A DNA stretch of 64,000 bases from Cyanobacteria bacterium FACHB-502 (GTDB lineage Bacteria > Cyanobacteriota > Cyanobacteriia > Elainellales > Elainellaceae). A model generated the notes under the pieces. That model searched no databases and was not told the DNA's origin. It worked only from the letters and a program-made list of their open reading frames with translations. Below, one piece after another: positions 1 to 64,000 of this stretch. Location: assembly GCA_014695325.1 (NCBI GenBank), contig JACJNZ010000039.1, positions 1 through 64,000 on the forward strand, read 5' to 3'. Both the position numbers and the translations under genes were made by a program. The stretch's first letter is position 1. The number at the start of each line of letters is the position of its first letter.

Positions 1-105
1 GAAGAGTTGACTCAGCAATTGCAGCAGTTGCAACGCCAGACGATTGCGTCTTTAACCGGTTGGGATTACATTCTCAATGCTTTATCTGTAGCAGGTATTT
101 ATTGA
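1..105 (+). CDS. C-terminal end of an unidentified protein (partial)
   Basis: An open frame enters from the left edge and stops at TGA 103-105, giving 34 residues. The visible part is a Gln-rich amphipathic stretch (LTQQLQQLQRQ), probably coiled coil, followed by a short hydrophobic tail ending LSVAGIY. That is too little to assign a family. It is on the plus strand and convergent with the ABC cluster that ends at 431. The frame is uninterrupted up to the stop, and codon choice resembles the neighbours, so it is probably a real gene end. Confidence 0.5.
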   Translation, partial: EELTQQLQQLQRQTIASLTGWDYILNALSVAGIY

Positions 106-303
106 ATTGGTATAAGACGAACAACCAAACTTATGAGCCAAACTCATGCTAAGGAGAAGGATAGCAAGGTCGGCGATCGATTAGACGGGAATGAGTGGCG
201 ATCGAATAAAGGCGATTTCAAGAGCCAGCGAGGAGGCAGCGTTGACACTGCGAGATAGAAAGAACCCCTGGCAGCAAAACCGCGTCCAGCTCTCCTAAAG
301 GCT

Positions 304-371
304 TCAAAGTCCTCCGGGATTAGGAAATTGAGGAAGTTGAGGAGGCAACACAGGATCTCTGAGGCTCCTCA
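304..371. repeat. Degenerate copy of the dispersed AAAGTCCCC/GGGGGCAA repeat
   Basis: The spacer 106-430 holds no convincing gene. Within it, TCAAAGTCCTCCGGGATTAG, then a GGAGGCAA core, then a CCTCAAACACC tail match the ends of better copies near 10164 and 60574. This copy is the most decayed of the family. It lies just downstream of the binding-protein gene, which reads toward it. Confidence 0.45.
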
Positions 372-430
372 AACACCTTCTAATCTGACTCATCTGAAAA
401 GAATTCCTGCCCTTCGCGCTGATTTATTCC

Positions 431-1687
431 CTATCCGGCAATTTCCTGCTCCCATAGTTCTTCCAGCCGAGTTGTATACTCTGCATTCACTACCGGAACC
501 GTATTCCCGGTCAACTCCTTGAGCGGAATCCCGTAGGCTGCCTCTACCTTCGCGAATTCCTGCTGAAGGTTCGACGGCACTTTGGTCACATCCAGCAATG
601 GCGGATCACCCCAGACTTCCGGCTTGAATTTTTGCAGTTGCCCCTCTGGACTGGAGAGGAGATTTGCGAGGATCATTGCGCCTGCCGGATTGCTGGCATT
701 CACCGGAATCGCAGTAAACGATGGATCATTAAGCGACACTCCCGGAATGGTAAACGCTTTGGTCGTTTTGGGAAGTTGTCCGGTTGCTAAGCCTTCTGCC
801 ACGCTGGAGACAAAGACAGGCATCATCCAGATTTCCCCGTTGGCGAAAAGCTCCTGCAAGCGAGTCTGGGTTGGCGGATAGGTTTCGCCCCGTCGCCAGA
901 GGTGAGGCTCCAGTTCTTTCAGATAGCTCGTCACTTTGGGCGAATTCTGGTTCCACAGATCCTCGTTAAACTTTTCGCCCGCATACTGCTGATAGCCCCC
1001 CGTGACGCCATAAAGTGCCGTGAGCAAAAAGCGGCTTCCGTCAAAAACAGGCGGCGCAGCGTAGGCAAACCGTCCCGGATTGGCTTTTGCCCAGTCGAGC
1101 AATTCCTGATAGTTGGTGGGAGCACGATCGACTTTTGCGCTATCCATTGCCATCACATAATAGGAACCCGTGTAGGGAGCTTCAAAGCCATCGATCGGCA
1201 AGCCAAAATCAGACGTAACCGCTGGATTGTTCAGGTCGTAGTGCTGCATTGCGGGCAATTTCTCGGTGAAGGGTCCGAGCAGCAAATTTCCCTGCTTCAT
1301 CGTGCGAAAGTTTTCACCGTTGATCCAGATCAGGTCGATGCCGCCGCCTTTGGTTTGTCCTGCCTGCACTTCGCCCGCAACTTTATTCACCGCTTCCACT
1401 GTGTCGTTAAGGGGAACGCGATTGAGCGTCAGGCTATATTGGTTCTTGAGCTGATCCGCAACCCAGCGATCGGCAAAGGCGTTGATATTGTCACTGCCCC
1501 CCCACATTGCCCAGTTCACCGTGGTTCCTTTTACAGCGGTGAGGACACCATTCCAGGAAGCCGTTTTGGGATCAAAGCCAGAGGGCGCGGTAGATTGTTG
1601 ATTTTGAGCGCAGTTGCTCACCAGCGTGGCAAGATAGGCACTGCCCGACAGCAGCAGAAACCGACGACGCGAAAGGGAATCGATCAT
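431..1687 (-). CDS. ABC transporter substrate-binding protein, YnjB-like
   Basis: A 418-residue extracytoplasmic solute receptor. The N-terminus has SRRRFLLLSG, a twin-arginine-like stretch, followed by a hydrophobic segment and VSNC, a plausible but imperfect lipobox at about residue 26, so it is probably a lipoprotein at the cytoplasmic membrane. The body (WAMWGGSDNINAFADRW, then IDLIWINGENF and a late PVNASNPAGAMILANLL) resembles the YnjB/COG4134 receptors of uncharacterised ABC systems, a relative of thiamine, iron and polyamine binders. It is the last gene of a minus-strand set with an ATPase and two permeases, 268 bases after the ATPase gene. The ligand cannot be named. ThiB- or PotD-like ligands are possible, but no riboswitch supports thiamine. 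Confidence 0.85.
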   Translation of the reverse strand: MIDSLSRRRFLLLSGSAYLATLVSNCAQNQQSTAPSGFDPKTASWNGVLTAVKGTTVNWAMWGGSDNINAFADRWVADQLKNQYSLTLNRVPLNDTVEAVNKVAGEVQAGQTKGGGIDLIWINGENFRTMKQGNLLLGPFTEKLPAMQHYDLNNPAVTSDFGLPIDGFEAPYTGSYYVMAMDSAKVDRAPTNYQELLDWAKANPGRFAYAAPPVFDGSRFLLTALYGVTGGYQQYAGEKFNEDLWNQNSPKVTSYLKELEPHLWRRGETYPPTQTRLQELFANGEIWMMPVFVSSVAEGLATGQLPKTTKAFTIPGVSLNDPSFTAIPVNASNPAGAMILANLLSSPEGQLQKFKPEVWGDPPLLDVTKVPSNLQQEFAKVEAAYGIPLKELTGNTVPVVNAEYTTRLEELWEQEIAG

Positions 1688-1955
1688 ATTAATCTGATTA
1701 ATCTGAAAACAACTCAGAGGTTATGCGAATGGGCACAGGGCGATGAATAGCGTATGGGAATAAGTCCACAAACAAATATAGCGAATTGTGCAAACCCTGA
1801 GGACAAACGAATGATTTATGAAGAGATTCAGTCAGCGATCGCTCAGGGAAGAAACGAGAAGAACAAAGGAATTCTACAGGTCGCTGAATTCCTGCTGCTT
1901 AGAGTTTGGTTTAATTACAGATTGCATTCCCCGAAATACCACCTTATAAAGCAAT

Positions 1956-3017
1956 TTACTGTCCTGCGGTAGATGTTTCTGTCACTGGAAAACACCACAG
2001 CGCATCGAGTGGCAGCACAGCCCAAACGGTCTGGTCGATGTGCCAATCCTGACCGGGTGTCGTCCAAACTTGCAGCGTTAAATCGCCAGCAGTGAGGGTG
2101 AGTCGTCGCTGTGTGCCCATAAATCGATTTACGGTTACGATTGCTTGAATGCAGTTCACGGTCTCGATCGGCGCAGGGAAAATTTGAATTTGTTCGGGGC
2201 GAATTGTGACCCAGACCCTTCCTTCAGCAGGCTGTTGACTGGTGAGAATTTGACGATTCTCTAAAGTCCATTGCGTTCCCCTTGCCTCCGCCAAAAAGAA
2301 ATTCACGCCACCCATAAAGCGAGCCGTTCTTTCATCAACAGGCTGACCATAAAGCTGCTCTGGAGGTGCGACCTGCCGTAAACGTCCGTCAAACATGAGC
2401 GCGATTCGCTGCGCCATCACCACCGCTTCTGACTGATCATGCGTGACAACCAGCATGGTGATTCCAGTGTCTGCCTGCAAGCGCAAAATTAGCTCCTGCA
2501 TTTCTTCGCGCAGATTCGCATCGAGGGCAGAGAGGGGTTCATCGAGCAGCAGCAGCTTGGGCTGAATAATCAGCGATCGTGCCAGAGCGACCCGCTGCGC
2601 CTGACCGCCAGAGAGTTCAGCAGGTTTTCGGTTGGCAAAGCCTTCCAACTGCACCTGACTGAGGATTAATTTTGCTTTTGACTCGCGATCGACCCGATTC
2701 ACGCCACGCATTTTTAGCCCAAACGCCACATTCTCGCCCACCGTCAAATGGGGAAACAGCAAGCCGCGCTGAAGCACCAAGGCGATATCTCGCTTTTCCG
2801 GCGGCACAGCGTTGAGGGTTTTGCCATCCAGGACGATCGATCCCGTATCCGGTCGCCGCATTCCCGCAATCATTTGCAGCGTCGTCGATTTGCCGCAGCC
2901 CGATGGACCCAGCAACGCCAAAATTTCGCCTGCATTCACGCTGAGCCATAAATCTTGAACTGCCGTTACGTCCTGAAAACGTTTCGTCAAATTTTGCAGC
3001 AGCAAATGTTCCATCAT
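1956..3017 (-). CDS. ABC transporter ATP-binding protein with TOBE-like C-terminus
   Basis: A 353-residue ATPase that energises the importer formed with the two adjacent permeases. Walker A is GPSGCGKST (about residue 38), the signature LSGGQAQRVALARS (about 135), Walker B LLLLDEPLSALD and the H-loop THDQSEA. The last roughly 110 residues (VTIRPEQIQIFPAPIE onward) look like the TOBE/MOP-type regulatory domain of CUT1/spermidine/iron-class ATPases. The start at 3017 is ATGATG preceded by AGGAAAC. That ribosome-binding site is the last unit of a 12-base tandem repeat filling the 53-base gap to the upstream permease gene. Function is clear; the substrate is unknown. Confidence 0.9.
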   Translation of the reverse strand: MMEHLLLQNLTKRFQDVTAVQDLWLSVNAGEILALLGPSGCGKSTTLQMIAGMRRPDTGSIVLDGKTLNAVPPEKRDIALVLQRGLLFPHLTVGENVAFGLKMRGVNRVDRESKAKLILSQVQLEGFANRKPAELSGGQAQRVALARSLIIQPKLLLLDEPLSALDANLREEMQELILRLQADTGITMLVVTHDQSEAVVMAQRIALMFDGRLRQVAPPEQLYGQPVDERTARFMGGVNFFLAEARGTQWTLENRQILTSQQPAEGRVWVTIRPEQIQIFPAPIETVNCIQAIVTVNRFMGTQRRLTLTAGDLTLQVWTTPGQDWHIDQTVWAVLPLDALWCFPVTETSTAGQ

Positions 3018-3085
3018 GTTTCCTGGACGTTCTCCTAGACGTTTCCCCAGATGCTTCCCCAGATGTTTCCTTAGACATTCCCCAG
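3018..3085 (-). repeat. 12-base tandem repeat carrying Shine-Dalgarno-like cores
   Basis: About five and a half copies of a 12-base unit. On the plus strand the units read GTTCTCCTAGAC, GTTTCCCCAGAT, GCTTCCCCAGAT and GTTTCCTTAGAC. Read on the coding (minus) strand, each unit holds a GGGGAA or AGGAAA/AGGAGA core. The array starts inside the stop region of the permease gene and ends exactly at the ATPase start codon. Confidence 0.8.
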
Positions 3086-3883
3086 CCCACCTAACGCCAC
3101 ATCATTTTGCAGCGATCGACTTGCCAACACTAAGAATACTAAACCGGGAACGACCGAAGTGATGGCAACGGCTGCGGTTAAGCCTTGATTGCCGCCTTGC
3201 AGCAGCGTAAACAGCACCATCGGCAGGGTAAATACTCGTCCGCCTCCCACAATAAACGTCAGCAGGAACTCATTCCAGGAAATGAGAAACGCAAACAGCG
3301 CGCCCACAACCACACCGGGCGCAATCAGCGGTAGCGTCACCTGCAAAAAAGTCTGGATTGGGGAAGCTCCTAGCGATCGTGCCTGAATCTCGTAGCCCGT
3401 CTCAAAATTAGCAAACACACTCGCCAGCACCAGCGTCATGTAGGGAATTGTCGGCATTAAATGCACCAGCGCCACACCTGCCAACGTCCCGTTCAGCCCC
3501 AGCCGAATCAGCACAAACTGAATTCCCATTAGCGTTGCCAGCGGAGACACAATAATCGGCGTCAGCAAAAACAGCTTCAGAACTGCCTTCCCCGGAAACG
3601 CCATCATCCCCAAAGCCCGCCCCGCCGGAAGCCCTACCAGCAAGGATAGAACAGTTGTAATCAGGGCGATCGTCAAACTTTGCAGCAGTCCCTCTGCCAC
3701 TCTCGCCGTGCCAAACAGAACTTCTGTCCAATGCTCCAGCGTCCACTGAACAGGGATAAGCTGCGGAAAAAACCAGCCCTGCGCGAACGACCAAATCAAC
3801 AGCGGCAGGAACGGTAGGAATAGAACGACGATGATCAGAAAAAGTAAACTATTTCGCATTCTCAAGAATGGTTGAGAGGTCAT
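3071..3883 (-). CDS. ABC transporter permease (second inner-membrane subunit)
   Basis: A 270-residue protein with about six hydrophobic spans, the first directly after the N-terminus (SLLFLIIVVLFLPFLPLLIW). It carries the cytoplasmic EAA loop EIQARSLGASPIQTFLQ, which docks on the ATPase, and so belongs to the MetI-like/BPD_transp_1 family. ATG at 3883 is the natural start. It is separated from the upstream permease gene by 145 bases that contain a dispersed repeat, so the operon may have been invaded there. It pairs with the 4029-4922 permease as a heterodimer. Confidence 0.88.
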   Translation of the reverse strand: MTSQPFLRMRNSLLFLIIVVLFLPFLPLLIWSFAQGWFFPQLIPVQWTLEHWTEVLFGTARVAEGLLQSLTIALITTVLSLLVGLPAGRALGMMAFPGKAVLKLFLLTPIIVSPLATLMGIQFVLIRLGLNGTLAGVALVHLMPTIPYMTLVLASVFANFETGYEIQARSLGASPIQTFLQVTLPLIAPGVVVGALFAFLISWNEFLLTFIVGGGRVFTLPMVLFTLLQGGNQGLTAAVAITSVVPGLVFLVLASRSLQNDVALGGLGNV

Positions 3884-3891
3884 AAATGTCC

Positions 3892-3934
3892 TACATTGCC
3901 CCCTGAGTTTTCTAACTTTAGGGGACTTTGAGAG
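3892..3934. repeat. Dispersed repeat copy inside the ABC operon
   Basis: The copy opens CTACATTGCCCCCTGAGTTT and closes TAGGGGACTTTGAG. It is very close to the reverse complement of the copy at 60574-60616, which begins CTACATTGCCCCCTGAATCC, and it contains the same self-complementary halves. It sits in the 145-base gap between two permease genes. A related AGCCAGGCTTTTC / ACCAGGTTTTC stretch follows to about 4010. Confidence 0.7.
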
Positions 3935-4028
3935 CGAGCGAAGAGCCAGGCTTTTCAGGAATGGGCATTTTTCCTAAAGTCTCTCCTGCCAAGCCCAGTA
4001 CCAGGTTTTCAGGCAAACGGCAGTGCCT

Positions 4029-4922
4029 TCAAGTTTGACGGCGGGAAGTAATTTGCAAGTAAACCACAATCAGCCCGATCGCAATCACCGCCAGAATCAA
4101 CCCCAGGGCGATCGCTTCAGGACGACTTGCCAGATCGCTATCGGTAAACGATCGGTAAACGAGAACAGGCAGGGTACGAGGACGAGTTGAACCAAGCAAA
4201 AAAGGCACTTCAAAGGACGAAAAGATGTATCCAAAGACAATCAAACTGGACGACAAAATTCCCGGTTTCATCATCGGAAAAGTAACATTCCAGAAGCACT
4301 GCCAGCGATTCGCGCCCAACGCACGCGCCTGAGTTTCATATCCAGGATTGATACCGCGCAGAACGGCTAAAAGAATCAGCGTGATAAACGGAATCTCTTT
4401 CCAGAGGAAATGCAGAATGACACCGATATTTGCTACATCGTTAACCAGCAGTGGAAAATTCTGATCCGACTGAATCCAGCCCAGCGTAAACGCAATCCGC
4501 GACAGCAGACCGCTCGGCGACAGCAACAGCAGCATTCCTGTTACGCCAACCAGGTGGGGAATGGGCAACGTAATCTGACAGGCAAAACTCGCCCATCGTC
4601 CCGCCGATCGCAGCAGCAAGGCTAATCCCACGCTGAGAATGGTTGAAAGCCCGGTTGAGACAACCGCAATATAAAAGCTAAGCCACAGCGATCGCCAAAC
4701 TTCTGAGCTGGCAAAAACTGATCGATAGGCTGCCAGGTTAGGCTGTCCTGAACCAAGAATCGTCAGTAGCCCCAAACTTTGCAGCAGTGCCAGAATCAGT
4801 CCACCGCCGAACAAAAGACCAACCACGCTCAGCGCAGGCAGCAGCAGCAAATACGCCCGTCCCGTCTGCCCCAGTTCACGCAGGTTGAACCCCCTTTGTC
4901 TCCCAGGTTTGCTAATCTGCAC
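4029..4922 (-). CDS. ABC transporter permease (first inner-membrane subunit)
   Basis: A 297-residue MetI-like permease with about six spans and the EAA loop YETQARALGANRWQCFW near residue 200. The start is GTG at 4922, inside the end of the kinase gene (11-base overlap). It is preceded by GGAGGA five bases upstream, so translation of transporter and kinase is very probably coupled. This makes the kinase part of the transport operon rather than a chance neighbour. Partner subunits are encoded at 3071-3883 and 1956-3017. Confidence 0.88.
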   Translation of the reverse strand: MQISKPGRQRGFNLRELGQTGRAYLLLLPALSVVGLLFGGGLILALLQSLGLLTILGSGQPNLAAYRSVFASSEVWRSLWLSFYIAVVSTGLSTILSVGLALLLRSAGRWASFACQITLPIPHLVGVTGMLLLLSPSGLLSRIAFTLGWIQSDQNFPLLVNDVANIGVILHFLWKEIPFITLILLAVLRGINPGYETQARALGANRWQCFWNVTFPMMKPGILSSSLIVFGYIFSSFEVPFLLGSTRPRTLPVLVYRSFTDSDLASRPEAIALGLILAVIAIGLIVVYLQITSRRQT

Positions 4923-5976
4923 CCGATTCCTCCAGCCATTGCATTACTTCCTGCCACAGTTCTGGAAACTGCTGACGGCTTTGCTCCAGTCGTCTCATGC
5001 GTTCCTTTGCGCTGAAACTTTCCTCTGAGCCAGCATACCAGCGATTTGCCGTAATCCAATAGCCTGCTGTCCAGCACAGCGATCGAACTGCAGGATACAC
5101 TCCAAACGCCGCAAAATGCCGAGCAATCCGATTCGCTAAATCCTGATTCTCCAGCGCATCATAATAGCACTGCAAAAAGAAGGCGCGATCGGCTGTGGGT
5201 AAGCGGTAATTCTGACAGCGAACGATCGTTACAGGCGATAGAAAATGCCCTAAATCCCCTGCTGGAGAGCCTAACTCTGCCCATTCCCAATCGATCAGAC
5301 GGGCCTGGCGATCGTTCACCACCCAATTCTCATAGGTGTGATCGCTATGCACCAAACAAAGATGGGGAGATTCTCGCAGCCATTCCTCGCGCCATAAATT
5401 TTGCTCTGCTTTTTTCAGTACCGCTTCTATCATCGCCACAATCTCTGGATCGGCATCGGCAGAATCTAGATAGGGCTGAGCATATTGTTTTGCTTCCTGG
5501 TAAAACAGCGTTAATGGTTCCTGAATCATCGGTACAGCATTTTTGAGACGATCGATTTCATAGCCTTTCTGAGACGGCAAAGAATGCAGCCGCGCTAAAG
5601 TCTCAGCACATTTTTGCAGATGCACTCGACTATAATTCAGTGAATCTCCTGGAAGATAGCCAGTAATCAAATAAGTATAGGAAAAATCATTCGATCGTTC
5701 TAACTGGGCTGCAATAAGCTGATGCCCAATTTCCGTACCATTTAGATATTCAAGAATTGATTTTTCAAACCGCGTAACGCGTCGAATATCCCCTTCAAAT
5801 CGCTGATTCGGTGTGTTGACTGCAACTCGCACAATTTGCCGATCGCCCAATCGAAAAATAACGTTTGCCTCTCCGTGGGCGAATAGCTGAACTGGATCAG
5901 TAAGCGATCGGGTTTGTTGCAGATGAGCGGTGAGCCGCTGCTGAAGTTGGGATAAATCGATCGATTGGGTGGGCAT
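4912..5976 (-). CDS. APH/choline-kinase-like phosphotransferase coupled to the ABC importer
   Basis: A small-molecule kinase of the aminoglycoside phosphotransferase / choline-ethanolamine kinase superfamily, 354 residues from ATG 5976 (a TTG 15 bases upstream is the alternative). The catalytic loop is LVHSDHTYENWVVN (HxDxxxxN, Brenner-type) and the metal-binding motif is LIDWEWAELGSPAGDLGHFL, replacing the protein-kinase DFG. The N-lobe has ANVIFRLGDRQIVRVAV with the likely ATP lysine replaced by Arg. Family members phosphorylate hydroxyls on choline, thiamine, methylthioribose, homoserine or aminoglycosides. Overlap with the permease gene suggests that it phosphorylates, and so traps, the imported compound. 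The substrate is inferred only to be small and hydroxylated. Confidence 0.85.
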   Translation of the reverse strand: MPTQSIDLSQLQQRLTAHLQQTRSLTDPVQLFAHGEANVIFRLGDRQIVRVAVNTPNQRFEGDIRRVTRFEKSILEYLNGTEIGHQLIAAQLERSNDFSYTYLITGYLPGDSLNYSRVHLQKCAETLARLHSLPSQKGYEIDRLKNAVPMIQEPLTLFYQEAKQYAQPYLDSADADPEIVAMIEAVLKKAEQNLWREEWLRESPHLCLVHSDHTYENWVVNDRQARLIDWEWAELGSPAGDLGHFLSPVTIVRCQNYRLPTADRAFFLQCYYDALENQDLANRIARHFAAFGVYPAVRSLCWTAGYWITANRWYAGSEESFSAKERMRRLEQSRQQFPELWQEVMQWLEESGAD

Positions 5977-5997
5977 AAGGGCAATCGCCAATAGACG

Positions 5998-6240
5998 CTA
6001 TCTTGCCCTAGAATACCAATTTCCTGGAAGTCGAAATGGCTTACTCAACTTATACTCATGCCAATCATAAAGTGGTTGATAGCCGATCGCCAGAATTTCT
6101 TCGTTTTCCTCTACAATCGCAATTCGCGGCGGCTTAGAAAAGCGATCGGGAAAATGAATCCATCGTAGCAACAACGCCAGCAGCAAATTATGCTCAGCTT
6201 CAGCATGAAGCAGGTAGGACTGAACCCGATCGCTCAACAA
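5998..6240 (-). pseudogene. GNAT acetyltransferase remnant with internal deletion
   Basis: Eighty codons. The first half (MLSDRVQSYLLHAEAEHNLL, then IHFPDRFSKPPRIAIVEENE) looks like the start of cyanobacterial GNAT acetyltransferases. It then jumps to IGYQPLYDWHEYKL, which looks like the end of the same family (usually preceded by YxKIGY and ending in a D-x-x-x-Y strand). The acetyl-CoA-binding core (R/Q-x-x-G-x-G/A) is missing. The junction lies at GCCGATCGC (6082-6090), a HIP1-like word. An in-frame deletion of about 150-200 codons is inferred. It lies 21 bases upstream of the kinase start and may still be translated as a leader. Confidence 0.55.
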
Positions 6241-6312
6241 TGGAACGGATTGAAACTGCTCGATTCCCTTCAGAAAATGCAGTTACATGGATGTTTAACT
6301 CAGTTGGAACTT

Positions 6313-7341
6313 CTAGAACTTCGTGCGAATCACCCGTTCTCCCAGTTGCCGATCGACTGCCGATTCGCCCAAATCGCGCACCACAAACGATCGTTGTAGC
6401 CAGCGATCGAAACCATCATAACGAGGCACAAACGAAGACCGTCCGTGAACGGTGCGCCGATTGTCGATGCAGAGCAGATCGCCAGAGTTCAGCTTGACTC
6501 CCCGATAAACGGACACAACGGCATCTTTAAGAGCTTCTAGCGCTGCTTCTGCTTCAGGCGTGATTGCCGTCATCAAATCCTCGTCGTAGTTGAGGAACGG
6601 GTCGTGACGGTTGCCGTACAGCACAGGCAGCACCGGACCGTTGCCCTTCACGGTTTGCAAATTGCCAAAGGAATAGTCGATGCCCGTTCGATAAAGCGGC
6701 TGAAACAGAAGTTCTCGATGGGCGTCTGACAACAGCGGCAGAGCATGGCTAATACTGGCATAAGTCGTTTCGGCAGCGCGATCGTGATCCGGGCGCAGAC
6801 AATAAAGCAGCAAATATTCCGGCGCATAGGGATGAAACACCGTTTCGCGATGAAACTGAAGCTGCACCTGAGAACCGCTCGAAGCCTGAATTTTCTCGGT
6901 TCCTTTTACTGGAGCAAGATTTTGAAACAGATCGCCGTTTTTCTCTTGAATGTAGGACACCAGATGCCCCAGACGGCTGCCGATCATCGCTAAACAGCGT
7001 TCGCTGACGTGGGTTTTCTTTTCCGCCGTTTGCTTCGCAGTTCCCCGGAGGGGTAATCGCTTCGCGTCAGACGGTGTATGAATTTGCGGAAGGTCTGGCT
7101 CGATCGGCAACCCTCGCAGCAGCAAAATCCCTTCCGGGTTGGAATGCACTTGAAACTCCAGCAGTGCCCGGCGCAGGAAGCGAGGCATCTCGTCCGCCCG
7201 CATTTCACACTCAAACAAAAATTCCTCGGTTTCCTCGTAGGGATCGGCTCCAGGCGTGAGAAACAACGCTAAAGTCTGCTCGTCCAACTCGTAGCGGTCC
7301 ACCAGATGCAGCGCGTGAGAAGCGACCTTAACGGTTTGCAT
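6313..7341 (-). CDS. AsnO/VioC-type Fe(II)/2-oxoglutarate oxygenase
   Basis: A clavaminate-synthase-like (TauD/TfdA superfamily) oxygenase, a family that hydroxylates free amino acids such as Asn or Arg at C3. The start is taken at ATG 7341 because AAGGAGG lies just upstream; an ATG at 7383 has no such site. That gives 342 residues. The iron triad is visible as FHRETVFHPY (H164, E166) and NRRTVHGRSSFVPRYDGFDR (H299), with the following DRW-Q-R segment supplying the 2-oxoglutarate arginine. FHPYAPEYLLLYCLR and VHGRssFVPRYDG are strongly AsnO/VioC-like. It heads the minus-strand cluster with the GNAT remnant, kinase and ABC importer. Substrate unknown; a free amino acid or amino-acid-like compound is likeliest. 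Confidence 0.85.
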   Translation of the reverse strand: MQTVKVASHALHLVDRYELDEQTLALFLTPGADPYEETEEFLFECEMRADEMPRFLRRALLEFQVHSNPEGILLLRGLPIEPDLPQIHTPSDAKRLPLRGTAKQTAEKKTHVSERCLAMIGSRLGHLVSYIQEKNGDLFQNLAPVKGTEKIQASSGSQVQLQFHRETVFHPYAPEYLLLYCLRPDHDRAAETTYASISHALPLLSDAHRELLFQPLYRTGIDYSFGNLQTVKGNGPVLPVLYGNRHDPFLNYDEDLMTAITPEAEAALEALKDAVVSVYRGVKLNSGDLLCIDNRRTVHGRSSFVPRYDGFDRWLQRSFVVRDLGESAVDRQLGERVIRTKF

Positions 7342-7593
7342 CACAGCCTCCTTGATCCTTAATGATCCGAAAGATTCATGCACAGGAATGTGCGAAGGGC
7401 GATCCTAGCTTATCTTTCTTCTCAAAATTGCTGCCAGGGAGACAATGCGGAGGGATTGCTCCAATTGATCCAGAAGCCGGCTTGATCCAGAAGTCGGCAG
7501 TAGGCTTCACCAAACCTACGATCGCATTCTCAAAATGCTAATCACTCTGATCAGAACCGCTTTCACCTGGACTCTCACTCCTTGGCTCAAACG

Positions 7594-9828
7594 CTAACCC
7601 CTCACTCCCTCACACTCCTCCAAATACCGCCCGATCGCCCGCTCGAGAGTCGGTAGCAAAATGCCCCGTTCACTGGAAAGTGCACTGTACATTGGACGCG
7701 GAGCAGTGAAGCCGAGATCTTCAGTAGGACGGGCTTCAATTTGAGGTGATCGCATTCCTGCCATTTCTGCTGCTTGCCGCGCCAGGTTTGCCCAGGTGAT
7801 TTCGCCCGGATTTGCCAGATGCCACAAACCGCATTCGCCGTCGATCAGCAGATCCAGCGTGGTATTTACCAGATCAGGGACGTAGGTGGGGGAAACGATC
7901 GCATCTTCTGCCGCCACAAACGGTTTCCCAGCCGCCAGGGTTCTGAGGGCGATTGTCACGAAATTGTGCTGATCCCAGGGTCCGAAGAAGGCACTGGTGC
8001 GAATCACCAAAGCGCAGGGATGGGCAGATAGCACCCACTGTTCAGCAGTTGCCTTGCTGTGTCCGTAAACGTTAAGTGGCGCGACATCGTGGCTTTCGAG
8101 ATAGGGCTGGGTTTGGTTGCCGTCAAACACCAAGTCTGAGGAGAAAGTGACATAGCCAACATTGTGCTGCACACAAGACTGCGCCAGAATTGCCGCCCCT
8201 TCCGCGTTGATTTGCCGACATGCCTGGGGTTCATGTTCTGCGTCATCGACCCGCACATAGCCCGCCGTGTTAATCACTGCCCAGGGCTTTAGCTCTGCCA
8301 AAACGCGATCGACCGATTCCCGCTGAGTAATATCCATTTCCCGGCGAGACAGTAGCCGATAGGGAATTCCCCGAACTTCACAAATGCGAGCAAATGCCCG
8401 TCCCAGCGTTCCAGTCGCGCCTGTAATCAGCACCGGGGCAACGGTATCGAGTCGGGCCGAAACCGATGGCTGCACGGCGATACCTCCCTGCTCCTGACAG
8501 TTTACGGGCGGATAAAGAAGGCGATCGTCCCGTTTCCACCAGCCCGGAATTTCGAGCAATGGATGCTGATAATCTCGTCCTTCGCCGAAATAGCGCATCA
8601 TCAGGGCTAACGCAGTCGGACGCGGGGCAGGAGCGCGGAGGTCAAACACGCCAGGTTCGTAAAAGCCCTCATTGCGGGTGAGCAGCGTATTCCAGTCATA
8701 AGCCCCCAGCAGTGACCAAACCGTAACCGCCTGAATTAGAATGCCTTCCTGTTGCAACGCCTGAGCATCTTGCCAGACTTCCTGGAGCCAGCGCAATTGC
8801 TCTTCGCGAGTGCAGCCCAAATGCACTTCTGTAACGGCGACGCGAGGCGATTCTCCCTGCGGGGTGATCGTTCCTTGGTAGCGATCCCAGACTTCGCGCA
8901 GCAAGTCCTTCGGCGTGGGAATGCCTGCGGCACAAACGCGAACCGCTTCCACATCAGCGTATGAGTGCTTGCCGTTGCCACCATGTGTATGGGCAGGATA
9001 GCGATCGAGCCGTTCATCCAGAAACCGATCGCTGGTCATGTAGTGGTTAATGCCAAACACATCCGGCGGACAGGGATGCGCCCCAAACCAATCTAGTTCT
9101 GCCTCGGTGATGCCTGCCTTCAGCAAATACTTCCACATGGCATGGGTGCGATCGACCCGACCACAAACCAAATCAAATGATAGCCAGCGACGCTCGTTTT
9201 CAAATTCTGCCTGATACGCGAGCAGCGGCGTGCTGAACATCTTGCCCAGATCCTCGGTTTGAATCAGCTGAGCGGCAGGATTAATTTCGCGAATCGCCTG
9301 CATCGACAGCACCACCGCGCGACATTCGTTCAGCAGACACCGTAAAAACGTAGTATCGTCCCGACCGTGGGGATACCAGAGACCGTATAAGCCGCTAAAT
9401 CGGGCAGTGGTCAGCGGTTCATTGATCGGCGTGTAGGCATCAATCCAGGGATAGCGCGTTGCGACTGCACGGGCAAACTGAGCTAGCTTTTCGCCAAACT
9501 GCGGATCGATCAAACTGGTAGAGGCAGGTCCACTGCCGTGATGCACCAAGCCTGCGATCGGGCGAATGTCCAGCTCCCGCAAACGATTTAGGCGATCGTC
9601 TGTCCAGCTCCAGTCGGCGCAATCAATTCCCCCAGGGGCAATGCGCTCCCACACTACCGGATAGCGAATTGCCTTCACACCCAACGCGGCAAACTGCTCC
9701 AGATCTTCAGTACGGCTGTAGTGTCCGTTGCGCTCAAGCTGGTCAAAAAATCGATCGCCCACCCGATTTACGGTGCATTCAATGCCAGCCCAAAGTTCCA
9801 CGATCGGCGTTTGCCCTGCCTGTGTCAT
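7594..9828 (-). CDS. Glycoside hydrolase family 1-like / RmlD-like reductase fusion
   Basis: A two-domain protein of 744 residues. Residues about 10-420 form a GH1-like beta/alpha barrel with TPINEPLTTARFSGLYG (acid/base Glu in NEP) and AVTEVHLG (candidate nucleophile Glu). Residues about 465-740 form an extended-SDR domain like dTDP-4-dehydrorhamnose reductase, with VLITGATGTLGRAF for NAD(P) and YGHSK for the catalytic Tyr-Lys. Both active sites look intact. It is the last gene of a minus-strand set with UDP-galactopyranose mutase and a glycosyltransferase, so a role in making or trimming a surface glycan or its nucleotide-sugar donor is inferred. Such fusions occur in bacteria, but the reaction is unknown. 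Confidence 0.88.
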   Translation of the reverse strand: MTQAGQTPIVELWAGIECTVNRVGDRFFDQLERNGHYSRTEDLEQFAALGVKAIRYPVVWERIAPGGIDCADWSWTDDRLNRLRELDIRPIAGLVHHGSGPASTSLIDPQFGEKLAQFARAVATRYPWIDAYTPINEPLTTARFSGLYGLWYPHGRDDTTFLRCLLNECRAVVLSMQAIREINPAAQLIQTEDLGKMFSTPLLAYQAEFENERRWLSFDLVCGRVDRTHAMWKYLLKAGITEAELDWFGAHPCPPDVFGINHYMTSDRFLDERLDRYPAHTHGGNGKHSYADVEAVRVCAAGIPTPKDLLREVWDRYQGTITPQGESPRVAVTEVHLGCTREEQLRWLQEVWQDAQALQQEGILIQAVTVWSLLGAYDWNTLLTRNEGFYEPGVFDLRAPAPRPTALALMMRYFGEGRDYQHPLLEIPGWWKRDDRLLYPPVNCQEQGGIAVQPSVSARLDTVAPVLITGATGTLGRAFARICEVRGIPYRLLSRREMDITQRESVDRVLAELKPWAVINTAGYVRVDDAEHEPQACRQINAEGAAILAQSCVQHNVGYVTFSSDLVFDGNQTQPYLESHDVAPLNVYGHSKATAEQWVLSAHPCALVIRTSAFFGPWDQHNFVTIALRTLAAGKPFVAAEDAIVSPTYVPDLVNTTLDLLIDGECGLWHLANPGEITWANLARQAAEMAGMRSPQIEARPTEDLGFTAPRPMYSALSSERGILLPTLERAIGRYLEECEGVRG

Positions 9829-9981
9829 GCGGTGTTGCGCTCCAACTGACTGCTAGATTAGCGTTTAACTTTCCGTTTAACTTGCTCAGCTTGCCGAACT
9901 TCCCAATTCTGGCTACCGGATTTTGCCTATGTATTCTGGCTACTGGGTGCTCCCAAGTTTCCTGATGGGTGTTCAGAGCGT

Positions 9982-10206
9982 TTCAGCCCCCTAGATTCCA
10001 ATTCTGGGCGACTTTGAGCGATCGAGCGGCAGAAACGGTTCGACAGTCCACCTCAATTGGGGGACAAAGGAATCTTGCAGACGAACAGGCTCTTGGAATC
10101 AGCGATCGAAATGGATGTACACAGAAGCCTATTCTGAAAAAAACTTCATTGGCCTGCGGATTTCAAAGTCCCCCACCGTAGAGGAATTTAGGAGGCAATG
10201 TAGAAC
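9982..10206. repeat. Paired inverted repeat element, MITE-like
   Basis: The left end, 9982-10017, reads TTCAGCCCCCTAGATTCC and ends ACTTTGAG. The right end, 10164-10206, begins CAAAGTCCCCCACCG and ends TAGGAGGCAATGTAGAAC. The outer ends are inverted relative to each other and match the family seen at 3892, 48570 and 60446. About 145 bases of non-coding DNA lie between. The element fills most of the 429-base gap between the GH1 fusion gene and glf. No transposase is present. Confidence 0.6.
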
Positions 10207-10257
10207 CTCAAACACGTCTCAAGTAGCTGAGAAAATCAACAGTTTTCAATTCACGAA

Positions 10258-11376
10258 CTAGCGATTGATCACCACTTCCAGCGATTCCTTGCTGCTGAGC
10301 TGCTTGAAGATTGTCAACGCCTGCGCCACAACCTGATCCATGTTGTAATACTTGTAGGTCGCCAGTCGTCCCACAAAATGCACGTCGGGCGTTGCGTCGG
10401 CTAAGGCTTTGTACTTTTTGTACAGCTCGGCGTTTTCCGGACGGGGAACCGGATAGTAGGGGTCGCCCTCGGCTCTGGGATATTCGTACACGATGCTGGT
10501 TTTGTTGTGTTCCTGCCCAGTGAGATACTTAAACTCGGTGATGCGTGTATAGAGGTGTTCGTTGGGATAGTTCACCACGGGCGCATCCTGGAAGACGGGC
10601 TTATCATGGGTTTCGTGCTTGAACTGGAGCGATCGATAAGGCAGCTTCCCATAGCGATAATCAAAAAATTCATCCACCGGACCCGTGTAGATCATTTCCT
10701 TGAAAGGAATGACGTTCATAATTTCCCGATAGTCGGTGTTGAGCATGATTCTGATGTTGGGATTAGTCAACATCCGCTCAAACATCCGTGTAAAGCCGTG
10801 CAGCGGCATTGCCTGATAAGTATCGGTGAAATAGCGATCATCCCGGTTTATGCGGGTGGGAACGCGGGCAGTTACGGAGCGATCGAGTTCAGACGGATCC
10901 ATATCCCACTGTTTGCGCGTGTAGTTGCGGAAGAACTTTTCGTACAGTTCTCGCCCAACCTTACTCACCACCACATCTTCCGAGGTCAAAATCTGGTCAC
11001 GCGGTTCTGCAACGGATGCAAAAAACTCTTCGACCTGGAATGAAGTTAACTTTAGCCCGTACAGTTTATTAATCGTATCCAGATTGATCGGAATCGGGAC
11101 AAGCTGACCGTCTACGCTGGCAAGTACACGGTGTTCATAGCGTCGCCACTCAGTAAACTGCGACAAATACTCAAACACATCCCGCGCATTCGTATGGAAA
11201 ATATGCGGACCATACCGATGCACTAAAATTCCATTGTCATCGTAGTGATCGTAAGCGTTTCCAGCAATGTGATTGCGGCGATCGACAATCAAAACTTTTT
11301 TCTCAAGCTGGCTTGCAAGCCGCTCTGCTAAAACGCTGCCTGCGAAACCTGCACCAACTATTAAATAATCAAACAT
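10258..11376 (-). CDS. glf: UDP-galactopyranose mutase
   Basis: An FAD-dependent enzyme that interconverts UDP-galactopyranose and UDP-galactofuranose, the donor for Galf-containing surface polysaccharide. 372 residues, usual family length. The dinucleotide motif YLIVGAGFAGSVLAERLA is at the N-terminus, followed by VLIVDRRNHIAGNAYD and HRYGPHIFHTNARDVFEYL (the conserved PHIFHT). Near the end VHFVGRLATYKYYNMDQVV is the diagnostic mutase motif. ATG 11376 has AGAGGATG upstream. It sits between the glycosyltransferase (upstream) and the GH1/RmlD fusion (downstream), all on the minus strand. Confidence 0.96.
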   Translation of the reverse strand: MFDYLIVGAGFAGSVLAERLASQLEKKVLIVDRRNHIAGNAYDHYDDNGILVHRYGPHIFHTNARDVFEYLSQFTEWRRYEHRVLASVDGQLVPIPINLDTINKLYGLKLTSFQVEEFFASVAEPRDQILTSEDVVVSKVGRELYEKFFRNYTRKQWDMDPSELDRSVTARVPTRINRDDRYFTDTYQAMPLHGFTRMFERMLTNPNIRIMLNTDYREIMNVIPFKEMIYTGPVDEFFDYRYGKLPYRSLQFKHETHDKPVFQDAPVVNYPNEHLYTRITEFKYLTGQEHNKTSIVYEYPRAEGDPYYPVPRPENAELYKKYKALADATPDVHFVGRLATYKYYNMDQVVAQALTIFKQLSSKESLEVVINR

Positions 11377-11628
11377 TTAAGACATCCTCTCAGTGAAGTG
11401 TTAGCGAATAATGATGTAAATCGTTTAGTCGAATGAAGGGAACAAGATCAAATGCGCTCTAAAAAATCGAGAAGAAGCCTGTAGCGTGAGCACAACCAAT
11501 GGAGTCTCAGAAATAGATACGTTAGGAAACCACTAACGCATCGACTGTAAATAGTGAACATTGAACGCTTCAAAATTTGGGATTCGATCGAGAGGAGACT
11601 CAGCAGCCTCCCCCGTCGTTTCTGCAGC

Positions 11629-12927
11629 TTAGATTGCCACTTCTTTGTCAGTTACGGCAGACATCGGTTCTTTCGCTGCGCTCTGCGCTGATCGCTTTAC
11701 TCCCGCTTGAGCAGATTTTCCGGGCTTCGATGCTCCTGCAACGGGTTGCGTCATCGCTTCGCTAAACTGCTGCTGCTTGCGAGCGATCGTCTTTTGCATC
11801 AGGTCGCTCATGGTTGACCAGGTGCGATCCCACGAGGTCTGCGACAGAAAAGCATCCACGCGATCGAGCCATTCAGGATCTTGTCCCTGCTGCATCGCCG
11901 TTTCGATCGCTGCCACAAACTCCTCAGCCGTTTCAGCAATTTGCACCAAATTCTGCTCGCCATAGGGGCGTACGACATCCCGAATCGGGGTCGAAACAAC
12001 GGGCTTTCCGCCTGCTAGATATTCGGGCGTTTTCGTGGGGCTGATAAAGCGAGTCGATTCATTCCGGGCAAACGGCAGCAGTGCAACATCCCAGCCTGCC
12101 AGATAGTGCGGCAGCTCCGAATAAGATTTGCCGCCAAGATAGTGAATATTGGCATAGCGCGGCAGGCTGGCGGGATCAATCTTCACCACCGGACCAATCA
12201 TGACAAACTGCCATTCTGGTTTCGCCTGAGCAATTTGATCGAGCAGCGCAATGTCAAAGCGTTCGTCCAGCACACCATAGAAGCCCATGCGAGGATGGGG
12301 AATTCCTGCCTGGTCGGCTGGGTCTGCCGGAGCCTGACGCGCCTGATTGAAATGGGCGGCCTCAATGCTGCTGGGAAACGCATACGCCTGCGGATGGCGA
12401 TCGCGCTTCGCTTCGTAAAGGCTTTGCCCCCCTGTAAAAACCAGGTCTGCCATATCGAACAACCGCTCTTCGCGCTCACGCAGAGCAGGCGGCGCACCTT
12501 TGAACGCAGACAGTTCATCCATACAGTCATACACGACTAGCGACGGGGTGAGATGCTCGGCAAGCGGCAGCATCATGGGCGTGTAATACCAGCAGATGTA
12601 GTCGTGAATCTCTTGCTCTGCCATCAAGTCATCAATCAACCCTTGCAGAATGGCGATCGTCACATCCTCGGTCAATCCCTTTGGCAAATGAGGGACAGCA
12701 ACCCACACTCCACACTCGCGCCTGCTCACCTCAAGCCGCCAGTGATTTTCATCGGTGAACATGGGTTCTTCAATGAAAAAGACTCTGCGTTCTGATGCAC
12801 AGCGACTCAACAAGTGCTGAGGACGCTGGTAAACAAAATCCCATCGCAAGTGGGACAAACAGATCAGATCAGGCATATCAGATGAATATTTGCCGTTAAT
12901 CTGTTCATTTAAAGGGTGATTCGACAT
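11629..12927 (-). CDS. Glycosyltransferase, GT4-like
   Basis: A 432-residue cytoplasmic or membrane-associated glycosyltransferase of the GT-B fold. Signals are LSHLRWDFVYQRPQHLLSR near the start, DCMDELSAFKGAPPALREREE in the middle and, in the donor half, MGFYGVLDERFD, IHYLGGKSYSELPHYL and a late FISPTKTPEYLAGGKPVVST, the E-x7-E-like donor-binding segment of GT4 enzymes. The last 50 residues are a Lys/Ala/Ser-rich tail. The start at 12927 has GAGG upstream; an internal Met (MPDLICLSHL) is an alternative. It is the first gene of the Glf cluster and presumably transfers a sugar onto the same glycan; acceptor unknown. Confidence 0.9.
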   Translation of the reverse strand: MSNHPLNEQINGKYSSDMPDLICLSHLRWDFVYQRPQHLLSRCASERRVFFIEEPMFTDENHWRLEVSRRECGVWVAVPHLPKGLTEDVTIAILQGLIDDLMAEQEIHDYICWYYTPMMLPLAEHLTPSLVVYDCMDELSAFKGAPPALREREERLFDMADLVFTGGQSLYEAKRDRHPQAYAFPSSIEAAHFNQARQAPADPADQAGIPHPRMGFYGVLDERFDIALLDQIAQAKPEWQFVMIGPVVKIDPASLPRYANIHYLGGKSYSELPHYLAGWDVALLPFARNESTRFISPTKTPEYLAGGKPVVSTPIRDVVRPYGEQNLVQIAETAEEFVAAIETAMQQGQDPEWLDRVDAFLSQTSWDRTWSTMSDLMQKTIARKQQQFSEAMTQPVAGASKPGKSAQAGVKRSAQSAAKEPMSAVTDKEVAI

Positions 12928-14042
12928 TCTGACCTCAAAAGTTGAAACGAAGTGAAACAGTTAAAGATAAACCTCAAATTGCTTCAGAAATTAGGAAGAT
13001 AATTCTCAGATCAACGGTTCGTTCACATAGGAAATTGATATCTTCCCTGAACTGAGGAAGGGAACAGGAAGGCAATTCCTCGATTAAAAACTTATCAGTT
13101 CTAATTGCTTCTAAACATCCAACTAAAGGATAGATGATGTACGCCTAAAGGGGGATATGCTCAGCCCTGTAGACTGTAGCTACCTCGCACAGTAGAGTTA
13201 CAAAGCTACTAAACAAGAAGTACTTCTTGGGGTAGAATCTCTATTCTGGCAATAGATTTTCTCAAAGTGCATTGGAGATTAGCAATTATGTAGCAATTCA
13301 ATGCGAGCATTTATTTTGCCTACATCCTTGAGTTCTTTATTAGCGTGATTGGCTGTTTAAAAAGCAATCTATCAAAAATTTAGGTGTTGAATAATTTCCC
13401 CAACTCTAATCAAAAGTTAGGGTTGCTTTAGGAGAGTATTTGAGAATGTTTGAGGACTTTTGAGATGTTTAAAACGAATCAATTGTCCTGTTTTTTTCCT
13501 AGATTCGCTATAAATAAAAAACTTTGAGAACTCGGAAGCGAACGAAGCTTTTCCGAGAATTGAAAAGCCAAAATTGGAAAACCAGAACTAGAAAACCAGA
13601 GTTGGAAAATTAGCGAAGCAATTCGGCTTATCAGGATGCGATCGGGTTTGCAGCATCGGCCCAGGCGGGGCAGGATGAGCAGTTGCCCTCGCCGGACAAT
13701 GACAGTAGTGTCACTGAAAGACGGTAATACCACCGAAAAATGAATAAATGTGAAGGAAAAATAAAGCTGAAGGACATATCAAGACGAACCGCTGCAGTTT
13801 GACTAAGGGATAAGCCCTTGGGCGGCGCTCGACTTCAGCTCAAGCCTGCAACGGTCACAAAAGTTCTTTTAGCTGCAGCTAGACCCCGTAATGTCTACAA
13901 ATTCACAGAAATCTTTTCCTAACTTGATGTAAATTTTTAGAAAATCCCCCATTGCACAATATTACTTTTTAAGCAGTGCTCTTATGCTTGAAGCTATGGG
14001 TAAAGTAAAAAATATAAGTATATTTTCTGAGGAAAGCGGCGC
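12928..14042. other. Long non-coding spacer between the glycan operon and comFB
   Basis: About 1.1 kb without a credible gene; the one frame over 80 codons on the minus strand lacks protein-like composition. It holds a perfect 16-base palindrome at 13214-13229, a hairpin at 13530-13556 (CTCGGAA...TTCCGAG), and near-tandem TTGGAAAACCAGA words at about 13573-13610. It must contain the divergent promoters of the glycan operon and comFB, but no sigma-70 boxes are convincing. Confidence 0.6.
13214..13229. promoter_or_regulatory. Perfect 16-base palindrome, candidate operator
   Basis: CAAGAAGTACTTCTTG equals its own reverse complement. It lies about 290 bases upstream of the glycosyltransferase start on the minus strand, in a divergent intergenic region. 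A dimeric regulator site is one reading; chance is another. Confidence 0.35.
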
Positions 14043-14678
14043 ATGGGTACTTACAAGAACATCATGGAGCTATTGGTCGAGGAGGAAGTCATTCGTCAGT
14101 GCAAAACGCTTTCTGCCCGTGCCTCTGCCTATATCAACTCAGAGGAACTGATTGCCTATGCTCTGAATCAACTGCCGCCACTGTATGCGACCAGCGAGCA
14201 GGGTTTGGAATACCAGATTCAAAAAGGCAAAATCAAGTTTTCGCCCCAGATTACGCAGGCAGTCCAGAGGGCGATCGCGGCAGTTCGACGTGACCCTTTG
14301 CGGCGATACACCCCCCTGAAGCAGAATCAGGCCGCCCCCCTGAGCGACGTGCTGAAACAGGTGCGCCACTTGCTCAAAGATGATGATATTCAGTGGGAAA
14401 CACTGCCTTCTGCGGTGGAGCGGGCAATCAAGCGGGCAGCTTTTCGGGCAGCTCAGGGCGGCTCTTCGTGGCACGAGCGCACTTCAGCGGATCGAGGCAT
14501 GGGTAGCCGATCTGCTCAAACGGCTAGAGCTTCTGCGGCGGTTCGTCCGACTGCTCCTGCCCCGTCGATGCCTGCCCCGCCTGCTTCTGCTCCTGCCCCA
14601 ATCGCCCCAATTGCATCGATGACCAATGGCAATGATCCCGAATATGGCTGGGATGATCCACTCTATTTTTCACGCTAA
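14043..14678 (+). CDS. comFB: ComFB-family protein, putative cyclic-di-nucleotide receptor
   Basis: A 211-residue protein. The first roughly 95 residues match the ComFB (late competence development) fold: YKNIMELLVEEEVIRQCKTL, then INSEELIAYALNQLPPLYAT, where the ALNxLPPxY motif is diagnostic. The four Cys typical of Bacillus ComFB are mostly absent. Cyanobacterial ComFB proteins have been described as c-di-GMP/c-di-AMP receptors affecting competence, motility or cell size, so a signalling role is likely here. The C-terminal third is an Ala/Pro-rich disordered tail ending YGWDDPLYFSR. A GAGGAAAG site precedes ATG 14043. It is monocistronic and convergent with the UPF0182 gene. Confidence 0.85.
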   Translation: MGTYKNIMELLVEEEVIRQCKTLSARASAYINSEELIAYALNQLPPLYATSEQGLEYQIQKGKIKFSPQITQAVQRAIAAVRRDPLRRYTPLKQNQAAPLSDVLKQVRHLLKDDDIQWETLPSAVERAIKRAAFRAAQGGSSWHERTSADRGMGSRSAQTARASAAVRPTAPAPSMPAPPASAPAPIAPIASMTNGNDPEYGWDDPLYFSR

Positions 14679-14763
14679 TTCTCTTTGCCCTAACTGCCTT
14701 TGCGCTCATTCTCCTCGCGCTAGTCATTCCCTTTGGGTTAGGTAACGCTCAACTTGCTTCTAC

Positions 14764-17700
14764 CTAATCCACGGGCAACGCTCCATCTTCAACCGATCGC
14801 ACGATCGGGGCGGCGGCTTCAGGCGGCTGAAAAATTGCCTTGAGTGACTGTTCAAGCGTTTCGGCCATGGCAATCCGGTTGGCAAAGGCAACAATAACAC
14901 GCACCAGGGTCGGGAGCTGGTTTTGCTCCGCTTCAAGATAAAGCGGCTCCACGTACAGCAGCGATTGCTCGATCGGAATGACTAGCAGATTGCCTTGTGT
15001 CGCACGAGAGCGTTGCCGGTTCCAGAGGGTGATTTGCTGCGAAATAACCGGGTCCTGATTAATCCGGGCTTCGATCTGCTCTGGACCAAACACTAACTCC
15101 TGCTTGGGAAACACGTAGAGCAGCATTCTGCCGTACTGTTCGCCGTCCGATCGCGCTGCCATCCACGCAATCAAGTTATTGCGCTGAGCCGGGGTAAAGG
15201 GATAGAGCAGCACAAATTCTTCACTGGAGGCGATCGGCAGCTTGGTAATCAGGTAATACGGCTCAACGCGCTGGGGCTGATTTCCGTAAATTTCGTTAGG
15301 CGCACGCCACAAATCTTCCCGGTTATAAAACACCACCGGATCGATCATGTGATATGTCATCAAATGATTAGACTGCACCTGAAACAGATCCACTGGATAG
15401 CGAATGTGCTGCTGCAAGGCTTCGGGCATTGCGCTCAAAGGCTGAAACAGATCGGGAAAGATTTGCTGCCAGGTCTGAATGATCGGATCGGTGGGGTCGG
15501 CGACGTAGAAATTGACCGAGCCGTGATAAGCATCAATCAGGATTTTTACCGAATTTCGCACATAGTTAAACTCATTTCCCAGCGGGTCAGAATAAGGAAA
15601 TCGCTCGCTCGTTGTGTAGGCATCGATCATCCAGTACAAATAGCCCTCATCTGGCAGCGGCGAAACCTGACGGGCTGCTCCGCGCTGCCATTGCTTATTG
15701 CCGACATCGGCGACCACCAGATAAGGGTTGCTGTCAAATCGTAGAAATGGGGCGATCGTCTGAACCCGCTCCTGAATGCGGCGGCGAAACAGCAGGCGAG
15801 TTTCGGTTGTCAAATCATTGTTAAACAGCATCCGCCAATCGCGCAGATATTCCGCAAAGAGCAATCGCTGCCACTGTTGACCGATCGCCACACCACCGCG
15901 CCCGTCGTACAGGTTATACACATTTTCGCTGCCGCTGGGATAATCCAGTTCGGGAGTGCGAGTCGGGGTCATCACGTAGGATTTCGTCAGCTCACCGAAA
16001 TAAATACGCGGTTTGCCCACCGGAATGCTGCTGGCAATGCGATCGCTGCTGGGGCTGCCAGGAATGCCCTGAATGTAGTATTCGGGCAGCCCGCCTTCAG
16101 CAACCTGATTCACCGGACTGACCGTAAAGCCGTATCCGTGGGTGTAAACCAAATGCTGATTCACCCAGGTTTTTGCCACTTCTGGAACCGTATCAAAATC
16201 CAGTTCGCGGGCAGCAATCAAAACCTGCTGCTGGGTAATTGTCCCGTCTTCGTTGAGCAGCCTGTAGCGATCGATATCTGCCCCCGGAAACTCATAATAG
16301 GGGCGAATGCGCTGAAGCTGGCGGTTGGTTTCCAGTAGGGGGCGCGTGTCCCACAGGCGGATGTTATCGATCGTCAGGTCATTTTGCTGAATATCGGCGG
16401 CGGCAAGCGTTGGTTCTGGGTTAAACGTCTCAACATCGATTTTGTTCAGGTCAAAGGCTTCGCGGGTAAGGGCAATCGTTCGCTCTAGATAGGGCTGCTC
16501 GACCTGAAGCTCGTTGGGCTGCACGACTAGTCGCTGAACGGCAAAAGGTAAAATTTCTCCGCCGATCGCGGCTGCGATACCAAAGGTGATCAGGGCAGTC
16601 AGGGGAGTCAGGCGTAATCGCTGAGGTTGTGCTTCGGGCTGAGGCAAGCTAGAGCGGAAGGAACGGGAGCGAGAAGCAACGCCAGAAGAACCACGGGAAT
16701 TGGCGATCGGATAAGCAATATTAGAAAACTGAAATTCGGGGTCTGCCGAAGTTTGCTTTCCCCGTCGAGGAAGCAGTTCACGATCGCGTCGGACTGAAGG
16801 AGCCGATTTTGTAGAGATTTGCCTGCCTGTACCGCGTTTTCTAGGGTGCCAGCCGAAACCCAGTATGAAGGAGCCGATCGACAGCAGGAGTGCAAGTAAA
16901 CTTAGCCCCGTATCAACAGGTAATTCGATGCTGAGGTTGGTGAAGCTTGCCCCGTAGGAAATCCCCAGCGGCGAGAACAGCAGGCGATAGCGATCGAGCC
17001 ATTGGCTCAGGGCAACCGTCAGCAGCCAAAAGCCGCCCAGCCGATACAAATGATGCCGCTGCGCCTGTGGAAAGCCCCCGAATTCGCCGCGACTAAGGCT
17101 GTCGTTCGATCGCAAATAAAGCAGCAGCACCGAACCGAACGTCAGCACAGATAGCCCGACCAGCCAGAACTGCAAAAGCTGCCAGCAGGGCAGGGTAAAA
17201 ATAAAAAAGCTCAGGTCTCTGCCGAAAACGGGATCGATCTGGTTGAAAGAAGTGGGATGCAAGCCTGCCAGAATCGTCGTCCACTGTTCAGACATCACCA
17301 GTCCAAAACCGAGACTTAGCAGCAGGGCGATCGTCCCCAAAACAAACCGAGGTAGCAGCAGCAGCCCGGTCGTGAGTGCCGCCACCCCTGCCCCTCCCCA
17401 CAGTCCCCCACCTTGCTGCCCCACGATTTTTCCAATCCAATCTGCCACCGCCTGCGGACGAAACGGCTCTGGAACTGATGGCGATCGATAGGCAACGACT
17501 TCCCCGATCGCAGAAGCGGCAAAGCGAGGATGCCAGTGCTGCACCATGGCCTGCCCATACTCAACCCCCAGCAGCGCGATCGTCAAACTCAGCAGCAGAA
17601 TCAGCGGAAATAGCCGCACCATCCCCTTGCGATGAGAAACACCGGGATCAGGCAGTGCTTTGGCATAATGCTGTGCCTGTCGCCACTGAGTGCCCCACAC

Positions 17701-17937
17701 TGCCAGACTGATCCCTACCGTGACAACTGCTAGCATGAGCTGTGCTTGCAGGCGAGTTGTGAAAACGGACAAATAGTCAACTTCTTGGAACCAGAGGCGT
17801 TCTGCAAACAGAAAAATCAGCAGATCGACAAAAAACAGGATGCCGACGATCGCCAGTATTCCTTTCTGCCAGAAGCGGGAAGCGTTTTCTCTGGCGGAGG
17901 ACGGGGCTAAACGAGATGCGATCGGAGAGCGAAACAT
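14764..17937 (-). CDS. UPF0182 family large membrane protein
   Basis: About 1,057 residues from ATG 17937. The frame extends 12 codons upstream, but only through a 13-base repeat, so the internal Met is preferred. The N-terminal 400 residues contain about seven or eight membrane spans (GILAIVGILFFVDLLIFLF, LFPLILLLSLTIALLGVEY and others). The rest is a large extracytoplasmic or cytoplasmic region with the family blocks NIRLWDTRPLLETNRQLQRI, YTHGYGFTVSPVNQVAEGG and GIPGSPSSDR. UPF0182 proteins are widespread in cyanobacteria and actinobacteria and have no assigned function. A Ser/Arg-rich insert near residues 380-440 looks disordered. It ends convergently with comFB. Confidence 0.92.
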   Translation of the reverse strand: MFRSPIASRLAPSSARENASRFWQKGILAIVGILFFVDLLIFLFAERLWFQEVDYLSVFTTRLQAQLMLAVVTVGISLAVWGTQWRQAQHYAKALPDPGVSHRKGMVRLFPLILLLSLTIALLGVEYGQAMVQHWHPRFAASAIGEVVAYRSPSVPEPFRPQAVADWIGKIVGQQGGGLWGGAGVAALTTGLLLLPRFVLGTIALLLSLGFGLVMSEQWTTILAGLHPTSFNQIDPVFGRDLSFFIFTLPCWQLLQFWLVGLSVLTFGSVLLLYLRSNDSLSRGEFGGFPQAQRHHLYRLGGFWLLTVALSQWLDRYRLLFSPLGISYGASFTNLSIELPVDTGLSLLALLLSIGSFILGFGWHPRKRGTGRQISTKSAPSVRRDRELLPRRGKQTSADPEFQFSNIAYPIANSRGSSGVASRSRSFRSSLPQPEAQPQRLRLTPLTALITFGIAAAIGGEILPFAVQRLVVQPNELQVEQPYLERTIALTREAFDLNKIDVETFNPEPTLAAADIQQNDLTIDNIRLWDTRPLLETNRQLQRIRPYYEFPGADIDRYRLLNEDGTITQQQVLIAARELDFDTVPEVAKTWVNQHLVYTHGYGFTVSPVNQVAEGGLPEYYIQGIPGSPSSDRIASSIPVGKPRIYFGELTKSYVMTPTRTPELDYPSGSENVYNLYDGRGGVAIGQQWQRLLFAEYLRDWRMLFNNDLTTETRLLFRRRIQERVQTIAPFLRFDSNPYLVVADVGNKQWQRGAARQVSPLPDEGYLYWMIDAYTTSERFPYSDPLGNEFNYVRNSVKILIDAYHGSVNFYVADPTDPIIQTWQQIFPDLFQPLSAMPEALQQHIRYPVDLFQVQSNHLMTYHMIDPVVFYNREDLWRAPNEIYGNQPQRVEPYYLITKLPIASSEEFVLLYPFTPAQRNNLIAWMAARSDGEQYGRMLLYVFPKQELVFGPEQIEARINQDPVISQQITLWNRQRSRATQGNLLVIPIEQSLLYVEPLYLEAEQNQLPTLVRVIVAFANRIAMAETLEQSLKAIFQPPEAAAPIVRSVEDGALPVD

Positions 17938-17939
17938 AA

Positions 17940-17978
17940 GGGCACAAAACAGGGGCACAAAACAGGGGCACAAAATGC
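17940..17978. repeat. Three 13-base tandem repeats before the UPF0182 start
   Basis: The unit GGGCACAAAACAG occurs twice exactly (17940-17952 and 17953-17965) and a third time as GGGCACAAAATGC. The array begins three bases outside the chosen start codon and fills the spacer to the ggt stop. It makes the long 5' extension of the reading frame unreliable. Confidence 0.85.
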
Positions 17979-17995
17979 CTTTCTTTTATTGTGGT

Positions 17996-19687
17996 TCAGG
18001 ACGGTTCAAGACGGCTCTCGACAACTCCCACCGCTCCACCTCGTCGGGCATCGCCTGCGCCTGTCATACTGCCCTGGCTAGAGGTGACTGCATGAACCCC
18101 GCCAAAAAACATATTCTGTGACTGCCAGCACTCAACCGTCTGATCAAAGGGAAATTGATTAAAGGGAGAACGGTTTGGCAAAGAACCCGCCCGAAACGGT
18201 TCCGCTCCCTGAACCGAGAAATGAATTTCGTCGGGGAGCAGTCCTGGCTCCAGGTTAAAAATGCCATTTTCCCAGTGAACTCTTGGCGCAGCCACCGCTT
18301 CAGCCACGGGCATCTTAAAATCGAGCAGATTGGAGATCACCTGTAGGATTGCGGTTCGGATTCGGTTAGAGCCGCCCGACCCCAGCACGATCTCAGGCTG
18401 TCCGTTCTGCAAAATCATTGTTGGAGCCATCATCGAAGCAATTCGCACATTTTCGCGCCACTGATGAAACCCGATCGGGTGCAGGTCGGATTCGCCCAGC
18501 ATATTGTTCATCATGATGCCCGTCCCCGGAATGACATAGGAAGAGCCTTCGCCGTTTGAGGAGGTCATGCTGGCTGCGTTGCCGTCCTGATCGATCGCGC
18601 TCACATGAGTTGTGCTGCCCCACTTGTTTTCCCACGGACTGTTTTCCAACTGAACGGCATCGCCCAGATTCAGTCCCGCAAGACAGGTTCGCAGCTGCTC
18701 ATACTGCGCCAGATGCTCAGCTGCCAGAAAGCGATCGGCAAAATCAGGCTGATCAAGCTGCTGGTCATAGCCTGCCAAACGCGCCATATTAGTCAGCCGC
18801 ATCGTGTCTGCCAGAATTTGGAGATGGGCGATCGACCCAAACTTGAATCGGGATAGATCCGCCTGCTCTAGCAACCTGAAGGCAAAGGCGATCAGCGTGC
18901 CTCCTGCACTGGGTGGCGGATTTGTGATAACCGTATGACCTCGATAATTCGTTTTCAGCGGTTTTCGCTCGATCACGCGATACTGTTCGAGGTCGGTCTG
19001 GGTCAGATATCCGCCCTGCGCCTGACAGTCTTTCACGATTTGATGGGCAATGTCTCCCCGATAAAACGAGTCCGCGCCTCCGATCGCTAGTTCTTCCAGT
19101 GTGTTTGCCAGATCGGACAAGACCAATCGATCGCCCGCTCGCACTAGCGTTCCCCCAGGCATATAAAGATGACGCGCGGCGGCTGAGGCAAAAATGATCG
19201 GACTGAGAATCTTCAGGTTATACGCCTGAAAGGTCGTAACTTCAACCCCCTGTCGCGCCAGATGAATTGCTGGCTCCAGTACCACCGACCAGGGCAATCG
19301 CCCCAACTGCTGCTGCACCCGAAATAGTCCTGCCATCATTCCCGGTGTGGCGATCGACCCCAGCCCAATGTGAAACTCCTGCAACACGCCGCCAAAATCG
19401 ACCAGCACCGGATAAAAATCAACCTCGGCAGGATTGCGCTTCTGGCCAGGCGTTTGGGTAAAAAAATCAAACAAAATATCCTGACCACTCTGAGCGTGCG
19501 CCAGCAAAAAACCACCGCCTGCCGGAGAAGTCAGCATTGGCTCTGCGATAAACGAGGCACACACCGCTGCCACCACTGCATCAAACGCATTGCCGCCCAA
19601 GCGAAACATCTCCATTCCAGCTTCAACGGTGAGCGGATGTCCTGCGGCGATCGAGCCACGAGTCGCGGGATGAGAAGGGTGAGGCAT
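17996..19687 (-). CDS. ggt: Gamma-glutamyltransferase
   Basis: An N-terminal-nucleophile hydrolase that cleaves the gamma-glutamyl bond of glutathione and transfers the glutamyl group. 563 residues. The start region has SIAAGHPLTVEAGMEMFRLGGNAFDAVVAA and EPMLTSPAGGGFLL. The self-cleavage/catalytic Thr is in KWGSTTHVSAIDQDGNAASM (second Thr), followed by TSSNGEGSSYVIPGTGIMMNN, which forms the gamma-glutamyl pocket. No clear signal peptide is seen, unlike periplasmic E. coli Ggt, so location is uncertain. It is encoded upstream of the UPF0182 gene on the same strand. Confidence 0.93.
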   Translation of the reverse strand: MPHPSHPATRGSIAAGHPLTVEAGMEMFRLGGNAFDAVVAAVCASFIAEPMLTSPAGGGFLLAHAQSGQDILFDFFTQTPGQKRNPAEVDFYPVLVDFGGVLQEFHIGLGSIATPGMMAGLFRVQQQLGRLPWSVVLEPAIHLARQGVEVTTFQAYNLKILSPIIFASAAARHLYMPGGTLVRAGDRLVLSDLANTLEELAIGGADSFYRGDIAHQIVKDCQAQGGYLTQTDLEQYRVIERKPLKTNYRGHTVITNPPPSAGGTLIAFAFRLLEQADLSRFKFGSIAHLQILADTMRLTNMARLAGYDQQLDQPDFADRFLAAEHLAQYEQLRTCLAGLNLGDAVQLENSPWENKWGSTTHVSAIDQDGNAASMTSSNGEGSSYVIPGTGIMMNNMLGESDLHPIGFHQWRENVRIASMMAPTMILQNGQPEIVLGSGGSNRIRTAILQVISNLLDFKMPVAEAVAAPRVHWENGIFNLEPGLLPDEIHFSVQGAEPFRAGSLPNRSPFNQFPFDQTVECWQSQNMFFGGVHAVTSSQGSMTGAGDARRGGAVGVVESRLEPS

Positions 19688-19794
19688 AAGGCGATCGGGA
19701 TGGTGATTTTCAAAAGTTTACCGTTTCATGCGATTTCGCGTTCTTCACTTCTTCTAAAAAACACTATGTGCTATGATGATTAAGCAAAAAATTT

Positions 19795-19876
19795 GCGGAT
19801 GTGGCGGAATTGGTAGACGCGCTAGATTTAGGTTCTAGTTTCGCAAGAAGTGAAGGTTCAAGTCCTTTCATCCGCA
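19795..19876 (+). tRNA. trnL-UAG: tRNA-Leu (UAG anticodon)
   Basis: The acceptor stem GCGGATG pairs with CATCCGC, with discriminator A at 19876. The D-arm is GGCGGAATTGGTAGACGC, typical of leucine tRNAs. The anticodon arm CTAGA-TTTAGGT-TCTAG places UAG in the loop. The long variable arm (TTCGCAAGAAG) and T-arm GGTTCAAGTCC complete a class II tRNA. CCA is not encoded. Plus strand, between ggt and the S9 peptidase. Confidence 0.96.
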
Positions 19877-20285
19877 TCGCGATCGATTAATATCTATATC
19901 AATTTATATTCTGCTCATATCTAGAGCATGTTCAGAGCATGGGCGAATAAGACCCTTACTCACTGCATTAAAGTCGATTGCGCGCAAGCCGATCAATCTT
20001 TTGCTGCACAAGCGGGACAACGCTGGCAAAAACTTGCTTACCCCATACTGCTTCCAGGTAAGGCAAAAGACCCAGGACAGATAGCCCCATTGCTTTGGCG
20101 ATCGATATCGATCCGGAGACAAAATGAAATGGATGGAATGACTGGCTGTGATCAATCACGGATAATTCGCTCTGGGTCACTTGTTCTTTGCGAACACCCA
20201 AGATTCAAACCCGAAGGTTCAAACCCGAAGATTCAAACTAATGGCCCGATTGATTCACAGCCGCTTCACTGCCGCAGAATGCAGT
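19877..20285. other. Spacer without a gene
   Basis: About 400 bases with no credible coding frame; both strands have only short frames of unnatural composition. At 20200-20238 there is a 14-base near-tandem repeat, AAGATTCAAACCCG / AAGGTTCAAACCCG / AAGATTCAAAC. Confidence 0.6.
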
Positions 20286-22214
20286 TTATTTCATGACGCC
20301 TGTTGTTCCAGGAATCTCACCGATCGGCTCACAGCGTCCGCCCAAATATTTTGCCAGAAACTCTTCTGCAACTGCGAAAAAATGCAGGCGGTTTTCGGGG
20401 CGAGCAAAGCCGTGTCCTTCATCAGGGTAGAGCACATACTCGACGGGCTTTCCAGCCGATCGCATTGCCTCGGCAATCTGATCGCTTTCTGCTTGCTTAA
20501 CGCGCGGGTCGTTGGCTCCTTGACCGATCAGCAGTGGTTTTTGAATGCGATCGATAAAGAAGAGGGGCGATCGGGATTTGAGGAAATCCGGTTCCTGGTC
20601 TAGATTGCCGACCCGGTGATAAAACTGTGCCTTCAAAGGTTCCCAGTAGGGGGGAATGCTCTGCATTAAGGTAATCAGGCTGCTCGGACCCACAATGTCC
20701 ACACCTGCCGCAAAAACCTCTGGCGTAAAGGTCAAACCGACCAGCGTTGCATAGCCGCCATACGAGCCACCCATAATCGCGATCTTTTGCGGATCAGCAA
20801 TGCCTTGATCGCTTAGCCACTTTACCCCATCTAGCAGGTCGTCGTGCATTTTGCCTGCCCATTCCCGGTTGCCCGCATTGAGAAACGCCTTGCCGTAGCC
20901 CGTCGATCCTCGGAAGTTGACTTGCAGGACGGCATAGCCGCGATTGGCAAGCCACTGTGCCTCTGGATCATAACCCCAGGTATCCCGCGCCCAGGGTCCA
21001 CCGTGAACCAGCAGTACTGCCGGAAGATTTTGCGGTGCATTTTTGGGTAAGGTGAGATAGCCGTGAATGGTGAGACCATCTCTTGCAGTGTAGGAAACGG
21101 GCTGCATCGAAGTTAACGGCAGCGTCTCCAGAATTGGTTTATTGCTGAATAAAAGCGTTGCTTGCTTTGTCTCGCGATCGTACACGTAGTAATACACTGG
21201 ACCATCATCGGTCGTGTAGGAAACGAGCCAGCGATCGTCTGCCAGCGTGCGGCTGCTGATGCCATATTCACTCGATTGCTCCGCAGTTTCCCCATGGGGT
21301 AATCGAATTTGCGATAGCGTCTCGAAATCTGCTTGAATTGCATCGTCTAAAATTTGCCACTCCAGCTTGTCTTTGTAGAACGCAACTGCCTGAAGTTTGC
21401 GGCTTGTGGGATGGGTAACAATGCCGCCGACATCATACTGCGGGTCTTCGGCTATCACCGTTTCTTGCTTTGTTGCCAGATCCAGCGCAATGAGACGCTG
21501 AGCGTTTGCATTATGGCTACCAACGACGTAAAGCGTTTTGCCGTCCAGCGAAAATTCTGCGGCATATCCTTCGTCCTCGGCTGTCCAGTGGCGCAGCGTT
21601 TCCCACTCGCGATCGACCCCTTCACGATAAATCAACTCTGTGCCGCCATCGGGTGTTGCTGCCAGTGCCGCCAAAATTTGAAACTGAGCGTTTGCCGTCC
21701 AGCTCACAATATTGCCGGGATTTTCAGTGTCGAACTCGACCGCACCCGTTTTGAGATTCACTCGATAAACATCAAACTTTTGGGGATCGGTCAGATTGAG
21801 TCCCACTAACAAATCATCGGGAAAGTTTGGATCAAGCTCGATCGGCTGTGCTTTGACCCCCTGAAATGGTGTTAAATCGCGTACCAGGTTTGTATGAATA
21901 TCGACTGAATAGCAGTGAAAGTTTTCATCTCCATCGGCATCCTGCATATAAATCAAATGCGTTCCGTTATACGTCCAGAAATACATCCGAATACCGCGCT
22001 TTTGATCTGCAGTAAGCTGTCGCTCATCGTCCTGTCCTACGGTTCGCAGCCACACTTGCAGTACGTTCTTTTCATCCGGCGCAATATAGGCGAGATATTT
22101 GCCATCGGGTGAGAGCTGAGGGCGTGTTCGTTCTGGGTTGCCGAATAGCACTTCACGCGGAATCAGGGGGATATCCTGCTGGATTGAAGGAGCAGAAGAG
22201 GCGGTTTGGGTCAT
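20286..22214 (-). CDS. S9 family (prolyl-oligopeptidase-type) serine peptidase
   Basis: A 642-residue peptidase with an N-terminal seven-bladed beta-propeller (repeated strands such as FGNPERTRPQLSPDGKYLAY and AAEFSLDGKTLYVVGSHN) and a C-terminal alpha/beta-hydrolase domain from about residue 390. The triad is visible: nucleophile Ser in GGSYGG, Asp in GQGANDPRV and His in PDEGHGF. The oxyanion region is LLVHGGPWARDTWGY. This is the acylaminoacyl-peptidase/dipeptidyl-peptidase IV branch. There is no signal peptide, so it probably cleaves peptides in the cytoplasm. ATG 22214 is the first Met of the family-like start. It is monocistronic. Confidence 0.93.
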   Translation of the reverse strand: MTQTASSAPSIQQDIPLIPREVLFGNPERTRPQLSPDGKYLAYIAPDEKNVLQVWLRTVGQDDERQLTADQKRGIRMYFWTYNGTHLIYMQDADGDENFHCYSVDIHTNLVRDLTPFQGVKAQPIELDPNFPDDLLVGLNLTDPQKFDVYRVNLKTGAVEFDTENPGNIVSWTANAQFQILAALAATPDGGTELIYREGVDREWETLRHWTAEDEGYAAEFSLDGKTLYVVGSHNANAQRLIALDLATKQETVIAEDPQYDVGGIVTHPTSRKLQAVAFYKDKLEWQILDDAIQADFETLSQIRLPHGETAEQSSEYGISSRTLADDRWLVSYTTDDGPVYYYVYDRETKQATLLFSNKPILETLPLTSMQPVSYTARDGLTIHGYLTLPKNAPQNLPAVLLVHGGPWARDTWGYDPEAQWLANRGYAVLQVNFRGSTGYGKAFLNAGNREWAGKMHDDLLDGVKWLSDQGIADPQKIAIMGGSYGGYATLVGLTFTPEVFAAGVDIVGPSSLITLMQSIPPYWEPLKAQFYHRVGNLDQEPDFLKSRSPLFFIDRIQKPLLIGQGANDPRVKQAESDQIAEAMRSAGKPVEYVLYPDEGHGFARPENRLHFFAVAEEFLAKYLGGRCEPIGEIPGTTGVMK

Positions 22215-22279
22215 AAGAGTGGATGGGTGGAAAATAAGGGGGTGATGAAATTAAGAGGGTGAAAGAGTACTTTTTTAAG

Positions 22280-23440
22280 CTATTTGTTCATAGGCGATTT
22301 GTTCGATCGTTTCTCGCTTCGTAGTCGATCGATTTGCTTTTGTAGGTCTAGTCGGAGCTGCTGGGCTTTTTCGTAGGCGATCGATCGCTGCTGAAGGGAT
22401 TGATCGAGGGGCAGGGGATTTTGCCAGGGCTGCTGGAGGGGTTGGATGACGTATTTCAGGCGAGTACGGTTTGCCCATACACCCATTGAGGGAAACAGTA
22501 GGAAGACCAGCAAAAGGGGCGACAAGGGAAAAATGGGCATTCCGAGCCAGCGAGCTGCCTGCTTCAAATTCACCGTCCAGGGATGCAGATACTCATTCCC
22601 CATACAAACCACAGGCAATAAAGGCACCTGATAGCGATCGCTCATGCGAATAAAGCTGGGGTCGAACTTCTGAAGCTGATAGCGATATCGCCAGCCCTTT
22701 ACTAATCCTCGCCAGCCTTCGGGAGCGTAGAGAATGACCCTTTGCAGGGGGTGATCTGAACAATTGCAAAGCTGGGCAACTGCGGTTTCGACGGCTGCTT
22801 CTTCGGCTCGAATTCCCCCTAAAAGCTGCGTCCAGCCGGCGGGAAGCCACCAGCGCAGCCACGGGTGATCAAAAAAGATTGGATGTCCCACGGGTTCCGC
22901 AATCCAGCCTCTTGCCCCGCTCAGCAGCACACCCAGCCCAATAATGTCCCACGGAAAACACATTCCTGCATGATTAATTAGCACCATTAAATTTCCTTCG
23001 GTGGGCAGGTTTTCGACCTGTTGTAGTTCCGCCCGAAAGTGGTGCTTCAAAATGGGCATAAGGATTTCTCGTCGAAATGCCTCCTGATAAGCGGGGTCAA
23101 TTTCGCGATCGACTTCACGCGGAGCACGACAGCCAAGCCGCAACCATCGCATTAACAATGCTAGATAAAACCCGCCCGGAAGCAAAAACAGCAGATATTC
23201 CAGTCCGTTCCACCCTTCGGGATCGGCGTGGTAGTGCTGCCAATGACGGTTGAATAGCACAAGCCAACCGGGGGGATACCACAGGCAAAACCGGTCAAAC
23301 CAACGAAAGTGATAGGAGGACGCAGTATCAGGCTGTTCCCGCAGAAACGGTGTTTCATCACTTCCTCCCTGTTCTCTGTCTGCCTGTTCTAAGTCGAGCG
23401 AATTCTGGAAGACAGCTTGCGGTGGATACGATGAATCCAT
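22280..23440 (-). CDS. PlsC-like lysophospholipid acyltransferase family protein
   Basis: A 386-residue membrane-associated acyltransferase. After a polar N-terminus of 45 residues comes a hydrophobic stretch (LEYLLFLLPGGFYLALLM). Then comes NLMVLINHAGMCFPWDIIGL, a variant of the NHxxxxD active site of the kind written NHxGxxPWD in a cyanobacterial/plant subgroup, followed by RVILYAPEGWRGLVKG in place of the PEGTR motif. Such enzymes esterify lysophosphatidate, diacylglycerol, phytol or carotenoid acceptors; which one applies here is unknown. A second hydrophobic segment (LSPLLLVFLLFP) follows. The C-terminal 60 residues are a charged helix. Confidence 0.78.
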   Translation of the reverse strand: MDSSYPPQAVFQNSLDLEQADREQGGSDETPFLREQPDTASSYHFRWFDRFCLWYPPGWLVLFNRHWQHYHADPEGWNGLEYLLFLLPGGFYLALLMRWLRLGCRAPREVDREIDPAYQEAFRREILMPILKHHFRAELQQVENLPTEGNLMVLINHAGMCFPWDIIGLGVLLSGARGWIAEPVGHPIFFDHPWLRWWLPAGWTQLLGGIRAEEAAVETAVAQLCNCSDHPLQRVILYAPEGWRGLVKGWRYRYQLQKFDPSFIRMSDRYQVPLLPVVCMGNEYLHPWTVNLKQAARWLGMPIFPLSPLLLVFLLFPSMGVWANRTRLKYVIQPLQQPWQNPLPLDQSLQQRSIAYEKAQQLRLDLQKQIDRLRSEKRSNKSPMNK

Positions 23441-24282
23441 TCCAGACCCCTAAAACAGCGACTCTCTATTCTGCACTTCGATCGCGAATACAGCATCTTC
23501 CGCCAGATTGAACTTCTTTATCGACGATGCTGCTAGCCTACGCTTAGCCATTTCAGGCTGTAGCGGCTTATGCCGGGTTAAACGTAAGTTCAATGCTTAA
23601 ATCTAAAGGTTTTCTTTATTAGAGTGACGATCGCTGACGGATTGCATCTTTGAGCCAATTCTATCTGCGTTCTGAAGTTGATCGTGTTTGCTTGATTACG
23701 ATGGAAGCCTGATTCTCATTTTATAATCCTGGCACAATTGAAGCGATCGATTGTACGGAACCGACTTGAAATTTGCTGATCGAAAATTGCGCTTTGGCTT
23801 TGTAGTTACCTACTCTTTGTAGTTGTCTACTCTTTATAGTTACCTATATGTATTTGCCTGTTTGTTCTTTAACCGATTCCTCGATTAATACATTGATTAA
23901 TACATTGAGCATGATGATTTAGCGTGATTTTTCCTTGCCTATCATGGCTTTGATTGAGTGACATCGAAATCGAGAGTCCCCTAAATCCTCCTTCAGAAAA
24001 GGGATTTTGAGCCACTAAACTTTCTTCTTTCAATAGACCCGCTTTAGAGGTTTGGTTTCTTTTAAAGGAGGACTAGGGGAGATTTGTCAGAACCTCAAAC
24101 AGAACCTCAAACACCAATCCTTTCTTCTACCCAGAACGAGTTCGATCGCTCAAGTTATCACTCCAATTATTGTTCTATGGTTCAGATTTAATGGTTCGGA
24201 TTTAACGGCTCGAATTTAACGGCCGAATTTAACGGCTCAAATTATTGATCACTATTGCCTTCAATCACAAACACAGAAATTT
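23441..24282. other. Long spacer upstream of the phosphoketolase gene
   Basis: About 840 bases with no gene. It contains a pair of inverted dispersed-repeat ends at 23978-24012 and 24055-24095 and several short direct repeats: GTAGTTGTCTACTCTTTATAGTTACCTA-like words near 23805-23845 and AATTTAACGGC words at 24197-24240. Promoters for the divergent acyltransferase and phosphoketolase genes must lie here; none is clear. Confidence 0.6.
23978..24095. repeat. Short inverted-repeat element of the dispersed family
   Basis: The left end is AGTCCCCTAAATCCTCCTTC followed by AAAAGGGATTTTGAG. The right end is TTTAAAGGAGGACTAGGGGA followed by GATTTGTCAGAACCTCAAAC. The GGGGA/TCCCC ends and the CTCAAAC tail mirror those of the copies at 9982-10206. 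The central 45 bases are unrelated to other copies. Confidence 0.5.
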
Positions 24283-26766
24283 ATGGTTGCAACTCCACCT
24301 AAGCCTGCTTCAGATCTTGCTTCAATTAGTGCCTTCGGCCAGGCGCGATCGACTGTTCAGGGCACACCGCTGAGTGCCGAAGAGCTGCGAAAAATCAATG
24401 CCTTCTGGTCAGCCTGCAACTATGTCGCGGTGAGCATGATTTATTTGCAGGAGAATCCCCTGCTGCGCGAACCGCTCAAGCCCGAACATATCAAAAATCG
24501 TCTGCTGGGTCATTGGGGTTCCAGTCCTGGAATTAGCTTTATCTATACCCATCTAAGCCGGGTGATCAAAAAGCAAAATCTGGACATGATGTACGTGGTG
24601 GGTCCAGGACACGGGGCACCTGGATTTCTTGCCCCCTGTTTCCTGGAAGGCAGTTACTCAGAGGTTTATCCCGACAAAAGCGAAGACGACGAAGGCATCA
24701 AAAAATTCTTTAAGCAGTTTTCTTTTCCGGGCGGCATCGGTAGCCACTGCACCCCCGAAACACCCGGCTCGATTCACGAAGGCGGCGAACTGGGCTACAG
24801 CCTCTCTCATGCCTACGGAGCTGCCTATGATAACCCCGATCTAATTGTGGTTGCCCTGGTAGGGGATGGCGAGTCTGAAACGGGACCGCTGGCGACCGCA
24901 TGGCATTCTAACAAGTTCATCAATCCGATCCGGGATGGGGCAGTGCTGCCGATTTTGCACCTCAACGGCTACAAGATCAATAACCCCACAATTCCGGCTC
25001 GTATCAGCCACGAAGAACTCGACCAGCTTTTCCGGGGCTATGGCTATACGCCCTACTTTGTGGAAGGCTCCGATCCAGAATCGATGCACCAGGCAATGGC
25101 AGCAACGATCGACCACTGCATTGCTGAAATCAAAGCAATCCAGGAAGAAGCCCGCAGCAAAGGAGTTGCAGAACGTCCGCGCTATCCGATGATTGTGTTT
25201 CGCAGTCCCAAAGGCTGGACTTGCCCCAGCGAAGTAGACGGGCACAAGGTCGAAGGCTTCTGGCGGGCGCATCAGGTTCCCATGACCGACGTGAAAAAGA
25301 ACCCCGCCCATCTGCAAATTTTGGAACAGTGGATGCGGAGCTACAAGCCGGAAGAGCGATTCGACGAAAACGGCAGGCTGATCCCTGAACTGAAGGATCT
25401 CGTGCCGCATGGCGATCGACGTATCGGCTCGAATCCCCATGCCAACGGCGGCAAACTTCGCAAAGACTTGAGAATGCCGGATTTTCGCGACTATGCGATC
25501 GAAGTGAGTCATCCCGGCTATGAGCAGGCAGAAAATACCCGTCCGTTGGGCGTGTTTTTGCGAGACGTGATGAAGCTGAATCCGACCAACTTCCGCGTCT
25601 TTGGCCCCGATGAAAACACCTCGAACAAACTCACCGCCATCTACGAAACCAGCAAGAAATTTTGGATCAGCGAATACCTGCCCGAAGACGCTGACGGCAG
25701 CGAACTCTCGACCGACGGGCGCGTGATGGAAATGCTGAGCGAACATACGCTCGAGGGCTGGTTTGAGGGCTATTTGCTCACGGGACGGCACGGCTTTTTC
25801 TCGACTTATGAAAGCTTTGTTCATGTGATCGATTCGATGGTCAACCAGCACTGCAAATGGCTAGAAATCTGCAATCACATTTCCTGGCGCGAAGATATTT
25901 CGTCGCTGAATTTGCTCATTACCTCAACAGTCTGGCGACAGGATCACAACGGCTTTACCCATCAAGATCCCGGCTTTATCGACGTGGTGGCAAATAAGAG
26001 TCCGGGCGTGACGCGCATTTATCTACCGCCGGATGTGAACACGCTGCTCTCGGTATCCGACCACTGTTTACGCAGCAAAAACTATGTGAATGTGATTGTC
26101 GCTGACAAGCAGTTGCACTTGCAGTATATGACCATGGAGGATGCCATAATTCATTGCACGAAGGGGATCGGCATTTGGGAATGGGCAAGCACCGATCGCG
26201 GCTGTGAACCGGATGTCGTCATGGCATCGGCAGGTGACATTCCCACCCTGGAAGCGCTGGCAGCCACCGTTCTGCTGCGGGAAGAATTTCCTGATCTGAA
26301 AATTCGCTTTGTCAATGTGGTTGATTTGTTCAAGCTCCAGCCCGACAGCGAACATCCTCACGGCATGAGCGATAAAGACTTTAACAGCATCTTTACGATC
26401 GACAAACCGATCATTTTCAATTTCCACGGCTATCCCTGGCTGGTGCATCGCCTTGCCTATCGCCGCCAGAATCATGCGAATCTGCACGTTCGCGGCTACA
26501 AGGAAAAAGGCAATATCAACACGCCACTAGAACTGGCAATCAGTAATAATATCGATCGCTTCAGTCTGGCAATGGATGTGATCGATCGCGTCCCGAGGCT
26601 GAGAGTTGCCGGAGCACACGCCAAAGAACGGTTTAAGAATATGCAGATCGCCTGCCGCAATTATGCCTATGAACACGGCGTAGACCAGGACGAAATCCTC
26701 AACTGGAAATGGCCCGGCGCACCGAAAGGAACGGCTCCTTCTCATGAGGATGCTCCCACGTCTTGA
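24283..26766 (+). CDS. xfp: Phosphoketolase (xylulose-5-P / fructose-6-P)
   Basis: A thiamine-diphosphate enzyme that splits xylulose-5-phosphate (and often fructose-6-phosphate) to acetyl phosphate plus a triose or tetrose phosphate, a carbon-saving bypass in cyanobacteria. 827 residues, the family length. Visible blocks are [55 protein letters not shown] and the TPP-binding [18 protein letters not shown]. The C-terminal half has [20 protein letters not shown] and [17 protein letters not shown] 24283 has no strong ribosome site. No acetate kinase or phosphotransacetylase gene is adjacent. Confidence 0.96.
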
Positions 26767-26820
26767 GCTTAAAGCGGCTCACACCGATTGTTTAAGGGAA
26801 CCACCTGAAGTCGATTAACC

Positions 26821-27591
26821 CTATCGGGGAACTGCTCCGCATCGCTCTGCCCTCCCTTTTGCCGTAACAGCGTCACCAGAATTCGAGACGTATATTCCTC
26901 TCGATCGCGTTTTGCTGCATTGGCGCAACTCCCCGTAGCATATCCACCCCAGGTCAGTGTTTAAGGGCACAGCAACACCGAATGAATAGATTGGTTGTCC
27001 AGTAGCTTTGTTGCGTTCACGAACGATCGCGTTTCTCTCATAAATTAGCGGTAGGGGATTTCGGAGTGCCTGGTTTGCGTCGTTTTTTTCCCGATCGTTG
27101 GCGGCAGTCGCACGATCCTTGGTAGCAGTTTCACGAATCAACCTAAACTGCTTAGCAGCTTGCCCAAAGTTACCTTTTGCAAACTCAGTCATCCCCGCCT
27201 GCATCAGGGCACGATAAGGAGCTTCAAGCTGAAGGGCTGAATCACCATTCTCGATCGACCGTTCTCCGGTACTCATCAGACGATCGGCTGGAAGCACTAG
27301 AGGAGGAGAATTGTCAGCAGGAGAATTGCCAACAGGAAACCCACAGGCAACCGGATTCGATCGACAATAAGCCACGCGCCCAATTCCTCCTGTTAAGGCG
27401 ATCGCGCCCAGCAGCAAAAACATCCAGGGCTTCAACCTGAAGGATTGACCTGAAGAAAGAGCCGCAAAAACTTTAGAGAATAAAAGAGAAGAAATTTTAG
27501 GAGAAGCATTAGAAGCAGCAGGAGAACTGGCGGAAACAGCCGGAGGAGGAGTAGGGGAAATAGTCGGGACAACAGCAGAAGGAACGCTCAT
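26821..27591 (-). pseudogene. Truncated membrane-anchored receptor/ligand-binding protein (frameshifted)
   Basis: 257 codons with a Pro/Ser/Ala-rich start, one membrane span (PWMFLLLGAIALTGGIGRVAY, about residues 56-76), then a TPR-like stretch (APYRALMQAGMTEFAKGNFGQAAKQF) and the start of a periplasmic-binding-like domain (PIYSFGVAVPLNTDLG). After that the frame degenerates. Adding one G at the G-run near 26947 restores GVDMLRGVAPMQQNAIERN, where LRGVAxxQ is the family motif, but that frame also ends soon at TGA 26872-26874. It lies in the same frame as the zinc-ribbon remnant just upstream (27625-27792), separated by one TAG and 11 codons. Family assignment is inference. Confidence 0.55.
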
Positions 27592-27624
27592 TGAATATAA
27601 CGGCTGACTTGACTGCTCGATCGC

Positions 27625-27792
27625 CTAAAAAATTTCGGTGTAAGGATGCCCAAAGCTGAGGGCCTTAATGAGCTGATAGTAATGCCTACGCCTCCCCTCG
27701 ATCGTCAAAGCCGTCCTGCAATATTGACAAAACTGCGCCGAGTTAGGATTCTTACGATCACCGGGACATAAGGGGTTGATGCAGTAGCTCAT
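27625..27792 (-). pseudogene. 4-Cys zinc-ribbon prefix of a cyanobacterial Ser/Thr-kinase-type protein, cut by a stop
   Basis: From ATG 27792 the frame gives MSYCINPLCPGDRKNPNSAQ then FCQYCRTALTIEGRRRHYY and LSFGHPYTEIF, ending at TAG 27625-27627. C-x4-C...C-x2-C with MSYCxNPxCP is the N-terminal signature of many cyanobacterial serine/threonine kinases, and HPTEIFEV-like text normally leads into the kinase domain. Here the kinase domain is absent. Beyond the TAG, the same frame runs into the 27591 reading frame, so one ancestral gene with zinc ribbon, linker, membrane span and receptor domain is plausible. Confidence 0.6.
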
Positions 27793-27912
27793 GGGTGGAG
27801 GAGAAAGCGGAAAAAGAGCTGAAATTCCCTCGAATTCGCATACAAGCCCAAAATCAGGAAGCGCACGCAACCACAATCATTGCCTGCAATTTATTCTCTG
27901 AACCGCCCGTTC

Positions 27913-29163
27913 TTAACCGCACCGTCGCTGACAAAATCGACGCACCATTGGCTGAAGCGTATATAGCACTTGAGTGTCTTCCGCAACGCTCACCAGCAGC
28001 GATCGTCGTTCGAGTGCCGACTTTGCCGGCAGTAAGCCGCGATTGTTTCCCACCTGCTGCGTTAAGCTCTCGCGCAGTTCATCTAGATGCAGCGGTTCAC
28101 TGTTTGCCAGACAGCACAAAATTGCACGCTCTTGAGGGTTTAAGCCGTTCCAGTGCTGCTCCAAAATTGCCTCGACCGCATCCGGCAGATACGAGTAGCG
28201 CAAAAACTGGGTGATGTCGCCGTGAAAGCTTTGCTGAATGGTTGCCGCCGCTAGCGTTAACGCCATTGGATTGCCGTCATACAGCTCAATTAACTGTCCG
28301 GCACTTTGTTCATCGAATGCAAGTTGATGGGTTTCGAGCAGTTTATAGCACGCTTCTTCATCTAAACCGCCCAGCGCATACGATCGCCCTTTGCCCCCTG
28401 CTGCCCCAGCCAGAACGGTAAAATCCGGCGGTTTCTCACAGGTGGTGACAACAATGCGGCTGCGCTGATTCGTGCTGAGATCCTGCCACACTCTCGAAAA
28501 TCGCTGATGTGCCTCGCGTCGCTTCTGGGGGTTTGTTTCGCTCGATCCGATTTCGTCGAGAATCACCAGTGCCTTTTGCTGGCGCAGGGCTGCGATCAGC
28601 TTTTCGGTCAGCGATCGAACCGACAAACCCACCTGAAAATCAGCAAAACTCAGGCTTCCCGGAGACAGGCGATCGAGCAGCTCTTGCAAAATTCGCTCGG
28701 TTGAATCGCTATAGGAAAACGTTTGCCAAACCACCTGAGTAAACTGAGATTGCAGGTCTGCTGCTAGCTTTCGCGCCAGGGTGGATTTACCCACTCCGCC
28801 CAAACCGTACAAAATCACCAAATAATACTCGTCTTGCAGAAGCCACTGTTTCAGCTTTTGCAGTTCTTCCTGCCGACCAAAACAAGGAGCGGCGAGCGGC
28901 GCAGAATCAAAATCTTGCACGATCGGCTGCTTTCTCAGCGTGGTCGGGTCTACGACTTCCTGCCAGTCCAAACCCAGAAACTCGCAAAACTGTCGAAAGG
29001 TGGCACATCGAATCGGTTTTTCTACGTTATAAAATCGCTTCCAGGTGCGGTAAGAGGCGATCTTAAGGACAACGCTCAAGATTTCAGTCGAGTTCGGGCT
29101 GAAGCCTTTTTGAGACAACGCCTGATAAATCTTTTCCTGCCCGATCGCCGATGCCCTGCACAT
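27913..29163 (-). CDS. NB-ARC / STAND-type ATPase, C-terminally damaged
   Basis: 416 residues. The N-terminal 80 (AIGQEKIYQALSQKGFS to FCEFLGLDWQEVV) are a helical domain found ahead of cyanobacterial STAND ATPases. Then comes NB-ARC with P-loop ILYGLGGVGKSTLARKL, ALVILDEIGS (Walker B), SRIVVTTCEKPP (sensor) and GNPMALTLAAATI (GxP-like). A short winged-helix region follows, and the protein ends at LYTLQPMVRRFCQRRCG. Removing one base near 27955 would give LQPMVVDFVSDGAVKNGRFRE, matching the VMxFVSD text usual at this place, so a frameshift close to the end is likely. No WD40/TPR sensor domain follows. A signalling or defence role cannot be claimed. Confidence 0.75.
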   Translation of the reverse strand: MCRASAIGQEKIYQALSQKGFSPNSTEILSVVLKIASYRTWKRFYNVEKPIRCATFRQFCEFLGLDWQEVVDPTTLRKQPIVQDFDSAPLAAPCFGRQEELQKLKQWLLQDEYYLVILYGLGGVGKSTLARKLAADLQSQFTQVVWQTFSYSDSTERILQELLDRLSPGSLSFADFQVGLSVRSLTEKLIAALRQQKALVILDEIGSSETNPQKRREAHQRFSRVWQDLSTNQRSRIVVTTCEKPPDFTVLAGAAGGKGRSYALGGLDEEACYKLLETHQLAFDEQSAGQLIELYDGNPMALTLAAATIQQSFHGDITQFLRYSYLPDAVEAILEQHWNGLNPQERAILCCLANSEPLHLDELRESLTQQVGNNRGLLPAKSALERRSLLVSVAEDTQVLYTLQPMVRRFCQRRCG

Positions 29164-29206
29164 GGCTGTCTTTCGTCCTCTCCCACTTCACCCTCTCGCC
29201 CTCATT

Positions 29207-29244
29207 GTAACTGACCTGCAAACTGGTAACTGACCTGCAAACTG
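29207..29244. repeat. Perfect 19-base tandem duplication
   Basis: GTAACTGACCTGCAAACTG occurs twice in a row (29207-29225 and 29226-29244). It sits 44 bases upstream of the NB-ARC start codon and just before the dead kinase fragment on the other strand. It looks like a recent slippage or recombination product. Confidence 0.9.
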
Positions 29245-29265
29245 CCCCAGAAATAGCTTTTGCTT

Positions 29266-29526
29266 TTGATGATGCAGCTCGATCGCATCGTTTCTATCCT
29301 TCACTGCAACATCAAACCCAGCAATATTTTGTTAGGCAATCGATCGTCGCACTCGATCAGAAAAATCTATCGGGTTGACTTCGGCTCTGCCATGACCCAC
29401 GGTTTGAGCGGAAAAGGAACGGTGGCAGATCGTGGGAACCTTTGGCTACACTCCCCTTGCGATAATCGATCGATGAATTTACAGTACCGTTCACTCAGTG
29501 GGGATTTAGCTTTATCAATTTTTTAG
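29266..29526 (+). pseudogene. Ser/Thr protein kinase fragment, inactive and frameshifted
   Basis: The frame shows SILHCNIKPSNILLGN, which is kinase subdomain VIb with HRD changed to HCN, then KIYRVDFGSAM (subdomain VII, DFG kept) and GKGTVAD. A frame change then gives VGTFGYTPLAII, the VGTxGYMxPE activation-segment text, before stops. Subdomains I-V and the C-lobe are missing. The catalytic Asp is lost, so it cannot be an active kinase. It is probably a leftover of a cyanobacterial kinase gene on the plus strand. Confidence 0.6.
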
Positions 29527-30114
29527 CTGTTTCCTGGTTTCTCTATTCTTGTTTCCATTCTTTCTTTTTGCTGACACTATTCTTTTTGGAATCATTTCAA
29601 TCCTCAATTGGCTATTCTTGCTCTTGTTCCTCGCATCTATTCCAGCTCTGTAAGTGAATCCGATTTATTCCGGGTGAGGTCACGATCGACTCGAAATAAC
29701 ATTGTTGCTAGGAAATTGCTGGGAAATTGCTGAGAAAGCGTGAGGATAGCTCCAAACACTGAGAATCAGCCTGTTAAATCATCGATATATCTATGCTGAT
29801 AAATTTTTCTATTGTTTTTTAGCAATAAACGTAGAATCATGAGATACAGAAATCATCCCCCTTAAACAGAGCGCAGTGACCTGAAGCCGATCGCTTTCAA
29901 AGCAGCAGCAAAGCTAACCGCCTGCCTTATAGCGGCACGAGCGCTGTCTCAGTGGAGGGTCATCCTCGTTGCGTGAATCCATCGACGAGCAACGTTAAAT
30001 TATTCGGTCTTTCTGCTGTGGGTGAAGGCAGCATTGCAACGTACCTGACTGCCTTTTGTCTGATCACCTTCTCCTTGGGCAGCTAGCAGGCGATCGCTCC
30101 TACCTCAACGCTGA

Positions 30115-30339
30115 TTTTGTTCCGCTCTACGGGCTACACGAAAAACTACGGCATCGTCTTCATTCGGCGCTAGCGCACTGCTGGAAACGCTCACCGTGGG
30201 TCAGATTCACGATGTATTCGCTAGCTATGCATCCTTCTTTTATGTCACGGGATTGCTGTATTTCACGGGATTGCTGGCAGCCGTCTTCGCAACTCCTCAA
30301 ATCTCCTCTAATTTATACTCTTCAATAGCAAAATATTAA
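30115..30339 (+). pseudogene. Possible membrane-protein C-terminal remnant
   Basis: An open frame without a start reads GASALLETLTVGQIHDVFAS then YASFFYVTGLLYFTGLLAAV and FATPQISSNLYSSIAKY before TAA. The hydrophobic end resembles the last span of drug-exporter-type major facilitator proteins, but the match is only by pattern. Upstream, another frame gives GEGSIATYLTAFCLITFSLG. It may be a chance frame. Confidence 0.25.
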
Positions 30340-30346
30340 AACAATT

Positions 30347-30502
30347 ATGAATACGATCGAAACTTATCTTTATCAATTTATGTTTCGAAGAAACGAGCAA
30401 ACATTGCAAAAAGTGAAGTTAAAAGTTAGAGGCTTGATTCGTCAAACTCCGTCTGGACGTGAATTTCAGCCGTTTCTCAAATTATCCTTTTCCACAATCT
30501 AG
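30347..30502 (+). CDS. Short hypothetical ORF (51 residues)
   Basis: ATG 30347 to TAG 30500-30502 encodes a basic peptide (MNTIETYLYQFMFRRNEQTL, then RGLIRQTPSGREFQPFL). There is no ribosome-binding site worth the name and no family is recognised. It lies in the decayed stretch and may be a remnant or a chance frame. Confidence 0.25.
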   Translation: MNTIETYLYQFMFRRNEQTLQKVKLKVRGLIRQTPSGREFQPFLKLSFSTI

Positions 30503-30677
30503 ACGTTAAATCTTCTTGCGACCATCCCACGGAAAACAAGAGCTGCACTTCAATAGGAAATATAGCGAGGAGATCGATCGAGAAGCTCAAGTTGTGCAGG
30601 TTCTCATCACTAGATTTCTCCTTTGCCACGGATTTTTTCCTAGCTTGCCGTGCGTCTGATATAAGGATTTGAGGACG

Positions 30678-30962
30678 ATGAACCTATACGCTCAATTGAC
30701 CCAACTCATCTTCAGCTTCTACCGCGAAAATCCCTATCAGCTTGAGGAGATTCGCTGTCTGCAAAGCTGCAAACTGTCAAGACGCTGGGGTGTTCTAAAA
30801 ATTATTTGCCCAACCTTTGAAGTTGCAGAAGCCCTGGTCTTGGGCATTAACACCTTAAAAGAACCGATCGCCCAACTGCGTCTTGCTCAACAGATCGAAA
30901 TCAGTGTGAATCGAGCAGTAGTGCAGTACTTCACAGTGCCATCCTCCAGACTCACAGCTTGA
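30678..30962 (+). CDS. Hypothetical protein, 94 residues
   Basis: The start is taken at ATG 30678 with GAGG six bases upstream; a TTG nine bases earlier is the alternative. The product (MNLYAQLTQLIFSFYREN, then CKLSRRWGVLKIICPTFEVAEALVLGIN) looks like a small soluble alpha/beta protein with plausible codon use. Ser/Arg/Val spacing does not suggest a DNA-binding motif. No family is recognised. It is flanked by decayed DNA on the left and convergent with the DoxX gene on the right. Confidence 0.55.
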   Translation: MNLYAQLTQLIFSFYRENPYQLEEIRCLQSCKLSRRWGVLKIICPTFEVAEALVLGINTLKEPIAQLRLAQQIEISVNRAVVQYFTVPSSRLTA

Positions 30963-31011
30963 GCAAGGTTTTAGGACGATCGGTTTACTGCTGCGCCAAA
31001 GCGACTTCTAT

Positions 31012-31560
31012 TTACTTAATGGCTGCTTCCTGAGAAACAGATTGAGAAACAGATGCAGCCGAGGTGGTGACCCCCAGTGCCGGAACCGGAGACGCTGAAG
31101 CTGCGCTCAACCAACCCGCCAACAGCGTGTCCACCGAGAATAAACCTGCCCCATTCACTACAAAGAACAGGAAGCAGGCAGCATACAGCATCGACAGTTC
31201 CAGGTAAGGAATACTGAAGCCTGCCACCAGAACATGGTGATACATCGCGACCAGCATGGTGGAAAACAGACCCAGTGCTGCTGGACGGGTGAGAAATCCC
31301 AGTGCTAGCAGTGGTGCGCCAATCAGTTCTGTGAGGGCTGCCACATAGCTGAAAAAGATCGGGAAGGGTAGCCCAATGACTTGAACGTAAGCCTGAGCGA
31401 AACTTTCGATATTAGAGAGTTTGTCGATTCCGTTGTGAACCATCACGACACCTGCCACGACCCGCAAAATTGTCCAGGCAGTTTGAGACAGGTAGTTCGG
31501 CGTGAAATTGGGCTGAAGAACCGCGATCGTCGTCGCAGTAAGACGTTGTACGAGATTCAT
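31012..31560 (-). CDS. DoxX family membrane protein
   Basis: 182 residues with four hydrophobic spans: AWTILRVVAGVVMVHNGIDK, FFSYVAALTELIGAPLLALG, LGLFSTMLVAMYHHVLVAGF and LSMLYAACFLFFVVNGAGLF. The first span with its HNGxxK motif and the NGAGxxSxD end are DoxX hallmarks. The family includes quinol-oxidase-associated and sulfur/thiosulfate-linked membrane proteins; the bacterial role is mostly undefined. The N-terminal 28 residues and the Ser/Ala-rich C-terminal tail of about 30 are extra. It is alone on the minus strand. Confidence 0.88.
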   Translation of the reverse strand: MNLVQRLTATTIAVLQPNFTPNYLSQTAWTILRVVAGVVMVHNGIDKLSNIESFAQAYVQVIGLPFPIFFSYVAALTELIGAPLLALGFLTRPAALGLFSTMLVAMYHHVLVAGFSIPYLELSMLYAACFLFFVVNGAGLFSVDTLLAGWLSAASASPVPALGVTTSAASVSQSVSQEAAIK

Positions 31561-31803
31561 AGCTTATCTAAATGAGGAAGGATGAGTGCAAAAAGAGCGA
31601 AGCGAACCATGCAGTGCCAGGGAACCTGGGAGCGAGGCTAGCGATGTGAAGCAGTTTTCCCCTGGAAATCATTCGTTGGGGATCATCGTGAGCCTACACT
31701 CACTATTATATTAAGAAATATAACAAAATTTAATGAATAATCAAGAAAATGAGAGCTAAATTTTGCTCCTGCAATCAGGAACAGCGATAAAGGCAACCGC
31801 AAT

Positions 31804-31837
31804 AAAACAAAACCCCGCCCACAAGATGCAGACGGAG
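31804..31837 (-). terminator. Intrinsic terminator downstream of sipA
   Basis: Read on the minus strand, CTCCGTCT pairs with GGGCGGGG (two or three G-U pairs) around a nine-base loop, followed directly by TTTTGTTTT. It lies 71 bases after the sipA stop codon. Confidence 0.7.
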
Positions 31838-31907
31838 CAAGGTTATACCTAATTGAGCGGGAAGAATGAAGAGTGAAATGTTAAGGGACGGTTAGAGTCA
31901 GATTCGC

Positions 31908-32150
31908 TTATTTAGACAACAAGCGATCGATGTATTGGCTTTCCATCAAAAAAATCCCCCTGGCAAACTTCACGCCCCAGTAATTGCCGGGACGGCGATC
32001 CATCACAACGCCTTCTTCACCAAGCTGGATCAAACTGGGAGGACGCAGCATCGGCATCGGGTCAGCCGTTTTGAGATAAGGCGGCATCACCACGACTTGC
32101 ACTCGATCGCCCACCGTAAATTCTTTAGTCTCTGGTTTTGCCTCTGACAT
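31908..32150 (-). CDS. sipA: SipA, NblS-interacting regulatory protein (DUF3148)
   Basis: 80 residues. The sequence FTVGDRVQVVVMPPYLKTAD, then PMLRPPSLIQLGEEGVVMDR, RPGNYWGVKFARGIFLMESQ and YIDRLL is nearly diagnostic for the small cyanobacterial protein SipA. SipA binds the histidine kinase NblS and the response regulator RpaB and so tunes high-light and stress gene expression. An SH3-like barrel is expected. An intrinsic terminator follows the gene, so it ends its own transcript. The cobalamin-pathway chelatase gene ends 42 bases upstream on the same strand. Confidence 0.93.
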   Translation of the reverse strand: MSEAKPETKEFTVGDRVQVVVMPPYLKTADPMPMLRPPSLIQLGEEGVVMDRRPGNYWGVKFARGIFLMESQYIDRLLSK

Positions 32151-32192
32151 TGCCCATTCCTCACTCTGCTGTTTTTAGTGTATCGCTCTCAG

Positions 32193-33254
32193 CTAGGGCA
32201 CATTCCAGATCCGCTGATGGTATTGTTCCGGCTCCGCATAGGGGTCGATCGCCTCATGAGCATGACCGTGCGAATGTCCGTGATCATGAGAATGTCCATG
32301 ATCGTGCGAATGTCCGTGCGCGTCTCCCTGACCGACCGCCGCCAGCCGAAATTTGCACATTTCACAGTTCATGTTTACCTGACCAAGCTGGGTTTCGATT
32401 TCGCGATCGCGCAGCACATGGAAAAGCTGGGGGTGCAGTCCCATTTCGGGGAGACAGGTCAGCTCAATGTCAGGGTGAAGCTGCTGCTGCTCGTCCACAA
32501 TGTTGAAAATCTTTTTAACGAGCGCACCCGTAAACAGGAAATAGGGCAGCACTACGATCCGCTTCGGTTCGTACAAACGGGCACGGCGGAAGCCTTCTTC
32601 GAGACGGGGATGGGTAATGCCAATAAAGCAAGTTTCGACCGTGTGATAGCCGCTACCTTCCCACATCATCCGCGCCATTTTATAAACGTCACCGTTGGCA
32701 TCGGGGTCGCTTGAGCCTCGTCCTACAAACAGCAGCACTGTCTCGCTGCGATCGATTCCTTGAGGGTTCCACTGGGGCTGATCCAGCTCTACCAATCGGG
32801 TTTGCCATAGATCGAGAATACCTGGCGTGATACCAAAGTGCCTGCCGTAGTGAAACTTGACCTGCGGATGCCGCTGACGGGCGCGATCGAGTTCGTTGGT
32901 TACGTCAAATTTGTTGTGCCGTGCCGCGAATAGCAAAATCGGCAGCACTGAAAGCTCGGTATAGCCCTGCTCGACACAGCGATCGACTCCCTGCTGAATC
33001 GTCGGTTCCGTTAACTCCAGAAAACAGGGAACCACCGGACGCGACGAATCGAGAGCCTGATATGCTTCGGCAAAGTCCAGCAAGCCCTGCCGCCCATCAG
33101 CATCGCGGCTTCCATGTCCTACCAGCAGCACCGGACGGTGCAACGGCAGCGGCGCAAGCTGAACAGCGCTGACAGACTCGCGATCGGCAAGATTAAGCGA
33201 ATCCTGCGGGGTAATTTCCGCAAAAGAACCAGAAATATCAGAGGAAAGCATCAT
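32193..33254 (-). CDS. cbiX: Sirohydrochlorin (cobalto/ferro)chelatase, CbiX/SirB long form
   Basis: 353 residues with two CbiX-like halves: [20 protein letters not shown] with [18 protein letters not shown], then [20 protein letters not shown] with [17 protein letters not shown]. Near the end are NCEMCKFR, an MxCxxC cluster motif known from long CbiX proteins, and a His-rich run of about 22 residues with HGHSHDH repeats (metal storage or delivery). It inserts cobalt (cobalamin) or iron (siroheme) into sirohydrochlorin. A cobalamin riboswitch directly upstream argues for cobalt and B12. A non-conserved 38-residue N-terminus precedes the domain. ATG ATG at 33254 is the start. Confidence 0.92.
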
Positions 33255-33304
33255 ATCTCAAGAACCCTTTTCCCGTGCAGCGCAGGAAATAGAGTGAAAA
33301 ACCA

Positions 33305-33455
33305 GCAAGGCGGCATCCTGGCTTAGACTCAGCGTTGAAACGCACGATCGAGATTCATCGTTAAGATTCACGGCTGAGATTTACAGTTGCGGCACAGCGT
33401 CGGACTCACACCGAACTTTCCCACCCTTGCGGCGATTCACGTTTGCCAAGCTATC
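33305..33455 (-). ncRNA. Cobalamin (B12) riboswitch upstream of cbiX
   Basis: Read on the minus strand, the core is GGGAAAGTTCGGTGTGAGTC, then CGACGCTGTGCCGCAACTGT and AAATC. After a variable arm it ends with AAGCCAGGATGCCGCC, the B12 box, at about 33325-33309. These are the conserved GGTGnnAnTCC, GCTGnnCCGCAACTGTAA and GCCAGGAnnCCGCC blocks of the adenosylcobalamin aptamer. The cbiX start is about 50 bases further. The outer boundary is approximate. It probably shuts off expression when B12 is plentiful. Confidence 0.93.
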
Positions 33456-33544
33456 TTATCCCATTCCGCCAGCAGCCTCTATGGTGGGGTGGGGGATTGC
33501 GTTCATCCCTAACCTTAGAAAGCCACACTTTAAGAAACCATACT

Positions 33545-33814
33545 TTAACGAGGCACGCGGTCTCGCAGCAAATCGACCGATCGAGGCTGCACTTCATTCG
33601 GCAACTGGGCGACCCACGCTCCTGGTTGCTGACTCAGCGGCTGAGCAGGCAAATCATCACGGGCGAACTCAGAGAGGTCAGGCAACATTGCCGCCAGTCG
33701 TGCTGTGAGGTGAGGCAGCATCGGCACGGAGCCAAACAAAGCCAAAGTTCCCAGGGATGAGGCTGAAAAAAGGCTAACTGCCAGCAAACGGTCTACCAGC
33801 GATCGAGAACGCAT
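33545..33814 (-). CDS. Small hypothetical secreted protein
   Basis: 89 residues. The start (MRSRSLVDRLLAVSLFSASS then LGTLALFGSV) reads as a signal peptide or membrane anchor. The remainder is polar and Pro/Leu-rich with no recognisable domain. Two overlapping plus-strand frames exist but have less protein-like composition. The ribosome-binding site is weak (AAG). It lies between the cbiX riboswitch and the marC gene, with about 250 bases of empty DNA to its right. Confidence 0.4.
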   Translation of the reverse strand: MRSRSLVDRLLAVSLFSASSLGTLALFGSVPMLPHLTARLAAMLPDLSEFARDDLPAQPLSQQPGAWVAQLPNEVQPRSVDLLRDRVPR

Positions 33815-34063
33815 AGGCTTAACAGTTCGTTACCTTGACATCTTCATCAGTCTATCGCTGCTGCTGCGGTTTGTGTAAATCATCATGATTGGGATCCTAA
33901 TAGGGACTGTCAAATGGGAACTGTCAGCAGACAGGTTGAATTTTTAGTTAGATTTCCAAGGACTGAAGTTTCAAAGCCCTCCCCGACTCAACCAAGGGCA
34001 GGATGAAGCGATCGATCCATCAAGCTACGCTAAAAGAGAAATTTTAGGAGCAGTGAGCGGCTG

Positions 34064-34699
34064 ATGGAACTCTCCATCGAAATCTCGATTTTTGTCCGAA
34101 CGTTTATCGCCGTGTTTGTGCTGGCGGATGCGCTGGGAAATGCACCCATTTTTTTGATATTAACCAAAGGGATGGAGCTGCCGGAACGAAACCGGGTGGT
34201 CGATCGCGCCAGTTTGATCGCCACGTTGATCATCCTGACCTTTGCCTTTGCCGGAAAATACATTCTCAATTATCTGCATATCAGCATGGCGTCGCTTCAG
34301 GTGGCGGGTGGTTTGCTGCTGCTGATGATCGCCCTCGATATGCTCAGAGGTGAACTCGATCAACCGATCGTCGAACAGGGACGCGACGTTGCCATTACTC
34401 CCCTGGCTCTGCCCCTGCTTGCCGGACCCGGAACCCTTACCACCGTCATGCTTCTTATGTCGAATGCGCCTTCTGCGGTAGGACACCTCAGCGTGGCGGC
34501 TGGAATTGGGGCGGCGATGGCAGTGACGTGGTTTATCTTTCGTCAGGCAACCTGGATTGATAAGTTCATTGGAGCCGAAGGCGCAGTCATTGCAACTCAG
34601 CTTCTCGGTTTTCTACTGGCGGCTCTGGCGATCGAGATTGGCAGCTCTGGCATCCGGGAACTGCTGATGACGCAGGCAACCCATTCGGGATGGGGCTAG
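34064..34699 (+). CDS. MarC/NAAT family membrane protein
   Basis: 211 residues with six spans. Landmarks: TFIAVFVLADALGNAPIFLI (first span with the ADPxGNxP-like signature), LQVAGGLLLLMIALDMLRGE, ITPLALPLLAGPGTLTTVML and the final GFLLAALAIEIGSSGIREL. MarC proteins are inner-membrane proteins once linked to multiple antibiotic resistance; the archaeal relative SnatA transports neutral amino acids. The role here is unknown. AGGAG lies upstream of ATG 34064. The gene is followed by ychF on the same strand, 86 bases away. Confidence 0.9.
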   Translation: MELSIEISIFVRTFIAVFVLADALGNAPIFLILTKGMELPERNRVVDRASLIATLIILTFAFAGKYILNYLHISMASLQVAGGLLLLMIALDMLRGELDQPIVEQGRDVAITPLALPLLAGPGTLTTVMLLMSNAPSAVGHLSVAAGIGAAMAVTWFIFRQATWIDKFIGAEGAVIATQLLGFLLAALAIEIGSSGIRELLMTQATHSGWG

Positions 34700-34785
34700 G
34701 TGAAATAGTCGATTCCGCCCAAAACCTGGCACACTGGACAATGAACATTAGATGAACCTGAAAGGGATAGACCTGGGATTAGACC

Positions 34786-35877
34786 ATGCTGAGAGCCGGA
34801 ATTGTCGGACTGCCCAACGTAGGCAAATCCACGCTGTTTAACGCGCTGGTGGCAAATGCAAAGGCGGAAGCAGCAAACTTTCCCTTTTGTACGATCGAAC
34901 CGAATGTCGGAGTGGTGGCTGTGCCCGATGAGCGGCTACAAGTGCTGTCAAAGATCTCTGATTCAGTAGAAGTGATTCCGGCACGGGTGGAGTTTGTCGA
35001 TATCGCTGGACTGGTCGAGGGCGCAAGCAAAGGCGAAGGCTTGGGCAACCAGTTTCTTGCCAACATTCGCGAAGTTGATGCGATCGTGCATGTGGTGCGC
35101 TGCTTCGACAACGATGACATTATTCACGTTGCAGGCTCGGTTGACCCGGTGCGTGATATTGAGATTATTAACCTGGAACTGGCCTTGTCTGACCTGGCGC
35201 AAATCGATCGCCGGATCGATCGCGTCCGCAAGCAAGCCCGCACCAGTAAAGAAGCTCAGGCAGAATTAGCCGTCCTCGAAAAGCTGGTTCCTGTCTTGAA
35301 CGAAGGCAAACCCGCCCGTCAGGTTGAACTAAACGAAGAAGAAGAATTGCTGATCAAAGTGCTGGGACTGCTAACCCGCAAACCCGTGATTTATGCCGCC
35401 AACGTTTCCGAGGATGATCTGGCAAGCGGTAACGAGTGGGTCGATCGCGTCCGGGAGCTGGCAAAGCAAGAAAACGCTCAGGTCGTCGTTGTATCGGCTC
35501 AGGTCGAAGCGGAATTGGTGGAACTGCCAGAAGCCGATCGCGCTGAATTTCTCGAATCGCTGGGTGTGCAGGAAGGCGGCTTAAAGTCTCTGATTCGCGC
35601 CACCTACGATCTGCTTGGACTTCGCACCTACTTCACGACTGGACCTAAAGAAACTCGTGCCTGGACAATCAAAGCCGGAATGGTGGCTCCTCAAGCGGCA
35701 GGCGTCATTCACACCGACTTCGAGCGAGGCTTTATTCGCGCTGAAACCGTGGCTTACAACGATTTGGTTACGACCGGGTCGATGGGGGCTGCCAAGGAAA
35801 AAGGCTTGGTACGGAGCGAAGGTAAAGACTACACGGTGCAAGAAGGCGATGTAATGCTGTTCCGCTTTAACGTTTAG
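34786..35877 (+). CDS. ychF: Redox-regulated ATPase YchF (Obg/OLA1 family)
   Basis: 363 residues, the standard length. P-loop [18 protein letters not shown], then [33 protein letters not shown] and the C-terminal TGS domain ([24 protein letters not shown]-like text, then [16 protein letters not shown]). YchF binds ATP rather than GTP because the NKxD motif is altered, associates with ribosomes and is linked to stress and catalase regulation. The gene lies between marC and serS on the plus strand. Confidence 0.97.
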
Positions 35878-35944
35878 GTTCTGCCCAAGACAGGCTATCC
35901 TGATTTATTGGCAGTAATTCGGTTGAAATTGTCGAGGAGCCGTT

Positions 35945-37222
35945 GTGATCGACCTCAAGCAGCTACGGGAAAATCCAGAAGCGTTTCAGGCACAGCTTAG
36001 TTTGCGGGGCAAGTTTGATTTGTCTCCCCTACTTTCGCTTGATCGCCAGCAGCGCGAAATTGAGGTGAAACGATCGCAGCTTCAGGCACGCAGCAATGAA
36101 ATCGGCAAGCTTGTCGGGCAGAAAATGAAGTCTGGAGCCAAACTGGATGATGCCGAAATCCAAGCCCTGAAAGAAGAGGGCAATCAGCTTAAGGCGCAAA
36201 TCGGCGAGCTAGAAGCACAGGAGCGCGAGATCAAGGCAGAACTTGAGAAAACTGTTCTCACTATTCCTAACCTGCCCGATCCAAGTACGCCGATCGGCAA
36301 AGACGAAGAGGAGAACGTTGAGCTGTACCGCTGGGGTGATGAGTACCTGCCAACAAATTCAGAGATTCTGCCCCATTGGGAAATTGGCGAAAAGCTGGGG
36401 ATTCTCAACTTTGAGCAATCGACCCGCATTGCCCAGAGCCGCTTTGTGTCGCTGATCGGAGCAGGAGCCGCTCTGGAACGCGCCCTGATTCAGTTGATGC
36501 TCAACACCCACATTGCCGCAGGCTATACCGAAGTGCTGCCGCCGTTTCTGGTGAATTCTGAAACGCTGACGGCATCGGGGCAGCTCCCTAAGTTTGCCGA
36601 GGAAAGCTTCCAGTGCAAGAACGATGATCTGTGGCTCATTCCTACCGCAGAAGTGCCGATTACCAGCCTGTATCGTGACGAGATTCTGGATTCGACAGAG
36701 CTACCCAAACATTTTTGCGCCTACACGCCCTGTTTTCGCCGTGAAGCGGGCAGCTATGGGCGAGATACACGCGGACTGATTCGGCTGCACCAATTTGACA
36801 AAGTAGAAATGTACAAGTTTGTGCTGCCGGAAACGTCGGAGGAAGAACATCAAACGCTGTTGAAAAATGCAGAGGCGATTTTGCAGGCGTTGAAGCTGCC
36901 CTATCGAGTCATTCAGCTCTGCACGGGAGATTTAGGATTTTCAGCCACAAAGACCTACGACCTGGAAGTGTGGATGCCCTCGTCTGGCAAGTATCGCGAA
37001 ATTTCAAGCTGCTCGAATTGCAAAGATTTTCAGGCACGACGTGGCAATATTCGCTTTAAGGAAGCAGGCAAAAAGGGGACGCAGTTTGTTCACACGCTAA
37101 ACGGCTCTGGTCTGGCGGTAGGTCGCACAATGGCGGCAATTTTGGAAAACTATCAGCAGCCGGACGGTACGGTAAAAGTTCCAGAGGTCTTGCAGTCTTA
37201 CTTGCAGCGCGATGTGCTTTAA
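35945..37222 (+). CDS. serS: Seryl-tRNA synthetase
   Basis: Charges tRNA-Ser with serine in the cytoplasm. 425 residues: an N-terminal tRNA-binding coiled coil (residues about 30-105), then the class II catalytic core with motif 2 in [20 protein letters not shown] and [10 protein letters not shown], the serine pocket region [20 protein letters not shown], and motif 3 in [20 protein letters not shown]. The start codon is GTG at 35945 with GAGGAG about seven bases upstream. It follows ychF by 67 bases and may share its transcript. Confidence 0.97.
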
Positions 37223-37408
37223 AGGTCAGTGAGAAGCAAGTTTGAAAGCTGCATTCTCGATCGACGGGTCATTCAACCAGCTCCAATATCACTTCAGCTC
37301 TGGAAAACCAGGCTCGATCGCTGTAGTTCTATTCAGAGCATTCAGTTCACTCCTTGCATCGGGTGGCTGATTCTTGTTTTGCAAACCTGAAAATTGATCG
37401 CTACAGTT

Positions 37409-38146
37409 ATGAAACTTTCTCGCTGGATTGCTGTATTCGGACTGAGTCTGACAACATCGCTAAATTTAATTCCTGCTGCCGCTGCCTCTACCTATCAAAG
37501 CAGTAACAAAAAAACCACGATCGTTTTAGAAGAAGCCACACAGACCGGTAACACGACCCGGCGCGGCTTTTATTTCACAGAAAGCGCAGGTCGGCAGTGG
37601 ATGGGCGACATGAACATCACCAGTACCAGTGCTGGAGCCGGACAAACGGTTTATAGCGGCACGTTTACGGATCGCACCAGCGGACCCGGAACGAACCTTA
37701 CCTGTACTGGAAATATTCGCATTTCCCGGCAGCAGCCTGGAGTCGCCAATCGCGTTGGGGCACAAGCAACCTGGCAGGTCACAGGCGGATCGGGCTGTCC
37801 CTCAATTGGTCAAACCTTCACACTGAGCCTTCAGGAATCCCTGCCCCGTCCCGATCGCAGCGGTAACTTCACCGCACAAAATGCCAATACCTGGATGAGC
37901 CAGACTAACGGAACCGTGACCTGGCTTCCCTGGCGTGTGGTTTCTTCAGACGGTCAGCTCAACTGTCGCGAGACGCCTAACGGTGCAATTAAGCAGGTTT
38001 ATCGAGCGAATGACCAGATCTTGGCAGAGACACGCGGAGGCAACGCCTTCACAGTCGCCAACGGCAATCCCTGGATGCTGACGCGCAACGGCTGCTATGT
38101 TCGTGCGAATTCTCAGTACATTCAGCCCGTATCGGCAACTTACTAG
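37409..38146 (+). CDS. Secreted SH3-like domain protein
   Basis: 245 residues from ATG 37409 (the frame opens 15 bases earlier at a non-ATG codon). A signal peptide is clear (MKLSRWIAVFGLSLTTSLNL then IPAAAAS). The middle is a Thr/Ser/Gly-rich beta-type region with two Cys (LTCTGNIRIS and GSGCPSIGQ). The last 65 residues (LNCRETPNGAIKQVYRANDQ to NGCYVRANSQYIQP) look like an SH3b-type domain with paired Cys, common in cyanobacterial periplasmic proteins. Function unknown. Confidence 0.75.
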   Translation: MKLSRWIAVFGLSLTTSLNLIPAAAASTYQSSNKKTTIVLEEATQTGNTTRRGFYFTESAGRQWMGDMNITSTSAGAGQTVYSGTFTDRTSGPGTNLTCTGNIRISRQQPGVANRVGAQATWQVTGGSGCPSIGQTFTLSLQESLPRPDRSGNFTAQNANTWMSQTNGTVTWLPWRVVSSDGQLNCRETPNGAIKQVYRANDQILAETRGGNAFTVANGNPWMLTRNGCYVRANSQYIQPVSATY

Positions 38147-38201
38147 TCAGCAGCTTATCTAGCCAACAACTTACTAGTCAATACCAACCAATCATCAGGG
38201 C

Positions 38202-38873
38202 TTAGCGATCGATCCACTTTACCCGGACAAAATGCGTCGGATAGCCCTGACGCTCACCGAGAAAATGAATTCCTTCGATCGTCAGATTAAACGGAATTGC
38301 GGTCGTTACATACTTTTGTGCCCAGCCGCCCAGTTCTGGGGCAAGCTGCATTGCCGTCATTGTGGCTGCCCCTAGTCCCAACAGTTGACCGATCGGCTCA
38401 CGCGGCAGCACCAAATGAGTGCCGATCGCCAGCCCTGCGGTGAGCAGCATTCCTACCGACATATTCGTGCCACAGCGAGGATGCACTGCCAAATTCCATT
38501 CGCCGCTCACAATCCGCTCAAGTGCTCGTTGGGTCGCGCGACGTAATTGTGTAATATCAAATTTGCCGTAGAGATAAAACCCTTCGCTGGTTGACATTCC
38601 GCCGACCTGCTCGGCTTCGGATGGGCTGGGGAAGAAGCTAAAGGGGGCAGACGCGGGGCGGGGCGGCATGGATTCTGTTAAAACCCAGGCGGTAGCGTGT
38701 TCTAGCGCATGAACCTGCCGCACCATCAACAGTTCCTTCAGCCCTGGCAAAAAATCGAGCTGCTGCAGCAATTCTGAATCTTGAGTGAGATGAGGCGCAA
38801 ACTCAAAGGGAAATTGATGATTAGATTGTTGATCAGAATGACTGTCAAAAGGCGGTGCAGAAGCAGCCATCAC
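38202..38873 (-). CDS. Conserved cyanobacterial membrane protein (DUF6391-like)
   Basis: 223 residues. After a polar N-terminus there is ELLMVRQVHALEHATAWVLT, a HALEHAT motif typical of a cyanobacterial family that I recall as DUF6391. Then come WNLAVHPRCGTNMSVGMLLT and two hydrophobic stretches (TAGLAIGTHLVL and IGQLLGLGAATMTAMQL). The conserved His residues and HPRCGT suggest metal or cofactor binding, but no activity is known. The DUF number is from memory. An AT-rich spacer with TTCAGGATT repeats lies upstream. Confidence 0.65.
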   Translation of the reverse strand: MMAASAPPFDSHSDQQSNHQFPFEFAPHLTQDSELLQQLDFLPGLKELLMVRQVHALEHATAWVLTESMPPRPASAPFSFFPSPSEAEQVGGMSTSEGFYLYGKFDITQLRRATQRALERIVSGEWNLAVHPRCGTNMSVGMLLTAGLAIGTHLVLPREPIGQLLGLGAATMTAMQLAPELGGWAQKYVTTAIPFNLTIEGIHFLGERQGYPTHFVRVKWIDR

Positions 38874-39012
38874 AAAACTCCTGAATCACTGTGAAAGGTC
38901 AAAGGTTAAGCCGATGAAGAGACCGCAGAACCAAGATGCTTGAGTCTTTCTACTCTAGCGGAATTCCTCGATCGCCAGGTTAGAAGACTGTATCGCCTGT
39001 CACAATATTTAA

Positions 39013-39066
39013 TTCAGGATTAAATCCTGAAGTCAATTCAGGATTGGATTCAGGATTGAGTTCAGC
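39013..39066. repeat. Cluster of TTCAGGATT repeats with a hairpin
   Basis: TTCAGGATT occurs three times, plus once inverted as AATCCTGAA, in 54 bases. The first copy and the inverted copy form a 9-bp stem with a two-base loop. It lies 20 bases after the stop of the lipoprotein gene, so a weak terminator is possible on the minus strand, though no U-run follows directly. Confidence 0.6.
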
Positions 39067-39087
39067 AAGGCAATCAATGGCTGGTCG

Positions 39088-39903
39088 CTAGCCTGCCGAC
39101 TGTCCTGATGAATTTGGCACGGCTGCCGCTGGAGTTGTACCGGCACCAGGCGCACCGCCCTCACCGATCGATCGCACCACTTCGACACCAAACTGCTCCA
39201 GCACGACCACTGGCTCAATGCCCGTATTCATCTCGATGCGTCTGACCAGAACTTGACCGTTTGAGAGGCGTTGCCCTGCCCGCACATAGCGGCTAGTTGG
39301 CTCGTTCGGGGCAGTGACGATCGCATAGGGAGTACCACCAATTTGCACGACGCCTGTTACCTGTACGGCTCTTGCCAGTTCGGGCTGGGGTGGAGGTGGG
39401 GCGATCGGAGTCGTGGGAGCGCGTCCGGTTAGGTTGGGAATGGGAGCCAGCGTTCCGGGGCGATTAGGGCTGCCTTGCCGTTGGGGAGTTTGTGCGGTTC
39501 GCGGAGCTTGACGCGATCGCGGAGTCTGAGCCGTAGGACGATTGGGCTGAGTTACACGCGGGGCAGGTGGAGTCGTTCTGCCCACCGGGACAGGTTGACC
39601 GGGTACAGGAGTGGGTCTTTGGATGGTCGGGGTCGTTGGCAGCAGAGCGAAGGGATCGTTGCGGTTGCCCTCGACACGCTGCACTCGCTGATTAGGGTCA
39701 GTAGAGCTAATCAGATCGGGTAAAACGATCGGAGCGGGCGGATTTTGGGCGGCTGGAGAGGGACTGGGATTCGGTCTAACCACGGGCGAAGGAGACTGGG
39801 TTACAGTTGTTTCGGTGGTTGAGGCTTCTGGAGTGCCAGAATCACAGGCTGTAATCGAGAAAGCCAGAGCCGATGAAGCCAGGATTAAAAAAGCTCGATG
39901 CAT
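39088..39903 (-). CDS. Proline-rich lipoprotein, possibly pilus/secretin-type linker protein
   Basis: 271 residues from ATG 39903, which has AAGGGAG upstream. The signal peptide is MHRAFLILASSALAFSITAC with a lipobox Cys at residue 20. The next 150 residues are Pro/Thr/Arg-rich and disordered. The C-terminal part (VQVTGVVQIGGTPYAIVTAP then RYVRAGQRLSNGQVLVRRIE and VVLEQFGVEVVRSIG) has the short beta-barrel look of type II secretion/pilus PilP-like HR domains. That likeness is pattern-based, and no pilus genes are adjacent. Confidence 0.6.
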   Translation of the reverse strand: MHRAFLILASSALAFSITACDSGTPEASTTETTVTQSPSPVVRPNPSPSPAAQNPPAPIVLPDLISSTDPNQRVQRVEGNRNDPFALLPTTPTIQRPTPVPGQPVPVGRTTPPAPRVTQPNRPTAQTPRSRQAPRTAQTPQRQGSPNRPGTLAPIPNLTGRAPTTPIAPPPPQPELARAVQVTGVVQIGGTPYAIVTAPNEPTSRYVRAGQRLSNGQVLVRRIEMNTGIEPVVVLEQFGVEVVRSIGEGGAPGAGTTPAAAVPNSSGQSAG

Positions 39904-40137
39904 ACCCACTCCCTTGATTTGATCTCTCTTGATCACTGATTTGATTCGTAGTTTGATCGATCGTTGAATTGGTCGTTTAACCGATCATGTTTCTTGCCTC
40001 AATTGCTTCTACCTTGATTTCTTCTAAAGCAGAGCAAAGCCAATTCCGCGTTATCTCAATCTCATTCTAATTTGTTGACCTAAAGTAGCACAATTGTTTT
40101 ACAGGTTATTTTCGAGACAAGAGCTTTTTGATTGAGT

Positions 40138-40764
40138 TTACGGTGACGATGGGGCAGCGGCTCTTGCAGCTTGAGTCGCCCCAGCTCCGACGGCAAAGGG
40201 GAAGTTTGCGACTGGATTTTGATCATTCACGGTTCCATTCAGGGTGCGCGTGTTGCCCTGCACTAGCAGCGTCAAGTTAAACGGAATTGCTTCTGAGCCA
40301 GAGCCACAGCGCTGATAAAGGTTAACCGCGATCGAGTATTCGCCTTGAGCTGCCTGACCAGGTAACCAAAAAATATTTTCAATCGGAGTTGGGGTAATTT
40401 CGCCGCAGCCTGCATTGGCGTCAACGTCAAGCTGCCCACCTGAAGCAACGCGAGGATTGGAATACGTGACCGTATTGCCGCTAGGGTCAGTCACCGCTAA
40501 ATCTAAGTCGTCAGACGATGCCCAGCGAAGCGTCACCTGAATATCGCCCGTTCCGAGCTGGGGCGTTCCCGTCGTTTGAAAGGGCGTGGCAACCGGACAA
40601 AGTTCGCCCAGGTCAATCAAGCGTCCGCCTGCGTTAATCATGTAGCACCCCTGCCTTTCTTGAGCAGCGATCGAAGTTGGGACAAGCGGCAGCAGGAGCG
40701 GAGACAGCAGCAAAATCGATGCAAGGCAGTTTCCTTTTCGGGGCGATCGCGACAGAAGCTTCAT
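40138..40764 (-). CDS. Secreted protein with DUF2135/YfaP-like domain
   Basis: 208 residues. Signal peptide MKLLSRSPRK, then LASILLLSPLLLPLVPTS. The mature part has GDIQVTLRWASSDDLDLAVT and DPSGNTVTYSNP, then IENIFWLPGQAAQGEYSIAV and NLYQRCG. This is the beta-sandwich pattern of DUF2135/YfaP proteins (DLDLxVxDPxG, then PxGxYxVxVxxY). It is probably periplasmic or surface-exposed. The Ala-rich C-terminus is low complexity. Function unknown. Confidence 0.72.
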   Translation of the reverse strand: MKLLSRSPRKGNCLASILLLSPLLLPLVPTSIAAQERQGCYMINAGGRLIDLGELCPVATPFQTTGTPQLGTGDIQVTLRWASSDDLDLAVTDPSGNTVTYSNPRVASGGQLDVDANAGCGEITPTPIENIFWLPGQAAQGEYSIAVNLYQRCGSGSEAIPFNLTLLVQGNTRTLNGTVNDQNPVANFPFAVGAGATQAARAAAPSSP

Positions 40765-41115
40765 AAGAAAAAGGGTGCAACAGGAGAATGAGATCGAAAG
40801 GAGATTGCCTTTACTATTCCCTGTTTGACAAGGAATGAATCAATCGCACTCACTGTGGATCGATAGAGTTAATCCATTTTCACGTCCGAATCGGTGCCCT
40901 CTTATCAGAATGACTGCTGATTGAAGGCTCATGATTGAAGGTTCAACTCCCAGCAGGTTTTTATCGTGGGTTCAGAAATGCTTTTAGCGTTGTTAACCTG
41001 ATTCACTCCGCTACAATTGGTGGTTTTTTATCTAGGGTTGCGCTAATGTTGGTGGGATAGCGATATGTGAATTTTGGACAATTAGCCAATTCATGGTCGA
41101 ATGAGGAGATTTTTG
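40765..41115. other. Divergent intergenic region without a gene
   Basis: About 350 bases between two divergent envelope genes. It should hold both promoters. TTGACAAGG at about 40826 could be a -35 element, but no convincing -10 follows at the right spacing. No repeat or RNA was recognised. Confidence 0.5.
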
Positions 41116-41655
41116 ATGAGTATGCAAAATCTTGGACGCGCTGCGCTGAGCCTTGGAACTGCGGCCCTAGCGGGACTGGCGATCGGTGCTGGCATTTGTA
41201 TGACTTCTCAGCCTGCTTCTGCCCAAGCTGCCTACGGGAGCTATATCGGGATTGGCGCATCGGGTGGACTTTCTAGCGGACCTAACGGCGAAAGTAGCTC
41301 GGCAGGAGCAGTCATTGCAGTGCGTTACCGATTGCTCGAAGCACCGATCTCGCTTCGTGCTCAGGCTCTCATTTCTGATCGCACTGCGTTTGTGCCGACC
41401 GTATCTTACGATATTCCAATCAACTGGGATACTGATGCTTATATTGGGGCGGGCGTTGCGCTTCAGAGCGGTGATGCAGAGAGCAGTTCGCCGCTGGGAG
41501 ACCAGACCTCGTTTGTGATTCAGCCAGGGATAGACTACAGCTTCCCCGATACGAACCTAGTGCTGTTTGGCAACGCGATTATTGCCTTTGATGCCTATCG
41601 AGACAGCAACCAATCTGCCACTTCGATTCAGGGAGGCTTGGGTGTAAGGTTTTAG
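41116..41655 (+). CDS. Small outer-membrane beta-barrel-like protein
   Basis: 179 residues. The start is ATG 41116 with GAGGAG seven bases upstream; the frame's earlier ATG at 41101 is where that ribosome site lies. The signal peptide is alanine-rich, ending QPASAQA. The mature part alternates short amphipathic strands (GAVIAVRYRLLEAPISLRAQ, FVPTVSYDIPINWDTDAYIG, TSFVIQPGIDYSF) and ends GGLGVRF with a terminal Phe, as outer-membrane barrels do. An eight-stranded barrel is plausible. Function unknown. Confidence 0.72.
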   Translation: MSMQNLGRAALSLGTAALAGLAIGAGICMTSQPASAQAAYGSYIGIGASGGLSSGPNGESSSAGAVIAVRYRLLEAPISLRAQALISDRTAFVPTVSYDIPINWDTDAYIGAGVALQSGDAESSSPLGDQTSFVIQPGIDYSFPDTNLVLFGNAIIAFDAYRDSNQSATSIQGGLGVRF

Positions 41656-41694
41656 AAGAATTTAGGCGAAAAACGCTTGAATTTCAAGCCATCC

Positions 41695-42465
41695 TCACGA
41701 TCGACGATGCACCATTGTCGGAGTTGCCTGGTCAGTGGGCATGACAAGCACTTCGCTGATATTTACATGGGGCGGGCGGGTTGCACAAAACAAAACAACG
41801 TCTGCGATATCTTTGGCAGTAAGTGGAATTGTGTCCTGGTAAACGCGCTTTGCCCTTTCTGCATCGCCTCGAAACCGCACTTCGCTAAACTCAGTTTCGA
41901 CCATCCCCGGATCGACTGAGCTAATTCGCACAGGTGTTCCCAATAAATCAATCTTTAAAGATTCGGTGAGCGATCGCACAGCGGCTTTGGTCGCGCAGTA
42001 GACATTTCCTCCGGGATACACCTGATGTCCGGCAACCGAGCCGATATTGATAACGTGCCCGCGCTGACGCTGCACCATTCCCGGAAGCACAGCACGAGTG
42101 ATGTATAGCAAGCCTTTAACGTTGGTATCGATCATTTCTTCCCAGTCTTGAATCTCACCCTCCTGGAGTTTACTCAAGCCCCGACTTAAGCCTGCGTTGT
42201 TCACCAGGATATCGATCGCCTTCCATGGATCCGGCAGAGCTTGAATCACAGCTTCTACTTGAGGACGATCGCGCACATCCAGCGAGATTAGGTGAGCCTC
42301 AGTACCGTACTGTGCCTTTAGGGTTGCCGCGAGGGTTTCCAGGCGATCGACTCGTCGCGCTGTCAGAATCAGTCGGGCGTTCGCAGCCGCGAAGACTTCT
42401 GCACAGGCAGCACCAATGCCGCTACTGGCTCCGGTAATCAGAACGATTTGATGGGGAAGGGACAT
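41695..42465 (-). CDS. SDR family oxidoreductase, YdfG-like
   Basis: 256 residues of classical short-chain dehydrogenase. VLITGASSGIGAACAEVFAA is the nucleotide-binding motif, ILVNNAGLSRG the NNAG motif, and INIGSVAGHQVYPGGNVYCA with TK the catalytic Ser-Tyr-Lys. VDPGMVETEFSEVRF and the Arg-rich N-terminal pocket (LTARRVDRLETL) match the YdfG group, NADP-dependent 3-hydroxy acid (serine, 3-hydroxypropionate) dehydrogenases. Substrate assignment is by family only. It is convergent with the outer-membrane protein gene, 39 bases apart. Confidence 0.9.
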   Translation of the reverse strand: MSLPHQIVLITGASSGIGAACAEVFAAANARLILTARRVDRLETLAATLKAQYGTEAHLISLDVRDRPQVEAVIQALPDPWKAIDILVNNAGLSRGLSKLQEGEIQDWEEMIDTNVKGLLYITRAVLPGMVQRQRGHVINIGSVAGHQVYPGGNVYCATKAAVRSLTESLKIDLLGTPVRISSVDPGMVETEFSEVRFRGDAERAKRVYQDTIPLTAKDIADVVLFCATRPPHVNISEVLVMPTDQATPTMVHRRS

Positions 42466-42649
42466 GACCTGGATTCCGATCGTTTCAAAGTTCGTTTCAA
42501 ATGTTTACAGTACCACGCTTGCCAATCAAGGATTCCAGAGAAGGTCTGTTGCAGAAGGTGAGAAAATCTGCTGGAATCGCAAGAGATCGGATACAATCAA
42601 AGGTCTGTAATTTGCTGCTGTTGAATCTACTTTTAACGCAGTAAGCCAC

Positions 42650-42733
42650 GGGGGTGTGGCGGAATGGTAGACGCTGCGGACTTAAAATCCGTTGACCGAT
42701 AAAGTCGTGAGGGTTCAAGTCCCTCCACCCCCA
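42650..42733 (+). tRNA. trnL-UAA: tRNA-Leu (UAA anticodon), intron-less
   Basis: GGGGGTG pairs with CACCCCC, discriminator A at 42733. The D-arm is GGCGGAATGGTAGACGC, the anticodon arm GCGGA-CTTAAAA-TCCGT with UAA in the loop, a long variable arm (TTGACCGATAAAGTCGT) and the T-arm GGGTTCAAGTCCC. CCA is not encoded. The anticodon loop is continuous, so the group I intron carried by this gene in many cyanobacteria and plastids is absent. Confidence 0.96.
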
Positions 42734-42837
42734 TCAGTTTCTAGCGAGATCTATCTTTGCAGGTAGTCCTGCTGCCAGATGTGATTCACTAGGCAGGGCG
42801 GGAAAATCAGGGAGATGTTTCGTCAGGACAAAAAGCG

Positions 42838-43008
42838 ATGGCAGTTCAGCAAGATCCGGTACAGAAGCAACCCGCAGGCGTATTGCATGACAGCGAGCAG
42901 CCGCTTGGGAAGAAGCCCTCTTTTCTGTTTTTGGTCAGCACCTCGATCGGGGTATTAACGCTTCTGGCGATCGCAGCCGGCGCATATTACGGAATCATCC
43001 GGTTCTAG
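42838..43008 (+). CDS. Single-span membrane mini-protein (56 residues)
   Basis: ATG 42838 to TAG 43006-43008. A polar N-terminus (MAVQQDPVQKQPAGVLHDSE then QPLGKKPSF) is followed by one membrane span (LFLVSTSIGVLTLLAIAAGA) and a short end, YYGIIRF. The KPSF...AYYGII pattern is faintly like PsaX of photosystem I, but length and spacing differ and I do not assign it. Codon use with HIP1 words is normal for this genome. It lies 104 bases after tRNA-Leu and 81 bases before the DUF2079 gene. Confidence 0.65.
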   Translation: MAVQQDPVQKQPAGVLHDSEQPLGKKPSFLFLVSTSIGVLTLLAIAAGAYYGIIRF

Positions 43009-43089
43009 ACATTCTGCCCTGGACTCGATGCGTCAGACATGAGAGGGTAATGACTAGAGCATTGGCAACCTCTCATGTAGATTGGGTTC

Positions 43090-44784
43090 ATGCAGAATTG
43101 GTGGCGAAAAAGACTGTCGCAGAGAAAGTTGCAGAAAAAGTCGCAACAAAAGCCGCAGACAAATCTGTGGCAAAAAGAACCCCAGTTGCGGCTGGTTTTG
43201 ATGATCGCGATCGCTTTCTGGATCGTTTGCTGTGGGTTGGCATTACAGCGATATTTTAATTTTTATCCAACCTACGTTTCATTCGACCAAGGCATCTTTA
43301 ATCAGGTGTTCTGGAATAACTTACACGGGCGCTGGTTTGAAAGTTCGCTGTCGTCTACCGAGTCGGTTGCCGTGATGCAGGGCGACGTGCCCGACGTAAC
43401 CTATCGACGATTGGGGCAGCACTTTACGCCCGCGTTGCTGCTGTGGTTGCCCTGGTACGCGCTGTTTCCGTCTCCGGCAGGCCTGTCGGTGCTTCAGGTA
43501 ACGCTGGTGACGCTCGCCGGACTGGTGCTGTATGCGCTGGCACGGCACTATCACCCGCCGCAGCTTTCTGCCTGGATTGCGGGAAGTTACTATGCGGCGA
43601 TCGCGGTCATTAGCCCTACGGCTGCAAACTTTCACGATATTTGCCAGATTCCGCTCTACAGTTTTGGCTTGTTTTGGGCGTTAGAAAAGCGTCGCTGGTG
43701 GCTGATCGCTTTGCTGTCAGTGCTGATTTTGCTGGTGCGGGAAGATAGCGGCATTTTGCTGTTTGGCATTGGGGCTTTTGGGATTGCCAATCGGCGATTT
43801 CCCCGAATCGGGATTGTGCTTTGTGTGATGAGCGTGATTTATGTAGTGACGCTCACCAACGTGATCATGCCGATGATCTCGCGGGACATTTCCGATCGCT
43901 TTATGATCGAGCAGTTTGGGCAGTTTGTGGGCGATCGGGAAGCCTCGACGCTGCAAGTGCTGTGGGCGATTATTAGCAATCCCTGGCGGCTACTGGTGGA
44001 ACTGGTAACGCCGATCGATCGAACGCTGCGCTATTTGCTGGGGCAGTGGTTGCCGCTCGCGTTTATTCCGATTCTGTCGCCGAGTGCGTGGCTGCTAGCG
44101 GGGCTGCCGATGACCAAAACGCTGCTGCAACGGGAAGACATCACGGCTTTGTCGCTGCATTTACGCTATGCCATGACTCTGGTTCCGGGACTGTTTTATG
44201 GCGCAATTTTGTGGTGGACGCAGCACCCGGATTTATTTAGAAAGCTGAGGTTTCGCCGCTTCTGGGCGTTTTGCATTGCGCTGTCGCTGCTGTTTACCGT
44301 CACTTCAAACCCGAATCGGGTTCTGTCGTTTCTAATTCCTGATTCGTTTCAGCCATGGGTCTATGTTTCTCCAGTGCGGCAGGCAGAACACAGTCAGGCA
44401 ATTCGATCGCTTCTAACGCAGATTCCGCCCGATGCCAGCGTAACGGCAACTGACCATATCGTGGCGCATTTGTCGAACCGTCGAGAGGCACAGCGGTTTC
44501 CCGGAACTCGGCTGCGGAATGACGATCGCGAGGTGATTCGCGTCCAATATGCTGTGGCGGATTTGTGGTATCTGCAGCAGTATGAGCCTGCCTTTGCTGA
44601 CTATCGCCAAACCCTTAAAACCACCGCAGACTGGGTTTCGACCTTGCTGGATCGCCGCTACGGCATGATTGATTTTGAGGATGGTGTGGCACTGATGCAG
44701 CTTCGTGCCCAGTCCAATCGCGATGCACTCGCAGCATGGACGGCTTATCGGCAGACTCTTGAGCCAATTTTTCAGAAGGGGTAG
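43090..44784 (+). CDS. DUF2079 integral membrane protein
   Basis: 564 residues with about nine or ten hydrophobic spans. A basic N-terminus (about 33 residues) leads into LRLVLMIAIAFWIVCCGLAL. Then come YVSFDQGIFNQVFWNNLHGR, RRLGQHFTPALLLWLPWYAL and the NFHDICQIPLYSFGLFWALE block, typical of DUF2079. These proteins share the GT-C-like layout of lipid-linked glycosyltransferases, and the DQG/DxG motif in the first loop fits a catalytic Asp, but activity is unproven. The soluble C-terminal domain contains PDASVTATDHIVAHLSNR, common in the family. A competing frame at the start was rejected. Confidence 0.88.
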   Translation: MQNWWRKRLSQRKLQKKSQQKPQTNLWQKEPQLRLVLMIAIAFWIVCCGLALQRYFNFYPTYVSFDQGIFNQVFWNNLHGRWFESSLSSTESVAVMQGDVPDVTYRRLGQHFTPALLLWLPWYALFPSPAGLSVLQVTLVTLAGLVLYALARHYHPPQLSAWIAGSYYAAIAVISPTAANFHDICQIPLYSFGLFWALEKRRWWLIALLSVLILLVREDSGILLFGIGAFGIANRRFPRIGIVLCVMSVIYVVTLTNVIMPMISRDISDRFMIEQFGQFVGDREASTLQVLWAIISNPWRLLVELVTPIDRTLRYLLGQWLPLAFIPILSPSAWLLAGLPMTKTLLQREDITALSLHLRYAMTLVPGLFYGAILWWTQHPDLFRKLRFRRFWAFCIALSLLFTVTSNPNRVLSFLIPDSFQPWVYVSPVRQAEHSQAIRSLLTQIPPDASVTATDHIVAHLSNRREAQRFPGTRLRNDDREVIRVQYAVADLWYLQQYEPAFADYRQTLKTTADWVSTLLDRRYGMIDFEDGVALMQLRAQSNRDALAAWTAYRQTLEPIFQKG

Positions 44785-44921
44785 GGAGCAAGAAAAAATC
44801 TACTCTAAATTACCCCAAATGTATATGGCGGCAGAAAAGGGATGGATTAGATTTGATTCATACCTTCCAAAAATTACTCGCCTCATCCGGGTATCAACTT
44901 CGTATCTAAGCAGTAAGGATC

Positions 44922-45311
44922 ATGATTGGCAAAGTCATCCTGAGCGGAATTGCAGCAGGAATGACAATTTATTTCATGGCGCAGACTGACAATCCCACCT
45001 TGCAGCTTGGCGGGGCGATCGTTAGTTCAAGTGCGTTTGGCTTTACAACTACGCGGCTGCTGCTTGACGAAGAGCGAGAGCGCAAAGCCAGGGCTGCGGA
45101 GGCAAGGGCTTATGTTTTGATGCTGAGACGGATGAATCAGGAACGCCTGCGCCGACATCCGCCGATGCCCAAAGCCTGTCGCGGCTGTCTTCATTTTCAC
45201 GGACGTACCTACAACGGCAATTATCTGGTTTGCGGGATGCACCCTTACGGAGTCGAAACCGAGACGTGCAGTGATTGGGAACAGCGATCGGAGGATATGT
45301 CTTCTCGCTAA
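44922..45311 (+). CDS. Small membrane-anchored Cys4 protein
   Basis: 129 residues. It starts with two short hydrophobic stretches (VILSGIAAGMTIYFMA and GGAIVSSSAFGFTTTRLLL), then an Arg/Ala-rich helix (ERERKARAAEARAYVLMLRR) and a C-terminal CRGCLHFHGRTYNGNYLVCG followed by MHPYGVETETCSDWE. CxxCxxxHG...C.MHPyG....CxDW is a pattern seen in small cyanobacterial proteins and looks like a zinc or cluster site. Function unknown. ATG 44922 follows the DUF2079 stop by 138 bases on the same strand. Confidence 0.7.
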   Translation: MIGKVILSGIAAGMTIYFMAQTDNPTLQLGGAIVSSSAFGFTTTRLLLDEERERKARAAEARAYVLMLRRMNQERLRRHPPMPKACRGCLHFHGRTYNGNYLVCGMHPYGVETETCSDWEQRSEDMSSR

Positions 45312-45555
45312 GCTGATTTTTGCGAGGTTAATGATTCGACCTTCTGCATCAATGCTTGCCCTCTCCCTAAATGTCTTGCCCACCCTGAGAGAGAAACCTT
45401 AAACTTCACCTGACTCATGCTCGATCGTTTTGCTTTTCTTCGTCCCTGCTGGGAGGAGGGACTGGGGGATGCAGGGAATTTTCGATTCCTGTAACAGACC
45501 TTATGATCGCGATCGCCCCCATCGTTACGAATAAAACGCAATTTTCCCAGCAGGT

Positions 45556-46560
45556 CTACTGATTGCGAATCGAGCCGTCGGGCATCGTTGTATTTCTAAA
45601 GGTTGCACCGTTCAGGTTCGTGCCCGTTAAGTTTGCACCTCGCAGATTTGCCCCAGTCAGATTCGCTCCCTGAAGGCTGGCTCCGCTCAGGTTTGCCTGG
45701 CTGAGGTCGGCGTTTTGCAGGTTTGCGCTGCTGAGATTCGCGCCGGTGAGGGTGGCTTGCGGCAGGGTGGCAAACGCGAGATTGGCTTCGCTCAGCTTGG
45801 CCGCTCCAAGATTTGCCCGATTGAGGTTGGCATAGGAGAGATTTGCCTGAATCAGGGTTGCGTTGCCGAGTTTAGCGTTGCTTAAATTGCTAAGCGAGAC
45901 ATCTGCAGAAGTCAGATCTGCCCCGCTGAGATCGGCACTGCTCAAGTTCGAGAAAAACAGGCGGGCGTTGCTCAGGTTGCTGCGAAACAGAGCCGCATTG
46001 CTTAGATTGGCAAAGGTCAAATCCGATCGCCCCAAATTTGCCCGAAATAGCTTTGCCCCACTGAAATTGGTGCGGCTCAGCTTTGCCTCACTCAGATTCG
46101 CGCCGCTTAAGTCTACGTTGGGCAGGCTGGAACCCGTTAAATCTGCATTGCTCAGATCTGCGCCCGCCAGCAGAATAATTGCCTCATCGCTGGTAATCAG
46201 ATTCGACTCCAGCAGAAACCGAATGAGCTGTCCTTTGCGCTGTCCGTCCAGTCGGTTGAGCAGTTCCAGCGTATTTTGAGTTGCCAGGTCGCGAAGTTGG
46301 CTGTCAGGAGGGGATTCTTTCAGCTTTTGATCGACGACCATGTCGTGTATTTGGTTCTGATAATTTTCGAGCTGGCTCTCACGATCTGATCCGATCGATC
46401 GATTCATCGTCGCCCGTCGAAACGGTTCATGCTCTGACTCATCGGCTCGTGCCAGATTGTTTACTAACAGCAGCCCGATCGTCGTCTGTCCGACCGCCAG
46501 CAGCCCAATCGCCAGCTTTAGCCCAGCCCAACCCGAATGACGATATCTGGATGTAACCAT
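45556..46560 (-). CDS. Pentapeptide-repeat protein, membrane-anchored or secreted
   Basis: 334 residues. A hydrophobic segment (GLKLAIGLLAVGQTTIGLLL, about residues 14-33) ends at a possible signal-peptidase site before ADESE. A helical region (residues 40-130) leads into about 37 A(D/N)LxX pentapeptides, from LLAGADLSNADLTGSSL to NLTGTNLNGATF. They fold as a right-handed quadrilateral beta-helix. Cyanobacteria encode many such proteins; thylakoid-lumen and DNA-gyrase-mimic examples exist, but no role can be assigned here. The product would be in the lumen or periplasm if the first segment is cleaved. Confidence 0.88.
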   Translation of the reverse strand: MVTSRYRHSGWAGLKLAIGLLAVGQTTIGLLLVNNLARADESEHEPFRRATMNRSIGSDRESQLENYQNQIHDMVVDQKLKESPPDSQLRDLATQNTLELLNRLDGQRKGQLIRFLLESNLITSDEAIILLAGADLSNADLTGSSLPNVDLSGANLSEAKLSRTNFSGAKLFRANLGRSDLTFANLSNAALFRSNLSNARLFFSNLSSADLSGADLTSADVSLSNLSNAKLGNATLIQANLSYANLNRANLGAAKLSEANLAFATLPQATLTGANLSSANLQNADLSQANLSGASLQGANLTGANLRGANLTGTNLNGATFRNTTMPDGSIRNQ

Positions 46561-46932
46561 TTTTTATACCGAAGCAAGAAATAATGGATGCAGCGTGAGG
46601 AAGGCGTTTCAAACGATATCCGTCGATCGCCACGCTCGCTCAGGATGAAATTTGAATTTGCTCCAGGAAATTGGACGGAGATTGAATTGATTTTGATTCT
46701 GGAAAGTTTTGGGAAAGAGGAGGGCGATCGGAAAGTAGGTCTGGGGGTGGGTTTGGGGTGGGGGTAAACCGTTGCAGCCCGCTAAGCCTCAATCATTACC
46801 CGCAAATTGCCCTGCTTCCGAGTCATCCGGCAGGCAGTCGTTCCGTTCGATGCATCAACTGAAGGCACTTAATTTAGTCTGATGGTAATTATCTAGGCTT
46901 TAAAGGGTGCCTGAATTACCTGAGTCTCGCGT
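46561..46932. other. Divergent spacer with a G-quadruplex motif
   Basis: No gene in about 370 bases. At 46743-46764 the plus strand reads GGGGGTGGGTTTGGGG then TGGGGG: four G-runs of 3-5 with loops of 1, 3 and 1 bases, a very strong intramolecular quadruplex pattern. It lies about 170 bases upstream of the protease start and about 180 bases from the pentapeptide-protein start. Confidence 0.75.
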
Positions 46933-48468
46933 ATGCTGGTGATTATGCAAGCAAAGCCGCGCCGTCCTCGCCGTCCTCGCAGACGCAAACCTCAGTCAAA
47001 TTCCTGGCTGCTGATGGCAGTCGTATGGCTGCCCGTTGCTTTGGTGTTGCCCCGGCTGCTGCAAGGCAATTTTTCTGCTTCGCAGAATGAATTAAATCGT
47101 CCAACCGCTGACGCGCCTGCTGCTGCTGATTATCCCAGGGGGGGGACTGCTTCGCCTCGTCTGGCGGGTTTTGAGAATGCCTTTCAAGCTGTTACCGGGT
47201 TATCGCAGCAGATTGATCCCAGCAGTCAAACCCGGGAAGGCATTACTCAGGCACAGTACGATCGCTGGAGACAGTCGCAGGGACAGCTGCCGCAGCCGAT
47301 CGCCAATCTTCAGCCGTCGGAAGTGGAAGCAATTTATCAAACCTATTGGCAGCAGGGAAACTGTGGCAGCTATATCGCGCCGCTCGACATTGCCTGTCTG
47401 GACACGATGCTTGCCTTTGGCACAGAAGACGGCAGATCTTTCCTGGCAGCCTTATCGCCCAATCCCCAGCAAGCAGCGATCGAAGTCACTCGACGGCGAA
47501 TTGCTTATCGCCAACGTCAGCAAACTTCCAGTCTTAGTGGCATCACTCCGTCTGGTATGGACAGCGCAAGTGCGGATCCACAATCGCTGATGGCTGGACT
47601 CGTCCGCGATCAGGCACTGCAAGCGTTTTTAATCCGCGATCGGGCAGGAGGCAATCGGCTTGCCACGCAGCCGCCCGGAAGGTCGCTGGCTGAATCCAAT
47701 TTCTCAGACACTCCCCAAGCAACTTTCCAGCCTAATCCAAATCGTTCTGTCCGAAGTCCTAATCGCCCACCGTCCCCCCATGGCGATTCCGATGCAGGCT
47801 CACCGTTTCCAAACTGGTCACAAATTAAGGGATTGCTGCCCAGTTGGCTACGCGGCAAAGATGCTGATCCGCTTGTTGTGCTGGACTCAAGCACCCTTTA
47901 CGCCAACGCCAAGCCCTTCACCGTCGAACTCTGGATTCACGTAGACAGCGGCTACGCCCCCGCAGCAGGAATTATTTTGCGATCGGATGGCTTAGTGCTA
48001 ACCAACCATCATGTGACTGCCAATAACCCTACGCCAACCATACATCTGGCAGACGGACGCAAATTTGCCGGACGGGTAATCATCAGCGATCCGGCGATCG
48101 ATCTGGCTCTGGTGCAAATTGAGGGCGCAAACGGGCTGCCCACCGCAAACCTGGCAGATAGCACCAAAGACGTTCAGACAGGGGATACCGTTTATGCGAT
48201 CGGCTCACCGATGGGAACCCACTGGAAAATGAGCCAGGCACAGGTGATGCGAACGGACAGTCTCTGCGGCAGTCGTGCCCTCGATCGTCAGTGCATCCGT
48301 ACCCCAAGCGGCTTTTTGTATCCGGGCAATAGTGGCGGTCCACTGCTTAACAACAAAGGCGAAGTGATCGGCGTGAACCGTGCCATTCAGGAAAGCACCG
48401 GACAGGGCGTGAGTATTCCAATCGAAATCGTACAGCAGTTTCTAGCTCGATCGCAGCAGCAGTTATAA
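46933..48468 (+). CDS. Trypsin-like (S1C/HtrA-type) serine protease with long disordered N-terminus
   Basis: 511 residues. An Arg/Pro-rich cytoplasmic start (PRRPRRPRRRK) precedes one membrane anchor (LLMAVVWLPVALVLPRLL). About 270 residues follow that are mostly Gln/Ser/Pro-rich, with a conserved-looking patch around CGSYIAPLDIACLDTMLAFG. The protease domain occupies about residues 320-511. Triad: His in LTNHHVTA (about 360), Asp in SDPAIDLALVQ (about 390), Ser in FLYPGNSGGPLLNNKGEV (about 467). There is no PDZ domain, unlike DegP/HtrA. It probably acts in the periplasm or thylakoid lumen. An alternative start is ATG 46945. Confidence 0.85.
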   Translation: MLVIMQAKPRRPRRPRRRKPQSNSWLLMAVVWLPVALVLPRLLQGNFSASQNELNRPTADAPAAADYPRGGTASPRLAGFENAFQAVTGLSQQIDPSSQTREGITQAQYDRWRQSQGQLPQPIANLQPSEVEAIYQTYWQQGNCGSYIAPLDIACLDTMLAFGTEDGRSFLAALSPNPQQAAIEVTRRRIAYRQRQQTSSLSGITPSGMDSASADPQSLMAGLVRDQALQAFLIRDRAGGNRLATQPPGRSLAESNFSDTPQATFQPNPNRSVRSPNRPPSPHGDSDAGSPFPNWSQIKGLLPSWLRGKDADPLVVLDSSTLYANAKPFTVELWIHVDSGYAPAAGIILRSDGLVLTNHHVTANNPTPTIHLADGRKFAGRVIISDPAIDLALVQIEGANGLPTANLADSTKDVQTGDTVYAIGSPMGTHWKMSQAQVMRTDSLCGSRALDRQCIRTPSGFLYPGNSGGPLLNNKGEVIGVNRAIQESTGQGVSIPIEIVQQFLARSQQQL

Positions 48469-48469
48469 A

Positions 48470-48653
48470 GGGGTTTGAGAAGCTCCAGAAGCTCTAAACT
48501 CTAGAAGCTCTAATGTTTTAACTGGGGCGATCGTGTAGACACAAGTTTTCTGATTGGTTTTCAAAACTCTTCAGCCCCCTAAATCCCCCAGAATTGAGAG
48601 ATTTTGAGCATGAGCGGAGTTAACTCAGTTCTTCCCAGCATCGTGCTCCTGCC
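48470..48653. repeat. Spacer with a dispersed repeat copy (48570-48608)
   Basis: The copy TTCAGCCCCCTAAATCCCCC then AGAATTGAGAGATTTTGAG is closest to the usual cyanobacterial consensus for this family. Upstream in the spacer, AGAAGCTC-type words recur three times at about 48478-48515. The spacer separates convergent genes. Confidence 0.65.
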
Positions 48654-49382
48654 CTAGTCCTTCCACAAAGCAATTCCCCCCAGCAGTCCGTTCACATTTG
48701 GCACGATCGTCACATTCTCAGGCAGTGTAATCTCGATTTTTTTGGCATTGCCGCCGCCCAGATATAGCCGATCGTAGTTAAACGCATGGCTCAGAGTGGC
48801 GATCGCCTTTTGGAGCCGTTCGTTCCAGCGTTTTTTACCAATGTCGTCAAGGGCGGCTCGTCCAAGCTGCTGCTCGTAAGTCTCGCCTTTGCGAAAGGGA
48901 TGATGTCCGAGTTCCAAATTGGGCACAAGGATACCGTTGATAAACAAAGCAAAGCCGGTTCCAGTTCCCAGCGTCATCATCAGTTCAACGCCCTGCCCTT
49001 CGATCGCCCCATATCCCTGCATATCAGCATCATTAATCACGCGCACAGGTTTGCCCAACGCTTCAGACAACGCTTTGCCCAAATTGAAGCCAAGCCAGCC
49101 GCTATCCAGATTTGCCGCCGTGTAGCACGTCCCCTGCCGCACGACCCCCGGAAAGCCCACCGACACGCGATCGAATGATTTGTCTTGTGCAAGCTGCCGA
49201 ATTGCCCGCAAAACCGAGTCAGGCGTTGCGGGTGCAGGCGTGTCTAGCCGATCGCGCTCCGAAAGCGGGTTGCCTGCTGGATCTAAGGTCATCACTTTCA
49301 CCCCACTGCCGCCAATGTCTACCGCCAGAGTGAGCGGCTGTGCAGAAGTAGAAGCCATGTCGGATTGGAATTCCTCCAGCAT
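48654..49382 (-). CDS. ppgK: ROK-family kinase, polyphosphate glucokinase-like
   Basis: 234-242 residues depending on start (ATG 49382 has AAGGA upstream; ATG 49358 starts MASTSAQPL nearer the conserved domain). LAVDIGGSGVKVMTLD is the phosphate-1 motif; SVGFPGVV, NDADMQGYG (catalytic Asp) and MTLGTGTGFALFING complete the hexokinase/ROK fold. This short form with LELGHHPFRKGETYEQQLG matches polyphosphate glucokinase rather than ATP-dependent ROK kinases, so it probably phosphorylates glucose from polyphosphate (and perhaps ATP). No regulatory domain. Convergent with the protease gene. Confidence 0.85.
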   Translation of the reverse strand: MLEEFQSDMASTSAQPLTLAVDIGGSGVKVMTLDPAGNPLSERDRLDTPAPATPDSVLRAIRQLAQDKSFDRVSVGFPGVVRQGTCYTAANLDSGWLGFNLGKALSEALGKPVRVINDADMQGYGAIEGQGVELMMTLGTGTGFALFINGILVPNLELGHHPFRKGETYEQQLGRAALDDIGKKRWNERLQKAIATLSHAFNYDRLYLGGGNAKKIEITLPENVTIVPNVNGLLGGIALWKD

Positions 49383-49573
49383 TTACGATCGTCCTTTTGA
49401 ATGGTTGCCTGAATTGGGATCTAAATCGGGATCTAATTTTTGCCTGAGTCGTTGCCTGGCTTCACGGGGGCGAAGCGATTTCCCTTAAATTCTATCAACT
49501 TGATTATGGAGGCTAATGCGCCGCGCTCAACGAATCTTTGCCATGATTTTAAGAAGCCTCGCCGCCTTTAAAA

Positions 49574-51904
49574 ATGCGCCAAAATCCTCAAATCACTGCT
49601 CTACTTAAGCAAATTCGGGCATGGCAAAAAGCCATTTCCACCGAACTTAGCCTTCAATCAGAAAGTTCCGCTCACGCTAAAGCGCCGCGACATCTCATCC
49701 TGATTCTGTTTGTGCTACGGCTGCTAGAGCAGCAAAATCAGGGTTTATCAGGCTTCGCTTCAGACCAACGGTTTCATCCAGGCAAGCTATCCCCGCTCAA
49801 ATCGCAACCCGAATCCCTCGCGCAGTTGCAGCAGGGCGATCGGCTCTATTCCCGTTTGGTAGAACTGTGGCGATCGGTACAGCCCCGTTTTGCTAGCTTA
49901 CCCGTTGCGCTGGAGCTTGAACCCGATCTACCGTTAACCGATCGACTGCTGCGATCGATCATTGGTCGTCTTTATCAATCGGAGAATTTGTGTGCCCTTT
50001 GTTCCACTCATTTGTTAGGACAGATTTATGAAACCTTATTGAAGGATTCTCCTGTTCGTTCTTCTCAGCGTAAATCTCAAGGCATTTACTACACCCCCGC
50101 GGCAATCGTACAGTTTATCGTGCAGCAGACGATCGATCGATTGCTCGAACCCTCTAAAGCATTGGCTGATGTGCAAACCGTTGGTTCCCTGCCGCGTTTA
50201 CTTGACCCTGCCTGTGGCGGTGGCGCTTTTCTGCTGGAGGCCTATCAAGTTTTGCTGAATTGGCAGCTTCAACAGGTGGTCAGCCACTATCCAACCGGGC
50301 ATGACCTGCTCAGGCAAAACAAATCAGGCGAATGGCAACTGTCCTGGGCAGCCCGTCAGCAGATTTTGCAGCACTGCATCTATGGCGTAGATCTCGACCC
50401 GGAAGCCGTCACAGTCACCCAGATTTCGCTGTGGCTGAAACTGCTCGAGGGCGCGATCGGGCTAGACAATACGCCACCCGATCCACTGCCTAACCTAAAC
50501 GCCAATCTAAAAATTGGTAATGCCTTACTCGATGAAGATGCAATTTCTCTCCAAAAGAGAACTCGTGAAACAGCAAAACTCGATCGTGCAACCCATCCGC
50601 TGAACTGGGAAACTGCCTTTCCAGCAGTAATGCGATCGGGAGGATTTGGTGGAGTGATTGGCAATCCGCCCTATCTAGATTCAGAGCAGATGATGCTCTC
50701 CTGTCCGACTTGGCGCACCTATTGCGCGACCCACTATCAAACAGCGATCGGCAACTGGGATTTATTTTGCGTCTTTATCGAGAAGGCGTTAATGCTCTGT
50801 CGATCGAGGGGTATTGCGAGTTTGATTGTGCCCAATAAGTTGGCATCGGCTCCCTACGCGGCACAGACGCGATCGCTCTTGATGCAACACCGATTGCTGC
50901 TGATTCGCGACTATGCTCAGGTTCCGGTCTTTGCAGCATCAGTTTACCCCCTGGTGTATATGGTGCAGAAGGAATCGCCGCCGAATCAAACCCCAGTGCG
51001 CTACGAGGTCATGGCAAATCTGACGCAGGTGCAGCGATCGGGCTGGCTCAACCAAAATGCAGAAAGTCCTGAAGCTTGCTGGCAGTTCGCTGAGTCTGCG
51101 GTTCACGCTCGTTTAATGCAGCGATTGCAGCAATTGCCCACTCTGGGATCGATCGCCCAAGTATATGGAGCCGCCACAGTCGCGGAAGCTTATGCGCTGC
51201 AACCCTGGATACAAGATTGCGCAACGCCTGCCCTAGAGCATTTTCGCTTCGTAAATAGCGGCACGATCGATCGCTACTGCCTGCAGTGGGGCAAAAAGCC
51301 AACTCGCTATCTGGGACAAATTTATCAGCACCCGATTCTAAGCAGCGATCGACTGCACTATCTCACGGCAAGGCGGCAGCAGCAGGCACGCCAGCCCAAA
51401 ATTATCGTTGCTGGGCTCTCACAGCAGCTAGAATGCTTGCTGGATGCGACAGGAACCCTGCTAGCAGGCAAATCAACCTGTATTATTCTGGGAATTCCCC
51501 AATCGATCGACTGGCGATATTTGCTGGCATTGCTGAACAGCCATTTACTCACTGCCTATTTGCGCGATCGCGCGAGCGGAAATCAGCTTCAGAGTGGTTA
51601 TTTGCGAATCGGCACTGCACAGCTTAAATCTCTGCCCATTTATCTCCCCGACCCTACCCAATCGATCGACCGTGAGATCTACGCAGAAATCATCGATTTA
51701 GCTCAGACAAGCATCAGTGAACGATTGCAAAATACAGTCGATCGATTCACAAAATCTAATACAGAAATCGATCTCCAGATAGATCAGCGGATTGCACATC
51801 TCTATCGATTGACAGATGAGGAAGCGTTGACAATCACGCAAACTCATGTCAGCAAGGACAGTTCAGCAAGGACAGTAAACGCTAGCCCCACCAGGGGAGA
51901 TTGA
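49574..51904 (+). CDS. Eco57I-type DNA adenine methyltransferase (orphan type II/IIG)
   Basis: 776 residues. N-terminal helical region (1-165), then RKSQGIYYTPAAIVQFIVQQ, LLDPACGGGAFLLEAYQVLL (SAM motif I, DPACGSG-type), IYGVDLDPEAVTVTQISLWL and VIGNPPYLDSEQMMLSCPTW (catalytic NPPY, N6-adenine type). The last 250 residues are a TaqI-like target-recognition domain (SLPIYLPD near its end). An N-terminal PD-ExK nuclease, usual in type IIG enzymes, is not evident, and no restriction gene is adjacent. It is therefore likely a solitary methylase; the target sequence is unknown. ATG 49574 has no strong ribosome site. Confidence 0.88.
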   Translation: MRQNPQITALLKQIRAWQKAISTELSLQSESSAHAKAPRHLILILFVLRLLEQQNQGLSGFASDQRFHPGKLSPLKSQPESLAQLQQGDRLYSRLVELWRSVQPRFASLPVALELEPDLPLTDRLLRSIIGRLYQSENLCALCSTHLLGQIYETLLKDSPVRSSQRKSQGIYYTPAAIVQFIVQQTIDRLLEPSKALADVQTVGSLPRLLDPACGGGAFLLEAYQVLLNWQLQQVVSHYPTGHDLLRQNKSGEWQLSWAARQQILQHCIYGVDLDPEAVTVTQISLWLKLLEGAIGLDNTPPDPLPNLNANLKIGNALLDEDAISLQKRTRETAKLDRATHPLNWETAFPAVMRSGGFGGVIGNPPYLDSEQMMLSCPTWRTYCATHYQTAIGNWDLFCVFIEKALMLCRSRGIASLIVPNKLASAPYAAQTRSLLMQHRLLLIRDYAQVPVFAASVYPLVYMVQKESPPNQTPVRYEVMANLTQVQRSGWLNQNAESPEACWQFAESAVHARLMQRLQQLPTLGSIAQVYGAATVAEAYALQPWIQDCATPALEHFRFVNSGTIDRYCLQWGKKPTRYLGQIYQHPILSSDRLHYLTARRQQQARQPKIIVAGLSQQLECLLDATGTLLAGKSTCIILGIPQSIDWRYLLALLNSHLLTAYLRDRASGNQLQSGYLRIGTAQLKSLPIYLPDPTQSIDREIYAEIIDLAQTSISERLQNTVDRFTKSNTEIDLQIDQRIAHLYRLTDEEALTITQTHVSKDSSARTVNASPTRGD

Positions 51905-51933
51905 TTCAACCAGAGCAATTTTTTTCCGCGCTC

Positions 51934-52050
51934 TTACTTGCGGTTCATTGCACCTACGCCACCGAACAGCATTGCCAATCCTCCTATCAAAATTACGATC
52001 GCCAGACCGCCGATTGTCCAGTCCAGCCAAGCCGTATTTTCCATACCCAT
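51934..52050 (-). CDS. Tiny single-span membrane protein (38 residues)
   Basis: ATG 52050 (AAAGG upstream) or ATG 52044 to TAA 51934-51936. The product is MGMENTAWLDWTIGGLAIVI then LIGGLAMLFGGVGAMNRK: a short polar N-terminus, one membrane span and a basic end, the style of photosystem and cytochrome mini-subunits. It does not match PetG, PetL, PetN, PsbM, PsbN or PsbX by eye. It lies between the methylase gene and znuB, where longer frames on both strands have poorer composition. Confidence 0.6.
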   Translation of the reverse strand: MGMENTAWLDWTIGGLAIVILIGGLAMLFGGVGAMNRK

Positions 52051-52124
52051 TCTGCTGCCTTTTGCTCACAAATCGCGCTTTGATCTTAGCCTGTTTTCGC
52101 TTATCTTTTGGGCGAACCCTGGTG

Positions 52125-52982
52125 CTAGATAGAGCGTTTCGCTGAGGTCGATCGCAGCTTGCGGATCACGATACCCTGCGTGGGGCTAAACAGCAGTGCC
52201 AGCAAAAATAGCGCGAACACAATCAGCGCGATCGTCGGACCCGAAGGCAAATCCAGAAAATAGCTGGTGTACATTCCCGAGACGCTGGCAAACACGCCGA
52301 TCGCCGCTCCAAGAATCATCATCCAGTGCAGCTCTTTCACCAACAAATAAGCGGTCGTTGCCGGACCGACCATCAGCGACACCACCAGAATCACACCAAC
52401 AATTCTCATTCCTGCAATCAGAGCCAGCGTGATACCTGCCATCATGCCTAGATTAATCCACTGCACAGGCAACCCAGACGCTTCTGCACCCACTCGATCA
52501 AACGTAAAAAACAATAGTTCTTTATAAAAAAGTTTGATACAAACGAGAATTACAAGGCTAATGATCGCAGTTCGCCCTACATCGCTCCAAGTGACACTTA
52601 AAATATCGCCGAATAGCAGATCAAGCAAATCTAACCGACTCTGAAATAGCGTCAGCAGCGTAATTCCCAAGCCAAAGAAACTGGCGAACGTAATTGCCAT
52701 CGCCGCGTCAACCGACACCCGCGACTGCGATCGAATCCAGGCAATCACAAAAGCACTCAAAATTCCAAAAATAAACGCACCGATCAGCATCTCAATGCCA
52801 ATAAATTGAGCGATCGCTAACCCCGGCAAAACCGCATGGGCAATTACGTCTCCTAGCAGTGCCATTCGCTGCACAATCAGATAGGAACCGACGATCGGAC
52901 AGAGAATGCCGACGAGAACGCTGATGACGATCGCGCAGCGCATGAAGTCGTAGTTTAGCGGTTCGAGCAGCAGGGAAAGCAT
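52125..52982 (-). CDS. znuB: Zinc/manganese ABC transporter permease, ZnuB-like
   Basis: 285 residues with about eight spans, ABC-3 family. It starts MLSLLLEPLNYDFMRCAIVI and contains VGSYLIVQRMALLGDVIAHA, VLPGLAIAQFIGIEMLIGA and GMMAGITLALIAGMRIVGVI, all family landmarks. It forms the channel for a metal importer with the ATPase at 53130-53876 and the binding protein at 53967-55076. It is downstream of the ATPase gene on the minus strand, 147 bases away. Zinc is preferred over manganese because of the His-rich binding protein and the Zur-like operator. Confidence 0.92.
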   Translation of the reverse strand: MLSLLLEPLNYDFMRCAIVISVLVGILCPIVGSYLIVQRMALLGDVIAHAVLPGLAIAQFIGIEMLIGAFIFGILSAFVIAWIRSQSRVSVDAAMAITFASFFGLGITLLTLFQSRLDLLDLLFGDILSVTWSDVGRTAIISLVILVCIKLFYKELLFFTFDRVGAEASGLPVQWINLGMMAGITLALIAGMRIVGVILVVSLMVGPATTAYLLVKELHWMMILGAAIGVFASVSGMYTSYFLDLPSGPTIALIVFALFLLALLFSPTQGIVIRKLRSTSAKRSI

Positions 52983-53129
52983 GGAGAGTGAATGGGGGGT
53001 AGCGTTTTATGATGCTTTTAGTGTGAGGGTCTCCTTTTAGATTAATCCGCGATCGCAAAAGCTCTACCACTTCTGACACGGTTTAGGTTTAGCAACGGTT
53101 CAGCCGTGATTTAGTCGTGATTCAGCAGT

Positions 53130-53876
53130 TCAACAGAAAAAGGGAACCTCCGATCGCCGTGACCGATCGCCCTGCAAATTTTCCCCGTAGGCGCGCTGGA
53201 TATTTTCGAGGGTCATGACTGCCTGGGGCTGGTCGTCTGCCAGAAGTCGCTGGTTGAGCAGCAGGAGGCGATCGTAGCGGTGCAGTGCATCTCCCCATTC
53301 GTGGCTGCAAATGAGCAGCATTTTGCCCTGCCGCTTTAGCTCGGTAAACACACGCAGCATAATTGCCTCTGTTTTTTTGTCAATCCCGGCGAAGGGTTCG
53401 TCTAGCAGGAAAATTTCGGCTTGCTGAGCCAGGGCACGCGCCAGAAATACGCGCTGCTGCTGTCCGCCGGAAAGTTCGCCGATCTGCCGATGCTTGAGAT
53501 GCAGCATATCCACCTGGGCCAGTGCTACCTCGGTCTGCCGCGCTGCCTGAGGAGCCGGACGACGAAACCAGCCTGTCGTTGCCGTATGTGCCATCATCAC
53601 CACATTCCAGGCAGTAATGGGATAGTCCCAGTCAATTTGCGATCGTTGCGGCACGTAAGCAACCTGGTTTCGCTGGCGACGAAGCGGCATTCCACCCAGC
53701 AGCACCCGTCCCGTTTGCAGAGGAACCAGTCCCAGAATCGCTTTGATCAGGGTACTTTTGCCCGCTCCATTCGGACCAATCAACCCCACTAATTCACCGG
53801 GAGCGAGCCTCATCGACACATCTTCCAGTGCTCCCGCTCCCCGGTAATTGACAGAAACTCGCTGCACCTCTAGCAT
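53130..53876 (-). CDS. znuC: Zinc/manganese ABC transporter ATPase, ZnuC-like
   Basis: 248 residues. LVGLIGPNGAGKSTLIKAIL (Walker A), VAYVPQRSQIDWDYPITAWN (Q-loop region typical of Mn/Zn importers), ELSGGQQQRVFLARALAQQA (signature), IFLLDEPFAGIDKKTEAIML (Walker B) and LICSHEWGDALHRYDRLLLL (switch region, H-loop SHEW rather than the usual SHD). It is cytoplasmic and energises ZnuB. It starts 90 bases from the divergent znuA, with a Zur-like box between them. Confidence 0.93.
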   Translation of the reverse strand: MLEVQRVSVNYRGAGALEDVSMRLAPGELVGLIGPNGAGKSTLIKAILGLVPLQTGRVLLGGMPLRRQRNQVAYVPQRSQIDWDYPITAWNVVMMAHTATTGWFRRPAPQAARQTEVALAQVDMLHLKHRQIGELSGGQQQRVFLARALAQQAEIFLLDEPFAGIDKKTEAIMLRVFTELKRQGKMLLICSHEWGDALHRYDRLLLLNQRLLADDQPQAVMTLENIQRAYGENLQGDRSRRSEVPFFC

Positions 53877-53892
53877 GACAAGTAAAAGATTA

Positions 53893-53907
53893 TGAGAATC
53901 ATTTTCA
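53893..53907. promoter_or_regulatory. Zur-like operator between znuC and znuA
   Basis: TGAGAATCATTTTCA is a 7-1-7 near-perfect dyad (TGAnAAT-n-ATTnTCA) of the form bound by cyanobacterial Zur, centred at 53900. It sits in the 90-base divergent gap, 17 bases from the znuC start and 60 bases from the znuA start, so one bound dimer could repress both directions. A ferric-uptake regulator could bind a similar sequence. Confidence 0.75.
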
Positions 53908-53966
53908 TTTTCACACCTGTCAACCAGAAGATCAACTGTCGTTTAAGGTAAACTGGAGGTTCAGAG

Positions 53967-55076
53967 ATGTCTGCTGATGCCCCACTGACTCAATCGCGAT
54001 CGAAGATTCCATGCAGGCAAAAGGCGCGAGCCGCTCGTGGGCTAATTGCGATGTGCTTCGCGGTCGGCTTTAGTGGATGCACTCCTGCGGCTCAGCAAGC
54101 TGAAACAAATCCTGCGGCTACCGCAAACTCTTCCTCGGCAGAGCGTCCTGCTGTGGTTGCCACAAGCAGCCTGCTCTGTGATCTGACTCGTCAAATTGCC
54201 CAAGAGACGATCGACCTTACCTGCCTGATGCGGCCCGATCAAGACCCACACGCCTACAAAGCCACACCTTCTGATCGACAGGCGATCGAAACTGCCGATC
54301 TGGTGCTGTACGGCGGCTACAGCTATGAGCCAGAGCTAATTCGCCTTGTGCAGGCAACGCAGACACCCGCCTCCAAAGTTGCCGTTTACGAAGCAGCCGT
54401 TCCCAATCCGCTGATGGCAGAGCCGCACGATCACGAAGAAGGTGAAGCACACGCCGAAGCAGATCATGACCACGAGCAAGGCGAAGTCCAAGCGCAAGCC
54501 GGAGAAGCCCAGGCTCCTGACCCCCACGTCTGGCACGATGCAACCAATGGCGTAAAGATTACTGAAGTTGTGCAAGACCAGCTCACTCAACTCATGCCCG
54601 ATCGCGCCAATGAGTTTGAGCAGAATACTGCTACGCTCACCGCAGAACTCTTGCAAATCAACGACTGGATCAAGGCTCAGGTCACAACAGTTCCCGATTC
54701 TGCTCGTCAGATTGTGACTCCTCACAATGGGTTTCAATACTTCGCAAAAGCGTATGGAATGACAATCAGGGGCGCGCTGGATGGCCTGAGTAGCGAGGAA
54801 AAACCTTCGCCTGCAAGATTGGCAGAGCTGGTCGATACAGTAAAGGAAAGCGGCGTGAAAACCATTTTCTCTGACACGACGACCAATCCTAATTTAATTC
54901 AGTCTGTCGCCCGCAGTGCCGAAGTGCAGGTTGCCGAACAGCCGCTTTTTATTGAGGGTTCTGGTGGTGAAGGAACTGCTGCGCCTACATACCAAGCCAT
55001 GCTGGTTGAAAATACCTGTACCGTCGTCAATGCGCTGGGGGGACAATGCGATAAATCCGCTTTACCCGATCGCTAA
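53967..55076 (+). CDS. znuA: Zinc ABC transporter substrate-binding protein, ZnuA-like
   Basis: 369 residues. A long N-terminus (about 25 residues) precedes a hydrophobic stretch ending GFSGC, a lipobox, so it is probably a lipoprotein. The cluster-A-I receptor shows VVATSSLLCDLTRQIAQETI, MRPDQDPHAYKATPSDRQAI (first metal His) and APDPHVWHDATNGVKITEVV (second His). Between them a His/Glu/Ala-rich loop (HDHEEGEAHAEADHDHEQGE) is the zinc-chelating flexible loop of ZnuA. The third His is in IVTPHNGFQYFAKAYG and the last ligand Asp in TIFSDTTTNPNL. Expression is probably zinc-repressed through the upstream operator. Confidence 0.94.
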   Translation: MSADAPLTQSRSKIPCRQKARAARGLIAMCFAVGFSGCTPAAQQAETNPAATANSSSAERPAVVATSSLLCDLTRQIAQETIDLTCLMRPDQDPHAYKATPSDRQAIETADLVLYGGYSYEPELIRLVQATQTPASKVAVYEAAVPNPLMAEPHDHEEGEAHAEADHDHEQGEVQAQAGEAQAPDPHVWHDATNGVKITEVVQDQLTQLMPDRANEFEQNTATLTAELLQINDWIKAQVTTVPDSARQIVTPHNGFQYFAKAYGMTIRGALDGLSSEEKPSPARLAELVDTVKESGVKTIFSDTTTNPNLIQSVARSAEVQVAEQPLFIEGSGGEGTAAPTYQAMLVENTCTVVNALGGQCDKSALPDR

Positions 55077-55099
55077 AGCCTTGCATTTGCTCTAGCCGG

Positions 55100-56350
55100 T
55101 CATCCGCGATTCAGGTCCTCCGCCGCTTCATTGCGCTCCAGAAGCGACAGAACCGACTTGGGCAACAGCTTGTCCTTAAACCAGATGAGCTGCGCGGGAG
55201 TATCGGTAAATTTTACGCCTGCTTTCTCTAGATTCAGCCGCTCGGAAATCGCCAGAATCAAATCATCCCGTCCTGATTGCCGCACTTGGTAAAACTTCTT
55301 CCGCAGATATTCCGGTCGCCAGTATCCGACAATTTCCAATAGGAACGATCGCCCGTCGGGGTGAACCAGGCGAAAGTCGGGGATCATGACGCTGCCGGGA
55401 ATCGGAATTAGATCAACTTCGCGTTCCAGCTTCCATTCAGTCTTGAGCGAATCCCAGCGATCGGCAAAGGAAAATTCCAGCATACTGTCGTAGGGTTTTC
55501 CGGCAGGGTAGTGGCTCACCAGCCCGCAGGTATCAGCAAGGGTAAACCGCCGCAGCTTTTCCTGTTTGGAGTAGGGGTCTTTTAGCAGCAGATCTGCCGC
55601 CAGATTCCATTTGGTGACGTGCAGCAGCGCAGGGATCAGCTTGGCAATGTCGAGCCCATAGCGGTTACTGGGTTTAAACAAGCTCGTGGGACCGTCGATC
55701 GCGATCGTAAACCCATGATCGGCATCGCCTTCGATATAAGTCATCAGCCCAAACAACTTTAGATAGCGAAACAGCAGCTTGTACTCGCCCGGATCATTGC
55801 GGTGCGCGTTGATCCGAATCTGGCTGGCTTTGTAAAACACGCCCTGCACCTGAGATAGGTTATAGCGATGCAGCAGGGCTTCGGGTTCGGGTGGCTCAAA
55901 CTGGGTCAAAATCCGATTTTCGTTCAGGTCGGCATACAAGCCCGATCGCACTTGATCAGTTAGCACTTCATAGCCCAATTCGAGGCTAAGCTGGGTGGCG
56001 ATCGTGGCTAGCGTCTGGTCAGCAGCCTGAGGCAAAGAAGCCGAGCGCGCTGAGAGGGCAAACACTTTTTGCCGCAATGCCTGGGGATCGAGCGGACTGA
56101 CAATTTCAAACGTGCTAAACGCCTCTGCCCGCAGCAAATGAGCCAAACCGCGCTTGATTCGATAATCAGTATTCTCGCCTTCGAGTTCCTGAAGCTGGCG
56201 ATCGAGTTCGCTCTGGGGCTTGCCCTTAGCTTCTCGAAAGACCGTAATTAAATCCGTCGCCATTGCCAGATGCTTTTTGTCGATCGGCAATCGCTTGGGC
56301 TGGAGTTCTTCGCCGCTGTGACGGTGGAGCAGGAGATCGGAAGGGAGCAT
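55100..56350 (-). CDS. DUF790 / Bax1-type nuclease
   Basis: 416 residues. The start MLPSDLLLHRHSGEELQPKR is family-typical, and the C-terminal part contains SVMIPDFRLVHPDGRSFLLE then IVGYWRPEYLRKK, a PD-(D/E)xK-like nuclease core (D, ExxGYW). DUF790 includes archaeal Bax1, a structure-specific nuclease that works with the XPB helicase; bacterial members often neighbour an XPB-like helicase. None is seen in this window. It lies 162 bases downstream of mutL on the same strand, and its stop faces the znuA stop, 23 bases apart. Nuclease activity is inferred from the family. Confidence 0.82.
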   Translation of the reverse strand: MLPSDLLLHRHSGEELQPKRLPIDKKHLAMATDLITVFREAKGKPQSELDRQLQELEGENTDYRIKRGLAHLLRAEAFSTFEIVSPLDPQALRQKVFALSARSASLPQAADQTLATIATQLSLELGYEVLTDQVRSGLYADLNENRILTQFEPPEPEALLHRYNLSQVQGVFYKASQIRINAHRNDPGEYKLLFRYLKLFGLMTYIEGDADHGFTIAIDGPTSLFKPSNRYGLDIAKLIPALLHVTKWNLAADLLLKDPYSKQEKLRRFTLADTCGLVSHYPAGKPYDSMLEFSFADRWDSLKTEWKLEREVDLIPIPGSVMIPDFRLVHPDGRSFLLEIVGYWRPEYLRKKFYQVRQSGRDDLILAISERLNLEKAGVKFTDTPAQLIWFKDKLLPKSVLSLLERNEAAEDLNRG

Positions 56351-56512
56351 GATTGGGGTTTAATCGAATAATTTCTGAGTCCGATTCTGAGCCATAGCAG
56401 TTCAGCCGCATTGCTAACTGGATGAATAACCATGCAGTACAAACGATCGGTTTTATTACCGTATCATATTCAGATTTTGAGGTTAGGTTGCACAGAGCCT
56501 TCTCAAGCAACC

Positions 56513-58207
56513 TCAAATCCCATGACTCTTGCCAACTACCCAGTGACGGCGGAAAAAGCGAGACAGGCTGGATTCCTCAAGCGGCAGGAAAATCGGGCGA
56601 CCGTGGGGACAGGTGCGCGGCTGGCGGGTTTGCTGCCACTGGTCAATCAGCTGCTGCATTTCGGGTTCGCTCAGGGGTGTGCCGTTGCGAAGGGCGGCTC
56701 GACAGGCAGTTGCCACCAGTGCCGCTTCCAAATTGCCGCCCAAACTCAGTTCGACGATCGCCTCCGCACAGTCCGATCGCGCTGCCAAAATTTCGGGAAC
56801 GGTTCGCACTGCCCAAAGTCGATCGCCAAAGGGTTCAGTCTCAATGCCAATGCGCTGAAGCTGCTCAAGCTGTGCGGGCGAAAGTCCTTCGAGCACCAGG
56901 GGCGGATCGAGCGTTACCATCTGCCAGTGGTTGCACAACTGCTCATAGAGAATTCGCTCGTGGGCGATGTGTTGCTCCACCAGCCAAACCCCAGTCGGAT
57001 GTTCCACCAGGACATACATTTTGTGAATTTGGGCGATCGCCTTTAAGGGAATCAGGGGAAGTTCGGGTTCGTGGGAGCCAGGAGCCGGTTCGGGTTGGAG
57101 ATTCCCATAGGAACCGCCTACTTCTGCTGCTTTGATGATTTGTCCCAGTGCCGCCGAGTAGGCTGTATCGGGGAGGGTCGCTTCACTCAGGCGCAGTGCC
57201 CGCTCGATCGCCTGCATAATTTGTTTTTGCCAGCGATCGAGATGATGCAAATAAATTTCTGCTTTGGCGGGGTGGCGATTCCAGTCGATCTGCTCTGGGG
57301 TTAGCCGCAGATGCACAAAGCACACCGGAAACCGATCGCGGGGCAATGTCCGCCGAAAGCTGGCAAGAACACTCTGCTCCAGTTCTGGGACGCGCACCGT
57401 CCGCCCATTCACCGCAACTTTGATCCAGTCGGGGCGATGACGATGACAGCGATCGGGCAAGCCCACAAGCAAATAGAGCGAACCGTTTAGAAAAGCATCT
57501 TCCGATCCATACTTTTCGGGCAGATGCAGCTTGAGATCCTGCAAATCACCTAACTGCACATCGCGCAAAAACTGCGGCAATATCTGACGAGTCGAAGCTC
57601 CGCCGCTAATGGCAAACCAGGGGCGATCGTTTTGTTCAACATGCCAGGTGACATGGGGATGACACAGGGCAAGCTGCTGGATGGTGAGCTGAATCAGTCG
57701 CAGCTGCTGAGCCAGAGACGGCAATCCCTGACGGCGTGGGAGCCATCTGCCGAATAAATTACTAACGGTGACGATCGTACCGGGCGCAAGGGCGATCGCT
57801 TCTGCCTGGAGTGGTTCTCCCTGCGGACTGTAGCTGATTCGCCATCCAGCATCTTCTTCAGGAGAACGGCTGCAAATTTCCAGGTCGGCAAGCTGAGCCA
57901 GACTGTGCAACGCCTCGCCCCGAAACCCCAAACTGCTGATTTGCCACAGGTCAAGGCTAGTCTGAATTTTGCTGGTGCTATGGGGCTGAGCTGCCTGCTC
58001 CAGATCCGCCAGAGACATTCCGCCCCCGTTATCTGCCACCCGCACCCGCCAGCGCTCCGCCCAGATAGAGATGGTGATTCGGGTTGCGCCTGCATCCAAT
58101 GCATTTTCTGCCAGTTCGCGCACCACTGCCGCCAGCGAGTCGATTACTTCACCCGCCGCAATCAGATGCACAACGTCATCGGGAAGCAGTTGAATCTTGG
58201 AAGTCAT
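56513..58207 (-). CDS. mutL: DNA mismatch repair protein MutL
   Basis: 564 residues. The GHKL ATPase N-terminus has IAAGEVIDSLAAVVRELAEN (motif I), DNGGGM (motif II) and SLGFRGEALHSLAQLAD (motif III). The C-terminal dimerisation/nuclease domain has VEQHIAHERILYE, close to the DQHAxxERxxYE endonuclease motif with Asp changed to Glu, and CPHGRPIFLPL, the matching CPHGRP zinc/metal motif. So it is probably a nicking MutL of the non-enteric kind, acting with MutS in mismatch repair. The linker is short, as in other cyanobacteria. It heads a tandem pair with the DUF790 gene. Confidence 0.95.
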   Translation of the reverse strand: MTSKIQLLPDDVVHLIAAGEVIDSLAAVVRELAENALDAGATRITISIWAERWRVRVADNGGGMSLADLEQAAQPHSTSKIQTSLDLWQISSLGFRGEALHSLAQLADLEICSRSPEEDAGWRISYSPQGEPLQAEAIALAPGTIVTVSNLFGRWLPRRQGLPSLAQQLRLIQLTIQQLALCHPHVTWHVEQNDRPWFAISGGASTRQILPQFLRDVQLGDLQDLKLHLPEKYGSEDAFLNGSLYLLVGLPDRCHRHRPDWIKVAVNGRTVRVPELEQSVLASFRRTLPRDRFPVCFVHLRLTPEQIDWNRHPAKAEIYLHHLDRWQKQIMQAIERALRLSEATLPDTAYSAALGQIIKAAEVGGSYGNLQPEPAPGSHEPELPLIPLKAIAQIHKMYVLVEHPTGVWLVEQHIAHERILYEQLCNHWQMVTLDPPLVLEGLSPAQLEQLQRIGIETEPFGDRLWAVRTVPEILAARSDCAEAIVELSLGGNLEAALVATACRAALRNGTPLSEPEMQQLIDQWQQTRQPRTCPHGRPIFLPLEESSLSRFFRRHWVVGKSHGI

Positions 58208-58251
58208 GCCCCCCAGTGTAGGACATTGACAGGGGCAGTGTGGGGCAACTC

Positions 58252-59523
58252 CTACCCTCTTCCTGGTCTTATGGCCGGATTCGGGAAAAGACTCTGAAGC
58301 GAGCCATCTCGATCGCCCAACGTTTCATAAAAGAAGAAAGAGACTCCGGCAAACCGTCGATCGCGGGTGACGCGCACCTGATCGATAATGCTCTGGGTCT
58401 GGACGGGGCGAATTCTTAAGCCTGTGAGAATGCCGATGCCGACTGGAATTCGCTCACGGACGCGGCGGAGTTCGGGGCGATCGAGTTCGCTCAGGAAGCG
58501 ATTGAGGTCGGTGCGGTAGACCTGCACGATCAGTTCATCGATGAAGCCGAGTCGCTGCCAGCTATACCAGTCTTGCAAATAGTTCTGATAGGCGAAGTCT
58601 CTGGGATTGGGCGACAGAGACACCAGACAGTCGGGCTTGCGGGTTTTGACGGCCGAATAGATTTTGACCATCAGATCAGAAACTTTGCCTGCCCGCCAGC
58701 GCATCCACTCAGTGTCGCGGGGGTTGGTGGGCGGCATTTTGCCTGTTTCCTGCTGATAAAGCTGCTTGGTGTAGTTGTCGTAGCCCAGCTCGGTGGGTGT
58801 GCCAAAGTGATCGTCAAACTGAATGCCGTCGATGTCGTATTTCTCAACCACTTCTGTGACCAGATCCACTAGCAGCTTTTGCACTTCAGGATGGGCGGGA
58901 TTCAGCCAGACTGATTGATCTTCGCCGTGCATATTGAAAGTTTGGCTGCCGTCTCGCCGGCTCAAGACCCACTGCGGATGACGCTCTACCAGCTCAGAAT
59001 CTGCCGGAGCCATCAAGCCAAACTCAAACCAGGGAATCACCGACAAGCCACGATTATGCCCAAGCTCGATCGCCTCTGCCAGCATATCCCGATCTTTGAA
59101 TGCCGGATCGGGGTCAACTTTGATGCTCGTTGCGGCTTCTACGACTTTGCTGGGGTAAAGCGTGTGCCCACTCTGCCAGACAGTCGGATAAACGGTGTTG
59201 AAGTTGAGCCGTTCGAGTCGCTGCATTGCCCGCCGCAGGTTGTCTCGCGAAAACAGCACATCGCTATCTACATTGGTAAGCCAGACGCCCCGGATTTCGG
59301 TGGGGGGAGAATTGGTGATTCGGGCAGCCTGAACCGACTGAGCCGCCGCCGCGATCGGAAACTTGAGAATCAGGGCGATCGAAAAGCCGATTCCCAGAAA
59401 TGTCACCCATCGCAAACGATGTAGCCTGCTTGCTAGCTGAAACGGGCGGTTTAGAAACTGACCCTGTTGAAACTGCCGCTTCAGCCAATAAGCGACTTCT
59501 GCGAGACTGACTTGATTTCCCAT
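58252..59523 (-). CDS. GHL10-type family 10 glycosylhydrolase-like protein
   Basis: 423 residues from ATG 59523; a GTG nine bases upstream is an alternative. A cytoplasmic start, one anchor (VTFLGIGFSIALILKFPIAA, about residues 40-60) and then an extracytoplasmic barrel: TEIRGVWLTNVDSDVLFSRD, NFNTVYPTVWQSGHTLYPSK, SVIPWFEFGLMAPADSELVE and YDIDGIQFDDHFGTPTELGY. The latter includes DGIQFDD, the conserved acidic motif of the DUF187/GHL10 family. The family is thought to act on envelope polysaccharide or peptidoglycan-associated glycans, and activity is mostly unproven. The mutL start lies 45 bases after its stop on the same strand. Confidence 0.88.
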   Translation of the reverse strand: MGNQVSLAEVAYWLKRQFQQGQFLNRPFQLASRLHRLRWVTFLGIGFSIALILKFPIAAAAQSVQAARITNSPPTEIRGVWLTNVDSDVLFSRDNLRRAMQRLERLNFNTVYPTVWQSGHTLYPSKVVEAATSIKVDPDPAFKDRDMLAEAIELGHNRGLSVIPWFEFGLMAPADSELVERHPQWVLSRRDGSQTFNMHGEDQSVWLNPAHPEVQKLLVDLVTEVVEKYDIDGIQFDDHFGTPTELGYDNYTKQLYQQETGKMPPTNPRDTEWMRWRAGKVSDLMVKIYSAVKTRKPDCLVSLSPNPRDFAYQNYLQDWYSWQRLGFIDELIVQVYRTDLNRFLSELDRPELRRVRERIPVGIGILTGLRIRPVQTQSIIDQVRVTRDRRFAGVSFFFYETLGDRDGSLQSLFPNPAIRPGRG

Positions 59524-59692
59524 ATCACCCACTCACCCACCTTAAAAAAGCAATCAAAGAAAAGCAACCGCCTCAAGAGGATAGGACATGAGGGGAGGCA
59601 CTCGTCAACAGGGGAGCGATCGAACCGAGGTGCCTGAGATTACATGGTGGTTTTATCTAGAGGTTTATTTGGGAGTTTATTTGGGGGTTTCT

Positions 59693-60130
59693 CTAGCGAC
59701 TGCAAACCCACTTCCAGAGCGGGTGACTCTTCCCCTTGCGCCGGATTCGCAGCACTTGTTTTTCGAGCCGTTTGCGCTCAGCAATGGGCAACTTCCAAAG
59801 CACATTGCGGCTTTGCCAGACTAATGTTGAAACCGTCATTCCAAGACAAATCACCAGCCCAAAGGTGGCAAGTCGATTGTAAGCCAGCCCATACCGAACC
59901 GCAGTCCAGGTGAAATAATCCCGCCACAGCGCAAACTCCGATCGCAGACTCCAGAGACACAGAGGGGCGATCGTCAGCCAAAGTAGCCCAACGAGCAGCC
60001 ATCTTGCGTAAACGGTGAGCCGATGAAGCCGCTGAACCTGCTGCTCAAACTGCGGATCATGCTTATTGAAGTCTTTCGGTTCTGACCCGGAATCGCCGGA
60101 TGTTGGCATCAAGTCTTCGTTTCTCGCCAT
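59693..60130 (-). CDS. Two-span hypothetical membrane protein
   Basis: 145 residues. A polar N-terminus (35 residues), then YARWLLVGLLWLTIAPLCLW, a loop containing FTWTAVRYGLAYN, a second span LATFGLVICLGMTVSTLVW and a basic C-terminus (ERKRLEKQVLRIRRKGKSH). It resembles small conserved cyanobacterial membrane proteins that lack a name; no function. ATG 60130 is the start. Codon use and HIP1 content are normal. Confidence 0.7.
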   Translation of the reverse strand: MARNEDLMPTSGDSGSEPKDFNKHDPQFEQQVQRLHRLTVYARWLLVGLLWLTIAPLCLWSLRSEFALWRDYFTWTAVRYGLAYNRLATFGLVICLGMTVSTLVWQSRNVLWKLPIAERKRLEKQVLRIRRKGKSHPLWKWVCSR

Positions 60131-60697
60131 ACTAATTTGCGTGCTTTAATTCCGGGTTTTCGACGGTTGTTTCGCTGTTTCCCGAAGGAGTAATTTAAGG
60201 AGTAATCACTGTTTCTATTTCAGCCCAGGGCTGATAAGACTGCGGGTACTAGCAAGAAAAATTCATTTGAGTTTCCTGAATCACAACCCAGAATCTTTTC
60301 AAACCCAGAATCCTTTCAAAACCCAGAATTCGCTCCATACTGCACAAATGAAATCAATTTGATACATTTGTACTAAAATTATTTTCATATCGTTGAACAT
60401 CCTGCCTCGTACTTCTTAGAACTGGTTTGAAAAGGAGTAGATGCCCTGCATTGCCCCTAAATTTTCCAATGCTGGGGGCCTTTAAAGCCAGAAAAAAGCT
60501 CAGTTCCCTCCAGTATTGACCCACCAGGAACGGTTCGAGTTAATTTCACAGAAAACCTGGCTCCTACTAAGGGGTCAAAGTTTCCCAAGTTAGGGATTCA
60601 GGGGGCAATGTAGAACCTTTTCACACGACTCAAACAGCCTCTTACCAGCAGGTTCGTTTTGTAATTCAAGCTCATTTTGTAATTTGGGAAACTCCCT
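60131..60697. other. Non-coding spacer containing the best repeat element
   Basis: 567 bases without a credible gene, AT-rich at 60290-60420. It contains near-tandem AACCCAGAATC words (60285-60330) and the paired dispersed-repeat element at 60446-60616. It lies between two divergent membrane-protein genes. Confidence 0.65.
60446..60616. repeat. MITE-like element with terminal inverted repeats
   Basis: Left end 60446-60487: CTGCATTGCCCCTAAATTTT...CTTTAAAG. Right end 60574-60616: TCAAAGTTTCCCAAGTTAGG then GATTCAGGGGGCAATGTAGA. The outermost bases CTGCATTGCCCC and the reverse complement of GGGGGCAATGTAG agree at all but two positions. The interior (about 85 bases) includes AAAACCTGGCTCC, related to AGCCAGGCTTTTC beside the copy at 3892. 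No open frame inside. Confidence 0.65.
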
Positions 60698-61342
60698 ATG
60701 AGCGTTGACCAAACCTCGCAGCTCATTCAACTTATGCTGAACTCCGTGCTGATGATGGCACTTTGCGGCAGCCTTGCGATCGGTCTCATAATTCGGCAAA
60801 GGGCGATCGTCTCTCAACTGCGGCTACTCAAGCCTCTGTACGAAGATGCAGCTACTGGGCTGCGGCTATTTCCCCCAGAGCGGTTTTTGCAGCTCAAAGC
60901 CCAGCTTCGCCTGCTGCGCCGTCACTATCGGCTAATTCGCTTTGCCTGCTGGAGCGCAAATAGTGCGCTGGTGCTGTGTGCAGGCAGTACGCTCTTGCTG
61001 GCTCTCCGCACCCTGGTTTTGCTAAATCGGCTAATTCCCCTTTCGCTGCTGCTGTTTACGTCCGGTGCTGCCCTGCTGTTGCTCGGTATTGTTCTGGGAT
61101 GGTTAAGCCTGATGGAGCTGAATTTTTTGGAAGACAAACGAGAGCCTGAACCCAAACCCGAATTTAAACCGGGACGCAGCCGCTCACTTCTGCAAGAACG
61201 AGAAACTAGCTCTGCTCGACTTGTGCTTCGCGCAACTCCAAAGGAACCGCTGCCTGCTTCTCTGCCAATGTCAAATATCAGCACTGCCCAACCCGCATCG
61301 CGCTCGCGGCCTCGCCATCAGCTAAAGCCACCTAAAGCATGA
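60698..61342 (+). CDS. Hypothetical membrane protein, possibly DUF2721-like
   Basis: 214 residues. Three hydrophobic regions (LMMALCGSLAIGLI, SALVLCAGSTLLLALRTLVL and LSLLLFTSGAALLLLGIVLG) surround an Arg-rich helix (LKAQLRLLRRHYRLIRFACW). The layout and RRRxRLI-type stretch are reminiscent of DUF2721 proteins, but the match is weak. The C-terminal 70 residues are polar, Pro/Ser/Arg-rich and disordered. ATG 60698. Its stop is 114 bases upstream of the PstS-like fusion gene on the same strand. Confidence 0.65.
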   Translation: MSVDQTSQLIQLMLNSVLMMALCGSLAIGLIIRQRAIVSQLRLLKPLYEDAATGLRLFPPERFLQLKAQLRLLRRHYRLIRFACWSANSALVLCAGSTLLLALRTLVLLNRLIPLSLLLFTSGAALLLLGIVLGWLSLMELNFLEDKREPEPKPEFKPGRSRSLLQERETSSARLVLRATPKEPLPASLPMSNISTAQPASRSRPRHQLKPPKA

Positions 61343-61456
61343 GCATTTTTTTGCAGCGCGTTAACCGATCGCAATCCTTGACAAGGGGCTATATAATCAG
61401 CACATCTTTTGCAAAAGTTAACGTAATCATCGGGTTGGCTCACCTTATCTTTATCC

Positions 61457-64000
61457 ATGCTGCAAGGTAAAACTTCCTCGGTTTTCACGCTGTCGCTGCT
61501 GTTGACGATCGCTGCCCCCACCTGGCTTCCGGCAGTCCTCTTCACGGATCCTATCCTGGCGCAGTCTGCCCCCACCTCGTTCCCTTTACTGGATTCAGTA
61601 CCGCGCGGTACGACGATTCGAGTAGACGGCTCGGACAGCATGGCAGGGATCAACCAGGCACTCAAGCAGAAATTCGAGGCGCAGTATGGCGGCACAGCGG
61701 TGAACCTTGCAACCGAGGGAACAGCAGCAGCCCTCAAGTCGGTTTTAGACGGAACGAGCGACCTGGCAGCGATCGGGCGACCCTTGACTCAAGCAGAAAA
61801 AGCGCAGGGACTTGTCGAAGTACCCATCACCCGCGAAAAAATTGCCATTATTGTCGGATCTAATAATCCGTTCCAGGGCAGTATTACCTTTGAGCAGTTC
61901 GCCCGCATCTTTCGCGGAGAAATCACCAATTGGTCACAGCTCGGCGGGGCACCCGGTAGAATCCGCTTCGTAGACCGACCCGACAGCAGCGACACTCGAC
62001 AGGCATTTCGCAACTACAAAGCGTTTCAGGGCGCACCGTTTAGGACAGGCAGCACTACCACTCAGGTCAGCCAGGATAGCACCACTGCAGTCATCGCCAG
62101 GTTAGGACGTGACGGCATTAGCTATGCGATCGCTAATCAGGTGGCAGATGAGCCAAGCGTGCGAATTTTACGAATGCATCGCACACTGCCCAACGACCCC
62201 CGCTATCCCTTCTCTCAACCGCAAAGCTACGTCTATAAAGGAACGCCCAGCGCGGCAGTTCAAAGCTTTCTGGGGTTTGCCACAGCTCCGATCGGTCAGA
62301 CGACGATCGATCAGGCAAAAACCACCGGTCAGGCAAAAACCGCAGAAGCAAAGGCAGTTGCAGCAACAGCCGGGGAAACGGCAACAACGGTAAATCCTGC
62401 ATCCAGCCTAGCCACTTCTGCAACGGCAATCGCCACCGCTTCGCCGGCCGCAGTCGTTCCTGTTACTGCTTCTTCAGGGGCAACAGGCACAGATCCAAAC
62501 ACCGCCGCAGGAACCACGGAAGCTGCCTCGCCAACCGCAACTAACCCAGACCCAGCCGCAGGAACCACAGGACCAGCCGCAGCCGATCCGGCAATCGCAA
62601 TCGCGAATCGTACCGGGGGTTTAGGTTGGCTGCTGCTTCCGCTCGCGCTCCTGGCTGGGCTGCTGTTGTGGCGATCGCGCCGCAGACCCTCGGAAGCTGC
62701 CGATCGTCCTGCCAATCCGGTGATTTCGCCTGTACCATCAGGGACAAGCACATCGAGCACAGGCACAACGCTGGCACAGCGCACGGGTTCCGTCGTCTCT
62801 GCCGATCGCCTGGAGCTCATGAACGATGCCCCTGGTGGAGCGGTTGCCCCTCGATCGGGGGAGGCTGCTGCTAAGACAGAAATCACAGCGATCGATCCTG
62901 AAATGGTGGAAGAAATTCCTTCAGCAGCGATCGATCCGGCGATTCCGAGTGCGGCGATCGATCCGGCTTTGTTAGGCGGGGCAGCTCTGGTAACAGGAAC
63001 GGGTGCGCTGTTTGGCTTGTCCGAGCTTCGCGATCAGTCAGAAAATGCCTCGGATGTGATCGAACTCAATCCCCTGGAAACTGAGCCTGCTTTGCCTGAA
63101 TCCACAGAAACGGCCTTGCCGGCCCAGGAAATGGCAGCCGAACTCGTAGCACTTCCATCACCTGAAGCAGTAGCGCAATTTCCAGAAGCTATCGTTGCCG
63201 AAGAGGAAATGGCAGCCGAACTGCTTGCAGAACGAGACGCCACAGAAGGGGCTGAAACAACGATCACCTCCCCGGTGTCGCCCAACCCCGCTGCCCCACC
63301 TGATGCAACAATTCCCGTAGCAGCCGCTACCGCCGGAATGTTTGTGGCTCAGTCGCGCCTAGCGATCGAAGAAACCCAGGAAGAAGAATTGCAGTCGACG
63401 ATCGAGGCAGCCAAGTTCTACATGGGGCAGCCTGACTTGTCGAGCGAAGAACTGGCAACCGTGGACGCAAATTTGCCTGATCTGCCCGGAGGCTATGGCG
63501 AAAGTCGGATTGTGCTGCTGCCCCGCGACCCGCAGTGGGCTTACGCCTATTGGGACATTCCGGCAGAGCAAAAGCAGTTAGCTCGACAACAGGGCGGCAG
63601 TCGATTTGCCCTTCGGTTCTACGATGTCACCAATATTGATTCCAATCGCCATAATCCGCATAGCCTTCAGCAGTACGAATGCGATGAAATGGCGCGAAAT
63701 TGGCACATTCCGGTTCCGCTAAGCGATCGAGACTATATCGCTGAAATTGGCTATGTCGCCGAAGACGAACGCTGGATGATGCTGGCGCGATCGCAGCCTA
63801 TTCGCATCCCACCTGTTTATCCATCGGACTGGTACTCCGAGCAGTTTCTCACGATCGATTGGCAGGCAGACCTGCGCGACAAAGCGTTCCTGGAGCTTGT
63901 GCCGCCGGGTGAACGCAAAACTTTTAACAACCCTATCTACGATCGCATCTTTGGCTTGACCGAATCTGCAGAGGCACAGCGCGTCGCCGGATCGCTCTAC
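61457..64000 (+). CDS. PstS-like domain / transmembrane / DUF4912 fusion (3' end outside window)
   Basis: An uninterrupted frame of 848 codons from ATG 61457 that leaves the window. Signal peptide (LQGKTSSVFTLSLLLTIAAP), then a phosphate-binding-protein-like domain: TIRVDGSDSMAGINQALKQK, TEGTAAALKSVLDGTSDLAA and ITFEQFARIFRGEITNWSQL. An Ala/Thr-rich linker, a membrane span (GGLGWLLLPLALLAGLLLW) and about 230 low-complexity acidic/Ala residues follow. Then DUF4912 begins: GESRIVLLPRDPQWAYAYWD and PSDWYSEQF. The PstS part may be a sensor or receptor rather than a transporter subunit, because the protein is anchored and no Pst permease gene is near. DUF4912 is a WH2/CBM-like domain of unknown role. 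Confidence 0.88.
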   Translation, partial: MLQGKTSSVFTLSLLLTIAAPTWLPAVLFTDPILAQSAPTSFPLLDSVPRGTTIRVDGSDSMAGINQALKQKFEAQYGGTAVNLATEGTAAALKSVLDGTSDLAAIGRPLTQAEKAQGLVEVPITREKIAIIVGSNNPFQGSITFEQFARIFRGEITNWSQLGGAPGRIRFVDRPDSSDTRQAFRNYKAFQGAPFRTGSTTTQVSQDSTTAVIARLGRDGISYAIANQVADEPSVRILRMHRTLPNDPRYPFSQPQSYVYKGTPSAAVQSFLGFATAPIGQTTIDQAKTTGQAKTAEAKAVAATAGETATTVNPASSLATSATAIATASPAAVVPVTASSGATGTDPNTAAGTTEAASPTATNPDPAAGTTGPAAADPAIAIANRTGGLGWLLLPLALLAGLLLWRSRRRPSEAADRPANPVISPVPSGTSTSSTGTTLAQRTGSVVSADRLELMNDAPGGAVAPRSGEAAAKTEITAIDPEMVEEIPSAAIDPAIPSAAIDPALLGGAALVTGTGALFGLSELRDQSENASDVIELNPLETEPALPESTETALPAQEMAAELVALPSPEAVAQFPEAIVAEEEMAAELLAERDATEGAETTITSPVSPNPAAPPDATIPVAAATAGMFVAQSRLAIEETQEEELQSTIEAAKFYMGQPDLSSEELATVDANLPDLPGGYGESRIVLLPRDPQWAYAYWDIPAEQKQLARQQGGSRFALRFYDVTNIDSNRHNPHSLQQYECDEMARNWHIPVPLSDRDYIAEIGYVAEDERWMMLARSQPIRIPPVYPSDWYSEQFLTIDWQADLRDKAFLELVPPGERKTFNNPIYDRIFGLTESAEAQRVAGSLY

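Follow-up and report, generated by a model that had tools for sequence, protein, structure and literature searches.

What can a protein do that joins a phosphate-binding-like domain on one side of a membrane to DUF4912 on the other? The question is raised by a frame near the end of the window, the whole stretch of 64,000 nucleotides analysed here, which forms the start of contig C34 in a genome of 6.6 Mb. The frame opens at 61457 on the forward strand and stays open to the window end, and when the rest is read from the genome sequence beyond the window the stop falls at C34:64684, giving a product of 1075 amino acids. A preliminary description of this DNA had seen a signal peptide, a PstS-like receptor, a span, a low-complexity linker and DUF4912 in one frame, and both Pfam and hydrophobicity confirm that order, with an Ala/Pro/Glu-rich linker in keeping with the description. 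The 3' end, which that description lacked, supplies residues 849-1075, consisting of Gly/Met-rich repeats and a highly conserved end of ~100 residues. The full order is signal peptide, PstS-like domain (PBP), span, linker, DUF4912, Gly/Met-rich repeats and conserved C-terminal domain, and the features lie as follows.

61457..61564, + strand: signal peptide, residues 1-36, hydrophobic core 9-27 (hydrophobic segment in the sequence)
61592..62326, + strand: PstS-like periplasmic binding domain, residues 46-290, with PBP_like_2 at 50-276 (Pfam E 8.6e-34)
61775..61780, + strand: G107-R108, at the place of the PstS Ser-Arg (alignments; contacts from PMC12421899)
61988..61999, + strand: S178-D179-T180-R181, at the place of the PstS SGT(R) motif (alignments; contacts from PMC12421899)
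62327..62611, + strand: Ala/Thr-rich stalk, fast-evolving, residues 291-385 (41% identity to the congener, pN 0.41)
62612..62668, + strand: transmembrane segment, residues 386-404, followed by RSRRR (hydrophobicity)
62669..63478, + strand: Ala/Pro/Glu-rich linker, fast-evolving, residues 405-674 (congener comparison)
63494..63838, + strand: DUF4912, residues 680-794 (Pfam E 7e-44; FN3-like fold predicted on a relative)
63839..64000, + strand: beginning of the C-terminal part, which continues past the window to C34:64684 (genome)
Residues 976-1075, + strand: conserved C-terminal domain of ~100 residues, common to the Rho_N-DUF4912 paralogue

The repeats (GMSGVGMSGAGMYTMSG) occupy G000:C34:64036-64381 (L003), residues about 860-975 of the product, P0001. 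They are found in some Rho_N-DUF4912 proteins too, vary greatly in length and are absent from the Nostoc-type proteins that we read. Both PBP_like_2 (PF12849) and DUF4912 (PF16258) exceed their Pfam cut-offs, the latter at 149.3 bits against a curated cut-off of 29.4. No lipobox was seen in the signal peptide, and Pfam finds no kinase, cyclase or other known signalling domain in the 1075 residues. Receptors with periplasmic-binding-protein sensor domains include the BvgS-type kinases, whose outline is alike, with a binding-protein head outside and an output inside; in contrast to these, the window receptor carries no known signalling domain.

The arrangement is neither a chance fusion nor an assembly error, as the order is identical in a congener (G001) and in many genera. 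The congener's gene shows identities of 79% for the PBP, 84% for DUF4912, 90% for the C-terminal domain and 41-57% for the linkers. The linkers change fast, but across the three domains nonsynonymous change falls far short of synonymous change, indicating purifying selection. DUF4912 itself is present in all 60 related genomes searched, at 1 to 10 copies each, and in most family members at least one copy takes the form PBP-TM-(1-3)xDUF4912, the C-terminal domain being present in some and absent in others. Surveyed more widely, PBP-TM-(1 to 6)xDUF4912 turns up in numerous filamentous cyanobacteria, among them Elainella, Stenomitos, Drouetiella, Phormidesmis, Nostoc, Calothrix, Fischerella and Scytonema. 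A scan of named genomes gave 80 loci in which 71 of 81 PBP frames bear DUF4912, in up to six copies, a fraction biased upwards because the set was ranked by likeness to fused PBPs. In an even draw from the class, the receptor PBP family was present in 185 of 287 good genomes, and the more distant members tested were mostly short, free-standing proteins. Outside the phylum, DUF4912 also occurs in Bacillus and Thermotoga. The window protein would thus belong to a family of single-pass inner-membrane receptors that is widespread in filamentous cyanobacteria, and within it to the DUF4912-CT type.

As to how these proteins sit in the membrane, the N-terminus carries a hydrophobic stretch in 112 of 113 receptors, and 100 of the 113 have an uncharged, Leu/Trp-rich segment that separates the head from the inner domain; in 77 of these 100, positive charge is greater behind this segment than in front of it. 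The DUF4912 paralogues have neither signal peptide nor span, which argues for a cytoplasmic DUF4912, and partners of the phosphorylase or Rho_N type are expected in the cytoplasm. We consider it very probable that the head lies outside, that there is a single span and that DUF4912 faces in. The weak point of this topology is a pair of lesser Ala/Gly hydrophobic stretches in the linker, near 503-522 and 619-637 (scores 1.53 and 1.33, against 1.94 for the span); these are probably not spans, and if they were, they could flip the side that DUF4912 faces. The anchored, sensor-like receptor with DUF4912 inside that was first proposed gains further support from other genomes, where the same PBP-TM head bears a (pseudo)glycogen phosphorylase or a coiled coil.

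What, then, would the head bind? Searched with a family profile, its nearest solved relative is Sll0540 of Synechocystis (9l8j, E 1.2e-75), which is named as a PstS homologue in the literature (PMC3610870, PMC11221513), and C. perfringens PstS (4q8r) matches at E 1.7e-30, the likeness to solved PstS-type proteins extending over ~240 residues. In a PstS with phosphate bound, residues that contact the ligand include a Ser that precedes an Arg and, in the SGT motif, the Gly and the Thr next to it; 4q8r adds an upstream Arg (PMC12421899); we transferred these positions to the receptors through our own alignments. In the window protein the contact Ser is replaced by G107, and the Gly whose backbone NH contacts phosphate is replaced by D179. 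In fact, among the anchored receptors, those bearing GlgP or DUF4912, an acidic residue, Asp or Glu, replaces the SGT Gly in 117 of 119 (9/9 of the GlgP-type, 51/52 DUF-CT, 18/18 DUF-AUX and 39/40 of other DUF types), and the contact Ser is Gly, changing SR to GR, in 113 of 119, whereas 24 of 29 short free-standing PBPs retain the SGT Gly. Four short PBPs have Asp (L116, L137, L193 and L078, the last truncated at the end of its contig), and in their other motifs they resemble the receptors. In a tree the acidic forms gather in one part (129 of 131 tips, at a node without support). The S[DE]T change so accompanies membrane anchoring, and the head, in our reading a descendant of a PstS-type binding protein, has lost the standard phosphate site. 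Although the head resembles Sll0540 and 4q8r in fold and sequence and keeps several of their contact residues, it differs in being anchored to a cytoplasmic domain, in its S[DE]T and GR motifs, and in having no transporter genes nearby.

These residues bear directly on whether the receptor is a true phosphate sensor, with a re-made pocket in which the new acid would accept a proton-bearing oxygen and from which phosphate supply would be reported to DUF4912. Such a reading fits the close relation of the head to PstS-type proteins and the fact that R174, R108, S59, S178 and T180 are largely kept; moreover, phosphate is used in glycogen phosphorolysis, and one PBP-pseudo-GlgP gene of the kind described below (L191, in G025) adjoins two PstS-like genes. 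However, the anchored receptors have changed at two contact positions that most free-standing relatives preserve, and against TIGR02136, the NCBI PstS subfamily, the window protein scores 97.6 bits, far below the cut-off of 206.6. The changes to S[DE]T and GR make the label of phosphate sensor, which the preliminary description had applied, doubtful and unsupported as it was stated; plain phosphate sensing we judge unlikely, and a sensor with a re-made pocket equally so. What the head senses is probably some other ligand in the periplasm, or else phosphate in an altered manner. It was right, on the other hand, that no Pst transport genes lie near: the sole PstA above cut-off is on a different contig, at C30:76 kb, beside a second permease match. 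Genes at 52125-55076 of the window read as a metal-type ABC transporter (permease, ATPase and His-rich binding protein), not one for phosphate. The genome holds one PBP of the receptor family, and tblastn of the window protein against plasmids returned ordinary PstS-type matches only. In one MAG (L116:9806-10960) a receptor-family PBP continues in a single frame into a BrnT toxin domain, which may be a recent recombination.

On the inner side, an AlphaFold prediction for the DUF4912-CT tail from Komarekiella models DUF4912 well and the C-terminal domain more weakly. Fold searches with DUF4912-CT gave FN3/Ig-type matches only (for DUF4912 against FN3, Z about 9 over ~95 residues; the CT model is weak), and profile searches of DUF4912-CT against PDB sequences gave nothing significant. 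The FN3-like fold so predicted is a common one and names no ligand. The window's genome has one other DUF4912 gene, P0002, a Rho_N-DUF4912-repeats protein of 507 residues with the same C-terminus and without signal peptide or span. Its DUF4912, Gly/Met-rich repeats and C-terminal domain are closely alike to those of the receptor, and Rho_N stands where the receptor has its signal peptide, PBP and span. Rho_N-DUF4912-CT is present in cyanobacteria generally; a divergent gene upstream of it (296 residues in L004) is kept in 13 of 22 loci (L204-L223).

Considering that Rho_N is the usual partner of DUF4912, the domain might instead act in RNA or DNA biology, with the receptor regulating gene expression and glycogen neighbours being secondary. 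Consistent with this, a search around the universal Rho_N-DUF4912 gene in photosynthetic genomes turned up no glycogen genes beside it and no GH57 homologue nearby. We think this reading very unlikely, as the window protein has no Rho_N and as adjacency to GH57 is total in the deep-branching classes, Rho_N-bearing proteins included. There, in the classes of Cyanobacteriota that we read as non-photosynthetic from the genomes' place outside the window's class, we read 13 DUF4912 loci, two of which end at a contig edge. At all 11 testable loci a GH57 gene directly follows the DUF4912 gene on the same strand, within ~90 bp or overlapping it. These GH57 proteins are 62-75% identical over their length to that of L290, and BE_C, the C-terminal domain of branching enzymes, is present in all six that were scanned (E 3e-42 or better); their best NCBIfam names are 1,4-alpha-glucan branching protein, at scores below the strict cut-offs. 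Some deep-branching DUF4912 proteins have both Rho_N and a C-terminal domain, which in one of them matches Glucodextran_B weakly, below cut-off (E 3.5e-4). DUF4912 had been put down as a domain of unknown function; the gene neighbours now narrow this to an association with alpha-glucan (glycogen), which we regard as likely.

A second, independent context comes from sister receptors in which the same head and span carry a different inner module. In Synechococcales cyanobacterium C42_A2020_086 (L083) a 1551-residue fusion of PBP, TM and glycogen phosphorylase (L083:4446-9101; Pfam Phosphorylase E 1.5e-286) lies upstream of a PBP-TM-3xDUF4912 gene, and of 42 genomes selected for a phosphorylase search, at least eleven contain long PBP-TM-GlgP fusions. 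Often the two receptor types share an operon-like row: PBP-TM-GlgP, a small gene and PBP-TM-2..3xDUF4912 follow one another on one strand with gaps under 265 bp in five genera (L083, L072, L064, L185 and L184). In G003, G008, G014, G176 and G234 the small gene encodes 131-151 residues and the DUF4912 receptor ends in a copy of its domain, and since this domain occurs both alone and fused, a joint function is signalled. The small partner ('AUX', 131 residues) belongs to no Pfam or NCBIfam family and has no firm fold match (best Z 6.4) and no significant match among PDB sequences by profile search. Two further fusions have other neighbours, L191 as mentioned and L189, which is followed by genes reading by eye as transaldolase and acetate kinase.

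Judged by their residues, the fused GlgPs are dead enzymes. All 11 that were aligned (10 distinct; one, L190, is truncated before the PBP) have Ile or Met in place of the PLP lysine of ASGTGNMKF, and Met, Asn or Ile in place of the phosphate-site lysine that comes first in KRIHEYKRQ, whereas both lysines are present in 8 of 8 canonical GlgPs taken from these genomes and their relatives. With the catalytic lysines lost, we reject an active fused phosphorylase. Nor are these decaying pseudogenes, given their intact long frames and pN/pS of 0.16-0.31 (0.16 in the closest pair), except for L184, where a stop interrupts the fused GlgP. They are best read, from these substitutions and rates, as pseudo-phosphorylases under purifying selection. 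Divergent GlgP-like proteins also stand alone (L231 at G003:C1:97392-99728, L263, L264, L265 and L266); that of L231 has likewise lost the PLP and phosphate-site lysines, and in L266 a split GlgP-like gene is divergent from a gene with two small-partner domains. In Hassallia byssoidea (L147, 4786-9423 and 9824-11896) a long protein with two small-partner domains and a very long coiled coil, perhaps a filament-forming relative, adjoins a PBP-TM-coiled-coil receptor.

A dead enzyme kept as a binding module could also suit a structural tether, in which the head would stay attached to a fixed partner in the periplasm, such as the cell wall, the outer membrane or a protein, while glycogen or another body is held by the inner domains and no signal is passed. 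The very long, fast-evolving linkers, the tandem copies of DUF4912 and the PBP-TM-coiled-coil relative of L147 speak for such a role. However, the ligand cleft is conserved (S59, R108, S178, T180 and R181), which a pure tether would not need, and we consider a tether improbable, less likely still than a phosphate sensor.

Taken together, these observations suggest a receptor family that would couple a periplasmic signal to glycogen at the membrane, with DUF4912 as a glycogen-associated FN3-like module, a scheme that we hold to have about an even chance of being right. The inner DUF4912 would bind alpha-glucan or glycogen, or dock partners on it, and when a ligand alters the head, the change would be relayed across the span, so that glycogen or its enzymes are recruited to the membrane or released from it; DUF4912 and the dead GlgP appear as inner modules as if serving one purpose. 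More tentatively, these proteins could form an undescribed class of transmembrane receptor, a repurposed phosphate-binding protein with glycogen-handling inner modules, that ties the glycogen store to a signal from the periplasm with neither kinases nor second messengers involved. Our searches of the open-access literature found no paper dealing with DUF4912 and, among work on pseudo-phosphorylases, PstS fusions, glycogen-granule proteomes and phosphate-glycogen links, nothing on a PBP-TM-DUF4912/GlgP system. If true, the glycogen role would give the core cyanobacterial gene DUF4912 its first testable function, and carbon storage would be regulated in a new way, by pseudo-phosphorylases attached to a membrane receptor. 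The S[DE]T signature distinguishes receptors from transporters among proteins now called PstS homologues.

At the window locus itself the link to glycogen comes through homology, because the genome has no PBP-GlgP fusion among its GlgP matches, no match to the small partner and no glycogen gene among the receptor's neighbours, which are a DUF2721-like protein, Trypco1 and an amidase. PADLOC models match neither the receptor, the small gene, the pseudo-GlgP fusion nor the Trypco1 neighbour, and an anti-phage defence system was rejected on this ground. The Trypco1 (CU044_2847 family) gene lies directly downstream of the receptor at G000:C34:64814-65323 (L003:4814-5323) and is kept, together with the amidase, in a few relatives.
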